From NCBI RefSeq assembly GCF_002104515.1, contig NZ_NBOE01000001.1, positions 124,001 to 188,000 on the forward strand: a stretch of 64,000 bases of DNA. The letters run 5' to 3'. The position numbers were made by a program, and so were the translations under genes. The notes beneath the pieces are model-generated. The model saw nothing but the letters and a program-made list of their open reading frames with translations. It searched no databases and was not told the DNA's origin. Of the stretch, positions 1 to 64,000 are shown piece after piece; the stretch's first letter is position 1, and every line of letters starts with the position of its first letter. Origin of the DNA: Colwellia polaris. GTDB lineage: Bacteria > Pseudomonadota > Gammaproteobacteria > Enterobacterales > Alteromonadaceae.

Positions 1-1093
1 GTTATATAAACAAGATGGTGAAGATACTGGCACCACAGCACAGATGAAAGCACGTCGATGGATGCAAAGTTTATTAGAACTACAGCAAAGCGCGGGCAGT
101 TCGTTTGAGTTTATCGAAAATGTAAAATCGGATTTATTTCCAGAAGAAATTTATGTTTTCACCCCTGATGGTCGCATTGTTGAATTACCGATGGGCGCAA
201 CCGCGGTTGACTTTGCTTATGCTGTTCATACTGATGTTGGTAACTCATGTGTAGGCGTTAAAGTTGAACGTAAACCTTTCCCATTAAGTAAGCCATTAGA
301 TTCAGGCCAAACCATAGAGGTTGTAACCTCAACAGCCGCCAGACCAAACGCCACTTGGCTTAACTTTGTTGTTACCGCCAAAGCTCGCTTGCAAATTCGT
401 ACATACTTACGATCGCAAGAAAAAACCGAGTCGTTAGCGTTAGGACGTAGGTTACTGAGCCATGCACTTGGAGCTACCAAGCTAGAAGATATTGCTGAAG
501 AAAAATTAACCCAAGTGGTTAAGGATACAGGTAACAGTAATGTTGAAGAGTTACTGATAAACATAGGTTTGGGTAATGCCTTAAGTATAGGTATTGCTAA
601 GCGCTTGAAAGACGAGTTTACCGAAGAGTCTGATCTGCTTAAGCCTGCAGCAACTAAAAATAAAATGCCAATTAAAGGCACCGAAGGCATGATGGTTAGT
701 TATGGTAAATGTTGTCGCCCTATTCCTGGCGATTCAATATTAGCCTACCTAAGCCCAGGAAAAGGTTTAATGGTGCACCAACATGGCTGTCGTAATAACA
801 AAGGTCATGAGCAAGGCAGTTTATTCCCTGTGCGCTGGGATACTGACATAGATCGAGATTTTATTGCTAAGTTACGTATTGAAATTCTTAACCATAAAGG
901 TGCATTGGCAGCATTAACCAATGTGGTCGCTCGTTGTGGCTCAAATGTTCACTCACTTAATTCAGGTGAAAAAGAGTCAGGCTTGTATCTTATCGATATA
1001 GAAATTACTTGTCGGAACAGGGTTCATCTTGCCGACATCATCAGAAAAATTAAAGTTATGGGCGACGTTCAACGCGTAGTTCGTAATAAATAG
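1..1093 (+). CDS. spoT: SpoT, bifunctional (p)ppGpp synthetase/hydrolase, C-terminal part
   Basis: The reading frame is open from base 2, so the N-terminal hydrolase and synthetase domains lie outside the window and about 363 residues are visible. The visible part holds a TGS domain ([20 protein letters not shown]), the helical region, a conserved cysteine segment ([11 protein letters not shown], followed by HQHGCRN) and a C-terminal ACT domain, which is the regulatory half of RelA/SpoT proteins. SpoT sets ppGpp levels during starvation. An ATG at 44 is internal, not the start. SpoT rather than RelA is chosen because trmH and recG follow, as in enterobacteria, although ridA is inserted between them. 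Confidence 0.96.
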
Positions 1094-1106
1094 CTTTAGG
1101 AAAATT

Positions 1107-1496
1107 ATGAAAACCATTATTAATACAGACAGTGCACCTAGTGCAATCGGGACATACAGCCAAGCAGTTAAGGTAAATAATACCGTTTATCTTTCAGGAC
1201 AAATTCCATTAGTGCCTGAAACGATGGAAATTGTTTCTGAAGATTTTGCTGAGCAAACACAACAAGTTTTTAAAAATATTGTTGCAGTATGTGAAGCGGC
1301 AGGTGGCAATATTAATGATCTGGTAAAAGTGAATATATTTTTACAAGATCTTGCTAATTTCGCGACCGTTAATGAAATTATGAGCCAGTATTTTTCACAA
1401 CCTTACCCTGCACGCGCAGCGGTGCAAGTGGCTCGGTTACCAAAAGATGTTGCTATTGAAATTGACGGTATTATGGAATTACCTAACTACAGTTAA
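1107..1496 (+). CDS. ridA: RidA family reactive intermediate/imine deaminase
   Basis: This 129-residue protein is a full-length YjgF/YER057c/UK114 family member. It has the N-terminal [15 protein letters not shown] segment, the VYLSGQIP strand and the C-terminal [19 protein letters not shown] stretch with the arginine that binds the substrate carboxylate. Family members hydrolyse 2-aminoacrylate and other enamines/imines formed by PLP enzymes such as threonine dehydratase, an ilvA copy of which lies about 12 kb away. It starts 13 bases after the spoT stop, with AGGAAAA upstream of ATG, so it is probably cotranscribed with spoT. Confidence 0.95.
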
Positions 1497-1568
1497 TAAA
1501 CATCGCTTCATGTAAACGATAAATTCGATAAAGATATATTAATAAATAACCAACTTTAGAACACGTAT

Positions 1569-2279
1569 ATGACACCAGATAGACTACAAAGAATTAACAG
1601 CATGCTAGATCAACGCCAACCCGACTTAACCGTATGTATGGAAGGCGTGCATAAAACTCATAACTTAGCCGCGGTTGTTCGAACAGCTGACGCTATAGGT
1701 ATTAGTGATGTACATGCCGTATGGAAGAATGAAACCATGCGCCTTTCGGGCGGAAGTGCTGCGGGTAGTCAAAATTGGATAGATGTGCACGATTACAGTA
1801 ATACTGAAGATGCAATCACTGAATTAAAAAATCAAGGCATGCAGGTATTGGTCACTAACTTATCAGATACCGCAGTAGACTTTCGAGAAATTGACTATAC
1901 CAAACCTACCGCTATTATTTTAGGGCAAGAAAAGTTTGGCGCTTCTGCTAAAGCACTAGAAATGGCTGACCAAGATATTGTTATACCTATGGTTGGCATG
2001 GTGCAGTCATTAAATGTTTCAGTTGCCTGTTCTGTGGTGTTATATGAAGCCCAGCGACAGCGCCAAGCAGCAGGTTTATATCAACAACCAAGAATAAGCC
2101 ACGAACGCCGTCAACGGATATTATTTGAAGGTGGACACCCTATTTTTGCTACCGCTTGTCAGCGTAAAGGCTTACCATATCCAGAGATTGATGAAGACGG
2201 ACAAATAGTTGCTTCAGAGCAGTGGTGGCAACAAATGCAAATGACTCAAGATGCTTGGAAGAAAATCGACGACGAATAA
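1569..2279 (+). CDS. trmH: TrmH, tRNA (guanosine-18-2'-O)-methyltransferase
   Basis: This 236-residue SPOUT-class methyltransferase makes Gm18 in the D-loop of tRNAs using S-adenosylmethionine. It shows the N-terminal VVRTADAIGI segment with the catalytic arginine region, the IILGQEKFGAS motif 2 and the IPMVGMVQSLNVSVACSVVLYEA motif 3 knot region, here given in parts: IPMVGMVQSLNVS then VACSVVLYEA. A C-terminal extension (HERRQRILFEGGHP) is typical of proteobacterial TrmH. The gene lies between ridA and recG; its stop is 29 bases before the recG start. Confidence 0.95.
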   Translation: MTPDRLQRINSMLDQRQPDLTVCMEGVHKTHNLAAVVRTADAIGISDVHAVWKNETMRLSGGSAAGSQNWIDVHDYSNTEDAITELKNQGMQVLVTNLSDTAVDFREIDYTKPTAIILGQEKFGASAKALEMADQDIVIPMVGMVQSLNVSVACSVVLYEAQRQRQAAGLYQQPRISHERRQRILFEGGHPIFATACQRKGLPYPEIDEDGQIVASEQWWQQMQMTQDAWKKIDDE

Positions 2280-2308
2280 CCAATAAACCTACAGCAAGGG
2301 AGTCTGCG

Positions 2309-4408
2309 GTGTCTCGCCAAATCGAAGCGCTATCTAATTTAGCCCAAATACCCGTTACAACGTTAAAAGGTGTTGGCCCTGGTATGGCAGCGAAACTCGA
2401 AAAAGTAGGTCTAGTGTCGTTACAAGACTTACTTTTTCATTTACCGCTTCGCTACGAAGACCGCACCCGGGTTACAGCTGTTCGTGATCTAATTCCCGGT
2501 TTATTCACCAATATTATCGGTGAAGTTACACAGAACGAAATAATTCAAGGCAAACGTAGAATGATGCTAGTAACCATTAATGATGGTACAGGTAGCATTA
2601 ATTTACGTTTTTTTCATTTTTCAGCTAGCCAAAAAAATAGCTTGGCAGTTGGACTAAATATTCGTTGCTACGGTGAAGTAAACCGTGGAATGCGTGGCTT
2701 TGAAATAGTGCATCCAGAATATAAAGCGCTCGATCAAGACCAACCATTAACTCCAGTGGAAGAAACCCTAACCCCCGTTTACTCAACAACTGATGGTTTA
2801 CGACAAATATCGCTGCGAAATTTAACCGAACAAGCGTTAATTCGCTTAAAGCGCGGCCATGTTGAAGAATTACTGCCTGAAGAAATTAACCATCAACAAT
2901 ATAGTTTAGCGTCTGCGTTAGCCTTAATTCATCGTCCGCCGCCTGAAACTTCAGTGGTATTAATGGAAGAAGGTAAGCATCCGGCGCAGCTAAGGTTGAT
3001 TAAAGAAGAGCTTTTAGCTCATAACCTAAGTATGTTGAAGTTAAGAGCGGCTAGTGATCATCACCCCGCGGTTGTGTTAGCAATAGATACAGCACTGGAA
3101 AAGAACTTTTTAGCATCATTACCCTTTTCACCTACGGGCGCTCAAGCACGTGTTACAGCAGAAATACGAACCGATCTACTCAAGCCTTTGCCTATGATGC
3201 GCTTGGTACAAGGTGACGTAGGCTCAGGAAAAACTTTAGTGGCTGCATTAGCCGCACTCACTGCCATTGGCCAAGGTTTTCAAGTTGCTTTAATGGCACC
3301 AACTGAAATATTAGCTGAACAGCATGCCATTAATTTTAAAAAATGGTTTGAACCGCTCAATATTACGGTCGGTTGGCTGGTCGGAAAAACCAAAGCAAAA
3401 GCTAGGCGCAGCGCCTTAGAGCATATTGAAAACGGTAATATGCAAATGGTTGTTGGCACTCATGCTTTATTTCAAGAGCAAGTGATATTTAACAAACTCG
3501 GCTTAATTATTATTGATGAGCAGCATAAATTTGGTGTGCATCAGCGTTTATCATTACGTGAAAAAGGCGCTTGGCAAGGTAATTATCCACATCAATTAAT
3601 TATGACGGCAACTCCTATTCCACGTACGCTGGCAATGACGGCTTATGCTGATTTAGATACCTCGGTTATTGATGAACTGCCACCTGGCCGAACACCGATC
3701 ACCACAGTCGCATTACCTGATAGTCGCCGTGACGATGTAATTGAACGTATTCGTCAAGGTTGTACAAACGATAATCGACAAGCTTATTGGGTTTGTACCT
3801 TAATTGAAGAGTCGGAGGCCCTGCAATGTCAAGCTGCTGAAGATACCGCAGTGTATTTACAGGCACAATTATCTGATTTGAAAATTGGCTTGGTGCATGG
3901 CCGAATGAAAGCCGACGAAAAACAAGCCGTAATGGACCAATTTAAAGTTGGCGAACTTAACGTACTGGTTGCTACAACGGTAATTGAAGTGGGTGTTGAT
4001 GTACCTAATGCAAGCTTAATGGTAATTGAAAACCCAGAGCGTTTAGGTTTAGCGCAGCTCCATCAACTACGTGGTCGTGTTGGTCGCGGTTCAGTAGCGT
4101 CCCATTGTGTATTAATGTACAAAGCACCACTGACGAAAACAGCGACTAAAAGGTTAAAAGTACTTAGAGAAAGTAACGATGGTTTTGTTATTGCACAAAA
4201 AGATTTAGAAATTCGAGGCCCTGGTGAGCTATTAGGCACTAAACAAACCGGTTTAGCCGATTTGAGAATAGCAGATTTACAGCGAGACGCTTACTTAATC
4301 CCAGAAGTTCAACAACAAGCGCACCTGATATGGCGACAGTATCCTGATAAAGCCAACGCTTTAATCGATCGTTGGTTAGCCAATCGAGAGAGATATTCAA
4401 ATGCCTAA
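2309..4408 (+). CDS. recG: RecG, ATP-dependent branched-DNA helicase
   Basis: RecG regresses stalled forks and migrates Holliday junctions. The N-terminal wedge/OB domain comes first (TTLKGVGPGMAAKL, then LPLRYEDRT), followed by Walker A (GDVGSGKT), the DEQH box (IIDEQHKFGV), the TATPIPRTL motif and the helicase C domain with QLRGRVGRG. I chose the GTG at 2309 because AAGGGAG sits 7 bases upstream, it gives MSRQIEALSNLAQ at the family's usual N-terminus, and the 699-residue length matches RecG of about 690. The frame is open further upstream (to 2222), but that would overlap trmH. Confidence 0.96.
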   Translation: MSRQIEALSNLAQIPVTTLKGVGPGMAAKLEKVGLVSLQDLLFHLPLRYEDRTRVTAVRDLIPGLFTNIIGEVTQNEIIQGKRRMMLVTINDGTGSINLRFFHFSASQKNSLAVGLNIRCYGEVNRGMRGFEIVHPEYKALDQDQPLTPVEETLTPVYSTTDGLRQISLRNLTEQALIRLKRGHVEELLPEEINHQQYSLASALALIHRPPPETSVVLMEEGKHPAQLRLIKEELLAHNLSMLKLRAASDHHPAVVLAIDTALEKNFLASLPFSPTGAQARVTAEIRTDLLKPLPMMRLVQGDVGSGKTLVAALAALTAIGQGFQVALMAPTEILAEQHAINFKKWFEPLNITVGWLVGKTKAKARRSALEHIENGNMQMVVGTHALFQEQVIFNKLGLIIIDEQHKFGVHQRLSLREKGAWQGNYPHQLIMTATPIPRTLAMTAYADLDTSVIDELPPGRTPITTVALPDSRRDDVIERIRQGCTNDNRQAYWVCTLIEESEALQCQAAEDTAVYLQAQLSDLKIGLVHGRMKADEKQAVMDQFKVGELNVLVATTVIEVGVDVPNASLMVIENPERLGLAQLHQLRGRVGRGSVASHCVLMYKAPLTKTATKRLKVLRESNDGFVIAQKDLEIRGPGELLGTKQTGLADLRIADLQRDAYLIPEVQQQAHLIWRQYPDKANALIDRWLANRERYSNA

Positions 4409-4632
4409 CTGTAATGGTAAGTTTATTAGTTAAATACCTCAAAAATTATGGTTTAGAGAAAGTTGTGTTCAAATAAACATTAATAAATTCGCGCTTTTGT
4501 TAAAGCCATTATCGGCTTTAAAAGTTACCTAACTAATGCATTTGCCATAAATATCTGTCACCTTGATTTGAAGTGTTAATAATTCTAAAAAAATGCGGTA
4601 AACTAGCAGTAACTTTAGTTTATAGCGAAACC
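4409..4632. other. Intergenic region recG-ubiE
   Basis: No gene is visible. A small hairpin (TTAAAGCC at 4500-4507 pairing with GGCTTTAA at 4514-4521, loop of six) lies in the middle but has no T run, so it is only weak evidence for transcription termination after recG. The ubiE promoter should lie in this stretch. Confidence 0.5.
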
Positions 4633-5424
4633 ATGATGTCTTCACACGATCAAAATCATCCTACTCATAACGACAACAGCGAAGAAGCCACTACTCACTT
4701 TGGTTTCCAAACGGTCGAAAAAAATGAAAAAGAGTCGAAAGTTGCCAGCGTATTTCATTCTGTTGCACAGCAATATGATGTAATGAATGATCTGATGTCA
4801 TTTGGTATTCATCGCTTATGGAAACGTTTTACCATTGACGCAAGTGGCGTACGTCCGGGTAACAAAGTATTAGATTTAGCCGGAGGTACGGGTGACTTAA
4901 CCGCTAAATTCTCTCAACTTGTGGGTCGTGAAGGAAAGGTAATATTAGCCGACATTAACAGCTCAATGCTCAATGTAGGTCGCGACAAACTACGCGATCG
5001 TGGTTTAGTACAAAACATTGAGTACGTACAAGCCAATGCTCAATACTTACCGTTTGAAGATAATACCTTTGACGTGATCACAATAGCCTTTGGTTTACGC
5101 AACGTTACCGATAAAGACATGGCATTACGCTCTATGTATCGTGTGCTTAAGCCTGGTGGTCGACTATTGGTATTAGAGTTTTCAAAACCTGAGCATGAAC
5201 TAGTCAATAAAGCGTACGATTTTTACTCGTTTAATATCTTACCTAAAATGGGTGAGTTAGTGGCTAAAGACGGCGATAGTTACCAGTATTTAGCTGAATC
5301 AATTCGTATGCACCCAGATCAAGAAACCCTAAAATCTATGATGGATAATGCAGGTTTTGAGCAAACCAGCTTTAAGAACTTAACAGGCGGTGTTGTTGCC
5401 TTGCACAAAGGTTATAAATTTTAA
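4633..5424 (+). CDS. ubiE: UbiE, ubiquinone/menaquinone C-methyltransferase
   Basis: UbiE is a class I SAM-dependent methyltransferase that methylates the benzoquinol ring in ubiquinone synthesis and demethylmenaquinol in menaquinone synthesis. The SAM motif I is [12 protein letters not shown]; further family signatures are [17 protein letters not shown] near the N-terminus and [17 protein letters not shown]. The frame is open from a GTG at 4573, but the ATG at 4633 (or the adjacent one at 4636) gives 263 residues, closer to the usual 251, with a variable polar N-terminus. It heads a ubiE-ubiJ-ubiB cluster conserved in gammaproteobacteria. Confidence 0.96.
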
Positions 5425-5428
5425 CCTT

Positions 5429-6070
5429 ATGCCTCAGACTATGAGTCAGCAACTTATGTTTGCCCAGGCCTTAAGTGCCATGTTGGAAAAGTTGATCGAG
5501 CAGTTTTTGCGCTACAACTTACATGGCACACGCGCATTAAAACCTTTATCTGAAAAAACACTGACCGTGAAGCTTGGTGAATTACCATTTCCCTTAAGTT
5601 TTACTGTTAACAATGAAAAAATACATGTTAGCACTAGCGAAGCACACTACGACTGTTGCCTTGTTACCAGTGTTAGTACCTTGATTGAGCTGCAAAAAGA
5701 ACAACAACTTACTGACTTAATAAGAAATGATAAACTCGATATTCAAGGCGATTTAAAAGTTGCGCAGCGTTTCGCCGATATTGCTCAATCACTTGATATT
5801 GATTGGCAGAGTGAACTAGCGAAAAGAATTGGCGATATTCCAGCTTACAAACTGGGCCAGTTAGGGCGAAAAATAGTGGATAAGTTAAACTTTGCACGAC
5901 AACAAATTCAAGCAGACGCTAGCGAATGGCTCGTTCATGAAAAGCGTTTAATAGTAACATCAGCCGAATTATCATCTTTTAATCGCGATGTAGATGTTAT
6001 AGAACAACAGTTGCCAAAGTTAAGCCAACGTATCGAAAACTTAATAAATCGCTTCAATGCAAGTTCATAA
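5429..6070 (+). CDS. ubiJ: UbiJ, SCP2-domain ubiquinone biosynthesis accessory factor
   Basis: UbiJ binds the hydrophobic ubiquinone intermediates and is part of the soluble Ubi complex. The N-terminal SCP2-like lipid-binding domain is visible (residues about 20-120, including TDLIRNDKLDIQGDLKVAQRFADIAQSL), followed by a C-terminal helix with coiled-coil character (DVIEQQLPKLSQRIENLINRF). The ATG at 5429 lies 4 bases after the ubiE stop and gives 213 residues; the ATG at 5441 would give 209. Neither has a clear ribosome binding site, so the start is uncertain. Position between ubiE and ubiB supports the assignment. Confidence 0.93.
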   Translation: MPQTMSQQLMFAQALSAMLEKLIEQFLRYNLHGTRALKPLSEKTLTVKLGELPFPLSFTVNNEKIHVSTSEAHYDCCLVTSVSTLIELQKEQQLTDLIRNDKLDIQGDLKVAQRFADIAQSLDIDWQSELAKRIGDIPAYKLGQLGRKIVDKLNFARQQIQADASEWLVHEKRLIVTSAELSSFNRDVDVIEQQLPKLSQRIENLINRFNASS

Positions 6071-6076
6071 GGGTCT

Positions 6077-7645
6077 GTGGTGAGTAGCAAACGTTTATAC
6101 AAAATAGTAAAAACATTTCTTCAGTATGGGCTTGATGAGCTGTTACCGAAAAAATATTTGCCGTGGTATATAAAAATAGCTCGCAAGTCTTTATTTTGGC
6201 TGCGAAATAAACATCGCGATAAACCTAAAGCACTACGATTTAGACTCGCAATCGAGTCATTAGGGCCAGTATTTGTTAAGTTTGGTCAAATGCTCTCTAC
6301 TCGTCGAGATTTGCTACCTGACGACTTCGCCAATGAACTAACTTTATTACAAGATAAAGTGCCTGCATTTGCCGGTGAAGAAGCCGAACGCATCATTATT
6401 GCGGCAATGGGTGTTGAAATATTTCAAGCATATTTTAAAGACTTTGATCGCGCTCCTTTAGCATCAGCTTCAATTGCGCAAGTGCATACTGCCACTATGA
6501 TGCACGACGATGGCGATAAAAACGTTGTTTTGAAAGTTTTGCGACCTAATATTGCCAAAACTATATTAGCCGATATAAACGTTATGTCGTCTTTCGCCAA
6601 AATAGTTGCTCGATGGTTGCCTGATGGTAAGCGTTTACGACCAGTTGAAGTGGTTGCCGAATATGAAAAAACCATTTTAGAAGAACTAGATTTAAATCGT
6701 GAAGCCGCTAATGCTATGCAATTAAAGCGTAACTTTAGTCAAGGGCGAGACAGTGACAAAGTGCTATACGTGCCAGAGGTGTATAGCGAATACTGTTCGA
6801 AAAACGTTATGGTAATGGAGCGAATTTACGGTATCGGTGTCGGTGAAATTGAGACATTACAAGCCAATAATGTCGATATGAAGTTACTTGCCGAACGTGG
6901 CGTAGAAGTCTTTTTTACCCAAGTGTTTCGTGATAGTTTTTTTCACGCTGACATGCACCCAGGCAATGTTTTTGTTAACGCCACTAAGCCAGCAGATCCT
7001 ACTTGGATAGCTATAGATTACGGCATTGTTGGCACTTTAAATCGTGAAGATAAACGTTATTTAGCCGAAAACTTTGTCGCTTTTTTTAATCGCGATTATC
7101 GCAAAGTCGCGCAGTTGCATGTTGACTCAGGCTGGGTGCCGAGTGATACCAGTGTTGATGAATTTGAGTTTGCCATTCGCACGGTTTGCGAGCCAATATT
7201 TAATAAACCTTTGTCGGAAATATCATTTGGGCAGGTGCTAGTTAACCTTTTTAATACCGCTCGCCGTTTTAATATGGAAGTACAACCCCAGTTAGTGTTG
7301 TTACAAAAAACACTACTCTATATTGAGGGCTTAGGCCGTCAGCTCTATCCAGCGTTAGATCTTTGGCAAACAGCGAAGCCATTTCTAGAGAACTGGGTTA
7401 AAGAGCAAATGGGTATTAAAGCCGTATATAAAAAGGTAAAAGACAATTTACCATTTTGGAATGAAAAACTGCCGGAAATTCCCGATTTAGTCTACGATTA
7501 CTTAAAAACTAATCGCGAAGCACAACGGCTGCAGTTAAAGTCGATGCAACAGATGCAATTGCAGCAGCAACAACACAGTAAGCAAATGACAAAGTTGGTT
7601 ATTATTGCCACGCTCGCTATTTGCTTAACCATTAGCTTTACTTGA
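6077..7645 (+). CDS. ubiB: UbiB, ABC1/UbiB-family atypical kinase-like ATPase
   Basis: UbiB is a membrane-bound ATPase needed for ubiquinone synthesis. The KxGQ motif ([19 protein letters not shown], residues about 65-85), the alanine-rich loop ([10 protein letters not shown]) and the ExD and DMHPGN motifs ([11 protein letters not shown], then AIDYGIVG) are present. Start is GTG, at 6077 or 6080, with AAGGG at 6069-6073; 6080 has the better spacing. The protein is 522 residues against about 546 in E. coli, and only one short hydrophobic segment ([16 protein letters not shown]) is seen at the C-terminus, where the family usually has two membrane helices. Confidence 0.96.
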
Positions 7646-7735
7646 TAAAGTGATCTTTCACTATTTTAGCGCTGAAACTAATATTTAGCGTTACTGTTCA
7701 GTAGTAAAAAATAGAACAATTAAACAGGAATAACC

Positions 7736-8215
7736 ATGACTAACAACGAAGTTTTACATCACATTCGTTATATCTTTACGCTGAGCAATGAAAAAATAGC
7801 GACCATTTTTCAGCAGGCGCAGTGCCCAAAAACCGATGAAGACATTAACAATTTCTTCCGTAAGAATGGTGAGCCAAGCTTTGCTCGCATTGCAGATAAT
7901 CAGCTAGCTAGCTTCCTTGATGGTTTAATTATCGCAAACCGCGGAGCAAAAGAAGGCGCACAAGCGCTTTTAAATCAGTCAATAAATAACAATATCGTCT
8001 TTAATAAAGTAAAAATAGCACTCGCTTTGAAAGCAGAAGACATTATTGCTTTACTTGATACAGCTGAGCTCACCTTGAGTAAGCATGAGCTTAGTGCGTT
8101 TTTTAGAAAGACAGATCATAAGCACTATTGCACCTGTACCGATGAGACTTTATTAAAGTTTTTTAATGGCTTACATTTACAAAAGAGACAAGCGGTTTTA
8201 ATGATAAAAGAGTAA
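7736..8215 (+). CDS. DUF1456 family protein (YehS-like)
   Basis: This 159-residue soluble protein contains two copies of the DUF1456 unit: the first around residues 1-67 (HHIRYIFTLSN ... FFRKNGEPSFARIADNQLASFLDGLI) and the second around 86-150 (KVKIALALKAEDIIALL ... FFRKTDHKHYCTCTDETLLKFFNGL). The length and repeat layout match E. coli YehS (about 156 residues). The function is unknown. CAGGAATAACC precedes the ATG. It follows the ubi cluster by 90 bases and is probably transcribed separately. Confidence 0.9.
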   Translation: MTNNEVLHHIRYIFTLSNEKIATIFQQAQCPKTDEDINNFFRKNGEPSFARIADNQLASFLDGLIIANRGAKEGAQALLNQSINNNIVFNKVKIALALKAEDIIALLDTAELTLSKHELSAFFRKTDHKHYCTCTDETLLKFFNGLHLQKRQAVLMIKE

Positions 8216-8224
8216 GGCCCATAT

Positions 8225-8256
8225 AAATGAAGCTAAGCTTTTACTTAGTTTCATTT
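8225..8256. terminator. Hairpin between convergent genes
   Basis: AAATGAAGCTAAG (8225-8237) pairs with CTTAGTTTCATTT (8244-8256) with one G-U pair and a loop of six. It lies between the YehS-like gene and the convergent diguanylate cyclase gene, so it may end both transcripts. The T tract is short on both strands. Confidence 0.55.
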
Positions 8257-8268
8257 CTCCCCATAGGT

Positions 8269-9261
8269 TTAGCTGTGATCGTTTTCTTTATTTAGCTCTG
8301 ATTCAGCCACCACGCGATTACGTCCGCTATCTTTAGCAACATAAAGGGCAGCATCGGCGCGACTAATCCATGCTTCAGCAGTTTCACCTGCTCGATATTG
8401 AGCAACACCAATTGAAACCGTGGCAGAAATCTTACCGGCAAAAGTAGATTTTTCGATTATTGCACGTAATTTCTCAGCAATTTGTTTAGCCTCTAATAAA
8501 TCAACCTTCAAAGGTAAAATAATAAACTCTTCACCACCATAACGATAAAGGTCATCAAGAGAACGGGTATGTTTTTGAATGAGTTCTACTAGCTCAACCA
8601 GTACGATATCGCCATTTGCATGACCATAACTATCATTAATTTTTTTAAAGTGATCTAAATCTAATAATAACAATGAAACTTTTGAAGATTCACGCTTTTG
8701 ATCTGAAAGGATTTTTTCAAGCTTTAAATCTAAAGCTCGGCGATTTCCAGAAGAAGTTAATGGGTCGATACTTGCTAATAACGTCAACCTATCGTTTGTT
8801 TTGTTGAAATTGCTAAAAATAACATAAGAAAATATGGCTGTTAGCAGTAACGTACTAATAATGGTTAAAAAATCTAACATATTAGTCACTGGGAAAATAA
8901 TTGAAGCAATCAGTAAAATAGCAAGAAAACAAATCGCACCGGCGGCTCTAGCGGGTAAAATATAATAAAAAGCAATCATACCAGGGTATAGCCAAAATAA
9001 GTGCGTCTGCCCTCTAATTGCAACAATGGTAACAATGGCGATCGAGAAAAAAATGGAAAGGATAAATTTTGCAGTCTTTATTTTTCGTGTATAAAAAACA
9101 AACACAAAGAAAATAGCGGTGCCTAAAGAAAGAATAGCATCAATGGCTGCCATGACCATATCACCCTCAACCCACCGAATATATACAAATGGCGTAATCG
9201 TTAGAAAGGCAAATGCACTTAATATCAGTAGCATTTTTTCTGCTGTTGAACGTTGTGTCAT
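8269..9261 (-). CDS. Membrane-anchored diguanylate cyclase
   Basis: The 330-residue protein has an N-terminal membrane region with about five to six hydrophobic helices (residues roughly 10-155) and a C-terminal GGDEF domain (about 163-322). The catalytic signature is GGEEF in RYGGEEFIILP, and an RSLD sequence five residues before it matches the RxxD inhibitory site. DLDHFKKINDSYGH is the usual metal/substrate region. It should therefore be an active c-di-GMP synthase with product inhibition. The sensory input is unclear because the membrane region resembles no sensor I recognise. It is a single gene, convergent with the YehS-like gene. Confidence 0.93.
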   Translation of the reverse strand: MTQRSTAEKMLLILSAFAFLTITPFVYIRWVEGDMVMAAIDAILSLGTAIFFVFVFYTRKIKTAKFILSIFFSIAIVTIVAIRGQTHLFWLYPGMIAFYYILPARAAGAICFLAILLIASIIFPVTNMLDFLTIISTLLLTAIFSYVIFSNFNKTNDRLTLLASIDPLTSSGNRRALDLKLEKILSDQKRESSKVSLLLLDLDHFKKINDSYGHANGDIVLVELVELIQKHTRSLDDLYRYGGEEFIILPLKVDLLEAKQIAEKLRAIIEKSTFAGKISATVSIGVAQYRAGETAEAWISRADAALYVAKDSGRNRVVAESELNKENDHS

Positions 9262-9379
9262 TGTATATCCCTAATAAATCGACAATTTTCTGACAAACTC
9301 TGCGCTATATTCTCTGCTTAATATAGAGAAATCTATTTTAAAATTCAAATAGATAATATAGTAACAATCATAGTTTACG

Positions 9380-11398
9380 TTATTTTTTTTGTTTTAGCAT
9401 TTCACGTAAGTTGGCCACACCCATTTTGGCTGCTGCTTGCTTTTTTTCAACGCTTTGTTTTGTTTGAGTAAGCTCCCAACTTAAATCATCTTGAGGTAAT
9501 TCATGTAAAAATCGACTTGCTTCAGTGCGAGAAACTTCACCAAACTGCCTACGCTCTCTTGCGTAAGTAAATATTAATTCGCGCTGAGCCCTAGTGATAC
9601 CAACATATGCTAATCGGCGCTCTTCTTCAACGTTACCTTCATCCATACTGGTTTGATGCGGCAATAAACCTTCTTCCATACCAATAAGAAAAACGTAAGG
9701 GAATTCGAGCCCTTTCGAAGCGTGCAATGTCATTAATTGCACTTGGTCGGTATCTTCCTCATCTTCATTACGCTCCATCATATCCCGTAAAGTCAGTCTG
9801 GTGACAACTTGAGCTAAGGTCATTGGCTCTTCATCGTCTTCACCTTCCAACATTTGTGTAACCCAGCTAAATAACTGCGTAACATTTTTCATGCGCATTT
9901 CTGCAGCTTTTGCGCTAGGTGAAGTGTCGTAGAGCCAATCTTCATAATTAATTTCACGCACCATGGTACGTAATACCTCAGATGTTTCTCCTCGTTCAGC
10001 GTGATCAGCTGTTTCTACCAACCAGCGTGTAAATCTTTGAACGCTTTGTAGCCCACGACCCGTTAAATGCTGCTCTAAGCCTAACTCGAAACTGGCGGCA
10101 AACATGCTTATTTGACGCATATTGGCATAACTGCCTAGTTTCTCTAAGGTTGTTGGGCCAATCTCACGACGCGGAACATTAACAATACGTAAGAAAGCAT
10201 TGTCGTCATCTGGGTTCACTAGCACCCTTAAAAACGCCATCATGTCTTTTATTTCTGACCGTGAGAAAAACGAGGTGCCGCCATTAATTTTGTACGGTAT
10301 TCTATTGGTCATTAAGGCTTTTTCAAGTAAACGTGATTGATGATTACCCCGGTATAATATGGCGTAATCTTTAAATTTACTCTTATTTAAAAAGCGATGA
10401 CCAATGAGCTCCCCTACAACTCGCTCTACTTCATGGTCTTCATTTTTAGTTTGTAGAACGCGTAATTCAACACCATAATTTAGCTCACTAAATAAGGCTT
10501 TATCATAAACATGTGGATTATTAGCAATTAACGTATTAGCACATTTTAATATACGACCGCTAGAACGATAATTTTGTTCAAGCTTTATTAGCTTAAGGTT
10601 CGGGTAGTCTTCACCTAATAACACCAAGTTTTGTGGTTTAGCACCACGCCATGAGTATATTGATTGGTCATCGTCACCTACTACTGTCAATAAACCTTTC
10701 TCGCCCGTTATTTGTTTTACTAATTCGTATTGGCTGGCATTGGTATCTTGGTATTCATCAACCAGCATATATTGAATTTTTTGTTGCCAGCGGGCCCGTA
10801 CTTCGGGGTAATTACGCATTAATAATGTTGGGATCAAAATTAAGTCATCAAAATCTAGCGCGTTATAGGCTTTCATATGCTTTTGATACATGGCATAAAA
10901 CTCAGCAAACTGCAGGCTATCGGCATCGCTGACATTTTTAATGGCTGCATCAGGCAATAACAAATCATTTTTCCAATTTGAAATCATCATTTGCAGCCTG
11001 CTGAGCAAGTCTTTATCGCCATCAAGTTGCTCTTGAGTCAGTTCTTTCAATAACGCCAAACTGTCTTGATCATCAAACAGCGTAAAGCCAGGTTTGTAGC
11101 CTAAGGTTTTTAGCTCTCTTCTGATAATATCTAAACCTAAAGAGTGAAACGTACAAACCGTTAAACCTCTTGTTTGCGACTTATCCATCATTTTAACTAC
11201 ACGTTCTTTCATTTCACGTGCGGCTTTATTGGTAAAAGTTACCGCGGCGATGTTTTTCGCCTTATAACCACAGTTTTGAATTAAGTATGCAATTTTCTGA
11301 CAAATAACCCCAGTTTTACCACTGCCTGCTCCTGCCAATACTAGGCACGGACCATCAACATATTTTTTTGCTTCATTTTGACCTGGGTTTAATTTCAT
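9380..11398 (-). CDS. rep: Rep, ATP-dependent 3'-5' DNA helicase
   Basis: This superfamily 1A helicase acts at replication forks to clear protein roadblocks. Visible motifs in order are Walker A (LAGAGSGKT), [48 protein letters not shown] and [12 protein letters not shown]. The frame opens with a TTG at 11416, but the ATG at 11398 gives [14 protein letters not shown], which aligns with the E. coli Rep N-terminus and a length of 672. Rep is chosen over UvrD because a clear UvrD is at 41.9-44.1 kb and this protein lacks the UvrD C-terminal tail. Its short acidic EDDEEP segment is unremarkable. Confidence 0.95.
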
Positions 11399-11574
11399 TG
11401 CTGCGTTGTAACTCAATTAGTGGATAAAATATTTGGCGGTAGATTTTACCTGTTTTTCTAGCAAGACAACATCAACTTTACGTTTACTCTTGTAATTTCT
11501 TGTACCAGCAAAGGAGATATTAATATTAAAAGCGCTTACAATAACCTAATAGTTTACTAATGAAGAAGCCGCAA

Positions 11575-11829
11575 ATGATTAATGCTAAAAAAATAGAAGA
11601 AATTGCAAAGCAAGTAACTGACTCGATTCCTGCAGGATTTAAAGATTTTGCTCATGAAATGGAAGATAAAACCAAAGTTGTTTTACAACGAAAACTTTCA
11701 CAGCTTGACGTGGTAACTCGTGAAGAGTTTGATGTACAAACTCAGGTGTTAATTAAAACGCGAGCAAAATTAACGGATCTTGAAGCTAAAGTTGCGGCAT
11801 TAGAAGCTATGCTAAACGCGGCAGAGTAA
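11575..11829 (+). CDS. ubiK: UbiK, ubiquinone biosynthesis accessory factor
   Basis: UbiK (YqiC) is a small trimeric coiled-coil protein that binds lipids and UbiJ and promotes ubiquinone synthesis. The 84-residue product has an amphipathic N-terminal half (INAKKIEEIAKQV) and a C-terminal coiled coil (REEFDVQTQVLIKTRAKLTDLEAKVAALEAML; the REEFDVQTQVL core is highly conserved). The ATG at 11575 matches the E. coli N-terminus; an in-frame ATG lies five codons upstream at 11560. Its partner gene ubiJ is at 5.4-6.1 kb. Confidence 0.94.
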   Translation: MINAKKIEEIAKQVTDSIPAGFKDFAHEMEDKTKVVLQRKLSQLDVVTREEFDVQTQVLIKTRAKLTDLEAKVAALEAMLNAAE

Positions 11830-11839
11830 CAGAGCAGAG

Positions 11840-11871
11840 AATAAGGCCTTAATTTAAACAAAGGCCTTATT
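11840..11871. terminator. Bidirectional terminator between ubiK and the DUF418 gene
   Basis: A perfect 11-base stem, AATAAGGCCTT (11840-11850) with AAGGCCTTATT (11861-11871), encloses a 10-base loop. It directly follows the ubiK stop and precedes the stop of the convergent gene, so it probably ends both transcripts. Confidence 0.8.
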
Positions 11872-11880
11872 TTGACCCAG

Positions 11881-13467
11881 CTACTTAATACGCATTGATT
11901 GCAGTTTTTTATAAGATAAACAGCGCCATACCCATTCTAATGGTCCAAATGCATAGTGATTTAACCACCAGCGTGAAAATAGCAATTGGAAAATCACAAT
12001 GGCGAAAACAATCAGCATTTGTGGCGCACGTGATATTTCACCAAAATAGCCGCCAGCATAACCATAAAATATTGTAGTTAAAATAACAGAATGCATAAGG
12101 TAATTACTTAGCGCCATTCTGCCCATCGGTGTAAATATTGCTAAGATTTTTTGCCATTTAACATGGCAGAGTAAGCGCATAATTAAGCCAAAGTATCCTG
12201 CCGCCATGACAAATTGACCAATATAAAACAATGCTTCGCCAACAGTTTGTAATAGCACTATTTGATTAGATACCGGGTGTTGAACAACCAATAATCCTCC
12301 TACTTCAAGCACACAGCCTAACCCTAAACCAACATATGCCATGACTTTAAATGCGCTAGCATGCTGTTGATAGTTTTGCATGATGCCACTAGAGACTAAC
12401 CAATAACCCAAAATAAATATGGGTAAAAGCACGGTTAACGAAAAAGGCAAAGTAAACATCAACATAAATAACGCAAAGTTGAATCTAAACTCAGTGGCCT
12501 GCCAGTAGCTATCTGCGGTAAATGCTGTAATTTCAGCATCTACCTCTTGCTGTATCTCTGTTTGCTGTTCGACGATGGCTTGCGCTTGTTGTTCAATTAA
12601 GTCGGCTGGAGGAAGCTCGGTGCTACTTTCTTCACCTGTGTTGTTAATAACGACTACTTCATCAGCAAGATTACCTAAGGCAGTCTCGGTTATATTTTTT
12701 TCTGCGTTAGCAGGCGCTATTTCTTCTGTGGGGGCTATTAGTTGTTCTGTTGCCGCAACCTCAGCTAAGGCTTCAGATTGTTGTTGTAATAATGTCTCTT
12801 TTTCTAGCCAAATAGCCTCAACACGTTGAGATATTTGAGTTTCCTCCTGCCATTGGCTTGTTAAATCATTATTGTCATTGAGCAAACCAAAACCCATGCC
12901 GCCGAGTACTGATAGTATTATTGGCACAGTTAACCAAACAACAGAGAGCTTAAAAAAAGATTTCGGATTATCGTATTTCTGCAGGTTTGGTTTTTGTAAA
13001 AGGGTGATCCAGCCTAATAATAAGAGTCCAGCTACCCCGTAATCATGTAAAATATCACCGCCCCATAAAAATATCATATGCAATAAACCGATAACAATTA
13101 ACACTAGCATACGGCGGGAAAACCAAGCGCCAAAAGGCCTGTTGGCGGCTTTTGCTCTGATTAACATTACGGCGAAGCCCATGCCAAAAAGCAAAGCAAA
13201 GAGCTTATAAAATTTACCTTCTACAAAACATCGTATCAGCCAACCTACGGCATGATCTAACCCAGTTAAGTTAGTATCTTGAAAGCCTAAATTGGATATT
13301 GCGCGATTAAACCACTCAATATTCATTAATAAGATGCCAACCAGGGCTAAACCACGAAGAATATCCATGGCGTCTATGCGTTCTGTCACAGCAATAGGGG
13401 AGAGGCTTTCTAGGTGTGGTTTTTGAGCATTATTTGACCCTGACAAATCAGCATGAGTACCTGACAT
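11881..13467 (-). CDS. DUF418 / YeiB-like multispanning membrane protein
   Basis: The 528-residue protein has an N-terminal RIDAMDILRGLALVGILLMN segment typical of the HGSNAT/DUF418 (YeiB) acyltransferase-like family, about ten membrane helices, and a C-terminal DUF418 domain (FGLIMRLL, MALSNYLMHSV, FGPLEWVWRCL). The function of the family is not established. Residues about 205-315 form an unusually long Glu/Gln/Ala-rich hydrophilic insertion between two membrane segments that is absent from typical relatives of about 385-400 residues. The gene is monocistronic. Confidence 0.88.
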   Translation of the reverse strand: MSGTHADLSGSNNAQKPHLESLSPIAVTERIDAMDILRGLALVGILLMNIEWFNRAISNLGFQDTNLTGLDHAVGWLIRCFVEGKFYKLFALLFGMGFAVMLIRAKAANRPFGAWFSRRMLVLIVIGLLHMIFLWGGDILHDYGVAGLLLLGWITLLQKPNLQKYDNPKSFFKLSVVWLTVPIILSVLGGMGFGLLNDNNDLTSQWQEETQISQRVEAIWLEKETLLQQQSEALAEVAATEQLIAPTEEIAPANAEKNITETALGNLADEVVVINNTGEESSTELPPADLIEQQAQAIVEQQTEIQQEVDAEITAFTADSYWQATEFRFNFALFMLMFTLPFSLTVLLPIFILGYWLVSSGIMQNYQQHASAFKVMAYVGLGLGCVLEVGGLLVVQHPVSNQIVLLQTVGEALFYIGQFVMAAGYFGLIMRLLCHVKWQKILAIFTPMGRMALSNYLMHSVILTTIFYGYAGGYFGEISRAPQMLIVFAIVIFQLLFSRWWLNHYAFGPLEWVWRCLSYKKLQSMRIK

Positions 13468-13597
13468 TTAACTTCCTTTTTATTATTCCTATGCCTAATA
13501 ATATAAATTTTTTGATCAAAAAAAGCAGCTTTAATTAACTATTAAAACTGCTTAATGCAATGGAAGTTAACATCCTAGGATGAAAATATTGTGATAT

Positions 13598-15178
13598 TTA
13601 GGTTAGAAAAGTCTGATAAGCTTTGTTGTCAGTTTCTTCTTGGCATTCATAATCTAAGGCTTTTAAATGCGCAAAGAAGTTATCTTCATGTGATTTCTTT
13701 ACTTCAAAACCCGCTAATACTTGTCCAAAAGCCGCACCATGATTACGATAATGAAATAGGGTAATATTGTAATGCTCGCCAAGCGTATCTAAAAACTTCT
13801 CTAAAGCGCCGGGGTATTCTGGAAATTGAAAGCGAAAAATACGTTCTTGTGCCGACAATTCGTTTTTACCGCCAACCATGTACCTAACGTGCAATTTAGC
13901 CAGTTCGTTTTCTGTAAAATCAGTTAACTCATAATGTTGTTGCTGTAAACTTTGTATAAGTTTTTGTCGCTCATTACTTTCACCACCGAGGCGAACACCT
14001 ACAAAAATATTAGCATTTTGTGTTGGGTTTGAAGCGTTAGCGCTATCAGCATAGCGATAATTAAATTCAGTAATTACACGCCCAGAGAGTGCCTTACAAA
14101 AGTTTCTAAAGCTGCCTTTTTCTTCTGGAATTTTTACCGATAATACTGCTTCTTTCTGCTCACCTAGCTCACAGCGTTCAGATATATAACGCAAAGTATG
14201 AAAGTTCATATTTGCGCCTGAAAGAATCGCGACTAATGATTCATCACCTTGGCTGCTTTGACAGTATTTTTGTAAGCCCGCTAAAGAAAGTGCGCCAGCA
14301 GGCTCTGATATAACGCGCGTTTGTTCAAAAATATCTTTAATTGAAGCACAGATTTCATCGGTAGATACTGTGATCACGTCATCGCAGTAATGTTTTATCA
14401 AATCAAAAGTATGTTCACCAATACGTTTAACCGCAACACCATCGGCAAATAATCCAACTTGTGCTAAATCAACAGGCTTACCAGCAACTAAGGCTGCTTT
14501 TAAACAAGCGGAATCTTCTGCTTCAACGCCTATTACTTTTATATGAGGTTGTAGTTGTTTTAAGTACACCGCCATACCGGCTAACAAACCGCCGCCGCCA
14601 ACAGGAATAAACACCACATCGGTATGAGGTCGCTGTTGTAGTAGCTCTTTAGCAACTGTGCCTTGGCCTGCAATAACATCACTATCATCAAAAGGATGGA
14701 TAATAGTTTTCTTTTCGGCTTCTGCGTATGCCATTGAGGCTTGCTGTGCCTCGTTGAAACTTTTACCAACTAAGCGCACTTCAGCGCCATAACGCCTAAC
14801 ATTATCTACTTTAATGTCAGGTGTAGTTATTGGCATCACTATCGTCGCTTTGATACCCAGTTTATGTGCTGCTAAGGCTAAGCCTTGTGCATGATTACCA
14901 GCAGACGCGGCTATAACGCCGTATAAACATTGTTGCTCAGTTAGGTTACTTAACTTGTTATATGCACCGCGTAATTTAAAAGAGTGTACCGGTTGTTGAT
15001 CTTCGCGTTTAAGAAATATTTGATTGCCTAAACGTGACGACAATTTGCTCATCGGTGTTAATGCTGTTTCAACCGCTACATCATAAACGGGTGCAAGCAG
15101 TATCCTGCGTAAGTAATCTAAACCTTGCGCTTGCGTCGCTTGTGTTTGCATTAATGCTGTTTGTTCAGCCTCAGTCAT
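13598..15178 (-). CDS. ilvA: IlvA, biosynthetic threonine ammonia-lyase
   Basis: IlvA deaminates threonine to 2-oxobutanoate, the first step to isoleucine, with PLP. The PLP lysine is in [12 protein letters not shown], the glycine-rich phosphate loop is [10 protein letters not shown], and two ACT-like regulatory domains follow ([18 protein letters not shown] and [16 protein letters not shown]), so the enzyme should be feedback regulated by isoleucine. I chose the ATG at 15178: it overlaps the ilvD stop by 8 bases (ATGACTGA) and has GGTGAAA upstream. An in-frame ATG at 15190 would lengthen it by four residues. It is the last gene of the ilv operon. Confidence 0.96.
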
Positions 15179-17045
15179 TGTTTTCACCATTAAAATTACC
15201 ATCGAGTAATTCTCGATTTCGTACTGCACCTTTGTCGGCGCTGGTGGCTAACATGGCGTAATTTTTCAATGCATAGCTGATTGGGCGAATACGTTCAGCA
15301 GGTTTCCATGCGGTTTTGCCTTTAGCATTCATAGCATCACGACGTTGATTTAGCTCTGTCTCACTTACTTTTAATTTAATTGAGCGATTAGGAATGTCAA
15401 TATGAATAATGTCGCCTTGCTCAACTAACGCGATAGTGCCACCACTCGCTGCTTCTGGCGAAACATGGCCAATAGATAAGCCTGAAGTGCCGCCGGAAAA
15501 GCGACCATCAGTAAGTAACGCACACGCTTTACCTAATCCCATCGATTTTAAATACGTAGTTGGATACAGCATTTCTTGCATGCCTGGGCCACCTTTAGGA
15601 CCTTCGTAACGAATAACAACGACTTCACCGGCAACAACTTTTTTATCTAATATGCCTGCAACTGCAGCATCTTGGCTTTCAAATACGTGAGCAGGGCCAG
15701 TAAATACAAGATTATCGTCACTAACACCTGCGGTTTTAACTACGCAGCCATCCACAGCAATATTGCCCGAAAGTACAGCTAAACCCCCTTCTAATGAAAA
15801 GGCGTTATCTATGCTTCGAATACAGCCATTTTCGCGATCGTCGTCTAAAGTATCCCAACGACAATCTTGGCTGAATGCTTTAGTGGTGCGAATACCGGCA
15901 GGGCCTGCTCGGTAGAATTTTTTAACCTCTTCATCGTCAGTAACTTTAATATCATATTTGGCGATAACATCAGCTAATGTTGTACCTAAAATATTTGGCA
16001 CGTCAGTTTTAAGTAAGTTGGCGCGTGACAACTCACCTAAAATAGCAATAACACCACCGGCGCGATGCACGTCTTCCATATGATATTCTGGCGTTGAAGG
16101 GGCAACCTTACATAACTGCGGTACTATGCGAGATAATTTATCCATGTCTTCCATGGTGTAGTCAATTTCTGCTTCTTGTGCGGTAGCAAGTAAATGTAAA
16201 ATAGTATTGGTTGAACCACCCATCGCAATGTCTAAACACATGGCGTTATGTAACGCATCTTTACAGGCAATATTACGTGGTAAGGCTGATTCGTCATTGT
16301 CTTGATAATAGCGCTTAGTTAGCTTAACAATTTCTTTACCTGCTTTTAAAAATAGTTGCTCACGGTCGGCATGAGTCGCTAACATTGAACCGTTACCCGG
16401 TAAGGCTAAACCTAATGCTTCTGCTAAACAGTTCATTGAGTTTGCGGTAAACATGCCAGAACATGAACCACAGGTAGGGCAAGCTGAACGCTCAACTTTA
16501 TCGCTGTCTTCATCACTTACCGTAGGATCAGCGCCTTTAATCATGGCATCAACTAAATCTAGCTTGATAATTTGGTCAGAAAGCTTAGTTTTACCGGCTT
16601 CCATTGGACCACCAGAAACAAAAATTACCGGTATATTTAAGCGCATTGCTGCCATTAACATGCCTGGAGTGATTTTGTCACAGTTTGAAATACACACCAT
16701 GGCATCGGCACAATGAGCATTCACCATATATTCAACAGAATCGGCAATTAAATCACGAGAAGGTAAGCTATAGAGCATGCCGCTATGGCCCATAGCAATG
16801 CCATCATCAACAGCAATAGTATTAAATTCTTTTGCCACGCCACCGGCTTCTTCAATCGCGCCAGCAACGAGTTGCCCCATGTCTTTTAAATGTACATGAC
16901 CTGGTACAAATTGGGTAAATGAGTTAACCACGGCAATAATAGGTTTGCCGAAATCACCATCTGTCATACCCGTTGCACGCCATAGTGCTCGAGCGCCAGC
17001 CATATTACGGCCTTGAGTAGAAGTTGCTGATCTTAATTTTGGCAT
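15171..17045 (-). CDS. ilvD: IlvD, dihydroxy-acid dehydratase
   Basis: IlvD is an iron-sulfur dehydratase common to isoleucine, valine and leucine synthesis. The 624-residue length is normal. Cluster-binding cysteines are visible in [12 protein letters not shown] and [17 protein letters not shown]. The C-terminal [19 protein letters not shown] is the other strong signature. It is separated from ilvM by 382 bases, which is long for an operon, and overlaps ilvA by 8 bases. In enterobacteria ilvE lies between ilvM and ilvD; here it is absent. Confidence 0.97.
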
Positions 17046-17427
17046 GACCTTAGTCCCTATATATTTGATGAATACGATAATAAACTGTTGTATGTAATAA
17101 AAATTATTTTAAAAATTCATTAATTTATGCGCTTTTAAAATAATTTTCAGCTGTGCTGATTTACTCATTGTAGTTTAGCAATGTTACTGCACTTTACTTA
17201 ACGTAAACATATTAAGCGAAGTTAGAACGTATAAAGTGATTAAACTGGTTTTAAGCAATTTTCAGGTATTGTTGTTGTCCCGTGAAAAGTAGCTTCAAAT
17301 ACCGCTGACCCCTAATGAATATGATGGTTAAAACATGTGCCGTAGCATTTTGCCACGGCATAAGTTCACCATTAAACCTTGCATGTTGTATGCGTTAAAG
17401 CTTTGTTAAACTAGTGCAGGCATGCTC
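17046..17427. other. Long ilvM-ilvD spacer without a supported gene
   Basis: This 382-base gap sits where ilvE lies in enterobacteria. I see no ilvE remnant. It contains an inverted repeat at 17337-17359 (TGCCGTAGCA pairing with TGCCACGGCA across a three-base loop, one G-U pair), which on the ilv strand is followed by only a short T run. The spacer may hold an mRNA processing site or an internal ilvDA promoter, but I cannot identify one. Confidence 0.5.
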
Positions 17428-17673
17428 TTACTGCATTGCTGTGTGGTCTACTTTTACTTCTTTGATATCGATCAGTTTATTAATCTGGTCGACTAAAAGC
17501 TCAATTGGGCGTTCACTGCTAACCATTAATTCGATGGTACCAATTTTGGTTCCGGTATTAACCTTAGCGTTCATGCCATTGATTAAAAAACCACGATAAC
17601 GGGTAACTTGTAATATGCGCTCAAGTACCACTTGCTTATCATCTACTGATATCATTAATTGATAATTATTCAT
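17428..17673 (-). CDS. ilvM: IlvM, acetolactate synthase II small subunit
   Basis: This 81-residue ACT-domain protein is the regulatory subunit of acetolactate synthase isozyme II. The sequence (YQLMISVDDKQVVLERILQVTRYRGF, split here as YQLMISVDDKQ and VVLERILQVTRYRGF) matches the short IlvM type rather than the longer IlvH/IlvN type. Its ATG overlaps the ilvG stop by one base (TAATG), so the two are translationally coupled and likely made in equal amounts. Confidence 0.94.
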   Translation of the reverse strand: MNNYQLMISVDDKQVVLERILQVTRYRGFLINGMNAKVNTGTKIGTIELMVSSERPIELLVDQINKLIDIKEVKVDHTAMQ

Positions 17674-19340
17674 TAGGTACTCTCCATCATTTTATCGTTT
17701 GCCGTATTCGGTGGCACTAACGGCCATACGTTGTCTTGTGCGTCAATTTTAACTTGTAATAAATATGGACCATCGTGCTCTAGCATTTCTTCGATAGCAG
17801 CACTTACTTCTGACTTTTTAGTGATCATTTGAGCTTTAATATCAAAAGCATTAGCTAACATAATAAAATCAGGGTTATCAGCTAAGTCGGTTTCACTTAA
17901 TCGGCCATTAAAAAATAGGTCTTGCCATTGGCGAACCATACCTAACTTAGCGTTATCAATTAGCACTATTTTAACCGGTAATTGAAAACGTTTAATGGTT
18001 GATAACTCTTGTACATTCATCATAAAAGAGCCATCACCTGAAATGGCAATAATACAATTAGTTGGTCGGCTTACTTGTGCACCAACCGCCGCAGGTATAC
18101 CAAAGCCCATAGTCCCCATGCCGGCACTGGTTAAAAAGTTACTTGGATCGTCAAATACCATATGTTGCGCTGCCCACATTTGATGCTGGCCTACATCGGT
18201 AGTTACACAGCTATTTTTAGGCATTTTATCGCTGATTTCTTTCAAGACTGCTGGCGCAAAAATAGTCTCGCCAGGGTGATTATAATCCCAGGCATAATCG
18301 GCGTTCATTTGTAAACAAAATGCTTTCCATGGCTCAATCGATAATGGAATAGCTAAGGCCGGTAAATTAACTTTTAAATCGCCTAAAATTGAAGCGTCAG
18401 CAACTCTGCGTTTATTAATTTCAGCAGTATCAATATCAAAATGAATAACTTTTGCATTGGGCGCAAATTCGTTTAATTTACCTGTTACTCGGTCATCAAA
18501 ACGAGCTCCAACGGCAATTAATAAATCACACTCTTGTACCGCTAAATTAGAAGCTTTAGTGCCATGCATTCCTAGCATGCCCATATAGTATTTGTCTTCG
18601 GGGTCAATGGCGCCAAGCCCCTTTAATGTTGACACGCAAGGTAAGCCAGTTATTTTGGCAAAATCGCGTAACTCATCAATAGCATTAGCCATGCCAACAC
18701 CACCGCCAACATATAAAATCGGCTTTTTCGCTTGATTTAATAATGCTAATGCATTGCCTACGTTTGCTGGTGGTAACTTAACTTTGTTTTGTAAATTAAC
18801 TAAATCATCGACCGAGCCATTAACGGCTGCAATTTGAATGTCTTTTGGAATATCAACCAATACTGGCCCTTGTCTGCCCTCTAATGCGATGGCAAAGGCT
18901 TGATGTAAAACATCTGCTAAATCGTCAATATTAGTGACTTGAAAAGAATGCTTGGTACAGGCCAGTGATAAACCAAAAATATCTATTTCTTGGAAGGCAT
19001 CTGAACCCATAGCGGCAGTGGCTACTTGGCCGGTTATAGCAACAACGGGAATAGAATCGGCCAAAGCATCAGCAAGACCCGTGATTAAGTTAGTTGCGCC
19101 TGGGCCTGATGTTGCTAAACAAACACCAACTTTTCCCGATGCCCTTGCATAACCTACAGCCGAAAATGCTGCACCTTGCTCATGTCGACATAAAAAATGT
19201 TCAACGCCACTGTCATAAAGTGCGTCGTAAATCGGCATTATTGCACCACCTGGGTAGCCAAAAACATGTTCAACACCATGCTGTTCTAGCACGTTAAATA
19301 ATAAGCTAGCGCCGGTTAATTTTTTTTCAGTTGTTGTCAT
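17673..19340 (-). CDS. ilvG: IlvG, acetolactate synthase II catalytic subunit
   Basis: IlvG is the thiamine-diphosphate and FAD dependent enzyme that joins pyruvate with pyruvate or 2-oxobutanoate at the head of branched-chain amino acid synthesis. The 555-residue frame is intact, unlike the frameshifted ilvG of E. coli K-12. The catalytic glutamate is in [11 protein letters not shown], and the ThDP-binding motif is [15 protein letters not shown] followed by [11 protein letters not shown]. It is the first structural gene of ilvGM-ilvD-ilvA and lies about 140 bases after the attenuator described below. Confidence 0.97.
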
Positions 19341-19480
19341 GTAATTGTTTAACTTATTAAAAATATTTTATTCATAAACCATTCACTAAAGTGAAAAGTA
19401 TAAATTTATTAAAATTAACAAGTATTCTCCAAAAGTTAATAATGTTTGTGCGCTATGCGCGGTTTAATATTTTAATACGA

Positions 19481-19514
19481 CAAACCCCCCGGTCCTTGCG
19501 AAGCGGGGGGTTTG
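19481..19514 (-). terminator. ilvGMDA attenuator
   Basis: A perfect 10-base GC-rich stem (CAAACCCCCC with GGGGGGTTTG) with a 14-base loop lies between the leader peptide and ilvG. On the ilv strand it is followed by TCGTATT, on the other by TTATTTT. A 12-base segment at 19548-19559 overlapping the last leader codons (GCGGGGTATTTG on the ilv strand) can pair with the upstream terminator arm CAAACCCCCCGC (6 plus 4 base pairs with two mismatches). That is a classical antiterminator: it would be free only if a ribosome stalls in the Val/Ile/Leu codons. Confidence 0.85.
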
Positions 19515-19543
19515 TTATTTTAAGATTTTTAATTTTCTTTAGT

Positions 19544-19618
19544 TCAACAAATACCCCGCGACGATTTGAGAATCACCACGATGAGGACGTTAATAATCAC
19601 TAAGGTATAGTTTTGCAT
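19544..19618 (-). CDS. ilvL: IlvL, ilv operon leader peptide
   Basis: This 24-codon frame (MQNYTL at its start, RGIC at its end) precedes the attenuator on the ilv strand. Residues 6-17 contain eleven Leu, Val or Ile in twelve positions, the hallmark of a regulatory leader whose translation senses charged branched-chain tRNAs. There is no sequence similarity to be expected beyond composition. The Shine-Dalgarno is weak. Position, composition and the adjoining antiterminator/terminator pair make this assignment convincing despite the short length. Confidence 0.85.
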   Translation of the reverse strand: MQNYTLVIINVLIVVILKSSRGIC

Positions 19619-19640
19619 ATTTATTTAATTTATCTGTAAA

Positions 19641-19668
19641 ATTATTTGTTGAGTGCTAAGAGTTTCAA
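19641..19668 (-). promoter_or_regulatory. Possible ilv operon promoter
   Basis: On the ilv strand TTGAAA (19668-19663) and AATAAT (19646-19641) are separated by 16 bases, resembling sigma-70 -35 and -10 boxes. They are placed 23 bases before the leader peptide start. This is a consensus match only. Confidence 0.4.
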
Positions 19669-19858
19669 GCCTATTTAAATTAGTACCATAGCTCTAATAT
19701 CAAGCGCAAGTGGTTTATTAGTGTTTTTTTCAGTAAAAAATAATTACGCGTTATAACGGCCAAGATATTATGAAAAATTTTAGCTGATTATTTTTCGCGC
19801 AATGGGGTTTGTTTAACTACACTTTCTGTTCGATATGTAAAAATAAAAATGGATTTTT

Positions 19859-21376
19859 ATGACCTTAGCCTGTGTTTTCAGTCGAGCGCGTATTGGGCTC
19901 GAATCGCCTTTAGTTACCGTAGAAGTTCACTTAGCTAACGGGTTACCGGCTTTTAATATTGTTGGTTTACCTGAAACATCAGTACGTGAAGCGAAAGATC
20001 GTGTGCGTAGCGCTATTATCAATTGTGGCTATGAATTCCCTGCAAAGCGTATAACCGTTAACTTGGCTCCCGCCGATTTGCCCAAAGAAGGCGGTCGCTT
20101 CGACCTACCTATTGCCATTGGTATTCTGGCCGCTGCTGCTCAATTGCCAGATACCGACTTAAACAAATATGAATTTGCTGGTGAACTTGCACTGTCGGGA
20201 GAGCTCAGGCCGATTATTGGTGAAATTCCGATGGCAATGGCCTGCAGAGAAAGTGGCCGAACCTTAGTTATACCCAGCGAAAATGCAGAACAAGCAAGTT
20301 GGGTTCAAGCAGTAAACATATTAAGCCTATCTCATCTAAGCCAGTTATTTCCGCACTTTTTAAAACAGCAGAGCCTGCCGCTGGTTCCGACAAAAATTTT
20401 ACAAGAGTATGAGACCAAAATCGAACATGACATTGCCGATGTTGTTGGCCAACCATTAGCCAAAAGGGCATTAGAGCTTGCTGCTAGCGGTCGGCACAAT
20501 TTACTTTTCATAGGGCCACCAGGAACCGGAAAAACCATGTTGGCGAGTCGATTACCTGGAATTTTGCCTCCCATGACTGAGCAAGAAGCTCTGTCGAGTG
20601 CGGCAATTCAATCTATTTGCCATAAAAATATTAGTCCAGAGTCATGGTTAACACGACCTTTTCGAGCGCCACATCACACCGCCTCTTCAGCTGCGCTAGT
20701 CGGCGGCGGCAGTCACCCGCAACCGGGTGAAATTTCATTGGCGCATAACGGCGTACTTTTTCTCGATGAATTACCCGAATTTGAGCGCAAAGTGCTCGAC
20801 GTGTTACGTGAACCATTAGAGTCTGGTGAGGTAACCATTTCGCGGGCGCTAGTAAAACAAACTTTTCCAGCACAATTTCAATTAGTAGCTGCTATGAACC
20901 CCAGTCCTACTGGGTTTTACAATGATAAACGTAGTACACCTGAGCAGGTATTACGTTACCTCAACCGGCTGTCAGGGCCCTTTTTAGATCGTATTGATAT
21001 TCAGATTGAAGTGACTCGTTTACCGCGTGGTATGTGGGCAAACGATAACGGTAAAGGTGAGTCGAGTAGCACGATTCAAAAAAGGGTAAGCACTTGCCAT
21101 CAAAGACAAATATCTCGTCAAGGTAAGGCGAATGCGCAGTTAACTAGCGCCGAGGTTAGAAGTTTTTGTCAATTAAACGACGAAGACAATGAGTTTTTGG
21201 AGCTTGCTATTGAAAAGCTCAATTTATCTACCAGGGCGCATCATAAAATACTTAAAATCGCTAGAACACTGGCAGATATGGAATCGTTAGAACATATTGA
21301 ACGTAAACACTTAATCGAAGCACTGTCGTATCGGGCTATGGATAGAATATTACGCCATTTGACTGAAGCAATATAA
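19859..21376 (+). CDS. comM: ComM/YifB, Mg-chelatase-like AAA+ helicase
   Basis: The 505-residue protein has an N-terminal ChlI/LonC-like domain (GLPAFNIVGLPETSVREAKDR), a central AAA+ module with Walker A (GPPGTGKTML) and Walker B (GVLFLDELPEF), and a C-terminal Mg-chelatase subdomain. ComM is a hexameric helicase that promotes branch migration during natural transformation and is present even in many non-competent species. It is transcribed away from ilvGMDA, the same arrangement as yifB and ilvL in enterobacteria. It overlaps nothing and is probably monocistronic. Confidence 0.95.
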   Translation: MTLACVFSRARIGLESPLVTVEVHLANGLPAFNIVGLPETSVREAKDRVRSAIINCGYEFPAKRITVNLAPADLPKEGGRFDLPIAIGILAAAAQLPDTDLNKYEFAGELALSGELRPIIGEIPMAMACRESGRTLVIPSENAEQASWVQAVNILSLSHLSQLFPHFLKQQSLPLVPTKILQEYETKIEHDIADVVGQPLAKRALELAASGRHNLLFIGPPGTGKTMLASRLPGILPPMTEQEALSSAAIQSICHKNISPESWLTRPFRAPHHTASSAALVGGGSHPQPGEISLAHNGVLFLDELPEFERKVLDVLREPLESGEVTISRALVKQTFPAQFQLVAAMNPSPTGFYNDKRSTPEQVLRYLNRLSGPFLDRIDIQIEVTRLPRGMWANDNGKGESSSTIQKRVSTCHQRQISRQGKANAQLTSAEVRSFCQLNDEDNEFLELAIEKLNLSTRAHHKILKIARTLADMESLEHIERKHLIEALSYRAMDRILRHLTEAI

Positions 21377-21395
21377 TCACAATACGACAGAGATT

Positions 21396-22295
21396 TTAAG
21401 CGTTTTGATCTGACTGATACGATTGAATAGCTTCAAAAAAAGCTTGAATCAATGGTTTGTCTTTATGCTGATTCAAACAGCATACCCCGAGATCAAACGG
21501 GGTAATTTCGCCTGCATCTGCTAAGTATTGAACCCTATCTTTAACTGGGCTATTTTCCACCACAACTTGCGGCACTATGCCTACTCCACACCCTAAAGCG
21601 ACCATGCTGACCAATGCTTCGTGTCCTGACACTGTTGCGTAAATATTGGCTTTTCCTTGCTGTTTTTTCCGAAACCAGTATTCAAATCGTTTTCGTGCAG
21701 GGCCGTGCTCGGGCAAAATAATCGGTATATCAGACCAAAGAAAATCTTGCTGAATTTGTTGTTGTACTTGGCAAATCATCTTAGGCGCAATAACTGCAAA
21801 AGGAATTTTTGCTAAATGCTGAAAAGTAAAAATACGTGATAGCTGTTCTGGTTTTGCCGCAATAGCAAGATCTACTGCTTGTTTTTCAACTTGCTCCAAA
21901 CCGTCAGCTGCATCACCTGTGGTTAGCATAATTTCTACCATAGGATGTTGCTGCCTAAAGCGCTCAAGTAGCGGTGGTAAATGACTATAAGCGGCAGTAA
22001 CAGAGCAATAAATATGAAGTTTGCCTTGCAGTTCGGCATGCTTTTGGTTCAGCGAAAGCTGTAACAATTGCCATTGCTCAAGTTGCTGCTCAGCAAATTG
22101 GTAGAATTGTTGGCCCGCTTCGCTTAACACCACTGTACGATTGTCGCGATGTAGCAATGCGTTACCCAATTCAATTTCAAGTCGTTGAATGACACGACTG
22201 AGCGTTGAGGGGCTAACATGATGCTGCTCTGCGGTTTTGCCAAAATGTAACGACTTGGCTAAATCGACAAACATACGCAAAGATTTTAATTCCAT
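21396..22295 (-). CDS. ilvY: IlvY, LysR-type activator of ilvC
   Basis: The 299-residue regulator has an N-terminal winged helix-turn-helix (LRMFVDLAKSLHFGKTAEQHHVSPSTLSRVIQRLE, key part FGKTAEQHHVSPSTLSRV) and a periplasmic-binding-like effector domain. IlvY binds acetolactate or acetohydroxybutyrate and activates ilvC. The divergent placement next to ilvC, with repeated TTGCAA half sites in between, identifies it as IlvY and not another LysR protein. Confidence 0.95.
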   Translation of the reverse strand: MELKSLRMFVDLAKSLHFGKTAEQHHVSPSTLSRVIQRLEIELGNALLHRDNRTVVLSEAGQQFYQFAEQQLEQWQLLQLSLNQKHAELQGKLHIYCSVTAAYSHLPPLLERFRQQHPMVEIMLTTGDAADGLEQVEKQAVDLAIAAKPEQLSRIFTFQHLAKIPFAVIAPKMICQVQQQIQQDFLWSDIPIILPEHGPARKRFEYWFRKKQQGKANIYATVSGHEALVSMVALGCGVGIVPQVVVENSPVKDRVQYLADAGEITPFDLGVCCLNQHKDKPLIQAFFEAIQSYQSDQNA

Positions 22296-22330
22296 ATTTA
22301 TTCCTTAAATCGTCATTACACCTAACTGTA

Positions 22331-22357
22331 TTGCAAAAATTGCAACACAGCAATGCA
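22331..22357. promoter_or_regulatory. Likely IlvY operator in the ilvY-ilvC divergent promoter
   Basis: TTGCAA-AAA-TTGCAA (22331-22345) is an inverted repeat matching the LysR T-N11-A box, and a third related half site, ATGCAA, follows at about 22353-22358. A TATGAT -10 box for ilvC lies at 22391-22396 with a poor -35, as expected for an activator-dependent promoter. Confidence 0.65.
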
Positions 22358-22462
22358 AATATATCATTTTAAGCAACGATAAGTTTTCGCTATGATGTGG
22401 TTAAGGTCAACAAACTGACCACCTAACTAATTTCTTGGTTGTACCAAGCACAGGAGAATACG

Positions 22463-23947
22463 ATGTCTAACTATTTCAATACATTAAGTTTACGCGAAAA
22501 ATTGGCACAACTAGGCAAGTGTCGCTTTATGAAGCGTGAAGAGTTTAGTGATGGCTGTAACTTCATTAAAGATTGGAATATTGTTATCGTAGGTTGTGGC
22601 GCACAAGGGCTTAACCAAGGTTTAAACATGCGCGATTCAGGTTTAAATATCTCTTATGCACTTCGTGATGCCGCGATTGCTGAAAAACGTCAATCTTACC
22701 AATGGGCGACTGAAAATGGTTTTACTGTTGGTAACTACCAAGAACTAATTCCACAAGCCGATTTAGTATTAAACTTAACACCTGATAAGCAGCATACGTC
22801 AGCGGTTAATGCGGTTATGCCACTAATGAAAGAAGGCTCAACGTTAGCTTACTCACATGGTTTCAACATTGTTGAAGAAGGTATGCAAATTCGCCCTGAC
22901 ATTACCGTTGTTATGGTGGCACCTAAGTGTCCAGGTACTGAAGTGCGTGAAGAATACAAACGTGGTTTTGGCGTACCAACACTTATTGCTGTTCACCCTG
23001 AGAACGATCCACAAGGTAATGGTTGGGCTATTGCTAAAGCTTATGCTTCTGCAACAGGTGGCGATCGCGCTGGTGTTTTAGCCTCTTCATTTATCGCTGA
23101 AGTTAAGTCTGACTTAATGGGTGAACAAACTATTCTTTGTGGCATGTTACAAACTGCCGCTATCTTAGGTCACAAGCAATTGTTGGCTCAAGGTGTTGAT
23201 GCAGGTTACGCACGTAAATTATTACAATACGGTATCGAAGGTGTTACAGAAGGTTTAAAATACGGTGGCATTACTAACATGATGGACCGTTTATCAAACC
23301 CAGCTAAAATTAAAGCATTTGATATGTCTTTAGAATTAAAAGAAATTTTACGTCCTTTATTTCAAAAACATATGGATGACATCATCGAAGGTCGTTTCTC
23401 TGCCGGTATGATGGCTGATTGGGATAATGGCGATGCTAACTTATTAAAATGGCGTGAAGAAACTGCTGAAACGTCTTTTGAAAAAGCACCAACCTGTGAC
23501 ACTGAAATTTCAGAGCAAGAATATTATGATAAAGGTATTTTCGTTGTTGCTATGGTTAAAGCCGGTGTTGAACTAGCGTTTGATGCTATGGTTGACTCAG
23601 GCATTATTAATGCTTCGGCTTACTATGAGTCACTACATGAAACACCACTAATTGCTAATACTATTGCACGTAATATGCTTTATGAAATGAACGTAGTTAT
23701 TTCAGATACGGCAGAATACGGCAACTACTTATTCTCACATGCGGCAGTACCTTTATTAGAAGAGTTCGCTAGCAAATTAACACTAGAAGAATTAGGCGAA
23801 GGCTTAAAGTCGACTTCAAACGGTGTTGATAACGCACGTTTAATCGAAGTAAACGAAGCCATTCGCAGCCATGGCGTTGAGTCAATTGGTAAAGAATTAC
23901 GTGGCTACATGACCGACATGAAGCGCATTGTAGAAGCAAACGCTTAA
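22463..23947 (+). CDS. ilvC: IlvC, ketol-acid reductoisomerase (class II)
   Basis: IlvC converts acetolactate to dihydroxyisovalerate (and the isoleucine equivalent) using NADPH and magnesium. The 494-residue length marks the long class II enzyme with a duplicated knotted domain. The Rossmann motif is [20 protein letters not shown], and [20 protein letters not shown] is strongly conserved. The ATG at 22463 is chosen because AGGAGA lies 6 bases upstream and [19 protein letters not shown] aligns with E. coli; a TTG at 22439 extends the frame but is unlikely. Activation by IlvY is expected. Confidence 0.97.
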
Positions 23948-23970
23948 TAACTAAAACGACACAGATTATT

Positions 23971-24011
23971 AAAAAGCGGTGTTAGCGCATTGAGCTAGTA
24001 CCGCTTTTTTT
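23971..24011 (+). terminator. Terminator after ilvC
   Basis: AAAAAGCGGT (23971-23980) pairs with ACCGCTTTTT (24000-24009) around a 19-base loop and runs into further T residues. It lies 24 bases after the ilvC stop. Confidence 0.85.
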
Positions 24012-24061
24012 ATGTCACACATTTATCTCGAATAAACAGATTAAGTAAAAAAGGAAAACTC

Positions 24062-24379
24062 ATGACAGAATTTAATAACGTCACTATCTCAACCGTAGCA
24101 AGTGTTTATTTTGATGGCCAAGTTACCAGCAGAAAAGTTACCTTTGCGGATGGTTCATTCAAAACCTTAGGTATTATGATGCCGGGTGAATACACCTTTA
24201 AAACGGCTGAAAAAGAGTTGATGGAATTTCAACAAGGTGTTGTTAGCGTGTTATTACCTGGTAGTGATACTTGGCAGACCATAACAGCTAACCAATCTTT
24301 TTATGTGCCAGCGAACGCCTCTTTTGATATTAAAGTAAGTGAATTAGCTGACTACTGTTGTACTTATATTACTGAATAA
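24062..24379 (+). CDS. ppnP: PpnP, pyrimidine/purine nucleoside phosphorylase
   Basis: This 105-residue cupin-fold protein belongs to the YaiE/DUF1255 family, shown to phosphorolyse several nucleosides. The sequence TRKVTFADGSFKTLGIMMPGEYTF-type core (here SRKVTFADGSFKTLGIMMPG), FQQGVVSVLLPGSDTW and FYVPANASFDIKV match the family along its full length. AAAGGAAAA lies before the ATG. It is probably transcribed on its own, since the ilvC terminator precedes it. Confidence 0.93.
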   Translation: MTEFNNVTISTVASVYFDGQVTSRKVTFADGSFKTLGIMMPGEYTFKTAEKELMEFQQGVVSVLLPGSDTWQTITANQSFYVPANASFDIKVSELADYCCTYITE

Positions 24380-24885
24380 TTTGTTGAGTTATAACTTTTA
24401 TTTGACGTTCATCCATTGAATAATAAACTCTTGTGCAAATAAAGCGCTTTTTAGTGATGTTTGCACAATACTCTAACTTCCAATAGAGCAAAAATTACAC
24501 CTAAATAAAAATTAGTTCTTATCTTTAGAGTTTGAATCTACATTATTAGCTATATGCTAATTGAACTAAACCAGTAAACTTACTCGGTTATAGCTTTAAT
24601 ATTTGTTGCACCTGTCATTCTTTTCTCTCCTAATGGCCTAGTAGAAACATGATGTAATGCTATGCCTGATATTGCTTTATTCATTGTTAAATCCTCCAAA
24701 TACCAAGTTCTACCATAATATAAAAAACAATTTTAACTGTTTATAGGCAATTTATAGATGCTCAGTTATAAAGGTGCATTAATGAAAATTACTATTAGGA
24801 TTGATGCAATTGTACAAATAAATAAAATTCCCCTTTCATTCAAATGCTATAATGCGCAATTTTTACATCAAACTTAAGGTACTAA
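24380..24885. other. 506-base gap with one candidate small gene
   Basis: Apart from the 34-codon frame at 24580-24684 on the minus strand, the region is AT-rich and without a recognised gene. A short inverted repeat TTAGC-TATAT-GCTAA (24546-24560) lies just past the end of that frame. The bax-like gene promoter should be near 24780-24870. Confidence 0.5.
24580..24684 (-). CDS. Candidate small protein of 34 residues
   Basis: The frame begins MNKAISGIALHHV and ends GATNIKAITE. A strong Shine-Dalgarno (TTGGAGGATTT) lies 7 bases before the ATG, the best ribosome binding site in this stretch of intergenic DNA. The product is hydrophilic, has no membrane segment and no cysteine. I do not recognise a family. 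A truncated gene remnant is the alternative explanation. Nothing in the neighbourhood suggests a function. Confidence 0.35.
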   Translation of the reverse strand: MNKAISGIALHHVSTRPLGEKRMTGATNIKAITE

Positions 24886-25716
24886 ATGAAACGTAAGATG
24901 AAATTTAAAACGCCGGCGATTTTTTTCAGTGTACTTTATATCTTTTCGCTAATTACAGGTGTTGTTAACGGAAATAATTCCACGCTTTTACTTTCTAACG
25001 TTTATGCTCAAACTAATATCGGCATAAAAAAATTACCTGACTTCTCAAAAATATCTAACGTAAACGAAAAAAAAGAAGCGTTCTTCTCGACTTTATATCC
25101 CATTATTCAAGCAGAAAATAATCACGTATTACAATTAAGAAAGCTCATTGTAATGCTTAAAGACATCCCAGTTAAAAAGTTAAGTGCAAAACAGCAGGCT
25201 TGGCTATTGAGTGTGTCGAAAAAATATAAATTGGAAAATCAGTATATTAATAACAATATTTTTGAAGAGTTGCTTAAAAGGGTCGATTACGTGCCTCCAT
25301 CGTTAGCTCTGACTCAAGCCGCTATTGAATCTGGCTGGGGATCATCTAGATTTGCAAGACAAGGTAATAATTTATTTGGCCAATGGTGCTTTTCATCAGG
25401 GTGCGGCATGGTGCCATCGTTAAGAGAATCAGGAAAAGGTCACGAAGTTGCTAAGTTTGATACGGTCAATTTGGCGGTTCGTAGTTATATATTAAATCTA
25501 AATAGTCATGAATCGTATACAGAATTAAGAGAAAACAGAGCAGACTTACGCGATAAAGAGCTATCGTTTACAGGTATTGCTTTAGCAAAGGCGCTGGCAG
25601 ACTATTCAGAAGAAGGTAGCCTATATGTAGTAAAATTAACTGATTTTATTCATCAAAACAAGCTACAACGATTTACAATCGCTTTTGAAAATACTGTTGC
25701 TCTTAGCAATGAGTAG
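24886..25716 (+). CDS. Bax-like glucosaminidase-domain protein
   Basis: The 276-residue protein has an N-terminal hydrophobic signal/anchor segment (residues about 11-40) ending near VYAQT, then a helical region and a mannosyl-glycoprotein endo-beta-N-acetylglucosaminidase-like domain (about 130-260). The catalytic glutamate is in ALTQAAIESGWGSSRFA, followed by the family motif GNNLFGQWCF. It resembles E. coli Bax and probably trims peptidoglycan in the periplasm. Two cysteines (WCFSSGCG) could form a disulfide. It is a single gene. Confidence 0.88.
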   Translation: MKRKMKFKTPAIFFSVLYIFSLITGVVNGNNSTLLLSNVYAQTNIGIKKLPDFSKISNVNEKKEAFFSTLYPIIQAENNHVLQLRKLIVMLKDIPVKKLSAKQQAWLLSVSKKYKLENQYINNNIFEELLKRVDYVPPSLALTQAAIESGWGSSRFARQGNNLFGQWCFSSGCGMVPSLRESGKGHEVAKFDTVNLAVRSYILNLNSHESYTELRENRADLRDKELSFTGIALAKALADYSEEGSLYVVKLTDFIHQNKLQRFTIAFENTVALSNE

Positions 25717-25759
25717 TCTGGATTTTTAGCTCGTACTAAAAGCAAGCGAGTATACTTTC

Positions 25760-25778
25760 TCTAAGAGTTACTCTTAGA
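25760..25778. repeat. Short inverted repeat after the glucosaminidase gene
   Basis: TCTAAGAG-TTA-CTCTTAGA is a perfect 8-base hairpin 44 bases after the stop codon. It has no T run, so termination is uncertain. Confidence 0.4.
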
Positions 25779-25884
25779 TATGTCATCGTATCTAAAAGTT
25801 AGAAGCGTTATTTACTGATTTTGGTTGTAAAATGATATTAGTCTCGTTAAAACCAAAATATAAGTTTATGTCTAGGAGTTACAA

Positions 25885-26076
25885 ATGAGTAAATTACACC
25901 GGTATTTTATTTTAATATTGTCAATTTTGTGTCTGATTATTGTACTTCAGAATATGGCAACAGTTAGCATATCATTCCTGTTTTGGGAGTTTGCAATACC
26001 GCGAGCTATTCTTATTGGTTTGATGTTAATTATTGGCTTGATCATAGGTCTAATTATAAAAAGTAAGCGTAAGTAG
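25885..26076 (+). CDS. LapA/DUF1049-like small membrane protein
   Basis: The 63-residue product has two hydrophobic helices (about residues 7-24 and 38-58) separated by the typical LQNMATVSISFLFWEF turn, and a basic tail KSKRK. This is the layout of the lipopolysaccharide assembly protein A domain family. AGGAGTT lies just before the ATG. In E. coli LapA pairs with LapB; no lapB is seen here, so the role is only inferred from family membership. Confidence 0.8.
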   Translation: MSKLHRYFILILSILCLIIVLQNMATVSISFLFWEFAIPRAILIGLMLIIGLIIGLIIKSKRK

Positions 26077-26121
26077 TTTTTAACAGGTCATTGAAAGGTT
26101 TTTAAAAGGTAAGTAGTCGTA

Positions 26122-26628
26122 ATGAAAAAAATAGCCGTATTGATTTTTGTTTGTATCGTGTTTAGCCAACAAGTTTTTGCTTTAGGGTTAACGATGTCTG
26201 AGCGCCAAATAAATAGTATTTTAAGCTTAAGGTTTCCAATGGTAGAAAATTATATGGAATACCGACTAGAGGCTTCAGCACCTTATTTAGCATTATATTC
26301 TTCAAGTCAATCAGTAGCCATTAGCGCCCGTATTAATGTAACCAATAATGGCAACAAACTTGTTGCGGATGCTACATTTAAAGGCCAAATATTTTTTGAC
26401 AAAGCGAGCAACGCTTTGAAAGTCAGTAATCCATTAATAACCAAATTTGATGTTATTGATAACACCTTCCCAAAGTCTGAGGCTTCTATTAACTCAATTA
26501 AAAATACTATCGGGCAACATTTGCCCATTTCAGTATTGATTGATTTTGATCGTATTAGTAATGATTTATTTAAATTTACACCTTCTAGTTTAGTCATTGT
26601 AGAAGAGGGTTTAAGGGTAGAGTTTTAG
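26122..26628 (+). CDS. DUF1439 family exported protein (YceB-like)
   Basis: This 168-residue protein begins with a signal peptide (MKKIAVLIFVCIVFSQQVFA) cleaved near residue 20. It lacks a lipobox cysteine, unlike E. coli YceB. The remainder (MSERQINSILSLRFP ... ISARINVTNNGNKLVADATF in parts) matches the DUF1439 beta-rich fold, thought to bind lipids or hydrophobic ligands in the periplasm; this is family-level inference. It follows the LapA-like gene by 45 bases and may share its transcript. Confidence 0.8.
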   Translation: MKKIAVLIFVCIVFSQQVFALGLTMSERQINSILSLRFPMVENYMEYRLEASAPYLALYSSSQSVAISARINVTNNGNKLVADATFKGQIFFDKASNALKVSNPLITKFDVIDNTFPKSEASINSIKNTIGQHLPISVLIDFDRISNDLFKFTPSSLVIVEEGLRVEF

Positions 26629-26688
26629 TTCGATTAAATCTATGCAGAAGTTTACTCACGATATATAAAGCACCAATTAACTTATTGA

Positions 26689-27789
26689 TTATTTTAACAT
26701 TACCATGTCATCGCGGTGTATAACGACTTTGCTTGGACAATAACCGAGTAAAGTGTTTATTTCATCACTTTTACAACCTTTAATGCGCTTGAGATCATGG
26801 GTATTGTATTGGCTTATACCTTTTGCGATATGTTGGCCATTTTTGGCGTCATAAATATCTATACAATCGCCAACTTTAAAGTTTCCTGTCACATCAGCAA
26901 CACCTGAAGGAAGTAAAGATGCGCCTTTATTGTTCAAAGCACTAACTGCGCCAACATCTATTAAGACCGTACCACTACTTTTTAACGTGTGCTTTAACCA
27001 ATGTTTACGTGCCCGTGTAGCACTTTCTTTAGCAACAAAGTGAGTGCCTGGATTTTCAAAACGTAATATTTGCTCGAATATTTCTCCACGACTACCATTA
27101 AAAATGTAGGTTTCAATTCCGTTTTCTACCGCTTTTTCTGCTGCTTGAATTTTCGTTTTCATGCCGCCGGTAGCAATACTATTATTGGTAGCGCCTGCCA
27201 TGGCATAAATAGCGTCATCGATTTTGTTGATAACAGGAATTAATTTAGCTTGTGGGTTTATACGTGGATCTTCTTCGAATACGCCGTCAACATCGCTTAA
27301 AATAAATAAACTATCTGCTTCGCTAACGACAGCGACTAATGCTGCTAAATTATCATTGTCACCAACTTTTAACTCTTCTGTAGCCACCGTATCATTCTCG
27401 TTAACAATAGGTATAACGCCATTTTCGAGTAAAATTCGTAAGGTGTTTTTAATGCTAATGTAGCGTTGACGATCTTTTAAGTCGCCATGCGTTATTAATA
27501 ATTGGCTACAAGGAACATCAAAAAAGCGTTGCCAGTTAGCCATCATCTTCATTTGACCAACCGACGCCATCGCTTGCTTTGTAGGTATTGAAGGATTGGA
27601 TGAACCGTGCGCAATTAATCCTCTGCCAGCGGCTACACTACCCGATGAAACCAGAATAACTTCTTTACCTGCTTGCTGACATTGAGTAATAAAACGCGCA
27701 ATAGCGAGTATATACTTACCGCTACAACCCTGAGCGTCAGGTGAAACTAATGCACTACCAACTTTTATTACAACCCGATTAAAATTCAT
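26689..27789 (-). CDS. proB: ProB, glutamate 5-kinase
   Basis: ProB phosphorylates glutamate in the first step of proline synthesis. The amino acid kinase domain is clear (VIKVGSALVS, SSGSVAAGRG, VPIVNENDTVAT-type IPIVNENDTVATEE, FILSDVDGVF) and a C-terminal PUA domain follows (SGTVLIDVGAVSALNNKG, then GISQYNTHDLKRIKG). The ATG at 27789 gives 366 residues, matching the family; the frame is open 20 codons further upstream but that extension is unlike any ProB. proA, the usual neighbour, is not adjacent on either side. Confidence 0.95.
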   Translation of the reverse strand: MNFNRVVIKVGSALVSPDAQGCSGKYILAIARFITQCQQAGKEVILVSSGSVAAGRGLIAHGSSNPSIPTKQAMASVGQMKMMANWQRFFDVPCSQLLITHGDLKDRQRYISIKNTLRILLENGVIPIVNENDTVATEELKVGDNDNLAALVAVVSEADSLFILSDVDGVFEEDPRINPQAKLIPVINKIDDAIYAMAGATNNSIATGGMKTKIQAAEKAVENGIETYIFNGSRGEIFEQILRFENPGTHFVAKESATRARKHWLKHTLKSSGTVLIDVGAVSALNNKGASLLPSGVADVTGNFKVGDCIDIYDAKNGQHIAKGISQYNTHDLKRIKGCKSDEINTLLGYCPSKVVIHRDDMVMLK

Positions 27790-28231
27790 TACAATCCCTC
27801 TTTTTCTATTGGTTAAGATTGCCTTGAAACATGGTAGTTTTGCAACCAACTTTTGCCGCTGTATTAGACTTGTTTACTCTTTTTTAATGGTTTATGGAAT
27901 TAGTGCACTAAAGTTAATGTTTTACTAAGTTAATATGGTGTTTTATTCGCAGAATGTCGATGGCAATAAATATATGGTGCGTTTTTACCCATGTTACTTT
28001 TTCCTCGCAATAACATAGAAACTTGAATTCTAGCTTTATTACGTTAAATAAAACCTGCTATAAAGCCTGTTTTTGTGACGTTGATACTAGTTTATAGATA
28101 CACTTCAAATAACTACGATGTATATTCTCTATTAACAAGCTATTATTTTTTTAACGATTTTTACTGAAAATATGTGCGAAACCCATTAATATCATAGCTA
28201 GTTCTTAGACTTTAATTTTTCGGTTGTTTAT
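27790..28231. other. 442-base divergent intergenic region
   Basis: It lies between divergent proB and the acyltransferase gene and is AT-rich. I see no gene longer than about 15 codons with a ribosome binding site and no clear operator. Promoters for both genes should be here. Confidence 0.5.
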
Positions 28232-29137
28232 ATGCTACATTTTTTACCTGGCCCTATTATTGCGTGCTTCTCTGTGCTTTTGTATCTTGCTAACACCTTA
28301 TTGTGGCTACTACCTATTCTAATCTTTTCGTTGTTAAAAGCTTTAGGGCCTATTCCATTGTGGCAAAAATTCTTTAGTTATTTACTGGATCAAATGGCCA
28401 GTAATTGGGTACTTTTTAATACTTTTATCCAAAAGCTATTCACTAAAACAAAAATTAACGTTTCTGGCTTAGAACAGCTAAAAATGAAAGACTGGTATTT
28501 AGTGATTAGTAATCATCAAAGTTGGACCGATATTTTAGTTCTTCAGCGTGTTTTTCATGGCAAAATTCCATTCTTAAAGTTTTTTCTAAAAAGAGAATTA
28601 ATTTATGTTCCGTTTCTGGGACTAGCATGGTGGGCACTCGACTTTCCTTTTATGAAACGTTATAGCCAACACTTTTTAAGGAAAAATCCACACTTAAAAG
28701 GTAAAGATATTGAAACAACCAAAAAAGCCTGCGAAAAGTTTAAACACAAGCCAGTAAGTGTAATGAACTTTATTGAAGGAACTCGCTTTACCGCTGAAAA
28801 ACATCAGAAGCAAAACTCGCCTTTTCAACGGTTATTAAAACCTAAAGCGGGTGGTATTGGCTTTGTATTACAAGCAATGAAAGGCAATTTGAGTAAAGTT
28901 GTTAATGTAACCATTTATTATCCCGATGGTGAGCCAAACTTTATAGACTTTCTATCAGGCAAGATAAAGCAAGTAGATATTGCTATTGAAACGCAAGATA
29001 TTGGCGATTCTTTAAAGGGTGATTATGTTAATGATCGTGCTTATAAAATACAGTTTCAAAAGTGGGTTAATCAGCTTTGGTTAGATAAAGATAAAAAAAT
29101 GCTTCAGCTTGAAGAACAAGCAAACAAGGATAATTAA
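28232..29137 (+). CDS. PlsC-type acyltransferase (YihG-like)
   Basis: The 301-residue membrane protein has two N-terminal hydrophobic segments (residues about 5-50) and a lysophospholipid acyltransferase domain with the catalytic motif NHQSWTD (NHxxxxD) and the FIEGTRFT motif. Family members transfer acyl chains to lysophosphatidate or related lipids at the inner membrane. Length and motif spacing resemble E. coli YihG more than PlsC. The start has no clear Shine-Dalgarno. Its stop overlaps the start of the MscS-family gene by one base, so the two are coupled. Confidence 0.88.
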   Translation: MLHFLPGPIIACFSVLLYLANTLLWLLPILIFSLLKALGPIPLWQKFFSYLLDQMASNWVLFNTFIQKLFTKTKINVSGLEQLKMKDWYLVISNHQSWTDILVLQRVFHGKIPFLKFFLKRELIYVPFLGLAWWALDFPFMKRYSQHFLRKNPHLKGKDIETTKKACEKFKHKPVSVMNFIEGTRFTAEKHQKQNSPFQRLLKPKAGGIGFVLQAMKGNLSKVVNVTIYYPDGEPNFIDFLSGKIKQVDIAIETQDIGDSLKGDYVNDRAYKIQFQKWVNQLWLDKDKKMLQLEEQANKDN

Positions 29138-30402
29138 TGCAGGACATAATCACTTCATGGTTAACGGCGCAAGGTGTACATGAGTCATACTTAACATTGA
29201 GTTCGGTGATTATCGCTTGCTTGATTATTTTAGTGTTTTGCAGCATTAGTTTTTATATCGCGAAAAACTATGTACTTGTATTTATACATAAACTAACCAC
29301 AGCTTCAAAAAACACTTGGGACGATTTATTTTTTGATCACCAAGTATTTGCCCGTATGTCTTTGTTAGTTCCTTTTATATTATTACTGTTACTGACCCCT
29401 TACTTTTTGGATGAAAGCTCATTACTCGCCACAGTACTGATAGTGATTGCCAAAATAGGCCTTTGTTTTCAAATAGCGCGCACTATAAGTGCTGTGCTTA
29501 ATGTTATTAATAAACTCTATCGACAAACTGCTAGCGAACGATACTTACCGCTGAATTCGACCTTACAAGTTATTAAGCTTGTGGTGTATTTAGTAGCAAC
29601 AATATTGGCGGTATCGCAAATTTTAGATCGTTCACCGCTTTACTTACTTAGTGGTTTAGGCGCTTTAACCGCGGTGTTAATTTTAGTGTTTCAGGATACG
29701 ATTAAAGGCTTGGTCGCGAGTATTCAAATTTCAGCTAATAGAATGGTTGCACCCGGCGATTGGATTGAATTACCCCTGTATGGTGCCGATGGCGATGTCA
29801 TCGAGATAGGCTTAAATACCGTAAAAGTGAAAAATTTTGATAATACTATAACCACAGTGCCTACCTACGCTTTAACCAGTGGTTCTTTTAAAAATTGGCG
29901 TGGCATGCTTAATTCTGGCGGCAGAAGAATTAAACGCGCTATTGTGATTGATGTCAGTAGTATTGAGTTTTATAACCAACAACAACTTGAATCATTGGCA
30001 TCAGTGAATTTACTTAAAGATTACTTAGCAGCGAAAAAAGCTGAAATATTCAAGCAACAGGTTGAAGTAGATGTTGATAGCGCTATAACTGTCTCAACGA
30101 TTAATACAAGGCAGCTAACCAATATTGGCACCTTTAGAGCTTATATAACGGCTTATTTAAAGCAGCACTCAAAAGTGCATCATAATATGACCTGTATGGT
30201 AAGGCAGTTACCGGCAACAGAGGTTGGCTTGCCACTAGAGTTATACTTTTTCAGTAGTGATCAAAACTGGGTGAATTATGAAGCTATACAGGCTGATATA
30301 TTCGACCATTTATATGCAGCAGCACCGCTTTTCGGCTTGCGAGTGTTTCAGCACCCAAGCGGTTACGACTGGAAAAATGCCCAATCTAACGTTGGCGCAT
30401 AA
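29137..30402 (+). CDS. MscS-family mechanosensitive channel (YbdG-like)
   Basis: The 421-residue protein has about five membrane helices (residues 18-45, 73-92, 95-120, 145-163 and the pore helix 168-195), the MscS beta domain (MVAPGDWIELPLYGADGDVIEIGLNTVKV, key part APGDWIELP) and a cytoplasmic C-terminal domain. Size and layout match YbdG, which senses membrane tension on osmotic downshock. It is coupled by TAATG to the upstream acyltransferase gene, so lipid composition and tension sensing may be co-expressed. Its end overlaps the convergent tesB end by 17 bases. Confidence 0.9.
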   Translation: MQDIITSWLTAQGVHESYLTLSSVIIACLIILVFCSISFYIAKNYVLVFIHKLTTASKNTWDDLFFDHQVFARMSLLVPFILLLLLTPYFLDESSLLATVLIVIAKIGLCFQIARTISAVLNVINKLYRQTASERYLPLNSTLQVIKLVVYLVATILAVSQILDRSPLYLLSGLGALTAVLILVFQDTIKGLVASIQISANRMVAPGDWIELPLYGADGDVIEIGLNTVKVKNFDNTITTVPTYALTSGSFKNWRGMLNSGGRRIKRAIVIDVSSIEFYNQQQLESLASVNLLKDYLAAKKAEIFKQQVEVDVDSAITVSTINTRQLTNIGTFRAYITAYLKQHSKVHHNMTCMVRQLPATEVGLPLELYFFSSDQNWVNYEAIQADIFDHLYAAAPLFGLRVFQHPSGYDWKNAQSNVGA

Positions 30403-31243
30403 CACCTTCTTGCATAGTAGAGGCGACTAACAAGCCAGCTTGGTTAAATATTTGTCCTTTTACTAACCCTCTACCACCACTAGCTGATGGGCTATCAATA
30501 CAATAAAGCAACCATTCGTCTATGCGAAATGGTCGGTGAAACCACATGGAATGGTCAATAGTTGCTAACTGAAAGTTTGGTTGCCAATAGCTAACACCAT
30601 GAGGAAATAAAGCCGTAGGTAAAAAATTAAAGTCAGAAGTATAAGCTAATAAGTAGGTATGAATACGAAGGTCATCAGGTAGTTTACCATTAGCTTTTAT
30701 CCACATTTGACACTTAGCTTCTGTTTTTTCAGGTTTTAGCCAATCGTATTGTTTGACAGGGCGAGTTTCTATTGGCTTTTCAGATAAGAATTTACCGCGT
30801 ATTCCTTCAGGAATAGCTTCTTGATTATCAAAAATAAAATCAGTATACGACTTTAACTCTTCAGGCTTAGGCACTACAGGCATAACATCTTGATGGTCAA
30901 AACCTTGCTCTTGCTGTTGGAATGAAGCCGTCATATAGAAAATTGCTTGGCCATTTTGAATTGCATTTACACGGCGTGTATTAAAGCTTTTACCATCACG
31001 AATATTTTCAACTTGGTAAACTACAGGCTTACTGGCATCACCTGGTCTTAAAAAATAAGAATGTAAAGAGTGTACATTGTGAGTTTCTGCAACGGTTTCT
31101 TGTGCGGCCGACAACGCTTGGCCCATAACTTGGCCACCAAATAAAGCTCTAAAGCCTAAATCTTGACTTTCGCCACGGTAGATACCCTGCTCTATTACTT
31201 CTAATTTTAAAAGTGCTGAAAGATCATCCAATACCTGACTCAT
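30386..31243 (-). CDS. tesB: TesB, acyl-CoA thioesterase II
   Basis: TesB hydrolyses medium- and long-chain acyl-CoAs. The 285-residue length equals E. coli TesB. It has the double hotdog fold, with N-terminal YRGESQDLGFRALFGGQVMGQ, HSYFLRPGD, the aspartate of LLAYTSDFNFLPTA, the DHSMWFHRPF segment and a C-terminal glutamine in STMQEGVMR, which together form the Asp-Thr-Gln catalytic set. Its 3' end overlaps the convergent mechanosensitive channel gene by 17 bases. Confidence 0.95.
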   Translation of the reverse strand: MSQVLDDLSALLKLEVIEQGIYRGESQDLGFRALFGGQVMGQALSAAQETVAETHNVHSLHSYFLRPGDASKPVVYQVENIRDGKSFNTRRVNAIQNGQAIFYMTASFQQQEQGFDHQDVMPVVPKPEELKSYTDFIFDNQEAIPEGIRGKFLSEKPIETRPVKQYDWLKPEKTEAKCQMWIKANGKLPDDLRIHTYLLAYTSDFNFLPTALFPHGVSYWQPNFQLATIDHSMWFHRPFRIDEWLLYCIDSPSASGGRGLVKGQIFNQAGLLVASTMQEGVMRQR

Positions 31244-31499
31244 AAAAACCTTACTCTCTTTAACTGTGACAAATCTACATTAATTATAACCTGCTATCTC
31301 GGGAGAATAACGAAATATACTTTAAAAAATTATTCTTTTTGACAAATGCAGGCTGCTATACTGGCCAACCAGCAAAAGTTTATTTATGAAAATTTTAACT
31401 TTAATGATTGATCTTAATAATGATCTACGATATGTTGCAGCTACTAAACGTATAATATGAATGTAAAATACGTATTACTAACGTGATAAAGAGGCCATT

Positions 31500-31754
31500 G
31501 TGCACGCAGTTCTTGAACGAGAAGTATTACTAGAAAGACGCCAATATACCGCAGAGCAATCTAATTTGTGGGACAAGCTTTCGCTTGCGCAAAAATTTGC
31601 TACTAGCAGTTTGACTCAATTCGGCTACGATCTTTGTTTTATTCGCAGTAGTAAAGCTGGCAACATCGCTATTTTATTATGTGATAATAATGCCGCGACC
31701 ATTTCGGACGATGGCGAAATTAATACCTCACCAAATATTACTGTTAGAGCTTAA
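31500..31754 (+). CDS. Hypothetical protein of 84 residues
   Basis: The frame starts at a GTG with AGAGG upstream and is followed by a clear terminator, so it looks like a real monocistronic gene. The product is soluble, with an N-terminal charged helix (LEREVLLERRQYTAEQ) and a C-terminal part with alternating strands (FGYDLCFIRSSKAGNIAILLCDNN). I do not recognise the family. The gene lies between tesB and the TPR/GGDEF gene without an obvious partner. Confidence 0.7.
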   Translation: MHAVLEREVLLERRQYTAEQSNLWDKLSLAQKFATSSLTQFGYDLCFIRSSKAGNIAILLCDNNAATISDDGEINTSPNITVRA

Positions 31755-31775
31755 TTCCTATTTTGATATAAAAAT

Positions 31776-31798
31776 GCCGCTTACAGAGCGGCTTTTTT
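31776..31798 (+). terminator. Rho-independent terminator
   Basis: GCCGCT (31776-31781) and AGCGGC (31787-31792) form a six-base stem with loop TACAG, followed by six T residues. It ends the 84-residue hypothetical gene. Confidence 0.88.
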
Positions 31799-31857
31799 AT
31801 TGCTACCTTTTAATATTTCAGAGCCTCAGCCTACCGCTATAAACAATACGGCTTTAT

Positions 31858-33690
31858 TTATTCTTTACTAGAGCATTCGCTTAAACGTGAAAGAAATACG
31901 TAGGGATCAATATCTTGAATATTGGGCGAATCTATTGAGAATACAACTTTAACCGAGTAGTCTCCTAGATTTGCGAAGAAGCGAGTGCTTATTGCTTGTT
32001 TAATACGCGTTAATTTTATCACTGCCTGCTCAGGGCTTTGGTGAGGACATAAAAATAAATATTCGCCAGTGCTTATGACTCCAGCGTAATCTTCTTCATC
32101 GATGTTCTCATTAATAATGATAGCCAGTGTTTGGCTGACATCGTTAAGGGTTTTCCGATTAAAACGAAAGCTCAATTCTTGCCAGTTTTCTATTTTTAAA
32201 TAGGCGATAGAAGCTTCATATTGATATTTTCTAGCAATTTTATATTGCTGTTGATACCAACGTTTTGTTTGTACTGGTTGTGCTAATTGGTTTTGAGGCA
32301 ACTCTATTTCATCGTAACTACGGTTAAGTTGTTGGCGATGAGTCTGAAAACGACAAAAAGCGATAAAAACAGTACTACAGCATAAGAGTAGAGAAAGCAG
32401 AATAATGATATTTTTTTGTTGAGTATATTTTTCATTGAACTTTAGGCTCAGTTGGCTTTGCTCTGCTAAATTTAAAGCAAGTTTCTTAGCTTTATCACTT
32501 GTTGATATAGCGGCTCTAGCGAAAGAATCTTTAACACTAACGTTAGGGTATATCCCTCGATATAATGATAAATAAAGACTTTGATTTTTCAGCGCAAGTG
32601 GAAGATTATTTTTTACAATATAGTAGTCGGTTAATAACAAATACAATTCAATTTGCTGTGGAGAAAGCACAATGTTTTCAGTTAATACTTGCGCTGAAAG
32701 CAACGTACTTTCCGCTTCTTGGTTTTCGCCTAAAGCAAATAACACTTTAACTAAACTAATTTTAGCCGACAATTTAACCCGTACTAAGTTGTATTGATTA
32801 AATACCTCTTGGGCATTAAATAAGTGTTTTTTGGCCGCTTTAAGCCGCTGTTGCTCAAGTAATACCTGACCTAGACCAAGCTCGGCATAAGCTGCATGTA
32901 TGTCGAGTTTATATTGTTTAGAAAATTCTAATGACTGCCAAAAAGCATTATATGCATCATCATATTGGTGCAATTGATAATAAGCTTGAGCGACTAAATG
33001 ATAACTGCGAGCAAGGCCTTCTGATCTTGCCATGTCAGTGCGTAACTTGATGACATGTGTGAGAATTTCTACAGCGTTGTTATACTCTGATAAATAGAAA
33101 TGTGCTTGAGCAATAGTTTCAAGCAATGTTATTTGATCCACATTGGTGAGATTTTGATTGAGTAACGTTTCAACTTTATTAAGCGTTTTTACTGCTTCCT
33201 CGTATTCAGCACTTAATGCATAGGCGACAACAGAGTATGCGAGAGCTTGTAAATGATAATTCATATTATTGGCTTGTTCAGCCAACCATGCTGCAGCCTG
33301 TGAGGTATCTTGTAATTGGAGGTAGTTCCCCTGTGCATAATAGCCGCGAGCAACTTTTAACATTAAATCTAGCTGTATTTCGGTAGCTATTTGATCAATT
33401 TCACTACCATATTGTGCGAGTTGAAATGCCACAAGCAAGTTACCTCGATTGTAAGCAACATCAGATAAAAGCGAAAATGCTTTGGCGATGGTGTTTGAGC
33501 TAAATTGATCTCTAAAATGGACAATTGATTGTGCTGTATCGACCACATCTTGTGAAAGTAATAATTCTTTGTTTAGACTGTAATAATTGTCAATAACTTG
33601 AATATAATTGATGTCATTATTCGTTTCACTTGCTTGAATAGAAAGCGAGATACAAATACTGATTAAAAAACCTATTAGCATTCGATTCAT
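31858..33690 (-). CDS. TPR-repeat membrane protein with degenerate GGDEF domain
   Basis: The 610-residue protein has a signal peptide (residues 1-20), a long periplasmic array of TPR-like helical repeats (about 30-400), one membrane helix (NIIILLSLLLCCSTVFIAFC, about 428-447) and a short cytoplasmic GGDEF-like domain. Where active enzymes have GGDEF, this one has STGEY in VISTGEYLFLCP, and the domain ends soon after, so cyclase activity is unlikely. This architecture is common in Alteromonadales signalling proteins. It could act as a c-di-GMP or protein-interaction sensor. It is divergent from the riboswitch described below. Confidence 0.82.
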   Translation of the reverse strand: MNRMLIGFLISICISLSIQASETNNDINYIQVIDNYYSLNKELLLSQDVVDTAQSIVHFRDQFSSNTIAKAFSLLSDVAYNRGNLLVAFQLAQYGSEIDQIATEIQLDLMLKVARGYYAQGNYLQLQDTSQAAAWLAEQANNMNYHLQALAYSVVAYALSAEYEEAVKTLNKVETLLNQNLTNVDQITLLETIAQAHFYLSEYNNAVEILTHVIKLRTDMARSEGLARSYHLVAQAYYQLHQYDDAYNAFWQSLEFSKQYKLDIHAAYAELGLGQVLLEQQRLKAAKKHLFNAQEVFNQYNLVRVKLSAKISLVKVLFALGENQEAESTLLSAQVLTENIVLSPQQIELYLLLTDYYIVKNNLPLALKNQSLYLSLYRGIYPNVSVKDSFARAAISTSDKAKKLALNLAEQSQLSLKFNEKYTQQKNIIILLSLLLCCSTVFIAFCRFQTHRQQLNRSYDEIELPQNQLAQPVQTKRWYQQQYKIARKYQYEASIAYLKIENWQELSFRFNRKTLNDVSQTLAIIINENIDEEDYAGVISTGEYLFLCPHQSPEQAVIKLTRIKQAISTRFFANLGDYSVKVVFSIDSPNIQDIDPYVFLSRLSECSSKE

Positions 33691-33977
33691 TGAACGTTAA
33701 CTTCCATTTTTAGGTTGTGGGTCACTTTTGTTTTTTACTGTAACTATATTTTATTTAAAGTATTTAATTAACAGTTAGCACTGATAATGTAGAATTAAAG
33801 CTGAAAAATTATTAACTCTACAGCGTAATTAACCATTAGTAATACTACTTTAAACCTAAGCTATAAATAATAAACTCTTTAATATCAAGGCTTTAATTGT
33901 TGCTGCCAAAGTGATATTAAAAGGTGTTTACAAATATAATTCTTTATTTATAATTGTTACTGAGCTTTTTAAGCTTA

Positions 33978-34055
33978 ATAAGGGCAAATCCAGTGAAAAC
34001 TGGAGACGCAAAGTTACCGATCTAAGGGGCAACCTATGATAGCGGAACTGCAAAA
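33978..34055 (+). promoter_or_regulatory. Cyclic di-GMP-I (GEMM-I) riboswitch aptamer
   Basis: The core matches the GEMM-I consensus. AGGGCAAA (33981-33988) is followed by the helix TCCAGT-GAAA-ACTGGA (33989-34004) capped by a GAAA tetraloop, then the invariant GACGCAAAG (34005-34013), CCGATCTAAGG (34017-34027) and the second-helix segment CCTATGATAGCGGAACTGC (34033-34051), equivalent to the tetraloop receptor and TATGATAGC-type element. Aptamers of this class bind c-di-GMP and usually control a downstream gene. Here the next gene downstream is on the opposite strand, so the controlled output is not evident. Confidence 0.9.
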
Positions 34056-34122
34056 TTTAGATATAGTGGGGGCTTATCTTAATTTATCGGTTCCTTCATT
34101 CTAGTCTCTGGTAACTTTGCGT
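34006..34122 (+). repeat. Inverted repeat linking aptamer core to downstream sequence
   Basis: ACGCAAAGTTACC (34006-34018), inside the conserved aptamer core, is perfectly complementary to GGTAACTTTGCGT (34110-34122). Two shorter complementary pairs also occur: ACCGAT (34016-34021) with ATCGGT (34086-34091), and GGAAC (34044-34048) with GTTCC (34090-34094). These look like an alternative fold that competes with the aptamer. The distal arm is followed by a U-rich stretch in RNA (TTCCTTTGTTTTC), so it could act as expression platform or terminator. Confidence 0.65.
34036..34104 (+). CDS. Candidate 22-codon ORF overlapping the riboswitch
   Basis: An ATG formed by the conserved TATGATAGC element of the aptamer opens a 22-codon frame (MIAELQNLDIV at its start) ending in TAG at 34102. 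AAGGGG lies 5 bases upstream within the aptamer. Since conserved aptamer bases create both the start codon and the Shine-Dalgarno, this may be coincidence. It is listed because it is the only sense frame with a ribosome binding site downstream of the riboswitch. Confidence 0.2.
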   Translation: MIAELQNLDIVGAYLNLSVPSF

Positions 34123-34138
34123 GCCTTCCTTTGTTTTC

Positions 34139-35935
34139 TCATCGCTTTTCTTCATTATTGCTTTTATCTTGCGATTTTTTATCTTCAACATACTTATAAA
34201 TCAAAGTTTCTAACATTGATAATGGCATTGAACCATTCTTTAATATTTGATCATGAAAATCGCGTAAATCGAATGATGTACCTAGCTCTTTTTCTGCATG
34301 TTGACGTAACTTTTTGATGGTTAACTCGCCCATTTTATAAGATAACGCTTGTCCAGGCCAAGAAATGTAACGGTCAATTTCAGTTTTTACATTGTGCAGT
34401 GACAGAGCGGTATTATCAGCCAAATAGTTCATAGCACGTTCACGACTCCAGCCTTTCGCATGCATACCGGTATCAACAACTAACCTACAAGCACGCCACA
34501 TTTCATAGGTTAGGCGCCCAAAATCACTATATGGGCTTTGATAAAATCCAGCTTCTTTACCTAAGTACTCTGAGTAAAGTCCCCAGCCTTCACCAAACGC
34601 AGAAATATAAGTACTATTTCGAAACTGAGGTACATTCTCCATTTCTCGAGCAATAGAGTTTTGTAAGTGATGTCCGGGTACTGCTTCATGTAACGTTAGT
34701 GCTTCTAAAACATATAGAGGGCGGCGATCTAAACGGTAGGTGTTAACCCAATAATTACCTGCTTGATCATCGCGTGAAGGGCCAGAATATCGGCCTGTTG
34801 TATATTTAGGTGCAATGTTCGCCGGTACCTCAATAACGCCGTAAGGTGTGCGTGGCAATGTCTTAAATAGTTTCGGTAATTGAGCATCCATTTTTTTAGC
34901 AATAAACGAGGCTTCTTTTAATAAACCTTCTGGGCTAGTGGCGTAAAATTGCTTATCTGTGCGTAAAAAATGGACAAAGTCAGCAAAGCTGCCGGTAAAG
35001 TTTAGTTGCTCAATAATGGTGTCCATTTCATGGCGAATACGTTTTACTTCGGCTAGACCGGTATTGTGTACCTCATCAACTGTATTAGGCAAGGTTGTAT
35101 AGTGTTGTAATCGATTAACATAATAGTTATCACCATTGGGTAAAGAACTTGCGGCTATATTTTTTCGTGCATTGGGTTGATAGCGATTTACCATGTAGTC
35201 GTAATATTGTTGGTAACTGGGTATTACAGACTCAACAATAGCGTTAATAGCTTGTGCTTTTAGTTGCGCTTTTAATTGTGGTGAAAAATACTCAGGCATG
35301 GCAGTAAATGGTTGATAATAAGTGCTTAAACTCGCATCAGGCTTGATAAATGCTTTAATAGAGTCTTCAAAACCGAGCAGTACAACTTTGGGTTGAGTAA
35401 TACCTGCTTCAATACCTTTATCCATCCAATACATTTGTTGAGTAAAATATTTTGGTAAAGCCTGCATACGCAAAATGTAATCGCGATAATCTTGTTCAGT
35501 TTTAAAGCTTACTTGGCTCTTAATTCGACTAATCCAAACATGGAACCCTGACTCAGCGGTTAATGGCATGTAATGCTCTTTGTTGGTGTAATTATCGAGT
35601 TGGTTTTTTATGCTATATGACAAAACTGAATGATTAATGGCCTCAGATTGATTAAGGTTTTTGTCGTCTATTGCTGATAGTCGCTGGTAAATTTCAGACA
35701 GTGCTAGATGTTGCACTTGTAGGTTTTTTGGAGATAAATCGGGTAATCGACTGTTAGTATCGCCGGCAATATCTTGATTAAACGGGCTTTGGTTGTCTTT
35801 AAATTGCTGGTAGTCTTTAATTATTTGTTCAAGATTGTTGCTAACAATTGGCGCGTTAAGTTTTGTCGACTGACAACCCATAATAAATGCAACAAGGAAT
35901 AAGGTGATTGAAAAAGCTTTCATTAGAAATCTCAA
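34139..35935 (-). CDS. DUF885 family lipoprotein, putative metallopeptidase
   Basis: The 598-residue protein starts with a lipoprotein signal peptide and lipobox cysteine (LVAFIMGCQS), so the mature protein should be membrane anchored in the periplasm. The DUF885 domain covers the rest. A zinc-site-like motif, HEAVPGHHLQ, and a downstream glutamate segment (SAFGEGWGLYSEYL) support hydrolase activity, but substrates are unknown. The start could be the ATG four codons inside (35923). Its 3' end faces the c-di-GMP riboswitch, whose read-through RNA would be antisense to it. Confidence 0.88.
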   Translation of the reverse strand: MRFLMKAFSITLFLVAFIMGCQSTKLNAPIVSNNLEQIIKDYQQFKDNQSPFNQDIAGDTNSRLPDLSPKNLQVQHLALSEIYQRLSAIDDKNLNQSEAINHSVLSYSIKNQLDNYTNKEHYMPLTAESGFHVWISRIKSQVSFKTEQDYRDYILRMQALPKYFTQQMYWMDKGIEAGITQPKVVLLGFEDSIKAFIKPDASLSTYYQPFTAMPEYFSPQLKAQLKAQAINAIVESVIPSYQQYYDYMVNRYQPNARKNIAASSLPNGDNYYVNRLQHYTTLPNTVDEVHNTGLAEVKRIRHEMDTIIEQLNFTGSFADFVHFLRTDKQFYATSPEGLLKEASFIAKKMDAQLPKLFKTLPRTPYGVIEVPANIAPKYTTGRYSGPSRDDQAGNYWVNTYRLDRRPLYVLEALTLHEAVPGHHLQNSIAREMENVPQFRNSTYISAFGEGWGLYSEYLGKEAGFYQSPYSDFGRLTYEMWRACRLVVDTGMHAKGWSRERAMNYLADNTALSLHNVKTEIDRYISWPGQALSYKMGELTIKKLRQHAEKELGTSFDLRDFHDQILKNGSMPLSMLETLIYKYVEDKKSQDKSNNEEKR

Positions 35936-36185
35936 ATGTTAATTATATTAAAATACTCTCTGATTTAATTACCATAACAAATCGAAACCATTTATAAAGC
36001 AAAGATTACGATCACGTCTTAATTTTTCAACACTTTAGTCTATTAGGAGCGCGTTTTGTGCTTTTTAGCCACAAAATGGCTACTTGTTGCAGGCTTTAGG
36101 CATTTTATTATGGCACTTTCATGTAAATTACTGGACAATAACCTACCGGTTAAATTTAGCAATAATGAAATAAAAAGTTGGCATA
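35936..36185. other. Divergent intergenic region
   Basis: A short hairpin TAGCCA-CAAAA-TGGCTA (36066-36082) is the only structure seen in this 250-base gap upstream of the AGDEF gene. No gene is supported. Confidence 0.45.
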
Positions 36186-37199
36186 GTGCAGTACCATGAC
36201 TCTATAGCACAAGCTGAACAAAAAATGCATGCCGCCATAAAACAATTGCAGTTATGGCATATAGCGGCGACTCCAATCAATTACGCGGTGAGTTACGGCT
36301 ACCTTAATAAACACTCAAAAAGTCTTAATAGTGCTATTGAAAAGCAACTTGCATCTAAAAAGAAACTCGATAATTTTTTTCTAGAAGAAATGTATCGTCA
36401 ATTTATTTTAGGACAAAGCGCTTTTAGAGGTGAATTAATTGACGATCTTGATGAAGTGCTCGTAGATTTACAAGCTAATAGTCAACAATCTACTCTTAAT
36501 ACTCAGCGTTTAGTGACTGAGTTAGACGAAAATATTGTTAATCTAAAATCCAAAGATAGAAGCGAAATATTCAACGCTATTAAACAAATACGTTTAACAG
36601 CTCAGCAATTTAAACATGAACAAGAAAAGCTTGCTAAACAGCTTAAGTTTTCACAAAAATCTACAGCCGCATTACGTGTAGAGTTGGACGACGTCAAAAA
36701 AGAAATCTACTTAGATCCGCTGACCGGTTTATATAATCTCAAAGCGATGAATCAGCATTTAGAACTTTGGCTTTGTGATGACCCCAAAAAGCAAGTTGCA
36801 GCAATTGTTATTAATATTGATCAGTTTACTCAAATGAATGAAAGCTTAGGCCCATTAATCAGCGATGTATTATTAACAAAAATTGCCAATAAAGTGAGCA
36901 GTTATGTTGGTCAGAGTGGGTTACCGGTGCGAACCGCTGGCGATGAGTTTTTAATTTTATTGCCTAATATAAAACGAATGGTTGCTGGCGAGGTAGCTGA
37001 AAAAATTCGACAAAGTGTTGAGAAGTTAAGGTTTATTACCAGCAAGTCCGGTACTAGGTTACCTCAAATGACGTTGAGTATCGGTGTTAGCGATTTTAAT
37101 GTTGCTACCAGCGCTAATAATATTATTAACCAAACCCGCGCTCTGATTAATGATAATACGAATAAACGAACTAACCACGTTAATATTGCTAATACTTAA
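36186..37199 (+). CDS. Soluble GGDEF-domain protein with AGDEF signature
   Basis: The 337-residue protein has an N-terminal helical region with coiled-coil character (residues about 60-170) and a C-terminal GGDEF domain (about 175-325). The active-site loop is RTAGDEFLILLP, with alanine replacing the first glycine; some diguanylate cyclases with this change are active. No RxxD inhibitory site precedes it (GQSG at that position). No membrane helix is seen, so it is probably cytoplasmic. Start is GTG with weak AAAAG upstream. It is likely a diguanylate cyclase, with activity unproven. Confidence 0.85.
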   Translation: MQYHDSIAQAEQKMHAAIKQLQLWHIAATPINYAVSYGYLNKHSKSLNSAIEKQLASKKKLDNFFLEEMYRQFILGQSAFRGELIDDLDEVLVDLQANSQQSTLNTQRLVTELDENIVNLKSKDRSEIFNAIKQIRLTAQQFKHEQEKLAKQLKFSQKSTAALRVELDDVKKEIYLDPLTGLYNLKAMNQHLELWLCDDPKKQVAAIVINIDQFTQMNESLGPLISDVLLTKIANKVSSYVGQSGLPVRTAGDEFLILLPNIKRMVAGEVAEKIRQSVEKLRFITSKSGTRLPQMTLSIGVSDFNVATSANNIINQTRALINDNTNKRTNHVNIANT

Positions 37200-37206
37200 C
37201 CGGTAT

Positions 37207-37677
37207 TTATTTATCTGCGCTGAGTTCAGTTATTAAAAGCGGTAAGTTTTTTTCTGAAAATACCTTTATCCCGTTCGCTCTTAATATTGCACTGGTAACA
37301 CCTTGTCCTAGGATTTTTTCTTGCTTGAAACTACCATTGTAAATAGTTGTGCTACCACAAGAAGGGCTAGACTCTTTTAACAAGGCGTATCGAATATGAT
37401 GTTTTTGACAGAGTATTAACGCTTTAGAGGCGCCTTGTTTAAACTCGTTAGTCACATCTTGACCCGTTATAGTTTTAACTGAAATGCTGCCGTCAATAAC
37501 TTGCAATTCAGCAGGAGGTCTTGGCGTAGTTAACCCACCTGCTAGCTCAGGACAGATCACGACTAAACGGTTTTCTTCTTGCCAACGCAAAAGTGTGGCA
37601 TTAACTAATAAGTTGTCACCACCGTCGTATCTCACTTTATTACCTAAAAAGCAGCTGCTGATGAGAATTTTTTCCAC
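37207..37677 (-). CDS. DUF523 family protein
   Basis: The 156-residue protein covers the whole DUF523 domain: ILISSCFLGNKVRYDGG, CPELAGGLTTPRPPAE and the LLKESSPSCGSTTIYNG motif. Conserved cysteines in SSCFLG, VICPELAGG and SPSCGS could bind a metal or iron-sulfur cluster; the function of the family is not established. It is convergent with the AGDEF gene, with only 7 bases between stops. Confidence 0.88.
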   Translation of the reverse strand: MEKILISSCFLGNKVRYDGGDNLLVNATLLRWQEENRLVVICPELAGGLTTPRPPAELQVIDGSISVKTITGQDVTNEFKQGASKALILCQKHHIRYALLKESSPSCGSTTIYNGSFKQEKILGQGVTSAILRANGIKVFSEKNLPLLITELSADK

Positions 37678-37706
37678 TAGCTATTCCTATACAATTTAAA
37701 TATTAA

Positions 37707-37926
37707 TACCAATTGAAATAAATAATCGATCACTTTAAGGCGGTTTAAATCGTCAATAACTGCGTTGTTTTCAATCCCAATAACCCGCTATTACTCGACA
37801 ATATGCTCCTTTATTGCGCTAATAACTTAGGATGCAGGTACTTATGTTTAGTCTGGAACAATAAACATGTATTCTTGAACAATTTATCCTCGCTTAACAT
37901 TGGTGAACAATTTATTACATTGGGTA
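37707..37926. mobile_element. MITE-like interspersed repeat with imperfect terminal inverted repeats
   Basis: The left end TACCAATTGAAATAAATAA (37707-37725) and the inverted right end TACCCAATGTAATAAATTG (37926-37908) match at 14 of 19 positions. Between them lies non-coding sequence of about 180 bases with little protein potential, including a 10-base direct repeat GAACAATTTA. The size and ends suggest a small non-autonomous element. I recall similar intergenic sequences from Colwelliaceae, but this is memory, not a search. Confidence 0.5.
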
Positions 37927-37973
37927 TAAGACTTTCTGCCAAGTAAATAAAAGCATAGGTCTTATGTTGTTAG

Positions 37974-38279
37974 TTATAATAAAAGTTGTTTCAGGGTTGG
38001 TAACCCGCAGATGTCTTGTTCGCTAACACATTCAAACCAACAAGCGTGGCTATATTCTTCAAAATTGAGAAAAAATTCATTATCAGCAATTTTTACTCTT
38101 AAACTATAAAGATCTGCCCCTTCTAAAACCTCTAATTTCTTCGCTGATGTTAAGCGTAAAATATGATTAATTACTGAGGTTTTATCATCCATTGTCCATG
38201 CAATATTAAATGAAAGTTGCAGTGTTGTGACATTTATTTCTTCAAGCTTTATGATTTCTATTTTCTTTTCTTTTAGCAT
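37974..38279 (-). CDS. Hypothetical protein, possibly DUF3630
   Basis: This 101-residue soluble protein (EIIKLEEINVTTLQLSFNIAW at its start in parts; CWFECVSEQDICGLPTL near the end) resembles the DUF3630 family of Alteromonadales in length and in its C-terminal tryptophan/cysteine-rich segment. I give the family name tentatively. It is divergent from the cytochrome c gene and follows the MITE-like element. No function can be given. Confidence 0.65.
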   Translation of the reverse strand: MLKEKKIEIIKLEEINVTTLQLSFNIAWTMDDKTSVINHILRLTSAKKLEVLEGADLYSLRVKIADNEFFLNFEEYSHACWFECVSEQDICGLPTLKQLLL

Positions 38280-38451
38280 ACCGTTTCTACTTCAAATGAG
38301 TTAATTGTTGAAAACATATATCCTTGGCGTAATGTATTAGATTATTTTTCATCCGAGTGTGCATTTAAAAAAAGCAACGACAACGGTATTTTTTTTACAT
38401 ATAATCAACAAAGGATCCCTTAAAATTATTTACCAAAGAGAGATATTATCT

Positions 38452-38751
38452 ATGAAAAAACTTACTTTAGCCGTTGCTGCTACTGTTATGATGGCTTCTC
38501 CAGCATTTGCTGGTGACGCAGCTGCCGGTAAAGCAAAATCAGCTATGTGTGCAGCTTGTCACGGTGCTGCTGGTATTTCTGCTGTTCCTATGTACCCTAA
38601 TCTTGCTGGTCAAAAAGAAGCTTACCTTGCAAAGCAATTAAAAGATTTTAAATCGGGCAACCGTAAAGATCCAGTAATGGCGCCTATGGCAATGGCATTA
38701 TCTGATGAAGATGTTGCTAACATCGCAGCTTACTACGCTGGCCTTAAATAA
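38452..38751 (+). CDS. Periplasmic class I cytochrome c
   Basis: The 99-residue precursor has a signal peptide ([20 protein letters not shown], cleaved after residue 20) and one heme-binding CxxCH motif (CAACHG) at about residue 36, with the axial methionine in [10 protein letters not shown]. The C-terminal helix ([12 protein letters not shown]) is typical of cytochrome c4/c5-like and c553-type carriers. It should carry electrons to terminal oxidases or reductases in the periplasm. The ATG at 38452, preceded by AAAGAGAGA, gives a proper signal peptide; the frame is open upstream to 38359 but that extension is unlikely. Confidence 0.92.
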
Positions 38752-38767
38752 TAAGCTTTATGTTTTG

Positions 38768-38795
38768 AAAAAAAGCGCTATTAAGCGCTTTTTTT
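38768..38795. terminator. Strong bidirectional terminator
   Basis: AAAAAAAGCGCT (38768-38779) pairs perfectly with AGCGCTTTTTTT (38784-38795) around a 4-base loop. It ends the cytochrome c gene and, on the other strand, recQ. Confidence 0.92.
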
Positions 38796-38817
38796 GTCTT
38801 TAAAATTTAGGGTATGT

Positions 38818-40617
38818 TTAGCTTTGATGTTGTTTTATTAAAGATAAAAACGGCTCACCGTAACGTGCTAACTTAGTATCGCCAATACCACTAACATTGA
38901 GCATCTGCCTGGTTGTTGTAGGTTTTACCCTCGCCAATTCAGACAATGTCGCATCGTTAAAGACAATAAAAGGCGCAATATCTTCAAGTTTAGCTATTTC
39001 TTTACGCAGGGATCTCAACTTAGCAAATAATGCTCTGTCATAAACTTTTTCGCGTTTATTACTTTGCCAATAACTCGCTTTTTGTAAACGCGGCGCAGCT
39101 AACATTAAGGGGTGTTTACCTTTTAATATATCGCCAGCGGCTTGCGTAAGACATAAGTTAGATTGGGCAGCAATATCTTGTTGTAGATAGCCTAAATGAA
39201 TTAATTGCCTAACAATTGAAAACCAATAACCGGGGGTTTTGTCTCTGCCAATACCAAAGGTTGATACTTTGTCATGACCAAGCTGGGTTATTTTATTATT
39301 TAACTCTGCGCGTAACACGGCAACAACATGCTCAACATCACCACTTTCTTCAATGCGATAAACACAGGAAAGTACTTTTTGTGCAGCTTGTGTTGCATCA
39401 AACTGGCTTGGTGGATCTAAACAAATATCACAATTGCCACAGCTTTTTTCAGTAAACTCAGCAAAATAATTTAATACTACTCTGCGTCGACATGTTTGAG
39501 CATCAATAAAGCCACGCATAGCCTGAAAACGTTGTAGCTCTACATTGACACGCTCTTCGTTTTCACCCTCGCTAATGCGCTTATTAATGCGTTCAGCATC
39601 TTTTTCATCGTAAAGAAACAGTGCTTCTGCTGGTAAACCATCACGACCTGCTCGGCCTATTTCTTGATAATAAGATTCAACGGTTTTTGGTGGTTCAAAA
39701 TGAATGACAAAACGTACATTAGATTTGTTAATGCCTAAACCAAAAGCAACTGTTGCGACCACAATTTGTATGTCATCTTTCGCAAATTTATCTTGAATAA
39801 TATTGCGAATTTCGGGCTCTAAACCGGCATGATACGCAGAGCAATTAACACCGGTTTCAGCTAAACGCTTGGCTAGCTTTTCAACTTGCCAGCGGCTATT
39901 ACAATAAATAATGCCACATTCATCTTTACGTTTTTTAATGTAGCCGACAACTTGTTGTTCACCTTGGTATTTTTCTGCCAAAGTAAAACGAATATTGGGA
40001 CGGTCAAAGCTATCAAGATGAATATAAGGATCGTTTAGGGCTAATTGCTGCAGTATGTCTCTGCGTGTAGTGACATCAGCCGTGGCGGTGAGTGCCATTA
40101 CAGGTACATGTGGAAAATTTTGCTTTAGTAAATGCAGTTGGGTATAAGCTGGGCGGAAGTCGTGGCCCCATTGCGAAATACAATGCGCTTCGTCAATAGC
40201 AAATAAACTGATATTCAGTTGAGAAAGCCCTTGAATAAAGTAGTAACTCTTCAAACGCTCAGGTGCAACATAAAGTAATTTTATTTCGCCTTGCCCCAAA
40301 CGGCGAAAAATATCGTTAATCGTGTCAGCGTCAAGTGATGAATTAACAAACGCAGCAGCTATGCCCTGTCGTACCAAACCGTCAACTTGATCTTTCATTA
40401 AGGCGATTAAGGGTGAAACAACAATAGTAACACCGGGTAAAATAGTTGCCGGTAACTGAAAACACATTGATTTCCCGCCACCCGTTGGCATTAATACTAA
40501 GCTGTCACGGCCCTGAAGTGCCTGATTGATGATTTCTTCTTGGCCAGGGCGAAAGGCCTGATAGCCAAAATGATGTTTCAGAGAGTCAGTTAGTGTTGTA
40601 GGAGAAATGGCTTGCAA
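38818..40617 (-). CDS. recQ: RecQ, ATP-dependent DNA helicase
   Basis: RecQ is a 3'-5' helicase of the RecF pathway. The 599-residue protein shows Walker A ([15 protein letters not shown]), the [15 protein letters not shown] box with the RecQ aromatic loop, [10 protein letters not shown] motif VI, a zinc-binding set ([12 protein letters not shown], then CGNCDIC), the RQC winged helix and a C-terminal HRDC domain ([20 protein letters not shown]). All parts are complete. It is probably monocistronic. Confidence 0.97.
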
Positions 40618-40883
40618 CAGAAAGTCTTTATTAAATTAAATCAGCAGGCATTTTACCGTAGTAATGGCATTGTGCGGAGATTTTTTTCAACATTAAGCTG
40701 AATTTTAACGCTTTCAAAAAGTAGTTTGTATAATAATTTATAAATTAGTTACTTAAGCTAAATAATATTAACTGCGACAGTATCTCAATATCCTTAGCGG
40801 GTATTAACTTGTTGATAGGCTGTTTAAATTAATAATGTTATTATGTTTGTTCCTTAGCAAAATTTAGTCTTCAAGTTCACCTC

Positions 40884-41804
40884 ATGCCAACAACTGAAAC
40901 CAACGCCCTTCGTGGCGGTATTATTTTTGCCATATGCGCTTACACCATGTGGGGTATTGCGCCTTTATACTTTAAATTAATTGATCATATTGATGCCGAT
41001 GAAATTCTTGTTCATCGCGTAGTATGGTCGACCGTGTTATTGATGCTAATTGTTTTATTGACTAAGCGTTGGGGTAGCTTTGTTGCCACCATTACACAGC
41101 CTAAAATAGTCATGCAGTTAACAATATCGGCGAGCTTTTTAGCCGTAAACTGGTTTCTGTTTATTTGGGCGGTTAATAATGATCACCTACTCGATGCAAG
41201 CCTTGGCTATTATATTAATCCGTTGCTTAGTGTAGCGTTGGGCGTGGTGTTTTTAGGTGAGCGTTTAAGGTTTTGGCAGTTATTTGCTGTAGGTTTGGCA
41301 TTTATTGGCGTGATGATTCAGCTTATTATGGTTGGCTCGGTTCCCGTTATATCGTTAGCCTTGGCTGGTACTTTTGCTACTTATGGTTTATTGCGGAAAA
41401 AGTTACCTTTAGACTCATTTGTTGGGTTATTAGTTGAGTCACTTATGATGTTACCTATCGCGCTAATTTATTGGTTAGTGTTTTTAGAAACCAATACCAA
41501 TAATATGTTCGAAAATGCTATGTCATTAAATATGATATTAATTTGTACTGGTATAGTAACTACCGCACCTTTGCTTTGCTTCTCTGCAGCAACGAAGCGT
41601 ATGACCCTAACCGCATTGGGGTTCTTTCAGTATATAGGGCCAAGTATTATGTTTGTTTTGGCAACCTTTTATTATCAAGAGCCGCTCTATTTTGCGAAAT
41701 TAATTACCTTTGCTTGTATCTGGACCGCACTGGCAATATTTAGCTTTGACTCAGTAAAAACCAGACGTAAAGCTGCTAAGTTAGCAGCGACAAAGTTAAT
41801 ATAA
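40884..41804 (+). CDS. rarD: RarD, EamA-family transporter
   Basis: The 306-residue inner-membrane protein has ten predicted helices in two EamA halves. The N-terminus (GIIFAICAYTMWGIAPLYFKLI) and ADEILVHRVVWS are the RarD signature, as are NWFLFIWAVNNDHLLDASLGYYINPL, given here by its core DASLGYYINPL, and FLGERLRFWQ. RarD proteins are thought to export or import small metabolites; the E. coli substrate is not settled. No operon partner is seen. Confidence 0.92.
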   Translation: MPTTETNALRGGIIFAICAYTMWGIAPLYFKLIDHIDADEILVHRVVWSTVLLMLIVLLTKRWGSFVATITQPKIVMQLTISASFLAVNWFLFIWAVNNDHLLDASLGYYINPLLSVALGVVFLGERLRFWQLFAVGLAFIGVMIQLIMVGSVPVISLALAGTFATYGLLRKKLPLDSFVGLLVESLMMLPIALIYWLVFLETNTNNMFENAMSLNMILICTGIVTTAPLLCFSAATKRMTLTALGFFQYIGPSIMFVLATFYYQEPLYFAKLITFACIWTALAIFSFDSVKTRRKAAKLAATKLI

Positions 41805-41817
41805 GTTTATATCAGTT

Positions 41818-41847
41818 AATAGAGCGTGTTAAAAAGCACGCTCTATT
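41818..41847. terminator. Terminator between rarD and uvrD
   Basis: AATAGAGCGTG (41818-41828) pairs with CACGCTCTATT (41837-41847) around an 8-base loop and is followed by TT on the rarD strand. Confidence 0.82.
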
Positions 41848-41870
41848 TTGTGCTTTAATGGCAGGAATGT

Positions 41871-41892
41871 CGCTTGAGACTTAACTCAAGCG
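41871..41892. terminator. Second hairpin before uvrD end
   Basis: CGCTTGAG (41871-41878) pairs with CTCAAGCG (41885-41892) around a 6-base loop, just beyond the uvrD stop codon on the minus strand. It has no T tract, so it may be an mRNA-stabilising hairpin. Confidence 0.5.
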
Positions 41893-41917
41893 TGCTAAGT
41901 CATATTCGATTAAATAT

Positions 41918-44092
41918 TTAGAGCTTCTCTAAATTAGCATAAGCAACGACTAACCACTTACACCCTGCATCAGCAAAGTTAACTTGAATACGACTTTGTG
42001 GACCACTACCTTCATAATTTAATACCACGCCGTCACCAAACTTGGCATGACGAACATTTTCACCCAACTTAAAGCCTGAGTTACCAAAGGTTTCTAAGGT
42101 CAGCGCTGAAGAGAATTTCCCGGTGGTTCTGGGTTTGCTTACTTGGTTTTGCATTCTAATTTCTTCAGTACAAGTATCGGGTAATTCTCGTAGGAAACGA
42201 CTGGCTTTATGATGCTTCTCTTGGCCATATAAACGACGGCTTTCTGCATGACACAAGTACAACTTTTGCATTGCTCGGGTCATACCTACATAGCATAAAC
42301 GTCGCTCTTCTTCTAAACGACTTAGGTCTTCAACCGACTGTTGCGAAGGGAACATGCCTTCTTCTAAACCAGCGATAAATACTAATGGAAACTCAAGGCC
42401 TTTAGCTGAGTGCATGGTCATCAGTTGTACTGCAGACTCATAATCGTCGGCTTGTGATTCACCCGACTCCAATGCAGCATGGGTTAAAAATGAAGTAAGC
42501 GGACTTTGTTCTTCTTCAAGCTCAGGGTCAACTTCAAAGGTTTGACAAGCCGTAACTAATTCATTTAAGTTTTCAATACGAGCCTCAGCACGCTCACCTT
42601 TTTCCGCTTGATACATGGCTTTAAGGCCTGAATGCTGAATAACATAATTTGCTTGTTGGTCTAGATTTAAGTGACTCGATTCATCTTCTAGTTGATCAAT
42701 AACATTGATAAATTGCTTGATCACTTTCGCACTGCGACCTTTAAGCTCTTCATTTTGCATCATGTGCTGACAGGCTTCCCAGAGCGTACTTTCGAGGCTA
42801 CGTGCAGCATCACGAACTAAGCTCAATGTTTGATTACCAATACCACGCGCCGGTGTATTAATAACACGCTCAAATGCAGCATCGTCATCTCTGTTGTTCA
42901 GTAAGCGCAAATAAGCAAGCGCGTCTTTAATTTCTTGACGTTCAAAAAATCGTAAACCGCCATAAATACGATACGGCAATTTAGCTTGAATTAACGCTTC
43001 TTCCATTAAGCGTGATTGCGCGTTGCTGCGGTATAAAATAGCAACATCGTCGAGTGAGCCTTTTTTATCTTTCCAGTCGCTAATGCGTCCGGCAATAAAG
43101 CGAGCTTCGTCAATTTCATTAAAAGCGGTGTAAATAGATATTTTTTCGCCAGCATCATCCTCGGTCCATAAGTCTTTACCGAGGCGATTATTATTGTTAC
43201 CAATTAACTGGTTAGCCGCATTAAGAATGTTGGCTGTTGAACGATAGTTTTGCTCTAATTTAATAGTTTTTGCGCCATTAAAGTCTTGTAAAAATCGTTG
43301 AATATTTTCAATTTTTGCACCACGCCAGCCATAAATAGATTGGTCATCGTCACCTACTATCATGACACTGCCACTTTTTTTACCTAGCATGTTCAACCAG
43401 GCATATTGAATGGCATTGGTATCTTGAAATTCATCTACTAATACGTGGGCAAAGCGCTGTTGATAATGTGCGAGTAATTCTGGGTTGTTTAACCAAAGTT
43501 CATGAGCGCGCAGTAATAATTCGGCAAAATCTACTAAGCCTGCTCGGTCACAAGTGTCTTGATAAACACGATAAACTTTAACAAAAGTTTCTTCGGTCGC
43601 ATCGTACTGAGTATCAATATGTTGTGGACGTAAACCTTCATCTTTTTTACCATTGATATACCAAAGAAATTGCTTTGGTGGCCAACGTTTTTCGTCTAAT
43701 TCTAAGGAACGCACAATACGTTTAACCATACGAAGTTGGTCATCAGAATCAAGTACTTGAAAGCTTTGCGGTAGCTTGGCTTCTTGAAAGTGCATGCGCA
43801 ATAAACGATGTGCTAAACCATGGAAGGTACCAACCCACATACCATGTACGTTGCCATCAACGGTTTGTTCTACTCGGGCACGCATTTCTGCTGCGGCTTT
43901 ATTGGTAAAAGTTACTGCTAAAATACTGTGAGCAGATGCATGCTCAACTTTCATTAACCAAGCTATACGTTGAACTAAAACTCGCGTTTTACCACTGCCC
44001 GCGCCAGCGAGCACCAACATATTTTGTAATGGTGCAGCCACCACATCGCGTTGTTTATCGTTTAACGAGTCAAGTAATTCAGAAACATCCAT
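41918..44092 (-). CDS. uvrD: UvrD, DNA helicase II
   Basis: UvrD acts in nucleotide excision and mismatch repair. The 724-residue protein contains Walker A (LAGAGSGKT), [46 protein letters not shown] and RRLCYVGMTRAMQ. The C-terminal tail with FKLGENVRHAKFGDGVVLNYEG (a Tudor-like fold that binds RNA polymerase) is diagnostic for UvrD over Rep. It follows yigB downstream in the same orientation, as in E. coli, but xerC is missing from this series. Confidence 0.97.
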   Translation of the reverse strand: MDVSELLDSLNDKQRDVVAAPLQNMLVLAGAGSGKTRVLVQRIAWLMKVEHASAHSILAVTFTNKAAAEMRARVEQTVDGNVHGMWVGTFHGLAHRLLRMHFQEAKLPQSFQVLDSDDQLRMVKRIVRSLELDEKRWPPKQFLWYINGKKDEGLRPQHIDTQYDATEETFVKVYRVYQDTCDRAGLVDFAELLLRAHELWLNNPELLAHYQQRFAHVLVDEFQDTNAIQYAWLNMLGKKSGSVMIVGDDDQSIYGWRGAKIENIQRFLQDFNGAKTIKLEQNYRSTANILNAANQLIGNNNNRLGKDLWTEDDAGEKISIYTAFNEIDEARFIAGRISDWKDKKGSLDDVAILYRSNAQSRLMEEALIQAKLPYRIYGGLRFFERQEIKDALAYLRLLNNRDDDAAFERVINTPARGIGNQTLSLVRDAARSLESTLWEACQHMMQNEELKGRSAKVIKQFINVIDQLEDESSHLNLDQQANYVIQHSGLKAMYQAEKGERAEARIENLNELVTACQTFEVDPELEEEQSPLTSFLTHAALESGESQADDYESAVQLMTMHSAKGLEFPLVFIAGLEEGMFPSQQSVEDLSRLEEERRLCYVGMTRAMQKLYLCHAESRRLYGQEKHHKASRFLRELPDTCTEEIRMQNQVSKPRTTGKFSSALTLETFGNSGFKLGENVRHAKFGDGVVLNYEGSGPQSRIQVNFADAGCKWLVVAYANLEKL

Positions 44093-44260
44093 AGCAAGGT
44101 AAAATCTAAAGCAAAATTATGCTGCTATCATAACAAGTTCAGCACTGTTTTGATAACGCTATAAGCCTGCGAAGCTAATGAATATATAAAGTGCTTTTGT
44201 TTACTGAAATATTAACGTCAATTTGCTTGTTTTTTCACATAAAGAAGTAAATACAATTAC

Positions 44261-44986
44261 TTATTTTACAATTTTGGTTAGCTGTTCAATATGGTCAAGT
44301 GCTAGGGTAGGAATAACTTTCAGGGCTTTACCTACTTGGTAGGGATTTAACCAAGCAGTTTGGCAGCCGGCGTTAATACCGCCAAAAACATCATTTTTAC
44401 CACAATCACCGACATGCAGTAATTGTGAAGAGCTTATTTGTAAGGTTTGGCAGGTTTTATCAAACATATCGCGATCAGGTTTTAATTTATTTTCGGTGGT
44501 CGCATTAAAGTGGGCTGTAAAATATTTTGCGATACCTATTTTGTCGGTATCTACATTGCCGTTAGTGATCGCTGCTAAAGGAATTTTACGCTGAAGGGTG
44601 CTAAGAAAGTCGTGTGTATGTTGTGGTAGCGTGAAGTTACTGCGTTGTTCAACAAAATAAGCTAAGGCTAAAGCCGCAACTTTTTGTGCTTCTGTGTCAT
44701 TTAAACCCAATGACATAGCGCCAAGATAATAGGTTTTTTCTCGTAGCAGGCTTATATCATGTTTTATCCAAGGCGACTGCGCGATAACTTGTTGGCGAAA
44801 AGGCCACCAGAAAGTCATATCAAAGGCATATAAAGTACTCTCTAAACCATAGTCACTGAAAATAGTTTTAAAATATTTGATCATCTTGGTATCGGTAGCC
44901 AACATAATTGGGTGGTTACTGTACAAAGTATCATCTAAATCAAAGCTAATAGCATGAAAAGGGTGCAGTCGACGATAAAATCTCAC
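44261..44986 (-). CDS. yigB: YigB-like HAD phosphatase
   Basis: The 241-residue HAD-family enzyme has motif I (SFDLDDTLYSN), motif II (AAITNGN), the motif III lysine and the motif IV aspartates in HVGDCGKNDVFGGINAG. Its place in the dapF-uvrD region identifies it as YigB, one of the phosphatases that act on the riboflavin precursor 5-amino-6-(5-phospho-D-ribitylamino)uracil. It starts 11 bases after the upstream DUF484 gene and is probably in one operon with lysA and dapF. Confidence 0.9.
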   Translation of the reverse strand: MRFYRRLHPFHAISFDLDDTLYSNHPIMLATDTKMIKYFKTIFSDYGLESTLYAFDMTFWWPFRQQVIAQSPWIKHDISLLREKTYYLGAMSLGLNDTEAQKVAALALAYFVEQRSNFTLPQHTHDFLSTLQRKIPLAAITNGNVDTDKIGIAKYFTAHFNATTENKLKPDRDMFDKTCQTLQISSSQLLHVGDCGKNDVFGGINAGCQTAWLNPYQVGKALKVIPTLALDHIEQLTKIVK

Positions 44987-44997
44987 AATACTTCAGC

Positions 44998-45684
44998 CTA
45001 GAAAAGTTGTTGATGAAGTAATTTAGCGACTAACTTTTTAAATTGCCCCAACAGCAAGGTATCCATTCGTGGGTCAAAATGCTCTGCATCTTGGCTACTA
45101 ATCGCCAGGAAACCGATATCTTCTTGGTTATGCATAAGGCGAACTAAAACAACTGAGCCGGCGTTAGATTCACCAAAAATCAATGTTTGTTCGCTCTGTT
45201 GTAATCGACCAAAATAATATTCATCTTTACTTAATCGGTTTTCAATTATTTCAGCACAATTATTGTTAATTAAAGCACTGTGACTAACTTTAGCTGGTTT
45301 AACTAGCCATAGCTTTAAGGCATCTAATGATAATAATTGCGTTGTCGCTTGATGCAAACAATCGAGCAGTTCAACGGCGGTAGTACAATCAAGTAGGCGT
45401 AGGTAGAGATCGCTATATAAAGCAAAAAGTTGCTCGTTTTGATTAGCAATTACCATTAATTGGGTGATTTCTTCTTCGAGATTATGAATTTTATGTCGTT
45501 GTTGAGATAGTTGACGTTCCACTAAAGAAATTGTGCCCCGCTGATGATCGGGCAGTCTCAAGGTGGTAACAAAGTCAGCCTGACGGTTAAAAAATTCAGG
45601 ATTTTCTTGAAGGTAAGCGACGATTAATTCATCGGTTAGTTTTATTTCGTCATCAGACAGTAAGTTTTGATCATTTATTTGCAT
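44998..45684 (-). CDS. DUF484 family protein (YigA-like)
   Basis: The 228-residue protein has the DUF484 N-terminus (VAYLQENPEFFNRQADFV, LRLPDHQRGTISLVERQ), a coiled coil (QRHKIHNLEEEITQLM) and a GAF-like C-terminal part. In gammaproteobacteria it normally sits between dapF and xerC. Its function is unknown; the constant link to xerC suggests a chromosome-related role. Here xerC is absent and yigB follows within 11 bases. Confidence 0.9.
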   Translation of the reverse strand: MQINDQNLLSDDEIKLTDELIVAYLQENPEFFNRQADFVTTLRLPDHQRGTISLVERQLSQQRHKIHNLEEEITQLMVIANQNEQLFALYSDLYLRLLDCTTAVELLDCLHQATTQLLSLDALKLWLVKPAKVSHSALINNNCAEIIENRLSKDEYYFGRLQQSEQTLIFGESNAGSVVLVRLMHNQEDIGFLAISSQDAEHFDPRMDTLLLGQFKKLVAKLLHQQLF

Positions 45685-45697
45685 AGGTTTATCTTGT

Positions 45698-46528
45698 TTA
45701 TAGGTTTATTTGCCCATCGAACACATGCACGGCGGGACCTGTCATTTTTACTGAGTTACCGGGGCCTTTCCAAAATATTTTTAATTGTCCGCCGGGTAAA
45801 TCAACCAATACTTGTCGATTGAGCTTTTTTTGCATGTGGCCAATAACGACAGCAGCACAAGCGCCACTACCACAAGCTAAGGTTTCAGCTGCCCCACGTT
45901 CGTAAACGCGTAGCTTGATATATTCAGGTGAAACAACTTCCATAAAGCTAATATTTGCTTGTTCAGGAAAGCGCTCATGAAATGATAATGCTTTACCTAA
46001 AACTTCTACGGGTGCTTGTTTTACATTGTCTACCGTTAAGACGCAATGCGGATTGCCCATAGAAACAACGCCACAAAGCACAGTTTCGTCTTCGCTGCGC
46101 AGAATATAGGTTCCTTCGGCTTTTTGTGCGGTAAATGGAATTTTTGGTGGTTCAAATTGCGGTACCGGCATGTTGACCGAAACATTACCGTCACGCTCAA
46201 CAAATAAGGTCATTTTGCCCGATTGCGTTGAGACCTTTATTTTATGTTTATTGGTTAAGCCTTTTAAACGCACAAACTTTGCAAAGCAACGTGCGCCATT
46301 ACCACATTGCCCAACTTCACTACCGTCGGCATTAAAAATTCGATAATGAAAATCTAAATCAGGATCATACGGCGGTTCAACCACTAATACTTGGTCAAAG
46401 CCAACACCAAAGTTTCGATCGGCAAGCTGCTTTATTTGCTCATTCGATAAGTAAACGTTTTGCGTTACATTATCGAGTACAAGAAAGTCATTACCTAAAC
46501 CATGCATTTTAGAAAAATTTACTAACAT
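45698..46528 (-). CDS. dapF: DapF, diaminopimelate epimerase
   Basis: DapF converts LL- to meso-diaminopimelate for lysine and peptidoglycan. The 276-residue protein shows [12 protein letters not shown] at the start and the two catalytic cysteines in GQCGNGARC and [13 protein letters not shown]. It follows lysA by 16 bases, the usual order, and precedes the DUF484 gene by 13. Confidence 0.97.
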
Positions 46529-46544
46529 CTATGCTTATCTTCCA

Positions 46545-47795
46545 CTATGAAGGTAATATGCTTTCACCTTGCCATAATTGGCTTAAGGTTTCGCGTTTTC
46601 TCACTAAATAACTGTCAGTGCCATCAACCATAACTTCGGCTGCGCGTGGTCGGCTATTGTAATTTGAGCTCATCGTAAAACCGTAAGCACCTGCACTACG
46701 AATAGCAAGCAAATCGCCCGCGCGTATGGCTAAGCTTCTATCTTTACCGAGAAAATCCCCTGTTTCACAGATTGGCCCGACAATATCATATTGTGCACTG
46801 GCTATATCATCACGCTGTTCAACAGGAATAATCGCTTGCCAAGCTTGATATAGTGCGGGTCTGATCAAATCGTTCATCGCGGCATCTACAATGGCGAAAT
46901 TTCGATCTTCATTTTCTTTTAGATACTCTACTTCAGTCACTAAAATACCGGCATTGGCCATAATGGCTCGGCCCGGCTCATAAATTAGCTTGAGGTCTCG
47001 ACCTACTAACTTTTGCGCAATAGCTTCAGCATATTCTTGTGGGTGCGGTGGCTTTTCGTCGTCGTAACAAACACCTAACCCACCACCAACATCAATATGT
47101 GATAATACAACGCCTTGCTCAGCGAGTTGATCAACTAATTTTAACACGCGATCGAGAGCATCTAAAAAGGGTAAAACCTCGGTAAGTTGCGAACCTATAT
47201 GGCAATCAACACCTTGAATATTAATGTGCGATAAGGTTGCAGCATATTGATAAAGGGCTGGAGCATGTTCAATACTAATACCGAACTTATTTTCTTTTAA
47301 GCCTGTTGAAATATAAGGGTGTGTGCCAGCATCAACATCGGGATTAACCCGTAAAGAAATTGGCGCAACCTTATTTAAGCCTTTGGCAACCTCTTGAATG
47401 CGATCTAACTCTGCCGCTGACTCAACATTAAAACAATAAATATCAAGATTTAAGGCATAAGCTATTTCTTCAGATGTTTTACCAACGCCTGAAAAAACCA
47501 CCTTTTTAGGATCGCCACCTGCTTCAACCACACGCATTAGCTCACCTTTGGAAACAATATCAAAGCCTGAGCCTAGTCTAGCCATTACATTTAACACACC
47601 AATATTGCTATTGGCTTTTACGGCGTAGCAAACAAGGTGCGGGCGATCGCCAGCCGCTTGATCGAAGGCATGCCAATGACGCTCGATAGTCGCTCGAGAG
47701 TAAATATAGAGTGGCGTACCATATTGCTTTGCTAACTCAGTGACCTGACATTGCTCGGCGTATAATGAGTGTTGTTTACGATTAAAAAAGTCCAA
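46545..47795 (-). CDS. lysA: LysA, diaminopimelate decarboxylase
   Basis: LysA makes lysine from meso-diaminopimelate with PLP. The 416-residue alanine-racemase-fold III enzyme has the PLP lysine in CYAVKANSN, the HIGSQ motif, the glycine loop DVGGGLGV, EPGRAIMANAG and the catalytic cysteine in GPICETGDFLG. It works directly before or after DapF in the pathway and is in the same operon. It is preceded by lptM. Confidence 0.97.
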   Translation of the reverse strand: MDFFNRKQHSLYAEQCQVTELAKQYGTPLYIYSRATIERHWHAFDQAAGDRPHLVCYAVKANSNIGVLNVMARLGSGFDIVSKGELMRVVEAGGDPKKVVFSGVGKTSEEIAYALNLDIYCFNVESAAELDRIQEVAKGLNKVAPISLRVNPDVDAGTHPYISTGLKENKFGISIEHAPALYQYAATLSHINIQGVDCHIGSQLTEVLPFLDALDRVLKLVDQLAEQGVVLSHIDVGGGLGVCYDDEKPPHPQEYAEAIAQKLVGRDLKLIYEPGRAIMANAGILVTEVEYLKENEDRNFAIVDAAMNDLIRPALYQAWQAIIPVEQRDDIASAQYDIVGPICETGDFLGKDRSLAIRAGDLLAIRSAGAYGFTMSSNYNSRPRAAEVMVDGTDSYLVRKRETLSQLWQGESILPS

Positions 47796-47806
47796 TGCCG
47801 TTATTC

Positions 47807-47977
47807 CTAATGCTTTAAATTAGATTTATCGCTATTTTTGTCTGTTTCTTCACTTGTTTTAGGCAAGTTCTCTTGCTGTTGCTCAGGAGTTTGGTATAAA
47901 GGACCTTTAATACCACAGCCTGTTATGATTACTAAACTAACCAAGCTGAAGAAAATAATTACAATTTGTTTACGCAT
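47807..47977 (-). CDS. lptM: LptM (YifL), small outer-membrane lipoprotein
   Basis: LptM is a short lipoprotein that helps mature the LptD outer-membrane translocon. The lipobox and signature follow a single hydrophobic segment: IITGCGIKGPLY, with the conserved CGxKGPLY motif. The ATG at 47977 gives 56 residues and a standard signal peptide (MRKQIVIIFFSLV); upstream ATG at 48004 would add nine residues. The C-terminal part is hydrophilic and disordered. It is first in the lptM-lysA-dapF series and divergent from cyaY. Confidence 0.88.
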   Translation of the reverse strand: MRKQIVIIFFSLVSLVIITGCGIKGPLYQTPEQQQENLPKTSEETDKNSDKSNLKH

Positions 47978-48087
47978 AATTGATTTATTCGATTTTTTTC
48001 CCATGATAGACGTTTTATAATCCCTTGACCAACAATTACCAAGCAAAGATTAAACAATCTTAATGTACCGGTAGAAAGGAATAGTTA

Positions 48088-48408
48088 ATGAATGATAGCC
48101 AATACAATATAGCCGCTGAAAATATTTTACTTGCGGTAGAAGAAGCCATTGAAGATTGCGGTTGCGATATCGATTATGAAGGTGTTGGCGGTATGTTAAC
48201 GCTGACCTTTAAAAATGCCAGTAAAATCATCATTAACAAACAAGCGCCCTTACATGAAATTTGGGTAGCAACAAAATTTAATGGCCACCATTTTCATTTC
48301 GAAAATGAGCAATGGTTAGATAAACGCGGTGGCGATGAGCTATGGCATTTTTTATCTAATGCGGTCAGCAAACAAGCAGAACAAGCCATCGTGCTTACTG
48401 CGCAATAA
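48088..48408 (+). CDS. cyaY: CyaY, frataxin homologue
   Basis: This 106-residue iron-binding protein modulates iron-sulfur cluster assembly by IscS. The acidic N-terminal helix (AAENILLAVEEAIEDCGCDIDYEG in parts) carries the iron-binding face, and KIIINKQAPLHEIWVATKFNGHHF (core NKQAPLHEIWVA) is the conserved sheet. AGAAAGGAA precedes the ATG. It is divergent from lptM-lysA, as in E. coli, and 21 bases ahead of hemC. Confidence 0.95.
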   Translation: MNDSQYNIAAENILLAVEEAIEDCGCDIDYEGVGGMLTLTFKNASKIIINKQAPLHEIWVATKFNGHHFHFENEQWLDKRGGDELWHFLSNAVSKQAEQAIVLTAQ

Positions 48409-48429
48409 ATATTAATTAAGGTAATTGAA

Positions 48430-49362
48430 ATGACACAACACACCGTACGTATTGCCACTCGAAAAAGCGCGTTAGCGTTGTGGCAAGCCGAATATGTGAA
48501 AGCGAAACTTGAGCACTTTCATCCAGGTATTAATGTTGAACTAGTTCCCATGACCACAAAAGGTGACATTATTCTTGATACGCCGCTAGCAAAAGTTGGC
48601 GGTAAAGGTTTGTTTGTAAAAGAGCTTGAAGTGGCGATGTTAGAGAATCGTGCTGATATTGCGGTGCACTCAATGAAAGATGTACCGGTTGAATTCCCTG
48701 AAGGTTTAGGATTAGAAATAATTTGTCCGCGTGAAGATCCGCGTGATGCATTTGTTTCTAACACCATTAAAAGTCTTGCTGATTTACCACAAGGCGCTAT
48801 TGTTGGTACCTCAAGTTTACGTCGTCAATGTCAAATTAAAGCACTGCGTCCAGACCTTGATATTCGCGATCTTAGAGGTAACGTTAATACCCGTCTTAAG
48901 AAGCTTGATAATGGTGAGTACGATGCGATTATTTTAGCGGCAGCAGGCCTAATTCGCTTAGAAATGCCTGAACGTATTCAAGAATATATTGAGCCAGAAG
49001 TTATGTTGCCGGCTAATGGCCAGGGCGCTGTCGGTATTGAATGTCGAAATGAAGATACGATAATAAAAACCTTACTTGCACCGCTAGCATGTGAAAATAC
49101 GCGTGTTAGAGTGGTGGCTGAGCGAGCCATGAACCGTGCGCTTGAAGGGGGTTGTCAGGTGCCAATAGGTAGTTACGCTGTGCTTGAAGATCAACAGTTA
49201 TATTTACGTGGCTTAGTCGGTGCTATTGATGGTAGCGAAATATTAACCAGCGAAGTACGTGGTAATATTGACCAGGCCGCCCAACTAGGCAACCAATTAG
49301 CTGAAAATCTCTTGGCTAAAGGCGCTGATAAAATTCTTCGTCAGGTATATGAACAATCATAA
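48430..49362 (+). CDS. hemC: HemC, hydroxymethylbilane synthase
   Basis: HemC polymerises four porphobilinogens. The 310-residue protein shows [14 protein letters not shown] at the N-terminus, the KDVP segment in [34 protein letters not shown] and the dipyrromethane cofactor cysteine in [19 protein letters not shown] lies before the ATG. It overlaps hemD by 14 bases, so hemC-hemD are translationally coupled. Confidence 0.97.
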
Positions 49363-50122
49363 GCTTAATGTATTAATTACGCGTCCTGAAAAAGCAGGGC
49401 GCGAGCTACAAACTTGTCTAGAGCAATATGGCTATGGCAGTTATTGCCAGCCATTTTTCGATTATCAAGCCGCCGAAAACCTTGATCAATTACAGACACT
49501 GCAAAAACAGTTAGTATCACCTATTGTTATTTTTATTAGCGTAGCAGCCGTTGAATTTGCACAAAAATTAATGCCAATATCGTTATGGCCTGCAGAAATT
49601 GTTGTTGCAGTAGGCAGTGCTACTCAACAAGCGTTAAAAGCGTTAGGCATTAACGCACTGGTTCCCGAAAAGCACGACAGTGATGGGGTTTTAGCGCTAT
49701 TACCTTTGAAAAATGTACAAAATAAAAATGTGCTGATTATACGTGGCGATGGCGGTAGAGAGCTAATAGCTGATGCTTTACGTCAGCGTGATGCAACTGT
49801 GCATTATTTTGAAAGTTATCGACGTGTTTGGCGAAATTACCCACAAAAGATCATCAAAACATGGCATCAGCAACAGATAAATTGTATCTTAATCACTAGT
49901 AACGCTTTGCTAGAATTCATAGTAAACTTAATTAAGGATTCAGACCCATACTGGCAACAACAATGTTTATGGGTCGTTGCGAGCCAAAGAATTGCTGAAA
50001 ATGCCAAAACTATGGGTATTCAGCGTGTAGTAAATGCTAACGGCGCCAATACCATTGCCATTATACGAACGCTTGCTTGTCAGGTTAGCGAAAGCACGAC
50101 AAGTGAAATAGCGCTTAAGTAA
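49349..50122 (+). CDS. hemD: HemD, uroporphyrinogen-III synthase
   Basis: HemD cyclises hydroxymethylbilane with inversion of ring D. The 257-residue protein has the low sequence identity typical of the family, but [18 protein letters not shown] at the start, [23 protein letters not shown] and [23 protein letters not shown] (core [14 protein letters not shown]) fit. Its position after hemC and before hemX makes the call secure. Confidence 0.93.
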
Positions 50123-50172
50123 GCTATAAAAGTAAAGTATGTAGTAATAACCATGCAAGATAGGATCAGTTC

Positions 50173-51663
50173 ATGAGCGATAAAAAACAACCTAAGCAAA
50201 CTAAATCTGATGATAAATCTTCAGCTTCAAACAGTAATGTTGAGCAGCAAACAGGTTTATCTGCCTCGATTAAGGTTAGTTCAGCGAATGAAGTCGTACC
50301 TGAAAATCCTGCCATTATTGCACCTAATGAAAACCAGTCAGAAAAAGCACCCAGTGCAGCAAGCCAAAAGCCAACTGAGTCATCTTCGAAAAAACCTAAT
50401 GAAAAGAGCGAAGCCCCATTGAAAAATAACGCGACTACCGCATCAAGTAAGCCAACAACGGCTAGCACTAAAAAGCCTATCGATAAAAATACCACGACTA
50501 AAACGCAGCAAAATAAAATGTCTAAAGTTGGTATTATCGCTTTAATAATTGCTTTGCTTGCAATTTTGGCCAGCGTTGGCCACTTTTATTGGAATGAGCA
50601 GCAAAAGGCGCAATACAGCCAACAACTCAATGATGTTTTAGAGCGCAAGCTTATTGAAAACCAACAGCAAGTAGCCCAACAGCTTGCAAATAACAGCCAA
50701 AATATTAGTCAGAAAGTTAGCCAACAGTTTTCTCAAAATAAATTAAGTAATACTAATGAAATTAATGCATTAGCTGATAAAGTTGCCCAAATAAATCGTA
50801 TTGAAAATAGTAACCAGACTGCGCTTACTCAATTGAAGCAAAAACTGGCTAGCTTAGGACAAAATCAACCCAGTGATTGGCTCTTACAAGAAGCGGAATA
50901 TCTAATTCGAGTTGCTTCAAGGAGTTTATGGTTAGAAAAAACGCCAAGTACAGCGGTTAGCCTGCTTAAAGATGCTGAATTGCGTATAAAAGAATTAAAT
51001 GACCCACAATTTTTAGCATTGCGCCAAACTATTCAACAAGATGTTGCGCAATTACAGCTATTACCTACATTGGCGACCGATGATGTAATTTTAAAGTTGA
51101 TGGTACTTGAACAACAAATTGCCACATTACCGATGGCGCTATTTGAAATTCCAGACTTAAACCCAGCTCAGAGCTCATTAGCGTTAACAGATAACGCAGC
51201 TGACTGGCGTGAAAACCTGGCGAAAACATGGCGTAAGTTTATCGATGAGTATTTCACCGTTACACGCAGAACAGGTAATGTTGAACCATTAATGTCGCCA
51301 CAGTTTCAGCAAAATTTACGTGAAAACTTAAGTTTAAAAGTGCAAACGGCTATTTGGGCAGCGAGTAAATCTAAAAACGAGATCTATCTTCAAGCGCTTA
51401 ATGCTACTGAGCGCTGGATTAATGAATATTTTGATCTAACAACAGATGAAAACCAACATTTTCTTCAGACAATAAATACGTTAAAAACAGCCACTATCAA
51501 AGTTGATTACCCAAATAAACTTGCCTCATTGCAGGCCATTCGACAAGTGTTGTCGGATAAAGAGTCGTCTTCAGTAGAGGTTTTTGATAGCAGTAAGAGC
51601 GTAGAAACACCGCCAGCTACACCAGAGCCAGCAACAAGCTCTGAACTGAACGAGGAATTATAA
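50173..51663 (+). CDS. hemX: HemX, membrane protein of the hem operon
   Basis: The 496-residue protein has a long polar, Lys/Ser/Thr-rich N-terminal tail (residues 1-115), one membrane helix (VGIIALIIALLAILASVGHFYW, about 118-139) and a periplasmic coiled-coil and helical domain (DWLLQEAEYLIRVASRSLWLE). The C-terminus is proline- and serine-rich. The function is unknown; E. coli HemX is not a methyltransferase despite old annotation. It lies in hemCDXY and its stop overlaps the hemY start by one base (TAATG). Confidence 0.9.
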   Translation: MSDKKQPKQTKSDDKSSASNSNVEQQTGLSASIKVSSANEVVPENPAIIAPNENQSEKAPSAASQKPTESSSKKPNEKSEAPLKNNATTASSKPTTASTKKPIDKNTTTKTQQNKMSKVGIIALIIALLAILASVGHFYWNEQQKAQYSQQLNDVLERKLIENQQQVAQQLANNSQNISQKVSQQFSQNKLSNTNEINALADKVAQINRIENSNQTALTQLKQKLASLGQNQPSDWLLQEAEYLIRVASRSLWLEKTPSTAVSLLKDAELRIKELNDPQFLALRQTIQQDVAQLQLLPTLATDDVILKLMVLEQQIATLPMALFEIPDLNPAQSSLALTDNAADWRENLAKTWRKFIDEYFTVTRRTGNVEPLMSPQFQQNLRENLSLKVQTAIWAASKSKNEIYLQALNATERWINEYFDLTTDENQHFLQTINTLKTATIKVDYPNKLASLQAIRQVLSDKESSSVEVFDSSKSVETPPATPEPATSSELNEEL

Positions 51664-52850
51664 TGAAACGACTTTTATTATTGCTGATTTTATTTCTTAG
51701 TGTCGTTGTTGTAACGCCTATGTTAATTGGAGAAAAAGGCTATATTCTGATTTCTATTGGCGATTCAGCCATTGAAACAACAGTCATTACCGCAATTATA
51801 ACGCTGGCATTATGCTTTTTTACCTTGGCACTTATCATAAAATTTTTCCGCGGCGGAGTTAACTTTAGCTTTAAAGCTTGGAATAAAATTGCTTTTGCCA
51901 GTCGTCGAAAAGCGCTTAAAGACTTTAATAAAGGTATTGCTGCCTATGTGCTAGGTGATTACAAACAAGCTGAGCATTTGTTAGCTAAGTCTGCTGACGG
52001 CTCTACCTTTGAGCATATTGCTTACCTTGTTGCCGCTGATGCCGCTCAGAAACAAGCATTAAAGCCCAATACTGATCATTATTTAGGTTTATTAGAAAAC
52101 ACAACGACCAGTATTAAAGAAACGGGCTTAGAAGCGATAATAATTAAAGTTAAATTATTGATGGGACAAAAAAACTATCAACTAGCGCGCACGATTATAG
52201 ATGAACACCACAAGCATATTGGACATGACGCACGATTACTCAAGCTGGAAATAGAATTAAGTTTAATTGAGCAGCGCTTTGATTATGCAATCAAGCAGTT
52301 TAACGCGGCTCAAAAAGAAAAATCTATTAGTATCGAGACGATAACCTTATGGCAACAACAAGCTTTTTATGGTGCATTTAATCAGCAAATAAAGCAGCAC
52401 GACAGCTCGGCATTAGTTGAATATTGGCAACAGCTGCCGAAAAAAATCAAGCAAAATGAAGTTGTAATTATGACTTATTGCCAAGTGTTGGCAGAAAATC
52501 AAATCAATGAACCTTTGGCAAAGTTATTATTACCGATCATTAAAAAAGGCAACGCGTTAAGCTTATTAAAAGCACTAAGAACATTGCCTATTACTCATGA
52601 CGATAGTTTGATGGCGGCAGCTCAAAAGCACTTGCACAACCAGCCTAATAATGCGCTTTGGTTATCTTTAGTTGCACACTTTGCCGCAGCTTCTAAACAG
52701 TGGTCATTAGCAGAAAAGGCCTTCAACAGCTTAGTAAACCTTGAAGAACAGCAATACGATAAAATCGATTTGCTGACTTTTTCACAAGTACTTGAGCATC
52801 AAGGGCTGTTAGATAAAGCCAACCAAGTACTGCGAAAAATACACCTTTAA
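51663..52850 (+). CDS. hemY: HemY, TPR-containing inner membrane protein
   Basis: The 395-residue protein has two N-terminal membrane helices (residues about 3-22 and 42-65), the HemY_N domain (FNKGIAAYVLGDYKQAEHLLAKSA) and TPR-like repeats facing the periplasm (for example WSLAEKAFNSLVNL). It belongs to the proteobacterial HemY family linked to protoporphyrin metabolism but is not the oxygen-dependent oxidase of Bacillus. It is coupled to hemX and is the last gene of the operon. Confidence 0.93.
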   Translation: MKRLLLLLILFLSVVVVTPMLIGEKGYILISIGDSAIETTVITAIITLALCFFTLALIIKFFRGGVNFSFKAWNKIAFASRRKALKDFNKGIAAYVLGDYKQAEHLLAKSADGSTFEHIAYLVAADAAQKQALKPNTDHYLGLLENTTTSIKETGLEAIIIKVKLLMGQKNYQLARTIIDEHHKHIGHDARLLKLEIELSLIEQRFDYAIKQFNAAQKEKSISIETITLWQQQAFYGAFNQQIKQHDSSALVEYWQQLPKKIKQNEVVIMTYCQVLAENQINEPLAKLLLPIIKKGNALSLLKALRTLPITHDDSLMAAAQKHLHNQPNNALWLSLVAHFAAASKQWSLAEKAFNSLVNLEEQQYDKIDLLTFSQVLEHQGLLDKANQVLRKIHL

Positions 52851-52869
52851 TTTAGCCATATAAAACTAA

Positions 52870-52925
52870 AGTCCTATTTAATAGCGGTTATATTCTTAAG
52901 AATTAAACCGCTATTAAATAGGACT
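52870..52925. terminator. Large hairpin at the 3' end of arfA, shared with the hemY terminator
   Basis: AGTCCTATTTAATAGCGGTT (52870-52889) pairs perfectly over 20 bases with AACCGCTATTAAATAGGACT (52906-52925) around a 16-base loop. On the minus strand the 5' arm encodes the last ArfA residues and the stop codon lies in the loop; on the plus strand it sits 19 bases after the hemY stop. The stem is long enough for RNase III. Confidence 0.92.
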
Positions 52926-53106
52926 CTTGTCCTTTATGTTTTTGCGTTCTTTGATAAGCGCCTTTACCTTTTTTTGCTGTTATAACTTGTTGCTTAAATA
53001 GCTTAGATGTAACTACAGCGGCTAAAAAGTTATCTTTAATTACCCCTCGGCCTAATTCACAACCCCCTTGATTTTTGAGTTGTTTTTTTACTTTATTCTT
53101 AGTCAT
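52903..53106 (-). CDS. arfA: ArfA, alternative ribosome-rescue factor
   Basis: ArfA recruits RF2 to ribosomes stalled on non-stop mRNA when tmRNA fails. The 67-residue frame holds the core IKDNFLAAVVTSKLFKQQV and KKGKGAYQRTQKHKG, which match the E. coli protein (IKDNAIEALLHDPLFRQRV, KKGKGSYMRKGKH). AAGGTAAA lies upstream of ATG. The terminal residues (SYLIAV) and the stop codon are encoded within a 20-base perfect hairpin, so transcription termination or RNase III cleavage would make this mRNA itself non-stop, the known autoregulatory device of arfA. It is convergent with hemY. Confidence 0.93.
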   Translation of the reverse strand: MTKNKVKKQLKNQGGCELGRGVIKDNFLAAVVTSKLFKQQVITAKKGKGAYQRTQKHKGQESYLIAV

Positions 53107-53258
53107 ATTATTTACCTTTTACTTACTATTAATTGAGTTGCTCAAACAAATTTCGATAAATTTGTTGCTTAGTAGCGAAAACGCGCTGAGTATATACTAA
53201 ACAAAAAAATATGCACAAATATTAAATACACAAATTATTTAACTAACAGCAAGTGGCC

Positions 53259-53960
53259 ATGACAACGACTATTACCACCAGAAAAATTAAAGCTATCGCT
53301 CGTCATCATGGTTTGTTTATTACCTTGCTGGGGCTTATTGCGTTAGTTATTGTGCTAGGTTTTTGTTTTAATTATTGGCACCAAGCTAGGTTTGTGCTGA
53401 TGTTTATGGTGTTAACTTGCTTGGTAACTATTTTTATTGGCTTATTAAAACTTGCAGAACCTCAGCATAGCTTAATATTAGCACCTGAAACGTTAACGTT
53501 TTATCATCGACATGGACGCTGGAAGCTTAAATGGCAACACATTCGACATATTCATAGTGTCACTAATACCGTTGGCATTGAGCGACAAGAGCTGAATTAC
53601 GTTGGGATTAAATTATACTCTGTAGATGCACTTGCGAGTAATATATCGTTACGATTAGCCAATCGAATGATTCACGAACAAAAGCCGCTTATTCACTATT
53701 GCATAAAGCAGCAACTTATTACCATGGAGCAAGGGGTATTAAATTTTGAGCCTTATCGGTTAACAACCGGTGAAGTGATAAAAGGGCCTTTGGCAGGTTT
53801 CTTACATCATTGTGAAATATTGCACCAAGCACTTGGCGCGCATTTGTTTATTTCAGCGAGTAGTTTAAATAGCTCAATTGATGATTTTGTGGTCTTATCG
53901 AACCATTATTTACAACATGCGAAACAAGATTATTACTCAGCACCTAAACAAACAAGCTAA
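53259..53960 (+). CDS. DUF2982 family membrane protein
   Basis: The 233-residue protein has two N-terminal membrane helices (residues about 18-37 and 45-64) and a cytoplasmic domain containing LILAPETLTFYHRHGRWKLKWQHI and LNYVGIKLYS, features of the DUF2982 family of Alteromonadales and vibrios. Function is unknown. The ATG at 53259 is preferred; a GTG two codons upstream at 53253 is in frame. It is divergent from arfA and convergent with the TetR gene. Confidence 0.82.
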   Translation: MTTTITTRKIKAIARHHGLFITLLGLIALVIVLGFCFNYWHQARFVLMFMVLTCLVTIFIGLLKLAEPQHSLILAPETLTFYHRHGRWKLKWQHIRHIHSVTNTVGIERQELNYVGIKLYSVDALASNISLRLANRMIHEQKPLIHYCIKQQLITMEQGVLNFEPYRLTTGEVIKGPLAGFLHHCEILHQALGAHLFISASSLNSSIDDFVVLSNHYLQHAKQDYYSAPKQTS

Positions 53961-53975
53961 ATAAGCTATTTAGCT
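53955..53975. terminator. Palindrome between DUF2982 and TetR genes
   Basis: AGCTAAATA-AGC-TATTTAGCT is a perfect 9-base inverted repeat that overlaps the DUF2982 stop codon and lies 14 bases past the TetR stop. It has no T tract; a bidirectional terminator is possible. Confidence 0.45.
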
Positions 53976-53988
53976 ATTGAGTGAAAGT

Positions 53989-54621
53989 TTACTGTGCTTT
54001 TAATTGCGCTTGTTCAAATGGCATAAGTAAGGTTCTCATTGCTGGTCGAAGCGCGATAAGAACCGTTTCTTCAGTAAGTTCTGGGTGTAACACTTTTCGC
54101 AGTAATAACCCTGCCATCACAGAAAAAATAACGTTAATGCGACTTTCAATCTCTTCTTCCGGTTGGTTTTTTAACACACTTCTATCACTAATTAACAATT
54201 GCCTCATGCGAGTTCTGGCTTTTAAATCACACTCACGTAAGAGTGTAGCCACTTTGTAATTTCTATTAGCTTCGGCCATCATATCTAAATTTATGACACA
54301 TGAGCCTGTATCCATATGTCGTGATACACCCATATTTAATCCATCTAAAAGTGCAGTGAGCACATCACTTGGATGATCTTCAAATTGTTGAAAGATAGAA
54401 AACATTTCTTCCATATCTTGCTCAATAATACTTTCAATAATCGCTTCTTTACTATCGAAGTAATTATAAATATGTCCAGCACTCATACCGGCAGTGCGTG
54501 ATATTTCGGCCATTCCTGCACCGTGATAACCTTTACGATGAAAGCATTCAGCGGCTGCACTTAGTACTTGTTCGCGGCGTGCTTTAGCGAGTGCAGGATC
54601 TGCGTATTTTTTTGTTTTCAT
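53989..54621 (-). CDS. TetR/AcrR-family repressor of the efflux operon
   Basis: The 210-residue regulator has an N-terminal TetR helix-turn-helix (MAEISRTAGMSAGHIYNYFDSKEAI) shown by its core GMSAGHIYNYFDSKEAI, and a helical ligand-binding C-terminal domain. It lies downstream of, and in the same direction as, the RND genes, separated by 78 bases that contain a hairpin (TTTATCG ... CGATAAA). It is probably the operon's own repressor and acts at the palindrome at 59071-59090. Confidence 0.9.
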   Translation of the reverse strand: MKTKKYADPALAKARREQVLSAAAECFHRKGYHGAGMAEISRTAGMSAGHIYNYFDSKEAIIESIIEQDMEEMFSIFQQFEDHPSDVLTALLDGLNMGVSRHMDTGSCVINLDMMAEANRNYKVATLLRECDLKARTRMRQLLISDRSVLKNQPEEEIESRINVIFSVMAGLLLRKVLHPELTEETVLIALRPAMRTLLMPFEQAQLKAQ

Positions 54622-54699
54622 TTAAATTTCCTTTATCGAGCCTATTGGCCCGATAAAAACCATATTTAAGTGCTACTTAAAATAAATTTAAGTAGGTTA

Positions 54700-57600
54700 T
54701 TAAGGTGCTTTAGTTTCAAGTGCCGCTTTATCATTGCTGTCATTAGTTGTAGCTGGGAATATTCGACGAACAATAACGAAAAATACGGGTACAAACACCA
54801 CCACTAAAATTGACGATGCCAGTGTGCCACCAATAATTGAAATACCTAGGGCATTCTGGGCACCTGAACCGGCACTTGATGCAATAGCTAGTGGTAATAC
54901 ACCACAAATAAAGGCCATTGATGTCATTAAAATAGGACGCAAACGAAGTCTAACAGCGGCAATGGCTGCATCAACAAGTTCTAGGCCTTCTTCTTCCATT
55001 TGATGAATAGCAAATTCAACAATTAATATCGCATTTTTCGACGCTAAACCTATGGTAGTTAACAAGCCTACTTGTAAGTAAATATCGTTTGATAAGCCGC
55101 CACCAAAAGCTGCCATGATGGCACCAAATATACCCAAAGGTACAATCAACATAACGGCAAAGGGTACAGACCAACTTTCATATAGTGCGGCTAAACATAA
55201 GAATACAAACAGTAATGAAAGACCGTATAACAGTGGCGCTTGTCCACCGCTTGAGCGTTCTTGAAATGAAATGCCTGTCCACTCAGAAGCAAAACCTTGA
55301 GGCAGTTGATTAACCAATCGTTCCATTTCGTCCATGGCTTGACCCGTACTATAACCAGGCGCGGCACTACCTTGAATTTCCATTGAAGCAAATCCATTAT
55401 ATCTTTCTAAACGTGGAGAGCCATAAGACCAATAAGAGCTCGCAAATGCAGAGAAAGGCACCATATCACCAAGATTATTTCGCACATACCATTTATTAAG
55501 ATCTTCGGGCACCATACGAGATTCTGCACTACCTTGAAGATATACTTTTTTAACACGGCCACGGTCGATAAAGTCGTTAACGTAACTACTACCCCAAGCG
55601 GTAGAAAGCGTACTATTAATGGTACTTTGTGATACACCAAGGGCTTGCGCTTTTGCAAGGTCTATATCAAGTTTCAGCTCAGGCATGTCTTCCTGCCCGT
55701 TAGGACGTACACCTGCTAAAATCTTACTTTGACCTGCCAAGCCCAATAATTGATTTCGAGCGCTTAAAAGTTCCTCGTGACCAAGACCAACACGGTCTTG
55801 TAAAAACATATTAAAGCCGTTTGCGGTACCTAATTCAACGATAGCAGGTGGTGGGAAGGCAAAAACAAATGCTTCTTTAATCGTTGAGAAAAATTGCATA
55901 CCTTTGCCTGCAACCGCCCAAACTGACAGGTCGTCGCGTTGTCGCTCATCCCAATGCTTTAAACTAACAAAACCAATAGCTGAGTTTTGCCCTGAGCCCG
56001 CAAAGCTGAAACCAGTAACGGTAAAGATACCTTTTACAGCTTCTGACTGTTCATTTAAGTAATGATTTTCTACTTTTTTGACTACCTCTAGTGTCTCTTG
56101 GGTAGTTGAACCAGCAGGTAACATAACTTGGTTGAATAAGAGCCCCTGATCTTCATCGGGTAAAAAAGCGGTAGGTAAGCTTGAAAAAACATAGACCATG
56201 CCGCCAACAATCATGGCATAAATAATTAAATAACGTTTAGAGTGGTTGATCATTCTAGAAACAAAGCTTTGTGCGCCGGCATTAGTTTTATCAAATCCGC
56301 GGTTAAAGCCTGAAAAGAACTTACCTATTAAGGTTTTGTTGTTGTGCACATGGCTTGGTTTTAATAACGTTGCACATAATGCAGGCGTTAATATAAGAGC
56401 AACTAATACTGAAAGCCCCATGGCTGATACCAGCGTAATAGAGAACTGTCTATAAATAACACCCGTAGAACCACTAAAAAATGCCATTGGAATAAATACA
56501 GCAGATAGCACCATGGCGATACCCACTAAAGCACCTTTAATTTCATCCATGGATTTTCGAGTTGCTTCTAGCGCAGAGAGCTTTTCATCAGTCATTAAGC
56601 GCTCAACATTTTCTACAACAACAATCGCATCATCAACGAGCAAGCCTATGGCTAATACCATAGCAAACATTGTTAAGGTATTAATTGAATAACCAAAAGC
56701 GAATAAAATACCAACGGTACCCAGAAGTACAACCGGTACTGCTATTGTAGGAATAAGTGTCGCACGAAAGTTTTGTAAAAATAGGTACATAACTACAAAT
56801 ACTAAAACAACCGCTTCAATTAGGGTGTGAACAACTTTTTCGATAGACAAAGCCACAAAAGGTGTCGTGTCATAGGGTACAACAGATACTAAGCCCTCAG
56901 GAAAAAACGGCTGTAATTCGGCTAATGCTTTTTTAACACCAGCAGCGGTATCAAGCGCATTAGCACCACTGGCTAACTTAACCCCTAAGCCTGATGCAGG
57001 CTTACCATTGAAACGTGCTACTACACCGTAATTTTCACCACCAAGCTCGACCTTAGCAACATCTTCAAGACGTACTACAGAGCCATCGCTATTGGTTTTA
57101 ACAAAGATATTTCTAAATTGTTCTGGCGTTTGTAAACGGCTTTGTGCGGTAACGGTGGCATTAAGTTGTTGACCTTCAACAGACGGCATTCCGCCCAATT
57201 GACCGGCAGAAACTTGGGCATTTTGTGCACTTATTGCCGCACTTATGTCGGCAGGGTTTAAATTAAAGTCTTGTAACTTGGCGGGATCTAGCCAAATACG
57301 CATCGCATATTGTGAACCAAAGAGCTGCACTTCACCAACGCCATTAACTCGTGAGACTATGTCTTGTATATTTGAAGAGACATAATCACCAATATCGATA
57401 TTGCTCATGCTGCCATCTTGAGAGGCAAAACCAACCACTAATAAAAAGTTACGGGCAGATTTTGCTACCACTACGCCTTGACGTTGTACTTCTTCTGGCA
57501 GTAATGGTGTTGCTGTAGCTAATTTATTTTGCACTTGAACTTGGGCAATATCTGGGTCGGTATCAGCACTAAAAGTAAGCGTAAGCGTTGCTGAACCGCT

Positions 57601-57852
57601 AGATTCAGACGTTGACGACATATAAAGTAAACCATCAAGCCCTTTCATTTTCTGTTCAATAACTTGGGTTACCGAGTCTTCTAGTGTTTTTGCTGATGCT
57701 CCTGGGTAGTTAGCTGAAATACTAATAGCAGGTGGCGCAATTGAAGGATATTGTGCAACCGGTAAACCATTAATCGCTAAAACCCCTGCTAGCATGACAA
57801 CTATAGCAAGTACCCAAGCAAATATAGGTCGGTCGATGAAAAATCGTGACAT
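54700..57852 (-). CDS. RND multidrug efflux pump inner-membrane subunit (AcrB/MexB type, HAE1)
   Basis: The 1050-residue protein starts with [19 protein letters not shown] and shows the twelve-helix RND layout with two large periplasmic loops. Proton-relay residues are in [15 protein letters not shown], and [13 protein letters not shown] with later [16 protein letters not shown] complete the HAE1 pattern. It exports hydrophobic drugs and detergents together with the adaptor encoded 11 bases upstream and a TolC-type outer-membrane channel not present in this window. Confidence 0.95.
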
Positions 57853-57863
57853 TGAATACTCCG

Positions 57864-59039
57864 TTATTGCGCTTTGTTAGTTGTAGAATGTAAAGTCGAC
57901 TCTGCTTCTTCAGGAGCCACTGCACTGCCAGGTCGAATTTTCTGTAAGCCTTCAATAATTAACTTTTCGCCAGCTTTTATGCCATTGGTAACCAACCAAT
58001 TTGAGCCAATGGTTCTATCAACTTGTAAAACACGGCTTTCTACTTTGTTATCTTTATTTACCACCATAGCTGTTGGCTCACCTTTAGAATTTCGGCTGAC
58101 ACCACGCTGCGGTACTAAAATAGCATCGCTGACAACACCTTCAACAATAGAGGCGCGAGCGTACATACCTGGAAGTAAAAAGTTTTCTGGGTTAGGAAAT
58201 TGTGCACGTAAGGTTACTGAACCTGTGCTTGGGTCAACTGTTACTTCAGAGAACTGTAAAGTGCCTTTATGCGGGTAAACTGAACCATCTTCCATAGTTA
58301 ATTCAACGTCTGTTTGGTTTGCAGCATCTACTGTTAAGGCACCTGTTGCCAATGCTTTCTTGAGTCTTGTAAGCTCATTGCTCGATTGTGTTAAATCAAC
58401 ATAAATAGGGTCAAGCTGGGTAACTGTTGCTAGCGCAGTGCTTTGATTTGCACTAACTAAAGCACCAACGGTGACACTTGATTTACTGATTTGGCCACTA
58501 ATAGGCGACGAAACATGACTGTAGTCGAGGTTGATTTGCGCTGTTTGAAGTTGCGCTTTGGCGGTAAGCAAAGCAGCTAGTGCTTGTTTATATGCTGCAT
58601 CTGCTTCATCAAAATCTAACTGGCTAACGGCTTGAATTTTTAATAATTCCTTGAAACGAGTCGCTTTAGATTTACTGCTTGCAATACTCGCTTGCGCACT
58701 TGCAACTGCTGCCTCACTTACGGCTAGTTGTGCTTTAAAAGTATCAGGATTAATTTGATAAAGTGACTCGCCTTTTTCTACGCGCTTGCCTTCGGTAAAT
58801 AAGCGAGATTGAACAATACCACTGACTTGAGGACGAATTTCCGCGATTTGAAAGGCATTAATACGCCCAGGTAATTCTTTTTTTAGCGTAAGCGCTTGGC
58901 TTTTTAAAGTAATAACACCAACGGGAACGGCTTGAGGACCTGAAGCTTGTGGCTGTCCAGTCGCTTGTTCACAACCTGTTAAAGCAACCAGAGCAACAAG
59001 GGCTGAAAATAGAGATAAAGCGATACGAGAACGCAACAT
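57864..59039 (-). CDS. RND efflux periplasmic adaptor (AcrA type) lipoprotein
   Basis: The 391-residue protein has a lipoprotein signal with lipobox ALTGCEQ, the biotinyl-lipoyl-like domain ([28 protein letters not shown], core [17 protein letters not shown]), an alpha-helical hairpin ([24 protein letters not shown] in parts) and a beta-barrel domain ending in a membrane-proximal part ([18 protein letters not shown]). It bridges the RND pump and the outer-membrane channel. AAAGG precedes the start. Confidence 0.95.
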
Positions 59040-59070
59040 GTTAAATACCTTTAATTTTAAATATAGAATG

Positions 59071-59090
59071 TAGAATGAACGATCATTCTA
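59071..59090. promoter_or_regulatory. Probable TetR-family operator upstream of the efflux operon
   Basis: TAGAATGA-ACGA-TCATTCTA is a perfect 8-base inverted repeat, 31 bases upstream of the adaptor start. Its TGAACGATCA core resembles AcrR-type operators. A direct TAGAATG repeat adjoins at 59064-59070. Confidence 0.7.
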
Positions 59091-59378
59091 AGCGAATTTT
59101 ATGTAAGAAGAAATTTAATAAGTGCTTTTTTACAAAACATTACACTTATGAAACAAACATGACACTTTTCATGAAACATTTAGCTTTTTATCATTCATCA
59201 GAGCAATTGTGATAAGGCTTGTAGGTACATAATGGGTTAAGTCTAGCGATAAGAAATGTTAATTTTTATGGTTAAAAACAACCGATTTCTATGCGCTATT
59301 TTGAGCTGGTTTTGAAGCCTAGCGCATAAGAGATTGTTTATCATTTATAGGGGTAAGGATGACAAACCCTAGAGACAA

Positions 59379-59403
59379 AAAAACCAGCTTAATGCTGGTT
59401 TTT
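59379..59403 (-). terminator. Terminator after the RRM protein gene
   Basis: AAAAACCAGC (59379-59388) pairs with GCTGGTTTTT (59394-59403) around loop TTAAT. It lies 21 bases past the RRM stop on the minus strand and is near-symmetric, so it may work both ways. Confidence 0.88.
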
Positions 59404-59424
59404 ATTTTCTATCAAAGTGACAAA

Positions 59425-59661
59425 TTATTGTGCGATTTTAACGCGAATTTTATTATTTGAAACTTTGGTTTCATGAAGGTTTTTTAAAGCGTCTTTAGCT
59501 TCTTTTTCATTTGGCATTTCAACAAAGCCAAAACCTTTTGATTTTGCGGTTGCTTGGTCCAAAACTAAAGTACATTCAGTTACGTTGCCGTGAGCAGAAA
59601 ATAAAATACGGAGTTCTTGTTCAGTCGTTGAACGAGAAAGGTTGCGAACTAAAAGTTTCAT
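59425..59661 (-). CDS. RRM RNA-binding protein
   Basis: The 78-residue protein is a single RNA recognition motif: RNP2 is KLLVRNL at the N-terminus and RNP1 is KSKGFGFVEM in the middle, with the beta-alpha-beta order intact. Small RRM proteins of this type occur in marine gammaproteobacteria and cyanobacteria and are often cold-induced; that regulation is not visible here. A likely role is RNA chaperoning. It has its own terminator. Confidence 0.93.
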   Translation of the reverse strand: MKLLVRNLSRSTTEQELRILFSAHGNVTECTLVLDQATAKSKGFGFVEMPNEKEAKDALKNLHETKVSNNKIRVKIAQ

Positions 59662-59760
59662 AATTGACCATAGGTATGTGATTGCAGTGTCAATTATCTC
59701 ATAGTTTTGCTCAAGACCAAGCTATTTTTGTATTTAGCAAAAATAAGGCGTTAGCTTGAG

Positions 59761-60459
59761 TTATAAAATCAATTGTTGAAGCGTTAAATCTTCATTTTTT
59801 TTACTCGTTTGTGCTAACAATAACTCAGCGGTAGCAATGGCATCATTTAAGGCATTATGGGCATAGTGATTTGGTAATTGGTACTTTGCGCGCAAAGCTG
59901 AAAGCCTTAACTCTGAAGGGTCATAAGCCACATCGCGTTTATCAAGCTTCTTTTTTGCAATAACTAAAGTATCAATTATTGGAAATACCGGCGCCATACC
60001 ATATAGCTCGATACATGCTTGCTGTAAAAATTGCCGCTCAATACGAGCAAAATGCACTAGCATGACTTTGCCGGCTAGCATTTTAAGTAGCGCAGCAACC
60101 ACTTCAGCTAAAGGTTTACCTTGATCTTTCTGGTCATCAGTAATTTGATGAATAGTGACATTATCTGCTTTTAAACTCCCTTGAGTTTGAATGATTTGAT
60201 GATAGCTTGTGCCAATTTTAATTTGTCTTTGAATTAACTCAACACAACCAACACTGAGTAGCTTGTCTTGAATAGCATCTAAGCCCGTGGTTTCAAAATC
60301 TACTGCTAATATCGGTATTTGGTCAACGGGTGTGTAAAGCAAAGGAAAAGGCACGCTAAGAAAGTCATGTAATGGCCCCTTTGGGGCGCGCGCTAACATG
60401 CGTTTTCGTTGCGCTTCGTAGCCGATTAGCCAACGCATTAGTGGATGATGGTTTAACAT
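59761..60459 (-). CDS. DEDDh 3'-5' exonuclease (DNA polymerase III epsilon-like)
   Basis: The 232-residue protein has the exonuclease motifs ExoI (VDFETTGLDA), ExoII (VHFARIERQFLQQ) and ExoIII (HNALNDAIATAELL). It lies 14 bases downstream of the cNMP/CBS/DUF294 gene, in an arrangement that I recall from Shewanella and Vibrio beside acetate/cation symporters. The real nucleic acid substrate is unknown; it is too divergent to be called DnaQ. Confidence 0.88.
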   Translation of the reverse strand: MLNHHPLMRWLIGYEAQRKRMLARAPKGPLHDFLSVPFPLLYTPVDQIPILAVDFETTGLDAIQDKLLSVGCVELIQRQIKIGTSYHQIIQTQGSLKADNVTIHQITDDQKDQGKPLAEVVAALLKMLAGKVMLVHFARIERQFLQQACIELYGMAPVFPIIDTLVIAKKKLDKRDVAYDPSELRLSALRAKYQLPNHYAHNALNDAIATAELLLAQTSKKNEDLTLQQLIL

Positions 60460-60473
60460 AATAAGTACTGTTT

Positions 60474-62321
60474 TTAGTAAGTGGATTGTCGGCTGTCTTG
60501 CATGGTTTTGATCACTTTAAAAGCGTCTTTTAAATGTTCTCGTTCAAGCTTTGAAATATCTTTTGGCGATAAATAATTATTCGGCTGTAGCCCTTGTTGT
60601 AATTTATCGGCTTGATTAACCATGCGCAACATACTGAGAAACTCAAATGCATCAACAAGATTTGCTGCCGATGCTGTTGATAATGAAGGTGTGCCTGCTG
60701 CTTGCTTTAGTCGTTCTATGGTATTAACAGAAGAAATTCCTTCTGATAAAGCATAAATACGCGCAAGGTCAACAATCGGCGCAATACCATTATGCTTTAA
60801 ATCTAGTGTTGCTTTATTTTCGCCATTTTGCTTTAAAACGAAGTCACGAAAAAAGCCCAATGGTGGCCTTAAATTTAAGGCATTACGTGATAAGTGAGCG
60901 ATAAAGAGCGTACTGCTTTTAGTGGTTTTCAACATCTTCGTTCGCACTTTTTCTAATAATTGGTTATCGCCATAAACGGTGGTTAAGTCAAAAAAAGTGC
61001 TGCAATGCATTAAGGCTTTTGGCTCTGGTGTGTTTATCCATTGAAAAAAATATTGTGACCATTGTTTTTGGGTTTTACACCATTGTGGGTTTGTGGCCAT
61101 GACATTACCTGGGCAGTAAATAAACCCACAAGCAGCTAAGCCATCAGATACAAACGTAGCAAGGTCTTTAAACCAATAGCCATGCTCTGGTTTTAGGTCG
61201 TTAGATATGATCAAGGCGTTGTCTTGGTCTGAGTGCGCAAATTGCTCTTGCCGCGCTTGAGACCCTGCAGCTAACCATGCATAAGGTACGGGAGGAGGAC
61301 CTAACAGTTTTTCAGCCATTTCTATCAAACGAATAGTAAATGCCATGGTAATAGCGCTAATACTCTTACCCACATGATCAGCAGTAGTGCCTAATTTAGC
61401 CATACGAATTTGTAGCTTAGGAATCATGCTACTTATTTCAGTTAGCTCGCCTACAGAGGTTGCTTTATGAATAACGCTGGTAATGTTAACGGCATTTTGT
61501 CCTTCATTATTCATTAAGTCGGTGACGGTAACCATGCCTTTAAGTTGGTTATTAGCAGTCACGGGTAAGTGATGTATATGTTTTTGTGTCATTTTCATTA
61601 ACGCATCGTAAGCGGTGCTATTAATATCTATGGTGGTCATATCGTCCGTCATAATTGCACTAACGGGTTGTTTTATACTTAACCCTTGCGCCACACATCG
61701 ACGACGAATGTCTTTATCGGTGACTATGCCTAATGGATGTTCATTATCAGCAACTACTAAACAAGAAAAGCCTTGTTCGGTCATCAAAATAGCTGCTTGT
61801 TGAATCGTTTTATTCGGACTAATCGTTACTACAGGGCTGTGATAAAAATTATCAATTGGGCTATTCAATAAGGACGAGTTTACTATTGCTTCTTCATTTA
61901 CTTGCAACATTTTTTTATTCAGTCTTTGCTCTGAAGTGTGTTGAAAGTAGGCGATTACATCAGGATACTCTTTAATTAATTGCTGAAAATTATTGTAATT
62001 AATCCCATAGAGTAAGGTATCTTCATCTGAAGCAATATTTGGGGGTGTATGCCTATGTTGACTCAAACAAAAAGCCGAACATATCTCCCCTTCACTATAC
62101 TTTGCTAATAACTTTTCATCTTCGCTAAAGTAACTTAAAGCACCCTTGCGAAGTATGTAGATATTCGCTTCTTCATTGTTTGTGGCTGACAGTGATTGGC
62201 CGCGACGAACATAACTAATGCTGATCTCTTTTACTATTTGCTCAATGATATTACTCGGCAATAAGTCCAAAGGAGGAATCGCTTGAATAAATTCGCTGAT
62301 TTCACTTAATGCTGAGTCCAT
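60474..62321 (-). CDS. cNMP-binding, CBS-pair and DUF294 nucleotidyltransferase-like protein
   Basis: The 615-residue protein has an N-terminal cyclic-nucleotide-binding-like domain (residues about 15-140), a CBS domain pair (about 150-270, with NKTIQQAAILMTEQGFSCLVV and GMVTVTDLMNNEG), a DUF294 nucleotidyltransferase-like domain with GSQARQEQFAHSDQDNALI, and a DUF294 C-terminal domain. The nucleotidyltransferase motif suggests a GlnD-like uridylyl or adenylyl transferase, with the N-terminal domains as sensors. It is divergent from the symporter pair and may regulate it post-translationally; this is inference from the conserved cluster. Confidence 0.9.
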   Translation of the reverse strand: MDSALSEISEFIQAIPPLDLLPSNIIEQIVKEISISYVRRGQSLSATNNEEANIYILRKGALSYFSEDEKLLAKYSEGEICSAFCLSQHRHTPPNIASDEDTLLYGINYNNFQQLIKEYPDVIAYFQHTSEQRLNKKMLQVNEEAIVNSSLLNSPIDNFYHSPVVTISPNKTIQQAAILMTEQGFSCLVVADNEHPLGIVTDKDIRRRCVAQGLSIKQPVSAIMTDDMTTIDINSTAYDALMKMTQKHIHHLPVTANNQLKGMVTVTDLMNNEGQNAVNITSVIHKATSVGELTEISSMIPKLQIRMAKLGTTADHVGKSISAITMAFTIRLIEMAEKLLGPPPVPYAWLAAGSQARQEQFAHSDQDNALIISNDLKPEHGYWFKDLATFVSDGLAACGFIYCPGNVMATNPQWCKTQKQWSQYFFQWINTPEPKALMHCSTFFDLTTVYGDNQLLEKVRTKMLKTTKSSTLFIAHLSRNALNLRPPLGFFRDFVLKQNGENKATLDLKHNGIAPIVDLARIYALSEGISSVNTIERLKQAAGTPSLSTASAANLVDAFEFLSMLRMVNQADKLQQGLQPNNYLSPKDISKLEREHLKDAFKVIKTMQDSRQSTY

Positions 62322-62365
62322 AACAATATCCCAAGTAAATACACTTACTGTATTTAGGGGAATTG

Positions 62366-62381
62366 TGTGACTTAAGTCAAC
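62366..62381. promoter_or_regulatory. Possible CRP- or FNR-like site
   Basis: TGTGACTTAAGTCAAC is built on the perfect palindrome TGACTTAAGTCA. It fits a CRP half site TGTGA on one side, or an FNR-like arrangement. A CRP role would fit control of organic-acid uptake by the neighbouring symporter, but this is a consensus match only. Confidence 0.4.
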
Positions 62382-62530
62382 CGTTAGAATCGCGTTCTAG
62401 ACTAAAGTTTAATATAAGCGCTGAAATAATATTGCTAGTGTGTAACTTAGAGTAGGTTAAGTATTCATTTATCCAATGTTGGTTTTACCAGCGGGTCGAA
62501 TTAATAGTCAACCTCTCTTAAACAACAGGT

Positions 62531-62558
62531 AATACCGATTGAAAATCAATTTGGTATA
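62531..62558. repeat. Solo palindrome resembling the MITE terminal repeat
   Basis: AATACCGATTGA and TCAATTTGGTAT form an imperfect inverted repeat around AAA. The left part (TACCGATTGAAA) resembles the left end of the repeat at 37707. It may be a degenerated or minimal copy of that element. Confidence 0.35.
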
Positions 62559-62631
62559 TAGCGTATAAAAATCATAAAACGCTGTGCTTATTAAGCTGAT
62601 TATGTTTGATAAGAATAATTGCTAGGAGAGA

Positions 62632-62886
62632 ATGATGGAAGGTAATGCAACATATTGGACAGAGAATCTGCGCCTAATATTTATATGTCTTGCTGTCTGG
62701 TTTGTAGTTTCGTTTGGCTTTGGCTTATTGCTTGTAGAGCCATTAAATGAGATTCGATTGGGTGGGTACAAACTAGGTTTCTGGTTTGCACAACAAGGTT
62801 CGATTTACACATTTGTCGGTTTAGTTTTTTGGTATACCAAGAAAATGAACGACCTTGATAAAAAATATAACGTGGAGGAATCATAA
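62632..62886 (+). CDS. DUF4212 small subunit of a sodium:solute symporter
   Basis: The 84-residue membrane protein has two helices (FICLAVWFVVSFGFGLLLV and FAQQGSIYTFVGLVFWYT) and the family's N-terminal YWTENLRLIF segment. DUF4212 proteins are encoded directly before SSS-family symporters and are thought to be their small subunit. The ATG is doubled (62632 preferred; next Met 62635) with AGGAGAG upstream. Its stop overlaps the start of the symporter gene by one base. Confidence 0.92.
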   Translation: MMEGNATYWTENLRLIFICLAVWFVVSFGFGLLLVEPLNEIRLGGYKLGFWFAQQGSIYTFVGLVFWYTKKMNDLDKKYNVEES

Positions 62887-64000
62887 TGGATGAGTTAAAG
62901 ATTTATACATACATTGCCGTATTTGGTTCTTTCGCTATTTATTTCGGTATAGCTTGGTGGGCACGTGCTGGCTCAACAAGTGATTTTTATGTGGCTGGTG
63001 GTGGTGTAACACCTATGCAAAATGGTATGGCTATTGGTGCCGATTGGATGAGTGCTGCGTCATTTATCTCAATGGCCGGTATGATCTCATTCTTAGGTTA
63101 CGGGGGCTCTGTATTCCTAATGGGTTGGACCGGTGGTTATGTATTATTAGCCATGCTACTTGCACCTTACATGCGCAAACACGGTAAATTTACCGTACCT
63201 GAATTTATATATGATCGTTATTATTCAAAAACGGCTCGTATAGTCGCGGTTGTTTGTTTAATTATTGCTTCATTAACTTACATTATCGGTCAAATGAAGG
63301 GGGTAGGTGTTGCTTTCTCTCGCTTCTTAGAAGTTGACTACGATTTAGGTCTTTACATCGGTATGTTCGTTGTTTGGGTTTATGCAGTATTAGGTGGTAT
63401 GAAAGGTATTACTTACACGCAAATTGCTCAGTACTGTGTATTGATTTTTGCTTACACCATTCCAGCCGTGTTTATTTCATTGCAGTTAACGGGTAACCCA
63501 ATTCCACAATTAGGTTTAGGTTCTACTTTAGCTGACGGTAGTGGTGTTTACTTACTTGATAAGTTAGATATGGTGGTTACAGATTTAGGCTTTAAAGAAT
63601 ACACCACTGATAACATGGGCGGCACAGTAAACATGTTTGCTTATACCTTATCTCTGATGATTGGTACTGCAGGTTTACCGCACGTTATTATGCGCTTCTT
63701 CACAGTTCCTTCAGTTAAAGCAGCACGTCAATCAGCCGGTTACGCCTTAGTATTTATTGCTTTGTTATATACCGTTGCTCCTGCAGTTGGCGCTATGGCT
63801 CGTTTAAACTTAATGAACACCATTGAACCAGTAGCAGGTCAAAATCTTGAATATGCTGAGCGTCCTCAGTGGTTTAAAGATTGGGAAAATACCGGTCTAT
63901 TACAATATGAAGAAAAAAATGGCGATGGTAAAATTCAGTACACTGCTGATAAAGAAACCAATGAAATGATTAAAGTTGACCGCGACATTATGGTATTGGC
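62886..64000 (+). CDS. Sodium:solute symporter (VC_2705/ActP-like), 5' part
   Basis: The gene runs off the window end; 371 codons are visible from the ATG at 62886, which overlaps the DUF4212 stop (TAATG). The protein begins MDELKIYTYIAVFGSFAIYF and shows SSS-family features: STSDFYVAGGGV, IGADWMSAASFISMAG, FTVPEFIYDRY, and the conserved GTAGLPHVIMRFFTV. This subgroup, paired with DUF4212, probably imports acetate or related monocarboxylates with sodium; the substrate is inferred. The visible part contains about eight membrane helices and a soluble loop near the end. Confidence 0.94.
   Translation, partial: MDELKIYTYIAVFGSFAIYFGIAWWARAGSTSDFYVAGGGVTPMQNGMAIGADWMSAASFISMAGMISFLGYGGSVFLMGWTGGYVLLAMLLAPYMRKHGKFTVPEFIYDRYYSKTARIVAVVCLIIASLTYIIGQMKGVGVAFSRFLEVDYDLGLYIGMFVVWVYAVLGGMKGITYTQIAQYCVLIFAYTIPAVFISLQLTGNPIPQLGLGSTLADGSGVYLLDKLDMVVTDLGFKEYTTDNMGGTVNMFAYTLSLMIGTAGLPHVIMRFFTVPSVKAARQSAGYALVFIALLYTVAPAVGAMARLNLMNTIEPVAGQNLEYAERPQWFKDWENTGLLQYEEKNGDGKIQYTADKETNEMIKVDRDIMVL

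Follow-up and report, generated by a model that had tools for sequence, protein, structure and literature searches.

A riboswitch is almost always taken to control the gene that lies behind it. In Listeria and Enterococcus, trans-acting riboswitches go by the names SreA, Rli55 and EutX. Action of such riboswitches on mRNAs or proteins is described in the part of PMC7266159 used here. Antisense-acting riboswitches include a SAM riboswitch in Clostridium acetobutylicum and a cobalamin riboswitch in Listeria; in a survey of such elements (PMC9943018), enrichment is highest for the c-di-GMP family, and one uncharacterized example given is A3Q33_07785 from Colwellia sp. PAMC 21821. The nearest precedent for the RNA described here is merRNA of Bdellovibrio bacteriovorus, a c-di-GMP riboswitch RNA with no conserved ORF behind it, for which a reservoir function was proposed (PMC3627812); the passages of that paper used here describe an RNA of 445 nt that is massively expressed and has no conservation outside Bdellovibrio.

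The present RNA has the properties by which merRNA is recognized, in that it is free-standing, carries a c-di-GMP aptamer and has no conserved ORF behind it, but the two are likened by description, not by sequence. It is also shorter (ca. 170 nt vs. 445 nt) and occurs in several genera of marine bacteria, whereas for merRNA the paper cited found no conservation beyond Bdellovibrio. With the c-di-GMP-I (GEMM-I) riboswitches of RF01051 and RF03167 it shares the aptamer fold, the core and, as is usual in riboswitches, a mutually exclusive second fold; unlike them, it has no kept sense gene behind it, and it has a conserved G-rich hairpin in addition. As in antisense-acting riboswitches, it faces the 3' end of an opposite-strand gene within 500 nt, but here the facing gene has often been lost while the RNA stays. 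If it acts in trans, it would likewise be an aptamer-controlled RNA working away from its own locus, as in Listeria and Enterococcus, where the ligands and the partners differ from the putative ones here. No description of this RNA was found in the literature searched, the scope of which lay outside subscription papers, preprints and supplements.

The aptamer and its unit in the window

The window is the whole 64-kb stretch of DNA that was analyzed. A cmscan search of it placed a c-di-GMP-I aptamer on the plus strand at 33973-34055. The match scores 78.6 bits, where the gathering score is 35 (E = 9.2e-14), and spans the full length of the RF01051 model (positions 1-87 of 87). The GEMM-I aptamer claimed by a sequence-only reading of this DNA is thus present. 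It was the sole Rfam match above the gathering score in the window, one weaker match from the aptamer's own clan being omitted from that listing. In a search of 33900-34250 against Rfam 15 at E values up to 5, with further matches from the aptamer's clan left out, the only other match was to a snoRNA and fell far under the cut-off. The aptamer is predicted to bind c-di-GMP.

Judged by its conservation in sequence, the feature is a unit of ca. 170 nt, of which the aptamer is the 5' half. Its parts are, in order, a promoter, a 5' hairpin, the aptamer, a second hairpin whose loop reads GGGGGC, a 3' strand containing CUUUGC and complementary to the aptamer core, and a pyrimidine tract. The end point of 34139 given by the sequence-only reading fits the whole unit, with 34056-34139 as the conserved second half. 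The features are as follows; alignment A1 has 63 rows of related loci, and the last three features are context outside the unit.

33927-33954, plus strand: sigma-70-type promoter TTTACA-16-TATAAT (hexamers at 33927-33932 and 33949-33954), read from the sequence and exact in most relatives
33961-33977, plus strand: 5' hairpin of the GAGCU..AGCUU type; in A1, two of four pairs are changed on both sides and 94.8% of cells are paired
33973-34055, plus strand: c-di-GMP-I aptamer (RF01051, 78.6 bits), with core GACGCAAAG at 34005-34013
34060-34078, plus strand: extra hairpin GATATAGTGGGGGCTTATC with a G-rich loop, TAGTGGGGGCTT at 34064-34075; GGGGGC is there in 84 of 84 loci, though for 52 of the records the query itself contained the motif
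34110-34122, plus strand: anti-aptamer strand, with CTTTGC at 34115-34120; a perfect 13-nt complement of 34006-34018
34124-34139, plus strand: pyrimidine tract, likely the 3' end region of the RNA; 13 positions are 83-100% pyrimidine in 64 loci
34139-35935, minus strand: DUF885 gene, the convergent neighbor (PF05960, 566.4 bits)
36186-37199, plus strand: next sense gene, with a GGDEF domain (PF00990, 90.3 bits)
31858-33690, minus strand: TPR-like protein, the divergent upstream neighbor (TPR_12, 27.6 bits, under the Pfam cut-off of 30.1)

Transcription would start near 33961. Behind the aptamer, the plus strand runs into the 3' end of the DUF885 gene, the distance from 34055 to 34139 being well within 500 nt, and no sense gene was found in the window between the aptamer and 36186, the start of the next plus-strand gene of comparable size. 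The motif of the GGDEF protein reads AGDEF in translation. The orphan position and the AGDEF gene at 36186 were therefore correctly described by the sequence-only reading. By eye, the C-terminus of the TPR-like protein resembles a degenerate GGDEF domain; Pfam reports none.

The stretch 33965-34145 was predicted to fold into a rod of -57.3 kcal/mol (z = -4.90; none of 200 shuffles was as low). Only 62 of the 83 loci had a folding z-score under -2; some members of the C. psychrerythraea group gave weak scores, the weakest being -0.2. Pairing between the anti-aptamer strand and the core prevailed in the ensembles predicted for 62 of 63 loci; in the single miss (G037), the pattern probably took the wrong stretch, and CTTTGC is present there. 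In predicted folds of the relatives' loci, blocking the 3' strand cost 9.3-24.1 kcal/mol (mean 15.3). With the 3' strand forbidden in the window, the middle of the rod stayed and the aptamer was not formed, so that any switching would have to be settled while the RNA is being made. The G-rich hairpin is present in both predicted folds. At least four T within 8 nt after the predicted stem were found in 39 of 83 loci. A classical intrinsic terminator was considered and dropped, since a U-tract proper is not conserved and the tail is C/U-rich. A pseudoknot between the loop and the pyrimidine tract was considered too, but any C/U tract would pair with G. A small protein was rejected for one 20-nt stretch, which contains ATG in 45 of 63 loci and lacks it in 18, so that it offers no conserved start codon.

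Conservation of the unit among relatives

The comparison set comprised 80 loci (64 distinct) from pattern records and related genomes, to which 20 further loci were added later. A1 holds 63 rows, L236 having been dropped because it lies at a contig end; a second alignment, A2, holds 38 of the 64 rows, hand-picked for diversity.

In 98 related genomes, c-di-GMP-I aptamers were found at 130 places in 62 genomes. The 11-mer TAGTGGGGGCT lies close behind one aptamer in 28 genomes (at +9 in 24, +8 in two, +22 in one and +4 in one) and occurs once, at +280, among the other 102 places. The GGGGGC hairpin follows 28 of the 130 aptamers, exactly those at the window's locus, and the 12-mer TAGTGGGGGCTT occurs once in the source genome. 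Forty-one loci were fetched around TPR, DUF885 or GGDEF genes (in G020, around an aptamer). The core GACGCAAAG was present in 29 of them, 28 of which have the hairpin motif and are the loci of the 28 genomes just named, thus recovered by their neighbors as well; the exception, G020, also lacks the TPR, DUF885 and GGDEF genes. A gapped pattern of aptamer core and hairpin matched 52 records, titled Colwellia, Cognaticolwellia, Thalassotalea, Litorilituus, Thalassomonas, Alteromonadaceae and, once, Endozoicomonas. The same pattern had no match in viral contigs.

Neither the core nor the GGCAAA strand varies in A1, although for the pattern-found records the invariance of the core is partly built in, as GACGCAAAG is part of the query. 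UAGUGGGGGCUU is also invariant across the 63 rows, and it was part of the query for 52 records. At the 20 loci found by a model (R1, below), GGGGGC is present in all 20, while the preceding UAGU and the stem vary (GGUA/UACC, GAAA/UUUC); between loci generally, the stem of this hairpin varies with pairing mostly kept. CUUUGC or CUUUUGC stands behind the hairpin in all 64 loci, followed by pyrimidine positions, after which conservation ends. Among the 63 loci with sufficient DNA, 56 have both promoter hexamers without a change and 59 have a spacing of 16; the promoter is exact in 17 of the 20 further loci. For the helices in A1, 98.2% of cells are paired, and 68 cells are changed on both sides, where shuffles gave 19.2 (sd 3.5) and sliding gave no more than 11. 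Pair types were no more numerous than in the shuffles (183 of 500). Pairing of the core with the 3' strand cannot covary, since the core is invariant.

When the 395 genomes of the family were searched with model R1, which represents the non-aptamer half, 102 gave a match, in each case a single one. The DNA was read at 49 of these 102 (28 earlier, 20 newly fetched, and G014), and the aptamer was present in 48. The exception is G014, in which neither promoter nor aptamer core is recognizable. At the orthologous place of that genome (G014:C29:272489-272581, L175) lies a decayed remnant with an altered loop and CTTTGC retained. The window's genus is represented by 17 genomes (G000-G016). In four of them, G008, G012, G013 and G014, core and motif are gone from the locus; all four still have the DUF885 and GGDEF genes, the latter in pieces in G013.

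The R1 matches included a second genus (g82) that is absent from the model; 14 of its 15 matches were read. All 14 loci have the exact promoter, the anti-aptamer strand and an aptamer above the gathering score (four as RF01051, ten as the variant RF03167), and all occupy the same chromosomal place as in the window, with shared flanks consisting of an MscS-like gene and an acyl-CoA thioesterase gene upstream and a 2-thiouracil desulfurase gene downstream. No TPR or GGDEF match was found within the 8 kb read at any of the 14. The DUF885 gene is convergent in 13 and absent in one (G282). In ca. 4 kb downstream, 11 of the 14 lack any plus-strand ORF of at least 80 aa. We read the feature as a small RNA that is vertically inherited, present in one copy per genome where found, and served by its own sigma-70-type promoter.

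The source genome has a second c-di-GMP-I aptamer, which was considered as a second orphan and rejected, as a sense DUF3718 gene lies at +67 nt. This aptamer (G000:C28:134979-135072, minus strand; L084) stands before the gene in the usual way, and similar sense ORFs of 118-119 aa lie behind aptamers in many relatives. G013 has two c-di-GMP-I aptamers ca. 600 nt apart that face away from each other (C35:414126-414201, minus strand, L132; 414816-414891, plus strand, L152). With eight in a 6.5-Mb genome, G028 has the most among the 98 genomes.

Turnover of the neighboring genes

The RNA is followed in the 64 loci by DUF885 and then GGDEF (22 loci), by GGDEF as the first recognized gene (17), by DUF885 and then an exonuclease (12), by an exonuclease first (1), or by DUF885 without a further match (9; L224 and L252 have more than 5 kb, and the other seven, at ca. 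2.2 kb or less, have too little DNA). The remaining three have 165-366 nt, insufficient to tell what follows. The exonuclease is RNase_T by Pfam, and we take it to be oligoribonuclease. DUF885 is the commonest convergent neighbor (43 of 64 loci), and a TPR-like gene lies upstream of the RNA in 62 of 64. Adjacency to DUF885, which the sequence-only reading had proposed to compare in relatives, is therefore frequent and not general: 18 of the 64 loci have the RNA without DUF885 next to it, and at least 15 have it without the downstream GGDEF gene.

One locus (L228) has the row DUF885, GGDEF, exonuclease and RsgA, from which the other arrangements would follow by loss. In a tree of the TPR proteins (60 of the 64 rows), the state with GGDEF directly behind the RNA needs five changes, at least three of them by well supported branches. 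For the 17 loci with GGDEF first, parsimony indicates the loss of an intervening DUF885 gene. DUF885 and GGDEF are adjacent without an aptamer core in G032, G033, G035, G044 and G057. Most likely, the RNA was an orphan ancestrally as well, facing a DUF885 gene. The possibility that relatives have an ordinary sense gene merely deleted in the window does not apply, since GGDEF comes first behind the RNA only in those 17 loci, where it is DUF885 that parsimony removes.

Before the GGDEF gene (36100-36185 in the window), a block of the GGCACTTT .. TTACTAGAGAAT type was seen by eye, with some letters changed, in 15 aligned genomes of the genus, three of which have no intact RNA. By eye, it is also present in five of seven loci in which the gene directly follows the RNA. 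The block differs from the TTTACA/TATAAT kind and looks like a promoter or operator of the gene's own.

Roles considered for the RNA

We consider it somewhat better than an even chance that the locus is a free-standing RNA gene for a c-di-GMP-gated regulatory RNA acting in trans. The parts of this reading differ in strength. That the RNA is an autonomous unit is very probable; that c-di-GMP gates it is probable; that it acts in trans is close to an even matter, leaning to the doubtful side. The DNA itself shows the unit with its promoter and extra hairpin, the complementarity of core and 3' strand, and the survival of the unit after loss of its neighbors. Among the four roles that the sequence-only reading had offered, the free-standing RNA is the best supported, as the unit persists where DUF885, the GGDEF gene or both are absent; antisense RNA and leader do not stand as shared roles, nor does a relic.

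An antisense-acting riboswitch, in which c-di-GMP prevents termination and the read-through transcript lowers expression of the convergent DUF885 gene, is unlikely. DUF885 is probably the ancestral neighbor (it faces the RNA in 43 of the 64 loci and in all but one of the 14 read in the second genus), the aptamer and the terminator-like strand are mutually exclusive, and such riboswitches are proposed in PMC9943018, which gives the c-di-GMP enrichment and the Colwellia example cited above. The loci that lack DUF885 weaken that antisense reading: the unit persists in 18 of 64 loci and in G282 without the gene, so the association is not maintained, and the distance from aptamer to DUF885 differs by several hundred nt, which leaves no fixed overlap. 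Antisense pairing with DUF885 could still occur as a side effect. A reservoir role, in which an abundant RNA would buffer c-di-GMP by binding it, has been proposed for merRNA (PMC3627812) and would suit a free-standing RNA with an intact aptamer and a strong promoter; a buffer requires neither a conserved anti-aptamer strand nor a conserved G-rich hairpin, and we hold this role to be quite unlikely.

Since the unit was kept while its DUF885 and GGDEF neighbors were lost, neither antisense to DUF885 nor a GGDEF leader can be the shared role. The leader would be an on-switch whose read-through across DUF885 expresses the GGDEF gene; feedback on c-di-GMP would make sense, and GGDEF is the first or second recognized gene in 39 of 64 loci. 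It was attractive at first, given the 17 loci in which GGDEF is first, and was dropped on the neighbor losses (the gene is absent from at least 15 of the 64 loci and from all 14 read in the second genus) and on the gene's own conserved upstream block, which three genomes without intact RNA also have. An untranslated RNA of ca. 2 kb would, moreover, invite Rho. As a general explanation, the long leader is thus very unlikely; at the 17 direct-GGDEF loci, leader-type control may exist in addition. The classical arrangement, a leader whose association with a sense gene is kept by selection, was not found: the window has no sense gene before 36186, and some relatives keep the RNA without the GGDEF gene. 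A relic of a lost riboswitch is practically negligible: the remnant in G014, without an aptamer core, shows that decay occurs here, but a full-length aptamer, the promoter and the second half are conserved among relatives, which rules this role out for the unit.

For the trans-acting RNA, the following mechanism is envisaged. Without c-di-GMP, the 3' strand would pair with the aptamer core and the RNA would be a long rod. With c-di-GMP, the aptamer, which is made first, would hold, and the 3' strand would be left free; the signal would thus set the shape of the RNA and perhaps its length. The G-rich hairpin is a likely docking site for a putative partner, either an mRNA or a protein, and the freed C/U-rich 3' strand could pair with a Shine-Dalgarno-like sequence. 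That this holds throughout the family, with the opened rod allowing the freed 3' strand and the GGGGGC hairpin to touch fixed partners, is put forward tentatively and is somewhat doubtful.

Targets of the loop were sought in the source genome with AAGCCCCCACTA at up to two mismatches, which gave 215 matches vs. 166 for the reversed pattern, a control that is not composition-matched. Thirteen one-mismatch sites were inspected in that genome, and no target stood out. In the 98 genomes, TAGTGGGGGCTTRT occurs at 34 places, 28 of them at the RNA; the six elsewhere, compared to four for the backward control, look like chance.

If the proposed reading is true, such an RNA would be a direct output of c-di-GMP signaling, with no gene in cis needed. 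A c-di-GMP aptamer that is its own gene through several genera, joined to a conserved module, would show a second messenger acting via a stand-alone RNA. Culturable carriers such as Colwellia psychrerythraea make the question raised by merRNA, whether such an RNA is a reservoir, a regulator or an antisense RNA, directly testable.
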